This document shows positions 1-26,194 of a DNA stretch of 26,194 bases, piece by piece. The stretch lies in the IMG/VR virus record IMGVR_UViG_3300014819_000059, positions 1-26,194 of that record; one strand, written 5' to 3'. The notes beneath the pieces were generated by a model. It was given only the letters and a program-made list of their open reading frames with translations. It had not been told where the DNA came from and made no database searches. This DNA comes from a virus. The position numbers were made by a program, and so were the translations under genes. The stretch's first letter is position 1. The number at the start of each line of letters is the position of its first letter.

Positions 1-355
1 TTTTATTTTTCTTTGAATCTTTCTCAAGTTGTTGAATTCTTTTTAATTCTCTTTCAACAGCTTTTTCATTATCACGAGTCTTTTTTAGTTTATCCCAAGA
101 ACGCAACGAAGGAATAAAATAAGCTTCCATCCCTGGAATCCATTTGAAATTTGCACCTGATTTTTTAAGTTTTTCGTATTCAAGCCAACCATGTGAAAAA
201 CCATTCATATTTCCATGATCTGTACAAGCCAAGGCATCACTGCCATTTTTCATGGCAAAACGAATATGTTCCTGTGGAAATCCAATAGCATCTCCCGCAG
301 AAAATGTTGTATGAGAATGAAGACCTACAAACTTTTTTGGTTTAATATCAGACAT
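1..355 (-). CDS. PHP-domain protein, N-terminus of a DNA polymerase III alpha-like protein (partial)
   Basis: The frame is open from an ATG at 355 to the window edge, so only the first 118 residues are visible. An AAGGA Shine-Dalgarno lies just upstream of the ATG. The start has the metal-site motifs of a PHP domain: HSHTTFSAGD near residues 13-22, then TDHGNM, then PGMEAYF, all in the order found at the N-terminus of bacterial DnaE. Because the HxH, DH and E positions are kept, the PHP metal site may be functional. The last visible part is a Lys/Glu-rich helix. In the family, PHP precedes the polymerase palm, so this is probably the start of a phage replicative polymerase, but a stand-alone PHP phosphoesterase cannot be excluded. 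It lies downstream of thyX on the same strand. Confidence 0.75.
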   Translation of the reverse strand, partial: MSDIKPKKFVGLHSHTTFSAGDAIGFPQEHIRFAMKNGSDALACTDHGNMNGFSHGWLEYEKLKKSGANFKWIPGMEAYFIPSLRSWDKLKKTRDNEKAVERELKRIQQLEKDSKKNK

Positions 356-409
356 TTTTATCCTTTTAAAAACATTAACAGATTAAAATATAATTTTATA
401 TTATTTGTC

Positions 410-1081
410 TCATTCAAAAGCTTCTCTAATCTTTCCACTTTCATCTACTAAATTAAACGCTTTAAGCGTATGTTGGAATGGATTTCCTTCAATAGCGACT
501 ACCTGTTCAAGCATTTGTCTCGCAATATCTCTTATCTCTACCTGGGCATGAGTAGAATATCTCAAACCAAGGAAATGAGCAAACGAACGGAAGTTAAACA
601 TTACATCAGCCGTCAACTGAATACCATATGGCAGATATAGTCTGGCGCTCTCTTTCGCACGCTTACGAGATACACCCTTGGCTACAAGACGATTTAAACA
701 TTCATGGTAACTCTTAAGGCTGCCTTCCATGTGTTCTACATAAAGATCAATTTCTGCATCATCCCAGTCTTGTGGAACGTAATATTTGTCGTCTTTAAGT
801 TCCTTATAACGGGCACTCTCGCCATTTACTGAAACACCAATACGATGTTTGATAATATGGATATGTGAAGCTATATCACTTGTTACAAGGAAATGTAGGC
901 TGGACTTTTCAAATGGAGTTTCATGATGGTTTTCTGCAAGCATCTTAAGAAGAGCTGGCATTCTACCAAGCTTGGCTTCATCAATGTCACGAACCGTTGA
1001 AGTCCAAGCAGACATTGCATGTTGCAAATCTCCACCATAATGTCCAAGTAGCTCTACAGAATTGTTATGTTGTTCTTTCAT
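410..1081 (-). CDS. thyX: FAD-dependent thymidylate synthase ThyX
   Basis: Makes dTMP from dUMP using methylenetetrahydrofolate, FAD and NADPH, replacing ThyA. The ThyX signature appears as KHRIGVSVNGESARY at about residues 78-92. This matches the RHRx7S motif, with Lys for the first Arg and one more residue than the commonest spacing before SARY. KELKDDKYYVPQDW follows, as expected for the family. The length of 223 residues is normal. I chose the ATG at 1081 over the in-frame ATG at 1099. It overlaps the upstream stop as ATGA and has a GGAGAAAG ribosome site a few bases before it, which suggests translational coupling. It forms a nucleotide supply group with dUTPase and ribonucleotide reductase encoded elsewhere in the window. 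Confidence 0.93.
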   Translation of the reverse strand: MKEQHNNSVELLGHYGGDLQHAMSAWTSTVRDIDEAKLGRMPALLKMLAENHHETPFEKSSLHFLVTSDIASHIHIIKHRIGVSVNGESARYKELKDDKYYVPQDWDDAEIDLYVEHMEGSLKSYHECLNRLVAKGVSRKRAKESARLYLPYGIQLTADVMFNFRSFAHFLGLRYSTHAQVEIRDIARQMLEQVVAIEGNPFQHTLKAFNLVDESGKIREAFE

Positions 1082-1335
1082 ACGCTTTCTCCATCCCATT
1101 TATCGCAAGAAACATAAGGAAGCTTATCATCTTCAAGACTTGGTTTCATTTGCAGGACAAGATCATAACACTCTCCATCTTGACAATCAACCTTGATGGA
1201 AACTTCTTTTTCTGACTTACCAGAAGAGATAAGTTGATTAATTCCTTTTTGTAACGCTTCTAAAGCTTCTCTTGTTCCAGATATACGTGCGGCTTCATGT
1301 GGTTGTGGTTGTGAATGAATATGAAGTGTGCTCAT
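1078..1335 (-). CDS. Small conserved-looking protein of unknown function
   Basis: This 85-residue protein is not recognised. It starts with a His/Gln/Pro-rich segment (MSTLHIHSQPQPHEAARIS), followed by a helix-like stretch and then VSIKVDCQDGECYDLVLQMKPS, which reads like two beta strands around a Cys pair. It overlaps both neighbours as ATGA: its ATG shares bases with the stop of the 112-residue gene upstream, and its stop with the ThyX start. The three genes are therefore almost certainly one translationally coupled unit. This context hints at a role near nucleotide metabolism, but no function can be assigned. Confidence 0.7.
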   Translation of the reverse strand: MSTLHIHSQPQPHEAARISGTREALEALQKGINQLISSGKSEKEVSIKVDCQDGECYDLVLQMKPSLEDDKLPYVSCDKWDGESV

Positions 1336-1670
1336 TTAATTTCCTCTACTTGTTCTATCTCTTCTAACATAAGAGTATATGTTCTTTCAACTCTCATATC
1401 ATTTCTCATTTTAAAACAACCAATCTCCAAAAAGAAAATCCCATTAACAGCTTTCTTTGTAAGAAGGGTGCCAATGAGAATTCTTTTTTCCATATCTTCT
1501 GGATCGTATCTTCTTGTAAGAACTCCAGAAGGATCAATAAGACCCAATTTTCTTGGGTCTTTAAACTTGATCTTCAACGTTATGCCGATTGGTGCTTCAT
1601 GAACAATATCATTTATTGATCTTTCTTTCTCTTTCTTACGAGAAAACAGATTTTTGAATTGATCAAACAT
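1332..1670 (-). CDS. Small protein of unknown function
   Basis: A 112-residue protein beginning MFDQFKNLFSRKKEKERS at an ATG at 1670. An in-frame TTG at 1712 would add 14 hydrophobic residues but lacks support. Neither start has a good ribosome site. The N-terminus is an amphipathic basic helix. The middle alternates hydrophobic and charged residues like a beta-rich domain (ITLKIKFKDPRKLG, then RILIGTLLTKKAVNGIFFLEIG), and the C-terminus is acidic. No family was recognised. It overlaps the next gene by ATGA and belongs to the thyX cluster. Confidence 0.65.
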   Translation of the reverse strand: MFDQFKNLFSRKKEKERSINDIVHEAPIGITLKIKFKDPRKLGLIDPSGVLTRRYDPEDMEKRILIGTLLTKKAVNGIFFLEIGCFKMRNDMRVERTYTLMLEEIEQVEEIK

Positions 1671-1725
1671 TGTTAGACGATAACATAAAGCTACATATAA
1701 ATAAACAGCCAATCATATAAGCACA

Positions 1726-2502
1726 TCAATGCGCTCTATGAGTTCTGTTCAATCCATATCTAAATATTGCATTAGCGATTTGACGACTTGGAATAAACAA
1801 AGATAAATGATGCATATTTCCAATATAAGAACTGGCTAAACCAATAACTCTACCATGTGAGTTTAGTAAAGGTCCACCAGAAAATCCGCCAACAAGTGGA
1901 ATAGAAGCTTGTATTGCAACTAATTGTCCATTAGAAATAACATTCCGTGATATAATGCCATCCACTATAGACCAAACCAACTCTAATGGATGTCCCATTA
2001 GATATACTCTTTGAGCTACTTGCAGATTACCAAGTTGCAATGTTAAGAATACATCAGAAGGAGCTGTTCCTTCTTGTAACTCTAATATTGCTACGTCATT
2101 ACCTGGATCAACATACATAACTCTTGCTTCATTAAGAACATCATTTATAAAACGACGATTTAACATATCGATATCGCCATATCTTACAAATTGAACTACA
2201 TCTCCAACAGGATTTTGTCTTGTTGGAAGCTGAATAGTCATATCTCCTATGCGAACAACACGTAGTTGTTGCAAACAATGTAAAGCACTTACCATTAATC
2301 TATCAGAAACAAAAAATCCGCTGCAAAACACCTGTGCGGTTTGATCAGCGGACGTTTCAGTTCTATTATGTATCAAAGCGACCGTCGCTCGAAGTGCCGT
2401 ATCCAGCGGCGGTCCTTCCCTGTCTCTACGGACAGGGACACTACTATGGCAGCTATATAATAGCCCCACCATCACAATCAACGCAATTAAAATCTTTTTC
2501 AT
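1726..2502 (-). CDS. Lipoprotein trypsin-like (S1 family) serine protease
   Basis: A 258-residue secreted protease. It begins with a signal peptide (MKKILIALIVMVGLLYSC) ending in a lipobox LYSC, so Cys18 is the predicted lipidated residue and the protein is probably membrane-anchored outside the cytoplasm. The chymotrypsin-fold triad is complete: His75 in SALHC, Asp136 in GNDVAIL and Ser208 in GGFSGGP. The VFCSGFFVSD segment before the His is also typical of S1 proteases. DegP-like PDZ domains are absent. The start ATG at 2502 has a GGGGGTATG-type ribosome site. It lies downstream of a metallopeptidase and an endolysin gene, suggesting a role in lysis, envelope processing or exclusion. The S1 fold and lipobox are visible; the biological role is inference. 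Confidence 0.85.
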   Translation of the reverse strand: MKKILIALIVMVGLLYSCHSSVPVRRDREGPPLDTALRATVALIHNRTETSADQTAQVFCSGFFVSDRLMVSALHCLQQLRVVRIGDMTIQLPTRQNPVGDVVQFVRYGDIDMLNRRFINDVLNEARVMYVDPGNDVAILELQEGTAPSDVFLTLQLGNLQVAQRVYLMGHPLELVWSIVDGIISRNVISNGQLVAIQASIPLVGGFSGGPLLNSHGRVIGLASSYIGNMHHLSLFIPSRQIANAIFRYGLNRTHRAH

Positions 2503-2536
2503 AACATACCCCCATATTAATAAATATAGGTGTCAA

Positions 2537-2554
2537 GTGTGATCTTCATCACAC
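2537..2554. promoter_or_regulatory. Perfect inverted repeat, CRP-like box or hairpin, between two protease genes
   Basis: GTGTGAT and ATCACAC flank a CTTC spacer, giving TGTGA-N6-TCACA, which matches the CRP/FNR-family operator layout. The stop codon of the metallopeptidase gene lies inside it. On the minus strand a TTGACA follows immediately, about 30 bases before the lipoprotein protease start, so it could be an operator or promoter element for that gene. On the plus strand the hairpin is followed by a T run, so it could also end plus-strand transcripts. The sequence cannot separate these uses. Confidence 0.45.
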
Positions 2555-3415
2555 AATTTTTTTGTTTTCATTGAGCTGATAAAGCTCGTCTTTTGGTATT
2601 TTTTTATACTTACGGCAGAAGATCTTTACTATATTCCCAGCTAAAGTATAAGCCTCGTTCTCGTATATCGTGTCTATGTCTCCCATCTCATTCATAGGAT
2701 CAACATTCTCTAAATGCTTATCAAGTAATCCTGTCTCGTCTTGTCTACGATGGGTTAACTCATGAGCAATCGTTCTTAAAACATCTACTATAAGACGCTT
2801 ACCAACTAAGATATGCATTGTATTGTTACTACGATTATACATACCGGTTGTCATTTCCGGCTTCTTAATCATATGAAGATGCATCGTTGGCATATCTTCA
2901 ATCTTTAATATACGATTACAAAACTTAATAAAGTCTATTATTGTTTCGTATGATTTCGGATTTAACTCCTTATCACAAACAATCTTAAGCTTCTTCTTTG
3001 TAACTGGAATATGATTTTCTTCTAAAGCCTTATATGTAGCTTTTGGTAATGACCCAGGTGTTGAAGAACCGCTCCACATTACAGCTACATTAATGTTTTT
3101 ACTATTTCTATTTTTATGATGCTGTGGTCCTTTAAGATTTTTTCCTTCTGGATCACTCGGATCATCACTATCAACATCTTCTTCTTCAGAACTTAATCCT
3201 TCTGAATATCCTATTGTAGCACCATAACTGTTGATTTCTTCTAAACTCTTCTTTTTTCTTTTACCGGCAGGTTTAAACTTGCCAGAAAGAGGAGCGGTAA
3301 AACCGGCTATAGCACCGGTTGAAACCATACCTCCTCCGCCTGTGCTAATTGCAACTTGTTCTTCTAACTCATCTTCTAAAAGATATTCTAAAAGCTTTTT
3401 TAAATCTTCATGCAT
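2549..3415 (-). CDS. HExxH zinc metallopeptidase with capsid-targeting-like N-terminal helix
   Basis: A 288-residue protein in three parts. Residues 1-20 (MHEDLKKLLEYLLEDELEEQ) form a Leu-rich amphipathic acidic helix, nearly parallel to the N-terminus of the ADP-ribosyltransferase at 14733-15899. Residues 21-108 are low-complexity, with a Gly-rich stretch, a basic patch (KRKKK) and an acidic patch. Residues 109-288 hold the enzyme, with HELTH at 218-222 and ENEA near 252-255 as the likely third zinc ligand, the gluzincin arrangement. No signal peptide is present. Given the leader, it may be packaged in the head and injected, and the disordered part may be cleaved by a prohead protease. The target is unknown. 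The ribosome site is weak. Confidence 0.75.
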   Translation of the reverse strand: MHEDLKKLLEYLLEDELEEQVAISTGGGGMVSTGAIAGFTAPLSGKFKPAGKRKKKSLEEINSYGATIGYSEGLSSEEEDVDSDDPSDPEGKNLKGPQHHKNRNSKNINVAVMWSGSSTPGSLPKATYKALEENHIPVTKKKLKIVCDKELNPKSYETIIDFIKFCNRILKIEDMPTMHLHMIKKPEMTTGMYNRSNNTMHILVGKRLIVDVLRTIAHELTHRRQDETGLLDKHLENVDPMNEMGDIDTIYENEAYTLAGNIVKIFCRKYKKIPKDELYQLNENKKIV

Positions 3416-3436
3416 ATCTTTTAAATATTGAGCTAA

Positions 3437-4123
3437 TCAATACTTTCCTACTCCGGATGGATCCCAGTTTGTTGGGATCTTCTTTCCATCTTTCCAGCAC
3501 TTATCTGTTTGGGCTTTTAATCCCAATACTGGAACTCCATATTCCACAACAACCTTTTGCCAGATACCCATGCCAGGATCTGATGGTTTCTGACCATTAC
3601 TCTGTCTGTGTGCCCAGATATATTCTATAGGCATACCAGCGGCTCTACCATTCTCAACTAACCACTTGAGAGCGGCTCTAAACGTCTCTATAGCCTTATC
3701 ATCCAATGGAGTTGGATCGCCGCCCCATGTTGTCTTTATATCTTCTCTAATAGGCGTCTTGGGGTCGTCCAACAACCCTGGATAATGACCTTCACACTCT
3801 AATCCAAGAGAGAATGAGTTAAGGTCATTTCCATGATAAAGATACCAATCTAATGGTGCGGTTATAACATATACACCGTCTCTATATGCTACTGCATGGG
3901 CTGGAATACCTAATGCACGTCTATAGGCTTTCTCTCTATCGTTTGCAGGACCAAATACACAGGCAGTTTGATGAATAGTAATGCCCGTTACCGTTTTTGG
4001 ATCACGACAAACTGTTTTACCCTTAAGGGTTTTTGATGTGTTTACAACCTTACCATCTGCTCCCTTTTTGGGGGGGAATGGATTTTTTTGTTCGGCTCTT
4101 AAATCTAATACTCTTGTTGTCAT
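3437..4123 (-). CDS. Endolysin, N-acetylmuramoyl-L-alanine amidase (Amidase_2 / PGRP type)
   Basis: Cleaves the bond between MurNAc and L-Ala in peptidoglycan to release progeny. The Amidase_2 fold is seen in TGITIHQTA (zinc ligand His51), IPAHAVAYRDGVYV, LDWYLYHGND, SLGLECEG (Glu111) and IWAHRQ (His172), with SDPG providing Asp182 as the likely third ligand. The protein has 228 residues, no signal peptide and no obvious separate cell wall-binding domain. It would thus need a holin, and none is evident nearby. The ATG at 4123 follows an AAAGGTGAT ribosome site. It lies between a 2H phosphoesterase-like gene and a metallopeptidase gene on the same strand. Confidence 0.9.
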   Translation of the reverse strand: MTTRVLDLRAEQKNPFPPKKGADGKVVNTSKTLKGKTVCRDPKTVTGITIHQTACVFGPANDREKAYRRALGIPAHAVAYRDGVYVITAPLDWYLYHGNDLNSFSLGLECEGHYPGLLDDPKTPIREDIKTTWGGDPTPLDDKAIETFRAALKWLVENGRAAGMPIEYIWAHRQSNGQKPSDPGMGIWQKVVVEYGVPVLGLKAQTDKCWKDGKKIPTNWDPSGVGKY

Positions 4124-4133
4124 AAATCACCTT

Positions 4134-4628
4134 TCAAGTTTCTGTAACGGGATAATCTTCTGCAAAAAGATTTTCTCCTTGAGCTACTTCAACTAATTTT
4201 CCTTCCAATTCCATGCTTTCAATTGGTTCTACATTTGCCCAATCTAATTTATTTGAATCAAAAGGCTTGCCGCCTTCGACTCTGTTAACTGCGATTGTTA
4301 TATGTGGGTTAGTATTTCTACTAGGAATATCCGAAGGCATAATCACGCTAACTGCACATACTTTATTATCAATTGCAAAAGAATTGACAGTTAACGTTTG
4401 TTCAGAGTTTAAAAGTTCTCTATCGCCTTTAAAAGAACCCATATTCACCGTGGCGTGATGAGCAACAATCTCCCAGCCTTCTGGTATTTTTTCTTCAAGA
4501 ACAGAGACTAATTCATCACTGTCTGTTTTTGTTAAAACAATACCAGTATAAGATATATTGCGAGTTTGCTCTTCTAAAATACCTGCAAGTTTTTGCAAAC
4601 GTTTAACTTCTAGAATAATATTCGACAT
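4134..4628 (-). CDS. 2H phosphoesterase-like protein with capsid-targeting-like leader
   Basis: This 164-residue protein starts at the ATG at 4628, which has an AAGGA ribosome site; the in-frame TTG at 4661 is rejected. Residues 1-21 (MSNIILEVKRLQKLAGILEE and one more) form an amphipathic helix ending in ILE, like the leaders of two other effector-like genes here. The rest has two HxT motifs, HAT at 58-60 (AHHATVNMG) and HIT at 109-111 (NPHITIAV), about 50 residues apart. These are the paired catalytic motifs of the 2H phosphoesterase superfamily, which acts on cyclic phosphodiesters and 2',3'-cyclic ends. T4 Acb1, which destroys CBASS cyclic oligonucleotides, is a 2H enzyme of similar size. 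An RNA-repair role is an alternative. The motifs are seen; counter-defence is inference. Confidence 0.65.
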   Translation of the reverse strand: MSNIILEVKRLQKLAGILEEQTRNISYTGIVLTKTDSDELVSVLEEKIPEGWEIVAHHATVNMGSFKGDRELLNSEQTLTVNSFAIDNKVCAVSVIMPSDIPSRNTNPHITIAVNRVEGGKPFDSNKLDWANVEPIESMELEGKLVEVAQGENLFAEDYPVTET

Positions 4629-4657
4629 ATTATTTCCTTTTATATAATTATTATTCT

Positions 4658-6367
4658 TCAACCCTCACACCATGTGCATTCTGTTAGTTCTCTCTTATAT
4701 ACCGCATTACTATTCTGTTCAGCCTTAAGAATAGATGTTGAACGAAGATAATAAAGGCTCTTTAATCCACTATTAGCAGCTTCCAAGTGAACTTGATTAA
4801 TATACTTTGGATCGCTGTTAGCCGGGAAGAATACGTTAATGCTTTGTCCTTGATCAATAAACTTCTGTCTTTCAGCCGCCAACTTAATAATAGCAAACTG
4901 ATTTAGTTCTCTTGCCGTAAGATATACTTCCTTTTGTTCAGCGGTTAAGCATTCCAAATGTTGAACAGAACCGTCATTCTTAAGGATTGAACCCCAAACT
5001 TCATCGGTATCCTGTCCAATGCTCTTAAGAAGCTTCTCAAGTTCTGGATTTCGTCTTACGAATGTTCCCTTTGCACTCTTTTGAGCAAATGCATTGGCAA
5101 TCCATGGCTCAATACCTTGAGATACGTTAGAAGCAATAAGGGAGTTTGATACGGTTGGCGCTACAGCCATAAGAGTAGCATTTCTTCTGCCATGACCCTT
5201 ACACCATTCTGGTTCACCATATTCTTTTGCAAGATATCCGGTTGCTATTTCAGCTTCTTCTCTAATCTTCTTAAAGATAATCTTATTCTGGAGATAAGCC
5301 TGTAAGCTATCAAATGCAATCATATTCTTTTGGAAGTATGAATGTAAACCGAGGACACCAAGACCAAGGGCACGAGACTTTTTAGCAAAACGAAGTGCTT
5401 TTTCAAAACCTCTTAAGTTAGCCGATTTTTGAATAAACTCTTCCATTATTCCATCAAGGAACCATACAGAAAGCTGAACTGTATCTGTATCCTTCCATTC
5501 GTCCCATCTTGCAAGATTAAGGGAAGAAAGGCAGCAAACAAACGTGTGATCCTTGTCCGTTGGAAGAAATATCTCGGAACAGAGATTAGAACCCTTTAGT
5601 CTAATCCCAGTATTCTTTAATACTTCTGGAGCTTGATCATTTGCATTGTCAGAGAAGAAAACATAAGGCTCTCCAGTCTCTACACGGCTTTTAATAAGTT
5701 CTCTCCAACGTCTACGGGCTTCCGTGTCTCCAGCCTTTACCTTGTCTATAAAGGCATTAGAGACGCAAACACCATGATGAAGATTAAGGCATTGACGATT
5801 GGTATCTCCAGTTGGACGACGGCTATGAAGGAATTCATCAAAGTCACCATGCTCAATATCAATATAAGCAGCACAAGCACCTCTACGGGTAGAACCCTGT
5901 GATATGCCAAGAATAACGCTATCTGCCATCTTCATAAATGGAACAACTCCATCCGAATGACCACCCTTGGATATCGGTGCTCCCTTTGGACGAATATCAT
6001 TAATGTGTATAGCCGTTCCACCACCATACTTGGATAGCATGGCTACTTCCTGTAGGGTTTCAAGGATCTCATATGTGTCATCTGCCATATATGAAGAGAA
6101 ACAGGAAATAGGAAGACCTCTATCCGTTCCTGCATTACATAGAACTGGAGTAGAAGGACATAGCCAGTTCTTCCATAATATATCAAAAAAACGAGCTTCA
6201 AGTTCTGGCTTCTTAAGAGAACGAGATACTGTAGAAGCTACACGACGATACATCTCTTTTGGAGTTTCTTCTCCAAACAAGTAACCGCCACATAAAGTTT
6301 GATAAGCAGAGTTTTCAAGCCATTCCGGTGCATCACCAGCCGCTTTTAATTGTTCTAATGTCTTCAT
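4658..6367 (-). CDS. nrdA: Ribonucleoside-diphosphate reductase class I, large subunit
   Basis: Reduces ribonucleotides to deoxyribonucleotides with NrdB. The R1 barrel motifs are present: GLPISCF with the first redox Cys, GGGTAIHINDIR, GSTRRGACAAY, NLCSEIFLP with the radical Cys plus Asn and Glu, FVCCLSSLNL with the second redox Cys, and PTVSNSLIAS. The C-terminal tail CTWC provides the Cys pair that re-reduces the active site. At 569 residues it is far shorter than E. coli NrdA (about 760). It begins directly at the barrel region and lacks the N-terminal ATP-cone, so overall dATP inhibition is probably lost. The ATG at 6367 is preceded by a GAGAAA site. It lies just downstream of nrdB. Confidence 0.95.
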   Translation of the reverse strand: MKTLEQLKAAGDAPEWLENSAYQTLCGGYLFGEETPKEMYRRVASTVSRSLKKPELEARFFDILWKNWLCPSTPVLCNAGTDRGLPISCFSSYMADDTYEILETLQEVAMLSKYGGGTAIHINDIRPKGAPISKGGHSDGVVPFMKMADSVILGISQGSTRRGACAAYIDIEHGDFDEFLHSRRPTGDTNRQCLNLHHGVCVSNAFIDKVKAGDTEARRRWRELIKSRVETGEPYVFFSDNANDQAPEVLKNTGIRLKGSNLCSEIFLPTDKDHTFVCCLSSLNLARWDEWKDTDTVQLSVWFLDGIMEEFIQKSANLRGFEKALRFAKKSRALGLGVLGLHSYFQKNMIAFDSLQAYLQNKIIFKKIREEAEIATGYLAKEYGEPEWCKGHGRRNATLMAVAPTVSNSLIASNVSQGIEPWIANAFAQKSAKGTFVRRNPELEKLLKSIGQDTDEVWGSILKNDGSVQHLECLTAEQKEVYLTARELNQFAIIKLAAERQKFIDQGQSINVFFPANSDPKYINQVHLEAANSGLKSLYYLRSTSILKAEQNSNAVYKRELTECTWCEG

Positions 6368-6384
6368 ATATTATTTCTCTTCAA

Positions 6385-7365
6385 TCAAAACATATCGTCA
6401 AAGTTGACAACTCCACGGCTATAATCCGTTGGCTTAACGCTGAAGAAATCATCAAGTCTAACTCCAGCACCAATAGCATCAAACCATTCCATACGCTTCA
6501 ATGCATCCTTGTCTACATTCTTCCAGTTTTGTTTTAAACCGAGTTTTCCAAGTTGCATGTTTGCACGGTGACGAATAAAATCTTTCAAATCCTCTTTCGA
6601 AAGACCTTCAATGTCGCCTTTCTCAAAAACACTATCAATAAAGTTGTCCTCTAGAGAAACAGTATCTCTTGCCGCTTGGTAGATTTCTTTTTTGAACTCG
6701 TCTGTCCAGATCTCTTTATTCTCTTCAATAAATGTTCTAAACAAGTAACAACCAAACTCCGAATGTAGCGTCTCATCCTTTATACTCCATGTGACAATCT
6801 GGCTCATGCCTTTCATCTTATTATAACGAGAGAAATGCAAAAGAACAGCAAATGAAGAGAAAAGTGAAACGCCTTCCGTAAATGCTGAAAATACTGCAAG
6901 AGATTTAGCCATTGCCATTTTCTTCTCTATGGTCATTTCAGTAGTATCAATGTTTCCAGTCTCTACAAGACGATCAATCTTTGCCTTAATATTTGGATCC
7001 GCAAGAAATGCTTCATAATCAGCAAATCCAAGAGTTTCATCAAGTAAAGAATAAGCTTGCGTATGAATAGTTTCAAAAGAAGCCATTGTTGTAGCAGCCA
7101 TAACAATCTCTGGATGCTGAAACCAACGACCTACCTTGTTTGACCAATAATCATTAACGAATATCTCCGTCTGGGTAAATCCCTTTAGAATGCCGCCAAT
7201 TACAGACTTTTCAGAAGGCGTAAGGTTCATATTCCAATCAAGTAGATCCTGATTGAGAGTGACCTCCGAAGAAAGCCAATGCGCTTGCTGCTGCTTAAGC
7301 CAATAATCATGTGCTTGCGGATATAAAAATGGCTTGTAATTGATACGGCGTTCTAATAGGGACAT
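6385..7365 (-). CDS. nrdB: Ribonucleoside-diphosphate reductase class I, small subunit
   Basis: Ferritin-like subunit that carries the dinuclear metal site and starts the radical chain to NrdA. Metal-ligand helices are visible: ETIHTQAY (Glu, His at +3, Tyr at +7, the usual radical Tyr), FTEGVSLF, and KDETLHSEFG with Glu and His. The first ligand helix reads GFTQTEIFVND, suggesting Glu instead of the Asp of E. coli NrdB, though alignment by eye is uncertain there. The length of 326 residues is normal, and the C-terminus (VVNFDDMF) ends in the acidic/aromatic tail that docks on R1. The ATG at 7365 has a GAGGTAAT ribosome site inside the end of the helicase gene, so the two are probably cotranscribed. 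Confidence 0.95.
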   Translation of the reverse strand: MSLLERRINYKPFLYPQAHDYWLKQQQAHWLSSEVTLNQDLLDWNMNLTPSEKSVIGGILKGFTQTEIFVNDYWSNKVGRWFQHPEIVMAATTMASFETIHTQAYSLLDETLGFADYEAFLADPNIKAKIDRLVETGNIDTTEMTIEKKMAMAKSLAVFSAFTEGVSLFSSFAVLLHFSRYNKMKGMSQIVTWSIKDETLHSEFGCYLFRTFIEENKEIWTDEFKKEIYQAARDTVSLEDNFIDSVFEKGDIEGLSKEDLKDFIRHRANMQLGKLGLKQNWKNVDKDALKRMEWFDAIGAGVRLDDFFSVKPTDYSRGVVNFDDMF

Positions 7366-7371
7366 ATTACC

Positions 7372-8814
7372 TCAATGATTTTTCTGGAAATCTCTAATCT
7401 TTTCACGGAAGAAGTTCTTTAGATTTCCATCCTCAAGCTCTTCTTGATTGGATTTGGCACGATTAAACTCTTCTTCCGATAGGACACGAAGTTTAGAACG
7501 AGCTGTATCCAAATGTACTTGGAATTGCACACCGTCAACACCGGCACGGTTCTTTGCAATGAATACGTTACCATATCCAGTAGATTTAGCCATAGACTTT
7601 CTTGCAAGACCAATAACGAAATCTGCTACGTGTGCCTGACCATAAGCTTCTGCCATGTTGGTAAGGTCAACGTAATCTTTGTTAGCGCCTTCCTTATTGG
7701 ACTGTGAAGCCGTCCATACAGGAATATCTACCTCATTAGCAAAACCACGAAGTTCTTCATAGATTTTCTTTAGTTCAAGACGTAGAAGCTCATACTTTTC
7801 TGTTGAACGCATGATACCGGCATAATCAATGATCAATACGTCTGGACGGAAACCTTCAATTGTCAACTTATCAATATGTGAACGAAGGGTATTGATGGTT
7901 GCCTTTCCAGTTGCATAATATTTGATCTTTAGACGACCAAGAGTTTCTGCATTGTCTTCATAGAACTTTTTAATCTTCTCTTTGTGCTCATAGCAATCAA
8001 TGCTATCAATTCCAAGCAAATGACTATCATAACGAATGCCGGTTGCTCTTTCATTTAGCTCAAAGGTATAATGAAGGACATTCTTACCTTGTAGAAGGGC
8101 TTGTGCTCCAAAGTGAACAAGCAAATGGCTCTTGCCTACACCGGTAGGAGCAATGATTACACCAAGTTCGCCAGCACCAAGACCGCCATTAAGGATCTTC
8201 TTTTCATCAAGCTGTGGAACTCCAGTTGCTACGGTTCTACGGAAGGTTTCGCTATAACGGGCATCAACATCGTCCCTAAGCTCAAGACCTGGGGAATGCT
8301 CATTACCGGCATTGATAGCCGATTTAATCGTCTCTACTACCTTCTCATACTTCTCTGTCTCAATGAACTCAATGGAGGCTTCAAGAGCCTTCTGGAGCCC
8401 TGCACGCTTACAGAAGTCAAGTGACTTCTCCTTAACGTAGCCGAGATCACCGAGATCATTGTTTTGCTCCACACGAATAAGGAAATCGTGGATTTGTGAA
8501 CGAAGAATGCCATCTGAAGGGTTCTTTAGTTCTGAAGCAATGATTTGTGCAAGAAGCGCCATTGATGGAAACTCCTTATATTTCTTATTGTAAGACATAT
8601 AAGTGTCTGCAATCTTTTTAAGATATGCATACTGGAAGAAATTTACATCAAGAACCTCTGCAAACTGGGAAGCCCAGTTTCTATCTATCAGGAAAGCCTG
8701 GACAATCTTCTCTTGGAAGCTCTTGTCAAAAGAGAAATGCTTTCCAGCTTCTGCCTTGGTGGGCTCTGGTTTAACTTGATCAACGTTCATCGTTTTCATA
8801 AATACTACGCTCAT
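7372..8814 (-). CDS. DnaB-type replicative DNA helicase
   Basis: Hexameric RecA-fold helicase that unwinds the replication fork 5' to 3'. Residues about 30-170 are a helical N-terminal domain as in DnaB. The C-terminal ATPase has Walker A APTGVGKS at 222-229, Walker B DVLIIDYAG with Asp330, and the downstream VWTASQSNKEG motif. The length of 480 residues fits DnaB or T4 gp41. There is no primase domain and no primase gene is seen in the window. The ATG at 8814 is preceded by an AGAAAG stretch. It lies between the flap nuclease and nrdB genes, all on one strand. Confidence 0.93.
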   Translation of the reverse strand: MSVVFMKTMNVDQVKPEPTKAEAGKHFSFDKSFQEKIVQAFLIDRNWASQFAEVLDVNFFQYAYLKKIADTYMSYNKKYKEFPSMALLAQIIASELKNPSDGILRSQIHDFLIRVEQNNDLGDLGYVKEKSLDFCKRAGLQKALEASIEFIETEKYEKVVETIKSAINAGNEHSPGLELRDDVDARYSETFRRTVATGVPQLDEKKILNGGLGAGELGVIIAPTGVGKSHLLVHFGAQALLQGKNVLHYTFELNERATGIRYDSHLLGIDSIDCYEHKEKIKKFYEDNAETLGRLKIKYYATGKATINTLRSHIDKLTIEGFRPDVLIIDYAGIMRSTEKYELLRLELKKIYEELRGFANEVDIPVWTASQSNKEGANKDYVDLTNMAEAYGQAHVADFVIGLARKSMAKSTGYGNVFIAKNRAGVDGVQFQVHLDTARSKLRVLSEEEFNRAKSNQEELEDGNLKNFFREKIRDFQKNH

Positions 8815-8869
8815 AGGTTCTTTCTACCTTACCTTACTTAATTCTGAATTTTTATTTAAACCCTTATTT

Positions 8870-9880
8870 TTATCGAAGAAAGTTACGCATCTGCGAACAA
8901 AACCGGTCATAATCAAAGGTTGCATTAATACCGCACTCAAGCACAGTCTTAATCAATCCAAGCTTATCCATCTTTGGTTCATGGCTGTCTACAATGTAGT
9001 TTATCTTATTAATCTGACTGGCACTAAGATTGCTACTGTTCAAATACATTAACTCCCAATTACGCCTTAACAACTCTTCACATTGGGATATATGGTCATA
9101 TATTGCAATAGGTTTCTTCTTTCCTATATTCGCTGCACGGGCTTCTGAAATGATGGTAGCTATATCCAGGTCTTCTTCTGTAGAAGCCATTTTAGGAAAT
9201 CGTTTAGCTACCGTCTTGAACCCCGCACCAGGGACACCAGCTACGTTATCGCTATCATCTCCAGCTATGGTTTTAGCCAAACAGAAGTTTCTGGCAGAAA
9301 TACCAAACTTATTGATTACTTCATTTCCGGTTACAATCTTACGGGTAGCCGGATCATATATTTCTATAAGGGGATTATGAAGTAATTGGTAGAAGTCTTT
9401 ATCGTTAGACACGATAATCTTTTTGGCGTTTACATTACGTAACTTATCTTGAGCAAGATATGCAATGATATCATCACATTCTGTATCTTGCACGTAAATC
9501 TGACATACGGGAGTGCTCTTAAGTAGAGCTGTTAGCATTGTGATCTGTTGAACCCTTGTTTGATCATCTAATGCCAAAACATCCCGAATGCTCTCCTTGC
9601 CTTGTTGGATTTTCTTCACTTCCTTCATCTTGGCTCTATTCGCCTTGTATTCGGGGGAAATGTGTTTGCGCCTTTGAGACGGACCACCGTTTTCCCAGAC
9701 AACGTATACACGGGATGGGCAGAAGGTTCCAACGAGGTAGTCAACCGATTTCATGAACCCAACCACTCCACCAACCGGCTGACTACGGAGATTTATTTCT
9801 TGATTAACTAAAAAATGCCGAATAAAATTATTGAATGCGTCAATGATTATTATCGGTCTTTCTGTGGTTGGTTGGGACAT
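8870..9880 (-). CDS. 5'-3' exonuclease / flap endonuclease (T4 RNase H / T5 FEN type)
   Basis: Removes RNA primers and flaps during lagging-strand synthesis. The metal-site motifs of the FEN family are in order: IIIIDAFNNFIRHF at the N-terminus, TECDDIIAYLA, VSNDKDFYQLL, then AGDDSDNVAGVPGAGFKTVAK, which combines the last aspartates with the helix-hairpin-helix DNA-binding motif. I start it at the ATG at 9880 (MSQPTTERP), giving 336 residues; an upstream in-frame start at 9919 would add 13 residues that read like untranslated leader. The ribosome site is weak. The gene is divergent from the plus-strand cassette gene at 9989, and about 100 bases between them hold both promoters. Confidence 0.9.
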   Translation of the reverse strand: MSQPTTERPIIIIDAFNNFIRHFLVNQEINLRSQPVGGVVGFMKSVDYLVGTFCPSRVYVVWENGGPSQRRKHISPEYKANRAKMKEVKKIQQGKESIRDVLALDDQTRVQQITMLTALLKSTPVCQIYVQDTECDDIIAYLAQDKLRNVNAKKIIVSNDKDFYQLLHNPLIEIYDPATRKIVTGNEVINKFGISARNFCLAKTIAGDDSDNVAGVPGAGFKTVAKRFPKMASTEEDLDIATIISEARAANIGKKKPIAIYDHISQCEELLRRNWELMYLNSSNLSASQINKINYIVDSHEPKMDKLGLIKTVLECGINATFDYDRFCSQMRNFLR

Positions 9881-9938
9881 AGACTTAACATATACCACCC
9901 ACTTTAATTGATATACCACTTAGAAATGATTTTTTCGT

Positions 9939-9988
9939 CAATATTTAAAGCTAACTATTAGTTCTCTTTAAGAGAAAGGAATTTTAAA
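9939..9988 (+). promoter_or_regulatory. Cassette 1 leader: shared AT-rich block, dyad and ribosome site
   Basis: The block caatatttaaagctaac (9939-9955) is identical to 12376-12392 before cassette 2. It is followed by ATTAG and the perfect dyad TTCTCTT-T-AAGAGAA (9962-9976), then AGGA eight bases before the ATG. The same order before other cassette genes suggests a shared promoter or 5' UTR control element. Whether the AT-rich block is a promoter is not proven. Confidence 0.55.
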
Positions 9989-10279
9989 ATGAAGATTTCA
10001 GTAACACAACTTAAGAAACTTATCCGTGAACAAGTTGAGATGGCAATGAGCGAAGGTCCAACTGGTGGCGGAGATCGTGTTGAATCAGTTTATAAGGAGA
10101 TAGTAGCTATCTGGAGAGATGAAGCAGGATTTTTGAGTGATAAGGGTAGTGAAATAGACCAAAAGTGGCGTGCTAAAGCTGAAGAATTAGCCCATCTTCC
10201 ACCACAGGGATTGGCTGATGGTTTAGAAGAACAAAGAAAAGACGCACGCACGACCTTTAAGTGGTTACAAAGTCTTTGA
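9989..10279 (+). CDS. Cassette 1: small protein with shared N-terminal tag, unknown cargo
   Basis: A 96-residue protein encoded against the prevailing strand. Residues 1-28 (MKISVTQLKKLIREQVEMAM followed by SEGPTGGG) match cassette 2 almost exactly, with synonymous third-base changes between the two copies. After the GGG the sequence is unrelated: a largely helical acidic and basic domain (RVESVYKEIVAIWRDEAGFL, later QKWRAKAEELAHLPP) ending KWLQSL. There is no signal peptide or membrane segment. The tag is an amphipathic helix followed by a flexible Gly linker, as expected of a targeting peptide. It has its own leader and a strong downstream terminator, so it is an independent unit. The cargo function is unknown. 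Confidence 0.85.
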   Translation: MKISVTQLKKLIREQVEMAMSEGPTGGGDRVESVYKEIVAIWRDEAGFLSDKGSEIDQKWRAKAEELAHLPPQGLADGLEEQRKDARTTFKWLQSL

Positions 10280-10312
10280 TTTAAAAAATAGCAATTTAAG
10301 ATTGCAATATTG

Positions 10313-10350
10313 AAAACGCCGCCTGGAAATTAATCCCGAGCGGCGTTTTT
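10313..10350. terminator. Bidirectional Rho-independent terminator, repeat family copy 1
   Basis: AAAACGCCGC (10313-10322) pairs with GCGGCGTTTT (10340-10349) around a 17-base loop, giving a 10 bp stem followed by TTTTTC on the plus strand and flanked by an A run that serves the minus strand. It ends cassette 1 and also the dUTPase gene reading the other way. A small GCAAT/ATTGC hairpin at 10291-10305 precedes it. Confidence 0.9.
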
Positions 10351-10413
10351 CTTTTCTATCTTTTATGTTTCAGCGACTAGCTGCATATTTCGTGAGAGTG
10401 GCTGCAAAGGTTT

Positions 10414-10962
10414 TTACTTTCCCGACGAACCGAAACCAGCAGAACCTCTATTGGTTTCAGTTACCTTATCACTCTCAGCCATTACTACCTCTCCAGCAGT
10501 AGACACCTTGTAAACTACCAACTGTGCAATACGATCTCCAACGCTGAATACAGCGTCTTCTGAACCCATATTAACAAGGGTAACGCCTATCTCACCACGA
10601 TAGTTTGGATCTATAATGCCACCAACAGGGAATACTCCCTTGCTGGCTAATCCACTACGTCCCTCAATCTTCATAAAAATACGATTACGATCATTATCCA
10701 TTATAGGCATATCTGCAAGTTGAATACCAGTTGCCATCTTTTTTACAGTTCCGGCTGGAATGGTAACATTCTCCGAACAATAAACATCAAATCCAATGTC
10801 TCCATCTCTTACAGCATGAGGCACTTTAGCATTATCATTCATGCGCTTAAATTTGATATTGATTGTTCTGGAAACCTTTGGTATTTGTGGATCATACCAG
10901 TTTTTATCAACGGTTCTATATGAACTCTGTGCTATGCTATCACTTATATTGTTATTACTCAT
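10414..10962 (-). CDS. dut: dUTP diphosphatase (trimeric dUTPase)
   Basis: Hydrolyses dUTP to dUMP and pyrophosphate, keeping uracil out of DNA and feeding ThyX. All five motifs are present in order: GDIGFDVY, EGRSGLASKG, GGIIDPNYRGEIGVTLVN with the catalytic Asp and Tyr, GDRIAQLVV, and RGSAGFGSSG at the C-terminus. The length is 182 residues, slightly above the usual 140-160 because of a polar N-terminal extension of about 35 residues. The ATG at 10962 has an AGGAG ribosome site immediately after the hairpin that follows recA. Confidence 0.95.
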   Translation of the reverse strand: MSNNNISDSIAQSSYRTVDKNWYDPQIPKVSRTINIKFKRMNDNAKVPHAVRDGDIGFDVYCSENVTIPAGTVKKMATGIQLADMPIMDNDRNRIFMKIEGRSGLASKGVFPVGGIIDPNYRGEIGVTLVNMGSEDAVFSVGDRIAQLVVYKVSTAGEVVMAESDKVTETNRGSAGFGSSGK

Positions 10963-10978
10963 ATTTCTCCTATTAAAG

Positions 10979-11036
10979 AAACAAAGGCGACAACCTTGTA
11001 ACTCTATCTCTAAAGTTTAGATTACCGCCTTTGTTT
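10979..11036. terminator. Long-loop hairpin between recA and dut
   Basis: AAACAAAGGCG (10979-10989) is the exact reverse complement of CGCCTTTGTTT (11026-11036), an 11 bp stem with a loop of about 36 bases. On the minus strand it follows the recA stop and ends in TTTGTTTCTTT, fitting a terminator or attenuator; the dut ribosome site comes directly after. It differs from the AACGCCGC terminator family. Confidence 0.65.
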
Positions 11037-11062
11037 TGGGTGTTATGTGTTAGGTGTTTTTA

Positions 11063-12286
11063 TCAGGCGCTTAACTCGTCAGCGGTTCTTACGTCGCCCT
11101 CGGATATCCCCTCATACGTGAGATGATCTTCTGGTTTGTCATTACCGCTAAGGATGAGTGCAGCATCCATCAAAGCATTAACATACTCTGAGTATTCTGG
11201 CTTGTTCAGAACCTTCTGGGCAAACTCATTTTTATAGAATTTAACTTCTGTTCCTACTTCACCAGTTCTATTGTCAGTTACGGTAAAGGTCTTCCAAGCC
11301 CCATCACCGGCAATAGCTACGGACTTATCTCCGACGCTAACGCCATTCTTTGCATTTTTACAATGTTCACGAAGAAGATCAAAAATCTCTTCTTCTTCAA
11401 AGATACCACGTCCAAACAAGATGCGGAAACCAACCTTACGGAAAGGCTTTGCTACCTTGTTTTTAATGGTCTTTGCCGTTACGTTAATGCCAACAACGTT
11501 TTCATCTTTATCTTTAATTGCAGAGCCGCCATCAAGACGAATTCTAACAGATGAAGAATATGGTATTGCCATACCACCAGATGTAGTCGTTGGATCACCA
11601 AACATTACACCGATCTTCAATCTCTGCTGTGATACCAGCACCAATAAGACCTTCTGACCACCGATAACGTTGGCAATCTTTCGCATACCCTTTGATAGAA
11701 CACGTGCTTGAAGACCAATCGTGTTCTGATCATAGTCGCCCTCTAACTCAGCCTTTGGAGAAGATTGAGAGACGCTATCCCACATAACGGTTACGGGAAC
11801 GTCTTTTGTCATCGTGCGGGCTTTGAGAATTGTGCTCTCTATTACGGAGAGGATCTCTTCTGTGCAGGCAGACTGCACAAATACAAATCTTCTTGCTACG
11901 TCAACACCCATATTAGCAAGAGTATCTGGATTTGTTGCATTCTCCGTATCGATATAAACCGCAATGCCACCCATTCTTTGGGTAGAACGTGCTATTTGAG
12001 CCATTAGGGTTGACTTACCGATACCGGGCGGACCTTGTATTTCTACAATCCTACCCTCTGGCATTCCACCACCACGACGATTACCTATGATATAGTCTAA
12101 CTGACGTGAGCCGGTAGAAATCCAGCGATGAACGTATGTTGGTGCATCATCTACACCGAGGTTAAAAGCAATCTTATCGTTATGTTCTTTATTGATTGCT
12201 TTAATAAGATCAGATGAAAAATCATCTGTTACTGCATCTTGAACTGTTTGCTGTGTATCTCCTGATTTCTTTGTAGGTTTTGCCAT
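11063..12286 (-). CDS. RecA/UvsX-family recombinase
   Basis: ATP-dependent strand-exchange protein for recombination, repair and recombination-dependent replication. Walker A is GPPGIGKST at residues 85-93, the catalytic Glu lies in YIDTEN near 115, and Walker B is VTVMWD ending at Asp170. The L2 DNA-binding loop corresponds to QQRLKIGVMFGDPTTTSGG near 220-238. The length is 407 residues from the ATG at 12286, which has an AAGGAAAC ribosome site, so I prefer it to the alternative start at 12304. Residues after 280 form a longer C-terminal domain than in most RecA proteins. It sits between SSB and dut, separated from SSB by two plus-strand cassette genes. Confidence 0.93.
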   Translation of the reverse strand: MAKPTKKSGDTQQTVQDAVTDDFSSDLIKAINKEHNDKIAFNLGVDDAPTYVHRWISTGSRQLDYIIGNRRGGGMPEGRIVEIQGPPGIGKSTLMAQIARSTQRMGGIAVYIDTENATNPDTLANMGVDVARRFVFVQSACTEEILSVIESTILKARTMTKDVPVTVMWDSVSQSSPKAELEGDYDQNTIGLQARVLSKGMRKIANVIGGQKVLLVLVSQQRLKIGVMFGDPTTTSGGMAIPYSSSVRIRLDGGSAIKDKDENVVGINVTAKTIKNKVAKPFRKVGFRILFGRGIFEEEEIFDLLREHCKNAKNGVSVGDKSVAIAGDGAWKTFTVTDNRTGEVGTEVKFYKNEFAQKVLNKPEYSEYVNALMDAALILSGNDKPEDHLTYEGISEGDVRTADELSA

Positions 12287-12329
12287 TTGTTTCCTTCTTT
12301 CCAATCATCATATACCAACCGCATCTAAA

Positions 12330-12426
12330 CGTAAACTGAAATCAGATGAAAAAAAAAGAAGATTTATTGCGAAAACAATATTTAAAGCTAACCATTAGTT
12401 CTCTTAAAGAGAAAAGGAATATTATT
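12330..12426 (+). promoter_or_regulatory. Cassette 2 leader with conserved block and dyad
   Basis: Contains gtaaactg and agatgaaaaaaaa followed by gatttat, all with counterparts before cassette 4 (about 14288-14340). Next come caatatttaaagctaac (12376-12392, identical to cassette 1), CATTAG, the dyad TTCTCTT-A-AAGAGAA (12399-12413) and AAGGAA before the ATG. The shared length of about 100 bases with cassette 4 argues for duplication of a complete 5' control region. The transcription start is unknown. Confidence 0.5.
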
Positions 12427-12780
12427 ATGAAGATTACAGTAAGACAACTTAAACAGCTCATTCGTGAACAAGTTGAAATGGCAATGAGTGAAGGTCCAAC
12501 TGGCGGTGGCGCTGATAAGCTAGTCCCTGCCGTCCGCAACGAGCTCAAGTCCATTATTAGAGATCTTGGAGGGGTGCGGAGGGATGATGTTAGCGACACA
12601 GGTCTTCAGATCGGAAATGATATTCTGAGCCTAATGGATAAAGACGCATCTGGAATGATCGAAGACCTGAGAGATGACCCTGATTTCAGGGAGGCACTAG
12701 ACTATCTCAGCGGAGGCACGGCTGATATATCGGACGCTCGGGTTGTTCTCAAAGCACTCAAGACACTATTTCGCAATTGA
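12427..12780 (+). CDS. Cassette 2: small protein with shared N-terminal tag, unknown cargo
   Basis: A 117-residue protein starting at the ATG at 12427, which follows AAGGAA. An in-frame ATG at 12346 would translate the conserved leader and is rejected. Residues 1-28 carry the tag MKITVRQLKQLIREQVE, then MAMSEGPTGGG. The rest is a predominantly helical acidic domain (LVPAVRNELKSIIRDLGG, GNDILSLMDKD, DLRDDPDFREALDYL, VVLKALKTLFRN) not recognised. The variable part is visibly richer in G and C than the tag and the neighbouring genes, suggesting cargo acquired from elsewhere and joined to the resident tag. Its terminator is degraded, and cassette 3 follows directly. Confidence 0.85.
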   Translation: MKITVRQLKQLIREQVEMAMSEGPTGGGADKLVPAVRNELKSIIRDLGGVRRDDVSDTGLQIGNDILSLMDKDASGMIEDLRDDPDFREALDYLSGGTADISDARVVLKALKTLFRN

Positions 12781-12781
12781 A

Positions 12782-12812
12782 AACGCCACCTGGAAATCAA
12801 TCAGGGCGGCAC
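12782..12812 (+). terminator. Degraded terminator, repeat family copy 2
   Basis: The family sequence is recognisable (AACGCCACC, tggaaatcaatcag, GGCGGCACC), but the stem has an A/C mismatch and the right arm runs straight into the ACCATT of the next cassette leader with no T run. It probably no longer stops transcription, so cassettes 2 and 3 may be cotranscribed. The junction marks the boundary of the repeated unit. Confidence 0.6.
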
Positions 12813-12846
12813 CATTGATCTCTCAAGAAGAGAAAGGAATATTATT
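12811..12846 (+). promoter_or_regulatory. Cassette 3 truncated leader (5' UTR only)
   Basis: ACCATTGATCTCTCAAGAAG and the following AGAAAGGAATATTATT align with the last part of the cassette 2 leader, including a short TCTCT/AGAGA dyad and AAGGAA. The upstream AT-rich block is missing, replaced by the degraded terminator, so cassette 3 probably depends on the cassette 2 promoter. Confidence 0.5.
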
Positions 12847-13191
12847 ATGAAGATTACAGTAAAGCAACTTAAACAGCTCATTCGTGAGCAAGTAGAAGAA
12901 GTTAAACTTGAATTGGAACCAGGCGAAATAGATTTAAATTCAGAAGAAGAAGAAATCTATGAAGTAAGAGCCGGTCATTATTCTGTTGCAGGCAAATTTG
13001 TTGGATATGTTAAAGCTAGATCCGAAAAAGAAGCAAAGGAAAAAGCAATGAAGCTTGGTCTTGTTGAAAAATCTGAAGGACCACGTGTCAGAAAAGTCTC
13101 TATGAATGTAATTGAAAAAAAGAGAATGGAATTAGAAGCATTCCGTGATAGTGTTCAAGAAGAAATTGATACATTAATGAACATTAAGTGA
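12847..13191 (+). CDS. Cassette 3: small protein with shared N-terminal tag, unknown cargo
   Basis: A 114-residue protein with the tag MKITVKQLKQLIREQVEEVK. The GPTGGG linker of cassettes 1 and 2 is replaced by an acidic linker (LELEPGEIDLNSEEEEI). The cargo EVRAGHYSVAGKFVGYVKA followed by RSEKEAKEKAMKLGLV reads as two beta strands and a helix. It then has VRKVSMNVIEKKRMELEAF, a Lys/Glu-rich helix to the end. Function is unrecognised. Codon use is AT-rich, like the phage backbone and unlike cassette 2. It lies head to tail 66 bases after cassette 2 and ends before a good terminator. Confidence 0.85.
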   Translation: MKITVKQLKQLIREQVEEVKLELEPGEIDLNSEEEEIYEVRAGHYSVAGKFVGYVKARSEKEAKEKAMKLGLVEKSEGPRVRKVSMNVIEKKRMELEAFRDSVQEEIDTLMNIK

Positions 13192-13218
13192 AAATAAGAA
13201 ATATTATAAATATAAGTT

Positions 13219-13257
13219 AAACGCCGCCCAGATTTCTCTGAGGCGGCGCTTCTCTTT
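13219..13257. terminator. Terminator, repeat family copy 3
   Basis: CGCCGCC (13222-13228) pairs with GGCGGCG (13242-13248), with an additional inner AGA/TCT pair, followed by a T-rich CTTCTCTTT on the plus strand and preceded by A-rich sequence giving TTTAAC on the minus. It ends cassette 3 and, on the other strand, the SSB gene. Confidence 0.85.
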
Positions 13258-13290
13258 CTATCCCTCAATACCAAGGGCAGGTTTTGTCAA

Positions 13291-14115
13291 TCAAAGATCA
13301 TCAAAGGCCGCATCTATAGAATTTTTTGCCTTCTTCGCTTTTGCCGCAGATACCGTTTTATCCTTTGCTTCTTCTACCTCTTCGGAGGAAACCTCTGATG
13401 AAGAACCATTACCTGCAAGGAAGTTTTGAAGCATCGCATTAAGCTCGTCCTCGCTCTTTGTCTGTGCCTTGAAATACGCTTCAAGGTTTGGAATAGCGGC
13501 AACGATCTTCTCGGATACATCGGCGCTCTTTGCGAGAGGTGAAGGCTTACGGCGTGGCTGAAGCTTGATATCCTTAACTGGATTACCAGCAAAGGTCTTA
13601 TCAGTAGGAGATACAGTTACGGTGAAATCATAACCGGTTTCTGGATCCATAAGGTTTTCATCCTTATAGTCAGGGTGAGCAAGGACGCTGTAAATATCCT
13701 TTACAAGCTTGCTGTTTAGTTCCCAGAGCTGAACACCCTTGTCCTCTTCACCACGAACGAGGATTGGAGCATAGTAACGCTCCTTTGGCTGAAGATTGCG
13801 CCACAGGGTCCAGGCTTCCTTTGACTTATCCTTCTTTAGATCGGTAAGGAGATTAAAGACAGGATCTGTGGTGCCTTCAAACTGACAACCGGCTACGAAC
13901 CTACGTTCAGAAAGAAGGCGGCTATCATAATAGCTTACCTCATGGAAGGGCTGACCATTACGATCCTGATATGGGAGGAAGCGAATATCATGCTGACCAA
14001 GCTGCGGCTTCCACCAGTTTACTTTGGTCTTTTCTGTGTTCTTTGAACCGGCTGATGCACGATTACCAGAAAGTTGATTGATCTTTGCCTTAATGGCGTC
14101 CAAATTGTAGCTCAT
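13291..14115 (-). CDS. gp32-like single-stranded DNA-binding protein
   Basis: Coats single-stranded DNA at the fork and during recombination and contacts helicase, polymerase and recombinase. The 274-residue protein has the layout of phage gp32 homologues: an N-terminal helix with basic residues (MSYNLDAIKAKINQLSGNRA), a core with VNWWKPQLGQHDIRFLPYQD, FHEVSYYDSRLL and ERYYAPILVRGEED, and an acidic flexible tail ending SIDAAFDDL. Only one Cys is present (VAGCQFEG), so the zinc site of T4 gp32 is absent. The ATG at 14115 follows an AAAGG site. A nested hairpin lies 37 bases upstream in the leader and may control expression. Confidence 0.88.
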   Translation of the reverse strand: MSYNLDAIKAKINQLSGNRASAGSKNTEKTKVNWWKPQLGQHDIRFLPYQDRNGQPFHEVSYYDSRLLSERRFVAGCQFEGTTDPVFNLLTDLKKDKSKEAWTLWRNLQPKERYYAPILVRGEEDKGVQLWELNSKLVKDIYSVLAHPDYKDENLMDPETGYDFTVTVSPTDKTFAGNPVKDIKLQPRRKPSPLAKSADVSEKIVAAIPNLEAYFKAQTKSEDELNAMLQNFLAGNGSSSEVSSEEVEEAKDKTVSAAKAKKAKNSIDAAFDDL

Positions 14116-14151
14116 ATTGTTTTACCTTTGTTGCCCAATGGGACTTTAATG

Positions 14152-14218
14152 ATACAGAGGAAGGATATAAGCCATAAAATCCACCAATGGATACAAGAGC
14201 TTATAAGAACCTCTGTAT
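14152..14218 (-). promoter_or_regulatory. Nested three-stem hairpin in the leader of the SSB gene
   Basis: Three coaxial stems are readable: ATACAGAGG (14152-14160) with CCTCTGTAT (14210-14218), 9 bp; TATAAGC (14166-14172) with GCTTATA (14199-14205), 7 bp; ATCCA (14179-14183) with TGGAT (14188-14192), 5 bp around CCAA. Internal loops are 5/4 and 6/6 bases. It lies 37 bases before the SSB start. T4 gene 32 mRNA carries a leader structure bound by its own protein, so an autogenous operator is plausible. A small RNA or a DNA cruciform is the alternative. Confidence 0.7.
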
Positions 14219-14287
14219 GTTAATTATAATCTAATTCCCGCTTTTTGTATCTCTAACTTCATTTAATCTACATCAACAACAAATAAA

Positions 14288-14384
14288 GATAAACTGGATA
14301 GAGATGAAAAAAAATAGATTTATGATTGAAAAAGCATACTTAATACCATTCATTAGTTTTTAAAACAAGAAAGGAAACTATAAT
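14288..14384 (+). promoter_or_regulatory. Cassette 4 leader, diverged copy of the cassette 2 leader
   Basis: gataaactg, agatgaaaaaaaa, gatttatga, atacttaatac, CATTAG and AGAAAGGAAAC follow the same order as before cassette 2. The dyad just before the ribosome site is lost (GTTTTTAAAAC instead of TTCTCTTnAAGAGAA). The rest of the gap up to the SSB start holds the nested hairpin and nothing else I recognise. Confidence 0.45.
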
Positions 14385-14621
14385 ATGAAGATTACAGTAA
14401 AGCAACTTAAACAACTAATTCGTGAGCAAGTAGAAGAAATGGCTGGAAATCAGTCAGAAGAAACTGTGGAAAGCACTTATGGCGACAAATATTATCTAAG
14501 AATAGGCAAAAAATTAACGCCTATTAAGTCAGAAGCTGAACTAGAAGACTTATTGGATAAAAAAGCAGATGTATATATAGAGATCGCCGCCACGGGTGAA
14601 ATTATTTCAATGAATTCTTGA
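14385..14621 (+). CDS. Cassette 4: small protein with shared N-terminal tag, unknown cargo
   Basis: A 78-residue protein, the shortest of the four. The tag MKITVKQLKQLIREQVEEMA is followed by a polar linker (GNQSEETVESTYGD) and a small domain: KYYLRIGKKLTPIKSEAELE followed by DLLDKKADVYIEIAATGEII, reading as strands around a helix. The function is unrecognised. A good AAGGAAAC ribosome site precedes the ATG. It lies between the divergent SSB gene and the convergent ADP-ribosyltransferase gene and ends before a family terminator. An additional hairpin, TTATTAGA/TCTAATAA at 14652-14673, lies between stop and terminator. Confidence 0.85.
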   Translation: MKITVKQLKQLIREQVEEMAGNQSEETVESTYGDKYYLRIGKKLTPIKSEAELEDLLDKKADVYIEIAATGEIISMNS

Positions 14622-14677
14622 TCTAAATTATCGTGGTGAGAGTTGAGTAAGTTATTAGAAAATAATCTAATAAGTTA

Positions 14678-14709
14678 AACGCCGCTCCGAAATCAATCAG
14701 GGCGGCGTT
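14678..14709. terminator. Terminator, repeat family copy 4
   Basis: AACGCCGC (14678-14685) pairs with GCGGCGTT (14702-14709), loop tccgaaatcaatcagg, nearly the same loop as copy 2. A T run follows after four bases on the plus strand (ATCATTTTT). It lies between the convergent cassette 4 and ADP-ribosyltransferase genes and probably serves both. Confidence 0.85.
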
Positions 14710-14732
14710 ATCATTTTTATATGACAAATACC

Positions 14733-15899
14733 TTATGTTCTGTTCCGAACTTTAGCTTGAGCCAATCTGCCTAAATTTGCAGCATTTACCCTGCCGTATT
14801 TGGACTGTTGTTCTACATGAAGTCCTGGCTCAAGCCCTACAGAAATAAATTCTTTAATGTCCTCGGAATGTGTTAAGGAATTTGGAGCGTATCCATCCCA
14901 CTTGTTCCTATGAAACACATTTAAAGAATAAATAATATTTTTTATTGCTCCAGGCAAAGTGTCCATCTTATATGCACGTGCCTTTTTTCTTAATATTGCA
15001 AGAATATCTTCTGAAAGAGACACAATCGCTGGTTCTATGTCTTTCTTTTCCGCTATACCAGGACTTTCATTTCTTTCTCGTATACCAAGAGCCGCAGCAC
15101 CTTTATATATTTTAGAATTTTTATTTATTAACTGTTGTTGCAACTCACTAACCGTATTAGAGATTATGTTGCTTATATTTTTCTTTTCTTGTTCAGAGTT
15201 TTGCTGTTCTTCGTCTGTGTATATGTCAGATGTGCTATGAACAATAGCACGATCAAACTTAACTGGTCCGATAGCTATAACTTCGTTTTCATCATGATAG
15301 TTTGTTATGGGCTGAACGTAAGAATTTGTTATTTTGTCTGGGTTTAAAAAGAACTTGTTAGATGGGTCTTCCGTGTTCGCAACAAGTATAATGCTTAGAT
15401 ATTGAGCCCCATCTTCAGGTGGAACTGCAAACAATGATGCAGCATCAGCAGAGGCGGACCAAGAACTTAAAGGTTTGCCTTGTTTGTAAAACTTTATCTT
15501 CTGAGGCGTTAAAACGCCGCTTTTATTGATAACCTTATATTCATCAGCTTTGATGGCAAATTCTTCTAAACCTAAGAAACTCTTAAGTTGATCAACAGTT
15601 AATCTCATGCCTCTATATACATCACCAGAAGGCGGCTGCAACTCTGGATATTTTCCAGAGTTAACAATTGGAATTAACTGAGATAGATCATTAGCAAAAC
15701 TATTCAAACTACCGGCTGTCAAATGGCTATTGAACCATTTTTCAAGTTTGTTTACAAACTTTTGTTCCTCCGGAGTGTTCTTCTCCGGAGGATTACTCAT
15801 TGGGCGCTTTTTATCCGGATCATTAAATGATTTACCGAATATTTCGGTATCTGCTTCTAATAAATACCCTAATAGATTTTTCAAATTTTCTTTTGACAT
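14733..15899 (-). CDS. R-S-E class ADP-ribosyltransferase with capsid-targeting-like leader
   Basis: A 388-residue protein that probably transfers ADP-ribose from NAD+ to a host protein. Core motifs of the arginine-specific toxin/Alt type are in order: VYRGM with Arg96, SSWSASADAASLF with the S-x-S motif at 146-148, and HDENEVIAIGPVKF with the ExE pair Glu204 and Glu206. Residues 1-17 (MSKENLKNLLGYLLEAD) form a Leu-rich helix ending LLE-A, which fits the (L/I)xE cleavage site of T4-type prohead protease. T4 Alt is such an enzyme, packaged with a similar leader and injected to modify RNA polymerase. The region after residue 230 is helical and unassigned. AAGGA sits only one base before the ATG, unusually close. 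Confidence 0.82.
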   Translation of the reverse strand: MSKENLKNLLGYLLEADTEIFGKSFNDPDKKRPMSNPPEKNTPEEQKFVNKLEKWFNSHLTAGSLNSFANDLSQLIPIVNSGKYPELQPPSGDVYRGMRLTVDQLKSFLGLEEFAIKADEYKVINKSGVLTPQKIKFYKQGKPLSSWSASADAASLFAVPPEDGAQYLSIILVANTEDPSNKFFLNPDKITNSYVQPITNYHDENEVIAIGPVKFDRAIVHSTSDIYTDEEQQNSEQEKKNISNIISNTVSELQQQLINKNSKIYKGAAALGIRERNESPGIAEKKDIEPAIVSLSEDILAILRKKARAYKMDTLPGAIKNIIYSLNVFHRNKWDGYAPNSLTHSEDIKEFISVGLEPGLHVEQQSKYGRVNAANLGRLAQAKVRNRT

Positions 15900-15928
15900 A
15901 TCCTTAAATATGTCCAGAAATCTTTAAA

Positions 15929-16573
15929 TCAAGGTGTCTGAGATAGGCTCGTTATACCATGATGCTTAATGCAAGCACCCCTAACAGCACTCTGTAACAA
16001 ATATCCCTCCCAGGGATCCCTCAATGAAGGCGTAAAACTGATCTGCTCCCCATTCTTCACAGATAACGACTGTAAAGCATATACCTCATTTTCAGATAGT
16101 GAAACCTTATAGTGGTTAAGCCACCAGAGACTTCTGACTGCAATCGGTATATGTCCCATTCCTTCATTAACTTCATAATGCATACCCAACTTCTCTCTAT
16201 GCCAATCACTTGATTGAGGAAGATAGTAATCCTCCTTCTCATTTCCAAGCTTACCAATATCATGGAATAAACCAAGAATGATCATACTATCTGCACTAAC
16301 AGTCTTCTCAATATCAAGCGATGTTCTCAATGCCTTCATAACACGAAGAACATTTAGAGAATGCCATACAAGACCACCAACAAAACAACCAACATAATCT
16401 GTTCTGGTTGATGCTGGTGCTACAGCAAAACGATCATGGAGATCATCACATAGATGAATTGCACCTTCTCTTGCTTCTGGATTTTCTATACGGTTTACAA
16501 GACCCTTTATTGTCCCCCAGTTCTCTTGAACCTTTTGAAGAACTATCTCTTGGTTATCTATTTTCTTATTCAT
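15929..16573 (-). CDS. HD-domain phosphohydrolase
   Basis: A 214-residue protein with the metal-binding HD signature: VWHSLNVLRVM with His71, then LGLFHDIGKLG with His104-Asp105, and later acidic residues that could supply the final Asp. The family hydrolyses phosphate from nucleotides or cyclic nucleotides, but the substrate cannot be read from the sequence. Phage members include nucleotidases that adjust dNTP pools, and this would fit the surrounding genes. I start it at the ATG at 16573 (MNKKIDNQ), with GATGGG before it; a TTG at 16612 would add 13 residues. It follows the strong terminator at 16617 and precedes the ADP-ribosyltransferase gene. Confidence 0.8.
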   Translation of the reverse strand: MNKKIDNQEIVLQKVQENWGTIKGLVNRIENPEAREGAIHLCDDLHDRFAVAPASTRTDYVGCFVGGLVWHSLNVLRVMKALRTSLDIEKTVSADSMIILGLFHDIGKLGNEKEDYYLPQSSDWHREKLGMHYEVNEGMGHIPIAVRSLWWLNHYKVSLSENEVYALQSLSVKNGEQISFTPSLRDPWEGYLLQSAVRGACIKHHGITSLSQTP

Positions 16574-16616
16574 ACGCCCATCATAGCTTAAGTGAATATG
16601 GGAGTAAACCAAATAA

Positions 16617-16650
16617 AAACGCCGCTCTGAACTTAATCGGGGCGGCGTTT
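16617..16650. terminator. Bidirectional terminator, repeat family copy 5
   Basis: AAACGCCGC (16617-16625) pairs with GCGGCGTTT (16642-16650), loop tctgaacttaatcggg. It reads TTTTTATTT after the stem on the minus strand and CTTTTTT on the plus. It closes the unit running from the polymerase gene to 16670. No cassette gene is next to this copy, so the hairpin family is used outside the cassettes as well. Confidence 0.9.
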
Positions 16651-16669
16651 CTTTTTTATATCTATTCTA

Positions 16670-16936
16670 TCACTCGCTTACTGGAATGTCAGGTAGATCA
16701 TCATATGATGAACGTTTCGTTGTAACTGCTCGGAGGCGCTTGGCTTCCTCCATAAGAGCCGCTGCTTCCGCAGACGCAGACTTACCGCCCTTTCCCTTTT
16801 TCTCGCCTTCTGAGGGCGCAGAGGAGGCTGGAAGAGCCTTTGCCTTGGCTTCTAAAGCGTCTGCTTGAGCACAACGATGGCAGAACTTGCCGAAACCACG
16901 ATGATTGCACGAAAAACGATTTTTTGTTGCTGGCAT
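16670..16936 (-). CDS. Small protein with Cys/His zinc-binding motif
   Basis: An 88-residue protein starting at the ATG at 16936 (MPATKNRF). The N-terminal CNHRGFGKFCHRC contains CxH and CxxC pairs spaced for one zinc. An Ala/Lys-rich middle (ALEAKAKALPASSAPSEG, then KGKGGK) and an Ala/Glu helix (SAEAAALMEEAKRLRAV) follow, ending with a polar acidic tail. It could bind nucleic acid or protein. The ATG lies just after the stop of the upstream membrane protein gene, so the two are probably coupled. Confidence 0.7.
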   Translation of the reverse strand: MPATKNRFSCNHRGFGKFCHRCAQADALEAKAKALPASSAPSEGEKKGKGGKSASAEAAALMEEAKRLRAVTTKRSSYDDLPDIPVSE

Positions 16937-16937
16937 A

Positions 16938-17402
16938 TCAATTATCTTTCTTTGGACGACCACGCTTAACTACAGCTTCATTTGATGAAACAGTAGCAGT
17001 TGATGGAGAACTCTTTGAAGACTTAAGAACAACCTTAGTTGTCTTCAAAACTCGGTTTGTAAGAGTAGGGGCTGGAGATGGCTCCGCTGCAATAATAGAT
17101 TTCTTACTAACAACTACCGGAGCAGCTTTTTCTTCGTCCGTCTTCTGATTTTCAACAGCTTGAACGAGATTTGCTCTGATTAGATTGGTAATGTGCTCGG
17201 CTCCCTTAAGAGATGCAAAACCAAATAGTAAAAATACTAAAGTTGCAACAGATTGTAATACAAGATTTATTACATAACTAACAGGGATTAATAAGGTTAA
17301 ACCAAATAAACCGGCAGTTAAAAATAACATCACTAACAATATATCAACAACTACGCTAATGCGATTAAATAATTCTAAAGTGCTCCTGGCATCGCTGTCC
17401 AT
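16938..17402 (-). CDS. Membrane protein with a C-terminal AT-hook-like motif
   Basis: A 154-residue protein. Residues about 16-35 (VVDILLVMLFLTAGLFGLTL) and 40-65 (VSYVINLVLQSVATLVFLLF) are two likely membrane segments. The remaining half is a hydrophilic Ser/Lys/Ala-rich tail ending VVKRGRPKKDN, where RGRPKK is the core of an AT-hook that binds the minor groove of AT-rich DNA. I chose the ATG at 17402; a TTG at 17408 is possible. An inner-membrane protein with a cytoplasmic DNA-binding tail could tether phage DNA to the membrane. The segments and motif are seen; the tethering role is inference. Confidence 0.65.
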   Translation of the reverse strand: MDSDARSTLELFNRISVVVDILLVMLFLTAGLFGLTLLIPVSYVINLVLQSVATLVFLLFGFASLKGAEHITNLIRANLVQAVENQKTDEEKAAPVVVSKKSIIAAEPSPAPTLTNRVLKTTKVVLKSSKSSPSTATVSSNEAVVKRGRPKKDN

Positions 17403-17438
17403 TTTCAATTTTCCTTTTCTTTCTTTTTTGTTTCGTCT

Positions 17439-17681
17439 TCAATCTTTATGTGTTCCATTGATTTGAGCAAGAGCTGCACGAATTTTAGATTTTCTCTGCT
17501 CTTTCTCATTCTTTGGAGCTGCATCTGCAATCTTTGGTTTTGGGTCAACAACTTTTTCTCTATTGTGGTATCGATCATCTTTATCATAACATTCTCTATT
17601 GCACCAGAAAAAATATTCTTCAGTAGTTTCTTCTGGATCTAACTTCTTGGAACAAGTCCAGCACGTAAATATGCAAATCAT
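17439..17681 (-). CDS. Small zinc-finger protein
   Basis: An 80-residue protein beginning MICIFTCWTCSKKLDPEETT. CWTC and WCNRECY supply a CxxC pair and a CxxxC pair about 16 residues apart, a treble-clef-like zinc site. The rest is a highly charged Lys/Glu segment ending AALAQINGTHKD. An overlapping frame (17405-17587) has no such features. It begins 10 bases after the polymerase stop and is probably cotranscribed with it. Its role is unknown; an association with replication is suggested only by position. Confidence 0.65.
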   Translation of the reverse strand: MICIFTCWTCSKKLDPEETTEEYFFWCNRECYDKDDRYHNREKVVDPKPKIADAAPKNEKEQRKSKIRAALAQINGTHKD

Positions 17682-17691
17682 ATCTTATATT

Positions 17692-18957
17692 CTACTCCGA
17701 CCTTAACCAAAAATCTATATTCTTAAAACCTTTAATACCAGTAGAACCCAATTTCTCTATCTTTGGAATAATATGATAGGCATCCTCATGCATATCCAAA
17801 AACAAAGCATCATGCAAGATGAAGATCGGTTTTATCTTATCTGTAAGATGATTATCTTTCAACCGAGTTACGATATTTAAAAAACCTAACATCGCTACAT
17901 CTACCGCTGTAGATTGCACATAATAATTTAAAAGCGCATAAGGCTTCGTGTCCTCACAAAAGATAGGACGACCATAGTAGTTTAAGATATATCGTCCACC
18001 AGTTTTTAACAAATCTCCAGCTAACTTCTCCTTGAGCTTGTCTATCCCAAAGTAATCATTCACAACGTTAAGAAAATCTTCGGCGCTACCAATATAATTT
18101 GATAATGTCTTGATCGTGTTCTCTTCCTTCTGCCCATATAACGCTGAAAGAATTGCCGTCTTTGCAACGGTTCTTGGTATCTTTTCAGAGAGATTTAGGT
18201 CCGCAAGCATTTTAGAATATATGTCTTGTGGAAGGCTACCAATTAGAGAAGGATTAGATACACACAATAGGATCCGTGGCTCCAACGAGGAATAATCAAG
18301 ATATACAATCTTCCCCTTGTCTCCATGTGTAGAGATAATCATATTACGATAATCCTTCTTGAGATGAAGAATATTGGGACCATCAATGACTTTTAATCTA
18401 CCAGTTTTAGTTTCAGTTCCAGAATAAATTACTCTATCCGCATAACCATCCGAATTCGGTTTAAACGTTTCTATTATCTCCATTTGAGATGCAGTAGCTT
18501 CACTCTTATATTTTTTATAAAGCTCAACATCAATACGGCAGTTATCCAATTCCTCAAATAGATTATTCATCAATCTGTTGTAGATATCGTGCCAATATGA
18601 TATATCAAATTCAGATACAGAGTATTGAATGTTATTAGCAAGTGATTGAAGTTCAGAGACATATCTTTTAAAGCCCATGACTTTCCACCATTGGATATCG
18701 TCACGATTTGTATCTGGGGCTATTTGAGATACTATCTTTTTATAACTTTTAGGCGGCCATATAGGCATATTCATACCATATAGACGACAAAACTCTTCAA
18801 TCTGATATTGCAAATCAAAATTGATTACATTTTCTATAACATTTTTACCAGTTGCATATTGTTTTTGACTAATATGAACGCCGGATCCAATGTTACTAAC
18901 AAAGTAATCAGAATGGTTCCCTCCATATGCATCTGGACTTAATCTATATTTTAGCAT
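17692..18957 (-). CDS. Short family A DNA polymerase (palm and fingers, no exonuclease domain)
   Basis: Motifs of Pol I-type polymerases are in order: TGRL near 185-188 with GPNILHL, motif A VYLDYSSLEPRIL with Asp221, motif B RTVAKTAILSALYG at 262-275, NYYVQSTAVDVAML near 344-357, and motif C ILHDALFLDM with Asp383. The 421 residues cover only the polymerase part; the 3'-5' exonuclease and N-terminal nuclease domains are missing. The usual Glu after His-Asp in motif C is Ala, and the aromatic residue normally near the end of motif B appears to be Leu. Both catalytic aspartates remain. The ATG at 18957 has no strong ribosome site. A repair, primer-extension or specialised role beside a Pol III-like enzyme is possible. 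Confidence 0.88.
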   Translation of the reverse strand: MLKYRLSPDAYGGNHSDYFVSNIGSGVHISQKQYATGKNVIENVINFDLQYQIEEFCRLYGMNMPIWPPKSYKKIVSQIAPDTNRDDIQWWKVMGFKRYVSELQSLANNIQYSVSEFDISYWHDIYNRLMNNLFEELDNCRIDVELYKKYKSEATASQMEIIETFKPNSDGYADRVIYSGTETKTGRLKVIDGPNILHLKKDYRNMIISTHGDKGKIVYLDYSSLEPRILLCVSNPSLIGSLPQDIYSKMLADLNLSEKIPRTVAKTAILSALYGQKEENTIKTLSNYIGSAEDFLNVVNDYFGIDKLKEKLAGDLLKTGGRYILNYYGRPIFCEDTKPYALLNYYVQSTAVDVAMLGFLNIVTRLKDNHLTDKIKPIFILHDALFLDMHEDAYHIIPKIEKLGSTGIKGFKNIDFWLRSE

Positions 18958-18976
18958 AAATTTATACTAAAACTTT

Positions 18977-18984
18977 TATTTATA
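18977..18984 (-). promoter_or_regulatory. TATAAATA box upstream of the polymerase gene
   Basis: On the minus strand TATAAATA lies 20 bases before the polymerase ATG, in the gap after the baseplate gene. This is the core of T4-type late promoters. The local region is very AT-rich, with inverted TTTATTT/AAATAAA, so a chance match is quite possible. Confidence 0.3.
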
Positions 18985-19035
18985 CAAATAAACATAGTTT
19001 ATTTAGAGAGAATATTTTCACTTATTCGACATTGT

Positions 19036-22000
19036 TCACGTATCTTCCACGAAGGACGAAGCTCTCTCCACCGTCGCACGCTCCTCGGACGAGGAGGTTC
19101 TGTCTAAGGCAGCAACTCTGTCTAAAGCAGCTTGCTCACGTGCAGTTCTGGCCGCTTCAATTCTAGCCCCGGTGGCGGCCAGGAAAACACCAAGAAATCC
19201 ACTCTCACGTTCTTGAACACGTCTGGCCGTCGCTATGTCCTCCCGGCTCTCTCGGGTTCGTCGGGACGCTTCGGCATTTCTTCGACGCACTTCTTCGTCG
19301 AGCCGGAATTCCTCGACTGCTACAGCGTCGGCCCTCGCCTCCGTCTCCGTCGCAGCCCGAACGGCAGCCGCCTGCTCTATTCTTACGGCTTCGGCTTCAC
19401 CGAATGTCTCTACAAACTGCCGCCTCGCCTCGGGCGTTGCAAAGCCGCCAGCACCACCGCCAGCACCACCGCCAGCACCACCGCCAGGTCCACTATGACC
19501 CGCTCCTCTTTCACGTCTACTAGTTGTCGTGGTATTGCAAAGACCGGAAGTAATCTCTCTGATACGTTGTTGAGCAGCTCCATTTGCGGATTGAGCAGTT
19601 GCGTCACTAGTACCATTGTTTCTTGCCGTTTCAATTTCAATAAGAGCTTGAGATGCCTCACGCAATTGACTTAGATAATTTCTATACGTACCAAATCCTG
19701 TAACCGGCACTAATTTGGCAGTTGTACTAAATTCACCACGTCCAATTTTATGAGATATTCCATTAATCATGTATATGTCATCCAAAGTGGTTCCGGTACC
19801 AAAATCTACATAAAATTGAGAACCATAAGTTAACAATGGACAACCCATAGTTGTTATACTCACTTCAACCGGTATTACTTGTAATGGAAGACCTCCTCTT
19901 TCTTCTCCATTCGGATCAACACCTTCTCCAGAACGACCAGGAGAATTAATAATGTTAATACTATTTGCTGCTTGATCTTGCAAAGAAGCTACGTTTGCGT
20001 TTTTAATAAGAGTACCATGCGCTCCATATATAAGGGAAGGCATAACGGAATATAAGAATTTCTTAAGTTGACGTGAACCACCCCTTAGCCTAAAAGGACG
20101 GTCTGCCGGTGCATTCGGACCTGCATCCTCAATTAAACCACTCGAGTTTGCTCTTTCTATTATACTATTATAATATTGAGCTGAATTTGCAACGGCTGGG
20201 TAGTTATCTGTCTGCGTTCCTGTCTGAGATCTTGCCGGATTTCCTGGTATAAGTCCTAATGCACTATTTCTTTCTGACATTAATATTTGACTAAGACTTC
20301 CACGAGTATCGGCGGCTTGATCAGATATATGTATTCTTAATATTGTTTTTTCTTCATTATTAGAACCGTCTCTAGATTCACCGTCTTCTGAGATAGTTTT
20401 TGACGGAACAGATTCTAAATAATAACCCAATTGAGGAATTCTAAAAGAGCCATCTGGAGTGATGCCATTCAATACGCAATTAAGCCTTGCAGCTTGAGTT
20501 GGCGCATCAAATACCTCTTCTTCATCTGGAGCAGTAGTACCGGTAGCACCAGGAGTTGTAGAAGTAGTACTCTGTCTTGAGCGTGAAGCTGGATCTTTCC
20601 ATAGACCTCCTTGACCATCAAACAATCCATATGATCTGGCACCGTGATCATCTAATATGTTTGCTATTAAAAAACTCCAAAACTGCTGCAATGTCATATT
20701 ACCAGTTCGACTTAAATTAGCCAAACGATACTCTTCATATTTTGTTTTGAAGAAAGCAACGTCAATTCTAAAGCTGGCAATATTAATCCTACTTGCATAT
20801 CCGGAGTATTCATTGAAAGGATAGAATAATACTTGAACTTCATCATATTGTCCTGTAGCTGCTGCTGGTAAACCAATAAAATTAGTAATCAGATTTCCTA
20901 AACTAATTTCTCCTTCGCTAGCCTGCCCAGCTCCTCTATTAACTCTTCCAGAAGTTCGACCATTAGAATAACGAGTTAAACCTTCATTAACCAGAAAAGG
21001 ATCATCTTCATTCTTTTTTAGAGATTGCAATTTTTGATTGAGTTGTGCGGAAATTTGACTTCTAAGTTCTCTAGTAATTGCAGTTGATGTTGTTCTGCTA
21101 TTCGCCGCCCGAGGTCCATTTCCAGGTTGTCCATATAGTTCTATAAGACAGTCACGTAATTCTGATACGTCAGGAATTCCGCTAGCATTAGAGAGATATG
21201 ACATAAACTGTCTCATTAATCCGTTTTGCTCTGGCGTTAATGTTAAATTACCAAAAGCATTACTAGCAGCATCTAAGAACTGTATGCCACGTATTTCTCT
21301 TCTTCTGTTACTTTGACCACTAGTTCCTGTTGCACCTGTTTCAGAACCACCACCAGAACCACCAGTTGTAGTTCCTGTTTCAAATATAGACCTTCTCAAT
21401 TCACCTATTCTATCAGACAACTCTGATATTCTTCTTGTCGTGTTGCCGATATTCACGCCATCATTGACAATTAATTCTTGATTAAATGTTGTTTCTCCAA
21501 CCGTTGCTAAATCTAAATCAACTTTAACGGCACCATCAGAAAAACTAAAATTCCAATTTGCAACACGATATTTTTCCTTAAATCTCATGCCATTGATAAT
21601 ATCTGCGTATACGTTATTGGTTTGACCATTGATTTCTCCATCTGGATGGATCCATCCATAATCAATTAGAAACTGAGTGCCCATTATTAAGTCTGGTCTA
21701 AACAATTCTGCTATTTCAGACATTCTAGAACGATCATGTATTGTTAAGCTTAATTTGGCGGTTCTGAATGCGTTTGCAGAATATGCAGATTGAACGTCAA
21801 CGCTAAAATCATTGATGCTCATAAATGGTTGATTTCTATCTAAAACATCTGTTGCCCGGATGCTTTCGTCTCCTAAATTAAGAGGTGCCAATGTTTGAGG
21901 ACTTAAAAATGCTTCCATACCCATAATGGTATAGTTCTCATTTAAATTCCTAATTGCTGGGCTTGAAGAACTATTTGCGGTTTGCAAATCCCTAAGTACA

Positions 22001-22800
22001 TTGTTATTATTTGTATTAATTCCTCCAAGTATATATTTGTATATTGAAGGAGCAAAAAGTTTATCATTCAATAATGCAGGTCGAGCAGCAACTATTTGAA
22101 CGTCCAGATATGGCATCGCTCTGCTTATCTCAATGCCTGGCATTCCGTTTAAAAAAATACTACAAGCAGTAGTAAACCGATTTGTTAAAGACAACATCGA
22201 TGTATGTGATAAAAATACAGAAAGATTTGGTTGGTTTTTATTTGGATTGTTTGGGTTAGTATTAATATTCGCTGATACTCCAGACCGCCCATCAATTAAA
22301 TATAAAGAGTTATCCGAGGTGCCCCCGCCAGCAACCCCCTGATCGGCTAGCGTGACTGCATCTCCGTGTCTTGTTACGGTCGTTCTTTGTAACTTTTGAT
22401 ATATCTCTGGACATGGCAAAGTAGAAGAATTGGCTACGTCTGACACTACAGTAATAAACTTCTTATAATTGTCCCTTAATGTTTGTGCATCTGTTGAAGT
22501 TGTAGACGTTGTTTCTGTCGTGTAGCCTAGTTGTTGTCTTATAGTATTAATAATATCTTTTGTAAGATATGCTCCATCAGAAACGTCTAATACCAATTCC
22601 ATTATTCCAGATAATATTTCATTGTCTTCATCGAAATTTGGAAGGAAATCAGAATTGGGTTCGTTTGGTGTAGTGGTTGATGTTGGTCCACTAGTTGATG
22701 TTCTAGCTAGATATCTAAAAATATCTTGATTGGTAAATTGTCCATAATACTTAGAAACAATATTAATGGCACGAGATAGTTTTTGTTCACGATATGTCAT
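19036..22800 (-). CDS. Large baseplate/tail protein, hub-like, with repetitive C-terminal extension
   Basis: A 1254-residue protein with a GGATAA ribosome site before the ATG at 22800. The middle holds LSLTIHDRSRMSEIAELF, LIMGTQFLIDYGWIHPDGEI and VANWNFSFSDGAVKVDLDLA. Towards residue 1030 comes DDIYMINGISHKIGRGEFST followed by TAKLVPV, a pattern like the Y-x-V-x-x-x-x-H-x-I-x-x-G-x-F-x-T strand of baseplate hub proteins (gpD/gp27 type). Two Gly/Ser/Thr-rich linkers are present. After about residue 1100 a Gly/Ala run (GGGAGG repeated) leads to an Arg/Glu/Ala-rich coiled coil of about 130 residues with much higher GC content. Structural identity is inferred from these patterns and from its neighbours; the exact role is uncertain. 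Confidence 0.6.
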   Translation of the reverse strand: MTYREQKLSRAINIVSKYYGQFTNQDIFRYLARTSTSGPTSTTTPNEPNSDFLPNFDEDNEILSGIMELVLDVSDGAYLTKDIINTIRQQLGYTTETTSTTSTDAQTLRDNYKKFITVVSDVANSSTLPCPEIYQKLQRTTVTRHGDAVTLADQGVAGGGTSDNSLYLIDGRSGVSANINTNPNNPNKNQPNLSVFLSHTSMLSLTNRFTTACSIFLNGMPGIEISRAMPYLDVQIVAARPALLNDKLFAPSIYKYILGGINTNNNNVLRDLQTANSSSSPAIRNLNENYTIMGMEAFLSPQTLAPLNLGDESIRATDVLDRNQPFMSINDFSVDVQSAYSANAFRTAKLSLTIHDRSRMSEIAELFRPDLIMGTQFLIDYGWIHPDGEINGQTNNVYADIINGMRFKEKYRVANWNFSFSDGAVKVDLDLATVGETTFNQELIVNDGVNIGNTTRRISELSDRIGELRRSIFETGTTTGGSGGGSETGATGTSGQSNRRREIRGIQFLDAASNAFGNLTLTPEQNGLMRQFMSYLSNASGIPDVSELRDCLIELYGQPGNGPRAANSRTTSTAITRELRSQISAQLNQKLQSLKKNEDDPFLVNEGLTRYSNGRTSGRVNRGAGQASEGEISLGNLITNFIGLPAAATGQYDEVQVLFYPFNEYSGYASRINIASFRIDVAFFKTKYEEYRLANLSRTGNMTLQQFWSFLIANILDDHGARSYGLFDGQGGLWKDPASRSRQSTTSTTPGATGTTAPDEEEVFDAPTQAARLNCVLNGITPDGSFRIPQLGYYLESVPSKTISEDGESRDGSNNEEKTILRIHISDQAADTRGSLSQILMSERNSALGLIPGNPARSQTGTQTDNYPAVANSAQYYNSIIERANSSGLIEDAGPNAPADRPFRLRGGSRQLKKFLYSVMPSLIYGAHGTLIKNANVASLQDQAANSINIINSPGRSGEGVDPNGEERGGLPLQVIPVEVSITTMGCPLLTYGSQFYVDFGTGTTLDDIYMINGISHKIGRGEFSTTAKLVPVTGFGTYRNYLSQLREASQALIEIETARNNGTSDATAQSANGAAQQRIREITSGLCNTTTTSRRERGAGHSGPGGGAGGGAGGGAGGFATPEARRQFVETFGEAEAVRIEQAAAVRAATETEARADAVAVEEFRLDEEVRRRNAEASRRTRESREDIATARRVQERESGFLGVFLAATGARIEAARTAREQAALDRVAALDRTSSSEERATVERASSFVEDT
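19447..19487 (+). repeat. 12-bp tandem repeat encoding a Gly/Ala linker
   Basis: GCCAGCACCACC occurs three times in tandem (19447-19458, 19459-19470, 19471-19482), followed by a partial copy. Read on the minus strand inside the baseplate gene it gives GGAG-type repeats. Such a unit can vary in copy number by slippage and sits where the AT-rich gene body meets the GC-rich coiled-coil extension. Confidence 0.9.
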
Positions 22801-22806
22801 AACAAA

Positions 22807-23100
22807 TTATCCAACAAAATTTTTCACATCGCTTAAGCTAGGTATTTTAAGTATAGTGCCTGCGGGCATCTGTAATCCCCAACCTATTCCAGATGCAGCA
22901 GCGATTATCCACCACAAAGTACCATCACCATAATGTTTGCCCGCTATGATATCTAATCTTTCGTTTTCTTTGGTTATATATTGATTAGATTGTATAGTTC
23001 CATTCATAACATTTTCACGGATAGCTGGTATGGCTTGACTTGTACCATATTTTCTATTATATAATATTATTGGTGCTCTTGCATATCTTCTAAGCGTCAT
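22807..23100 (-). CDS. Small baseplate protein with LysM-like domain (T4 gp53-like)
   Basis: A 97-residue protein between two large tail genes. The C-terminal half ERLDIIAGKHYGDGTLWWII followed by AAASGIGWGLQMPAGTILKI and PSL reads as a LysM fold: start of helix, YGDGTLWW, a Gly-rich turn, and PAGTILKIP as the closing strand. Phage tail LysM proteins such as T4 gp53 join baseplate parts and need not bind peptidoglycan. An AGGATAAC ribosome site precedes the ATG at 23100. The gap to the next gene is 6 bases and to the previous 11, so the three are cotranscribed. Confidence 0.75.
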   Translation of the reverse strand: MTLRRYARAPIILYNRKYGTSQAIPAIRENVMNGTIQSNQYITKENERLDIIAGKHYGDGTLWWIIAAASGIGWGLQMPAGTILKIPSLSDVKNFVG

Positions 23101-23111
23101 ATGTTATCCTA

Positions 23112-26100
23112 TCATGATGATTCACTATTTGGAGTTCTAGTGTCAGTTTCGCTACGTTCAATACTCTCTAGTTTGTCCGTAACTGTTGCGATTGGTCCAA
23201 CTGGATATACCGGTGCTGTCATATAACCATCTGCTGATATACCAGGAACAATATCATGTATTGCAGTCATTCCCATTGTAACCTTTAACCACATTGGAGC
23301 TCTGCTGTTATTATTAGTTGATGTATAATTTGTTTCCCATCTAGAATCATTCCAATCAAATCCCATTGATTTGCAAACAACAGCTAATCCGCCGCCAGCT
23401 CCATTCTCTTTAAATGATTTAATTATTGGGTTTTGATCGGCATTGAAAAACTCACGTACAAGGCGTCTTTGCGTTTCGACACTAGATCTTTCTCGATCAA
23501 GTTCAGCTTGTAATGGAGCTAATTCTCTATTGACTTTTTGTTGTAGCCAATTTGGATTTGGTCTTCTTCTTAAAATTCCATTAACACGAGCAAGTTGTTG
23601 ATTTATTACCGAATCATTGCCATCTAATAAATCTGCTGTGGCAGTTGACCAATCGCTAACAGCGGTGTTTCGCAATCCGTTTCGTTCTATTTGAGCAATT
23701 TCTTCAGGGGTAAGCTGTCCGCCTCCCCGTGCAATTGGGTCATCAGCGGGCACAGGATCTAATATTGGTATTATCATACTGACTGGACCAGGACCGTATA
23801 TAAACCCTCTATAGCCTCCTGCATCCAGTACTTGCAAACCGGGGCTTGCATTGAGTAAATTTTGCAATTGATCAGTCGTGGATTCGATATCGCCTCCGAC
23901 TCGTGTATTTAGACTATCTGGCGGCGACACCATTTGCAATACTGACTGATTTATAAATGGAACGGCTTCAGTACCAATTGTCCTTGAGTTAATAACCGTA
24001 TAAGTATATGTACCATCGGACAATATATCTGCCGGTGGTACCCAACCAACCAATCCGGTAGTATTTGCATCTCCCCAACCAAAGAATAGTGATGTTGTGC
24101 TAGTAACAGCTCTTTCACTAAGAACGGCTCTTAATTCAGGACTGTCATTACGAATCCCCCCTAATCCTGCAATACTAACTATTTCACTTCTATTATATAC
24201 TATGTCTATAACGTCATCCCGTAATAAATTTCCGGCTGCTATTCTATCTGTTATTTCTCGTGTTATTCTTTCTCTTTCAGATCTTATTTGTTGACTCATA
24301 ACGTCACTTCGAGCCAAATCAAATTCTGGCTGACCTAACCCAAATAATCTCATTACATTGAATGTATTATAATTACTTTTCCAAACGTCTCCTACTCTTA
24401 TACGGAATACAGGAGAACCACCAGGAATTTGAGAAAATGGTTGTATAAATTTTTTATTATCAGTTGTTTCTAGTGCTCTGCCTTTTGTAAATTGTGGATA
24501 TACTAATGTTACTAATTTGTTAATTTTTGCCCACATTCTAGAATGGTCTAATTCATTAGTTGCCAATATATAAAAATCGACTTGAAGTTCACGTGTGGTA
24601 CCAGTATATTGGAAAATAGGTTCAACTCTTCCGTATGCAGGGTTATTTTGCCAATCAACAGAAAAATTATCACTCATATTATTTAAAAATGCGTGAAATG
24701 AAATTATTTCATTCGTTCTTAAGTCATGAAAATAAAATGGCATATAGCTAGAATTAAGATATTCTTCGAACTCTTTTACTTCATCAATTGAAAGTCTTGT
24801 ATTTTCGCTATATTGATATCCAGACATAGCATCTCCTGCCAGTTGAGACAATTGACTTTCATCGCCGCTAGCATATGTGGTTGCTATATTTAACGTTTTT
24901 GGTAATATCATTTTTGAACGAGTACTGGCATTTGCAATTGTTTGAGGGTTATCTCCTCCTCCTAAATTAAAACCCCTACTTAGTTGCATTTTTTTATTTA
25001 AAGATTCAAGTCGAGGTACCGACGCAAAAGTCATTTGTTCTTCTGAGCTATTTAATAGCATAACTTGATCATCATTTCGATTAGACAAGTTTTCATAAAC
25101 TCCCACGTTTTTTGCGATATTTAATGCAGATTTTGAATTGCTATATGGTGCGCCGCCGGAACCTCTCACAGAAAAAACTTTTATAACCTTAAAAATGTTA
25201 GAATTGAATATTGATTTGCGAGTATTCGAATATAGCGCATCGGAATCACCTTTGCCAGTATTAGATAGATTGGACATAGTTTCACCTATGTCAACAAATC
25301 CAACTATATCGTTGGCGATTTTTCTCATAGTTGAGCGGACTTGCATTATAATCCACCCACTATTTTGCTTCCAAGGATTTGTTAACCATTCATTGTTTAA
25401 TTTGACAAAGTTGCCGACTGGTCCTAAACCGGTTGAAGACAATACTCCCTGAGCTACAGCTTTTAGCAATATCTCTTTAAAAATTTTTCCATCAACGTTT
25501 TCTGGAGCAATTAATCCAAAACTTATAAGAAATCCCTTATAAAAGCTATTCATAAAACTATTCCTTTTATTCGAAGGAAATTCAAGTTTAATTAATTCTG
25601 CTGCTGCTTCACAAACAAACCCTAATGCTAATATCTGTATGCCCAACATTGGCATTGTAAATTCATCCCTACCTTCAAATGGAACAAGCCAACTATTATA
25701 ATTTCCATATGAAAGAATATCATCTGTATCTAAATCACTTACACTAGTATCTCGACTGAAATCCCCGTTCGTAACACGATTTAAAGTGGATGCAGCTTGC
25801 ATTCCTTTCGCACTAACACGAGATGCCCCTGAACGAGCAGCTCCTGGTACTAGTGCTCCTGCTAATCCCTTTCCATATTCTATAGGGTCATTAATGTCAT
25901 TAGGTACGTATATTTCTCCAGAAGCCACTAAGGGCAATTGAGAGCCAAGATTTTTAAGTTGATTTGGTTTGACTGTATATCCATTTTGAGAAGGATTTGT
26001 AGCATTATTTTCCAAATTTACATAAGAAGGAATTTTGCTATATTTTCCTTTTAATGATTGGATTGTAAGCTTACCAATATTAGACTCATCTTCCAATATG

Positions 26101-26194
26101 CCTTCTACAACAAATTTGCTATTAGAAGCATTGCTATTGACATTTAATGTTGCTCTTTCAACGTTTATACTAAGTTGAGAATTGCTTTGTTCTC
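23112..26194 (-). CDS. Large tail/baseplate structural protein (5' end outside the window)
   Basis: The frame stays open from the stop at 23112 to the window edge, over 1020 residues, with no ATG near its right end. A TTG at 26096 is not a convincing start, because clearly coding sequence continues upstream (SINVERATLNVNSNASNSKF). Features include a hydrophobic stretch near GIQILALGFVCEAAAELI, then WQNNPAYGRVEPIFQYTGTT followed by RELQVDFYILATNELDHSRM, and near the end WLKVTMGMTAIHDIVPG. The last pattern resembles the C-terminal strand of contractile tail tube or baseplate cap proteins (T4 gp48/gp54-like). This identity is inference from patterns and gene order. It is followed 11 bases later by the LysM-like baseplate gene. 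Confidence 0.6.
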   Translation of the reverse strand, partial: EQSNSQLSINVERATLNVNSNASNSKFVVEGILEDESNIGKLTIQSLKGKYSKIPSYVNLENNATNPSQNGYTVKPNQLKNLGSQLPLVASGEIYVPNDINDPIEYGKGLAGALVPGAARSGASRVSAKGMQAASTLNRVTNGDFSRDTSVSDLDTDDILSYGNYNSWLVPFEGRDEFTMPMLGIQILALGFVCEAAAELIKLEFPSNKRNSFMNSFYKGFLISFGLIAPENVDGKIFKEILLKAVAQGVLSSTGLGPVGNFVKLNNEWLTNPWKQNSGWIIMQVRSTMRKIANDIVGFVDIGETMSNLSNTGKGDSDALYSNTRKSIFNSNIFKVIKVFSVRGSGGAPYSNSKSALNIAKNVGVYENLSNRNDDQVMLLNSSEEQMTFASVPRLESLNKKMQLSRGFNLGGGDNPQTIANASTRSKMILPKTLNIATTYASGDESQLSQLAGDAMSGYQYSENTRLSIDEVKEFEEYLNSSYMPFYFHDLRTNEIISFHAFLNNMSDNFSVDWQNNPAYGRVEPIFQYTGTTRELQVDFYILATNELDHSRMWAKINKLVTLVYPQFTKGRALETTDNKKFIQPFSQIPGGSPVFRIRVGDVWKSNYNTFNVMRLFGLGQPEFDLARSDVMSQQIRSERERITREITDRIAAGNLLRDDVIDIVYNRSEIVSIAGLGGIRNDSPELRAVLSERAVTSTTSLFFGWGDANTTGLVGWVPPADILSDGTYTYTVINSRTIGTEAVPFINQSVLQMVSPPDSLNTRVGGDIESTTDQLQNLLNASPGLQVLDAGGYRGFIYGPGPVSMIIPILDPVPADDPIARGGGQLTPEEIAQIERNGLRNTAVSDWSTATADLLDGNDSVINQQLARVNGILRRRPNPNWLQQKVNRELAPLQAELDRERSSVETQRRLVREFFNADQNPIIKSFKENGAGGGLAVVCKSMGFDWNDSRWETNYTSTNNNSRAPMWLKVTMGMTAIHDIVPGISADGYMTAPVYPVGPIATVTDKLESIERSETDTRTPNSESS

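Follow-up and report, generated by a model that had tools for sequence, protein, structure and literature searches.

The internal proteins IPI, IPII and IPIII of phage T4 are packaged in the head, cleaved by gp21 and injected, and each of these three characterized proteins inhibits different Type IV restriction enzymes (PMC12373910). The products of ipII and ipIII begin MKTYQEFIAEA, and mutations in the IPIII leader assign residues 4 and 7 to targeting and residues 8 and 10 to processing (PMC9026906). The vertex protein of the shell, gp24, begins MAKINELLRES and loses its first 10 residues (PMC9958956), the propeptide thus ending in -LLRE. In the giant phages SPN3US and phiKZ, head targeting of ejected proteins is presumed to depend on N-terminal propeptides (PMC5694885).

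T4-type phages reportedly also harbor mobile regulatory cassettes, described by Arbiol et al. in 2010 as a promoter plus a stem-loop. The genes reported here come from a 26,194 bp phage fragment that is an entire IMG/VR record (hereafter “the window”), and they share features with each of these systems. As in T4 IPI-III, a short common N-terminal leader ending in [hydrophobic]-x-E precedes unrelated mature parts, the genes are variable and dispensable, and relatives carry T4-type head genes. What is new relative to the T4 system is a different leader (MKITVxQLKQLIRE vs MKTYQEFIAE), different insertion sites (antisense gaps among replication genes, or long arrays), a different scale (at least 243 cargo clusters vs about 10 reported for T-even phages) and passengers that are visibly swapped.

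The other systems differ as well. The gp24 propeptide (MAKINELLRE) ends like the tag, as does the gp23 prodomain of relatives (-LL[KR]E), but gp23 and gp24 are shell proteins, encoded by one gene each and carrying no swappable cargo. The propeptides of SPN3US and phiKZ resemble the tag in their presumed head targeting and in a cut after Glu, predicted for the tag and placed at A-x-E in the propeptides; however, they are mostly longer than 100 residues, and the corresponding motif in the tag is I/L-x-E. Like the mobile regulatory cassettes, the genes described here are variable, lie between a leader and a stem-loop and belong to a T4-type genome, but here the stem-loop remains in empty gaps and the exchanged unit starts inside the coding sequence, at the tag.

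Four tagged genes among replication genes

The minus strand of the window encodes T4-type replication genes (DnaB-like helicase, RNaseH-type exonuclease, dUTPase, UvsX and gp32-type SSB). Four plus-strand genes occupy the gaps between them and share the N-terminus MKI[ST]VxQLKxLIREQVE, followed by unrelated remainders. The gaps are named A (RNaseH-dUTPase), B (UvsX-gp32) and C (between gp32 and a candidate ADP-ribosyltransferase gene); a further gap, D, is empty in the window. The features are as follows.

8870..9919, minus: RNaseH/exonuclease, flanking gene
9918..9988, plus: cassette 1 leader; carries the promoter-like AATATTTAA (9940-9948) and the ribosome-binding site AGAAAGGAA
9989..10279, plus: cassette 1, 96 aa; tag codons 1-14 at 9989-10030, predicted cut after E14
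10315..10347, no strand: AACGCCGC hairpin of gap A, read as resident
10414..10962, minus: dUTPase, flanking gene
11063..12304, minus: UvsX-type recombinase, flanking gene
12356..12426, plus: leader of cassette 2, with TATTTAA at 12379-12385
12427..12780, plus: cassette 2, tag and 117-aa protein
12782..12811, no strand: imperfect hairpin after cassette 2
12825..12846, plus: cassette 3 leader, short and limited to the ribosome-binding-site part
12847..13191, plus: cassette 3, tag and 114-aa protein
13220..13251, no strand: hairpin of gap B, read as resident
13291..14115, minus: gp32-type single-strand DNA-binding protein, flanking gene
14306..14384, plus: diverged leader of cassette 4
14385..14621, plus: cassette 4, tag and 78-aa protein
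14678..14709, no strand: hairpin of gap C
14733..15899, minus: candidate ADP-ribosyltransferase, possibly Alt-like; N-terminus MSKENLKNLLGYLLE-A
16618..16649, no strand: hairpin of gap D

The tags start at 9989, 12427, 12847 and 14385 (tblastn E 6e-8 to 6e-13), with 0.0000 expected by chance from shuffled ORF N-termini. The open frame of cassette 2 extends from 12346, and its start codon was placed at 12427 because of the ribosome-binding site and the position of the tag. No pair of the four cassettes passed the cargo comparison, the four tagged proteins had no family in Pfam or PHROGs, and neither the 7.7-kb region (blastn) nor a 24-aa tag query (tblastn) matched annotated phages. The structure model of cassette 4 (pLDDT 51) shows the tag as a helix that a loose linker joins to a small domain and is otherwise uninformative.

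These results bear out the sequence-only reading of the locus, which had proposed a shared N-terminal tag on unrelated plus-strand genes placed in minus-strand gaps, three related leaders and a hairpin behind each gene. The leaders of cassettes 1 and 2 are almost identical (CAATATTTAAAGCTAACxATTAGTTCTC) and that of cassette 4 is a diverged version, while cassette 3 retains the ribosome-binding-site part alone; the hairpins begin at 10315, 12782 (the imperfect one), 13220 and 14678. The proposed tag length of 17-20 residues needs extension for cassettes 1 and 2, which have 28 residues in common (to ...EMAMSEGPTGGG).

The gene that borders gap C (14733-15899) encodes a candidate ADP-ribosyltransferase that is possibly Alt-like. 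YRG, SSWS and ExE are invariant in 4 homologs, and the R-S-ExE catalytic signature is present. In a fold search with a low-confidence model, the ADP-ribosyltransferase 4y1w had the top probability (0.38) among the matches listed, at E 0.38, and the model is too weak to assign this fold.

Gain, loss and exchange of cargo

Relatives were found via UvsX and via the tag DNA pattern and then placed on the gene order of the window. In gap A, the 96-aa tagged protein of the window is replaced in L103 by an unrelated 174-aa one between flanks that are 99-100% identical. Other relatives carry 94+166, 170, 193+60, 220, 251 or 151 aa at this site, and seven (L006, L007, L012, L022, L055, L060 and L145) have no tagged gene in it; the leader of cassette 1 is missing from the relatives' empty gap. 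In L006, gap B encodes a single 229-aa protein where the window has two cassettes; L008 has a homolog of the gap-C cassette (cassette 4) there, and the gap is empty in L007, L009, L103 and L145. The gap-C cassette is itself missing from the same gap in L005, despite 99-100% identity of the gp32 and ADP-ribosyltransferase genes, and gap D is filled in L152 by a 179-aa tagged gene.

Two comparisons locate the breakpoints. Between L011 and L085, leader and tag are 96-100% identical at the DNA level, the cargo is unrelated, and a C-terminal segment is again 90-100% identical. Between the window and L006, the leader is 96-100% identical and about 240 nt of the cargo of cassette 2 are 100% identical, with a tag and linker in between at just 76-86%; this indicates that the same cargo sits behind a different tag copy. 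After the common cargo the two sequences differ completely, up to the common hairpin. Cargo exchange is thus seen directly, since gaps with near-identical flanks are empty or hold other cargo and the alignments break at the border between tag and cargo. What had earlier been only inference, the placing of new cargo behind a resident address tag, is now visible as gain, loss, movement and exchange among relatives, and the relatives clearly do not all carry the same four genes with the same cargo in the same order.

The hairpins behave differently. The window has five of them, four behind cassettes and the fifth in gap D. Reading of the gap sequences located the AACGCCGC hairpin in the empty gap A of L006, L007, L012, L022, L060 and L145 and, for gap B, in L007 and L103, where that gap is likewise empty; the gap-B hairpin of L009 and L145 is a different one. 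Because it occurs in empty gaps, we rejected the hairpin as a part of the cassette. Its best reading is that of a resident, probably bidirectional terminator that separates convergent transcripts and marks the insertion site. The proposal of a moron-type module therefore stands for the modular cassettes and their constant address tag, and falls for the hairpin. As in morons, the genes are present or absent between near-identical neighbors. Of the 34 leaders, 23 have a promoter-like TATTTAA, and the putative terminator belongs to the site instead of coming with the insert.

The distribution and probable destination of the tag

The tag extends far beyond the genus of the window, as a search of viral contigs with a looser DNA pattern revealed. 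With a tag scoring matrix, we recovered at least 290 distinct tagged proteins from IMG/VR in at least 243 cargo clusters, 220 of them singletons among those listed. Single contigs carry up to 29 tags, and one of 289 kb (G030) has a run of about 15 consecutive tagged ORFs, with a different cargo behind every tag. Only a handful of the 122 longer tagged proteins scanned had Pfam matches (pentapeptide repeats, acetyltransferase, FliG C-terminal domain, sigma-70 region 4 and a few others), and tag strings had no match in the literature searched. Across the 290 tagged proteins listed, L8 (99%), I12 (97%) and E14 (98%) are conserved while neighboring residues vary; for I12 and E14 this is partly circular, as most loci were found by patterns requiring both.

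Several lines of evidence point to the prohead as the destination. The tag ends in L/I-I-K/R-E, the pattern cut by T4-type (gp21-type) prohead proteases, and its residues 8, 11, 12 and 14 have the spacing of residues 4, 7, 8 and 10 of the T4 capsid-targeting sequence (MKTYQEFIAE), although no similarity was found between the two beyond this spacing and the motif. A comparable site occurs in the capsid protein. Among 77 gp23 loci, which were fetched without regard to tags so that this evidence is free of the circularity noted above, the prodomain carries LE[NS]Q and then [VLMI]L[KRNQ]E, the latter right ahead of the mature region (for example QVIRE|ASSIS in G024 and QVLRE|ANSIS in G029), and the T4 gp23 alignment begins a short way after this motif. 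E or Q predominates at the position following the predicted cut in the tags, and A or S in capsid proteins.

Gene neighborhoods are consistent with this destination. Tagged ORFs immediately precede gp21 in L306, L307 and L308; in L309 they are located between gp21 and gp23, and in G006, G007, G010 and G011 they are found downstream of gp23. Overall, 21 of 80 gp23 loci contain them (34 ORFs vs 0 in 20 shuffles). Conversely, gp21 was detected on 19 and gp23 on 16 of 36 tag contigs, both being present on all six contigs of at least 140 kb, and no gp21 or gp23 match was found on the 135-kb contig G034, which has 29 tags. The 26-kb window and its closest relatives are all fragments in which gp21 and gp23 are absent, so the head type of the window phage was taken from its kin. 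One contig whose UvsX is 85% identical to that of the window carries gp23.

Considering these data together, the tag quite probably serves as a capsid-targeting sequence like that of the T4 internal proteins, with cargo that would be packaged, freed and injected. Three traits of internal head proteins are found here, namely small proteins that have nothing in common apart from a short N-terminal leader, genes that are variable and dispensable between close relatives, and a leader ending in the gp21 recognition pattern (hydrophobic, x, Glu), this last being partly circular. Membership in the T4 internal-protein system is considered probable, and packaging, cleavage, injection and cargo function are inferred by analogy with the T4 internal proteins.

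The same neighborhoods could instead be read as a sign that the tagged proteins are structural, being small components of the prohead core or scaffold that require the tag to assemble, that are degraded or retained in the head and that are not delivered as effectors. Tagged or tag-like ORFs do occur among the core genes between gp21 and gp22 (MKLTRSQFKGLMKECL in G014, MKLTSTVLKRIIAEEVAK in L333-L335), and an acidic tagged ORF recurs 3' of gp23. We nevertheless regard this as unlikely, given that essential core proteins would not be expected to show such extreme variability of cargo, empty gaps in close relatives or arrays of up to ~15 genes. Nor does it seem at all likely that the tag addresses another place or partner, such as a membrane, the replication complex or a self-association helix. 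The position of the tagged genes among replication genes in the window and the charged amphipathic helix of the tag in the low-confidence cassette 4 model would fit such an address, but in other phages the tagged genes sit in head clusters beside gp21 and gp23, and the I-x-E residues agree with the protease site more closely than would be required of a generic helix.

If the tag is a prohead address, it would act as a short amphipathic N-terminal helix that attaches the protein, once synthesized, to the prohead's scaffold core. The prohead protease would then cut after Glu14, at the predicted gp21-type site L-I-R-E, and free the cargo inside the head, from where it would enter the next host together with the DNA. 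There it would probably counter defenses or help take-over, like T4 IPI, IPII and IPIII. A cassette (leader, tag and cargo) would enter the space flanked by the start of a minus-strand gene and the resident terminator. Homologous recombination could exchange the cargo through two arms, of which one is the conserved DNA of leader and tag and the other is either the terminator or a C-terminal segment held in common.

Whether the tag family serves as a general loading system of large T4-like phages, many of which are uncultivated, with hundreds of uncharacterized protein families brought into hosts as an interchangeable arsenal and the tag DNA as a recombination arm for cargo swapping, appears to us to be an even call. 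On that reading, a sigma-factor-like protein, a pentapeptide-repeat protein and an ADP-ribosyltransferase would also travel in the virion, and a 14-residue peptide would identify, from sequence alone, phage proteins that are carried in the virion and injected. The at least 243 protein clusters would then become a testable list of candidate anti-defense or take-over proteins, and the near-identical genomes show how such cargo is exchanged.

Constraint on the tag peptide and a promoter-like box

The sequence-only reading had argued from third-position differences that the tag peptide itself is under selection. Between cassettes 1 and 2, the tag DNA differs at 2/1/9 sites in codon positions 1/2/3, with 8 codons changed synonymously and 3 with a replacement. 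A dN/dS estimate from tags alone (0.10) was set aside as biased, because the tags had been chosen by protein similarity. We instead compared tag and cargo in gene pairs picked by cargo homology, where pS is similar (0.65 in the tag, 0.60 in the cargo) and pN is half as large in the tag (0.13 vs 0.26), giving pN/pS of 0.21 for the tag and 0.43 for the cargo; these pairs also passed a tag-score filter, which somewhat favors the contrast. The tag peptide is therefore under purifying selection and, for the same synonymous divergence, shows roughly double the constraint seen in the cargo, in agreement with the earlier argument. It is hardly credible that the conserved stretch acts mainly at the level of DNA or RNA (as a recombination arm or translation leader) and that its peptide matters little, despite the near-identical leader and tag DNA ahead of unrelated cargo in L011 and L085, given these rates and a tag conservation that extends far beyond any DNA similarity.

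A sigma-70 promoter scan yielded no excess over shuffles. The TATTTAA box, on the other hand, lies 28-49 nt 5' of the start codon in the 23 of 34 distinct tag genes that have it, compared with a chance expectation of about 0.01-0.02 per upstream region. Similar boxes occur upstream of some gp23 genes only, and the box is possibly a late promoter common to tagged and capsid genes.

A candidate ADP-ribosyltransferase

Window 14733-15899, minus strand: candidate ADP-ribosyltransferase with YRG, SSWS and ExE motifs

All three motifs are invariant across four homologs of this protein, for which no matching Pfam family was found, and the gene is present in some relatives and absent from others. Its N-terminus reads MSKENLKNLLGYLLE-A, which may represent a second type of head tag. 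Alt of phage T4 is an ADP-ribosyltransferase packaged in the virion; the window protein may be Alt-like.

Other N-termini resembling the tag or the capsid prodomain junction

Window 2549-3415, minus strand: protein beginning M..LKKLLEYLLEDELEEQVAISTGGGG, with counterparts in L011, L060, L102 and L140
L139:8952-9833, minus strand: late-region protein of ~295 aa, with homologs in L141, L144 and L149

The M..LKKLLEYLLEDELEEQVAISTGGGG start is similar to the capsid-protein prodomain junction (LLENQ...E|..LSTGGG). Upstream of this gene lies a TATTTAA box, as in the leaders of tagged genes, and trypsin-like protease and amidase genes adjoin it. The L139 protein has a tag-like N-terminus, MKITMKKLKSLIAEA, and a weak match to sigma-70 region 4; it and its homologs are possibly a packaged sigma-like factor.

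Cargo of individual tagged proteins

L185:3609-4229, minus strand: tagged pentapeptide-repeat protein
L307:2590-3336, plus strand: tagged protein with the P-loop VGPPSVGKST

DNA mimicry is known for the pentapeptide-repeat fold. The L307 gene lies immediately 5' of the gp21 (prohead protease) gene and overlaps its start. Three different tagged proteins (from loci L085, L099 and L103) have in common a C-terminal segment ending [QR]MVKEE(V/L)xRQLxN[KR]R, which may be a second module or an arm for recombination.

Split UvsX genes and a probable phage contig in a MAG

In five relatives (L019, L021, L022, L055 and L060), the recombinase gene UvsX aligns in two parts separated by ~0.5-1.2 kb of extra sequence, a candidate intein or intron that the window UvsX lacks. 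Separately, L152 is a 5.6-kb contig that was binned into a Rickettsiaceae MAG. Its phage genes resemble those of the window at up to 99% identity, and it also has two tagged genes; it is likely a phage contig inside that MAG.
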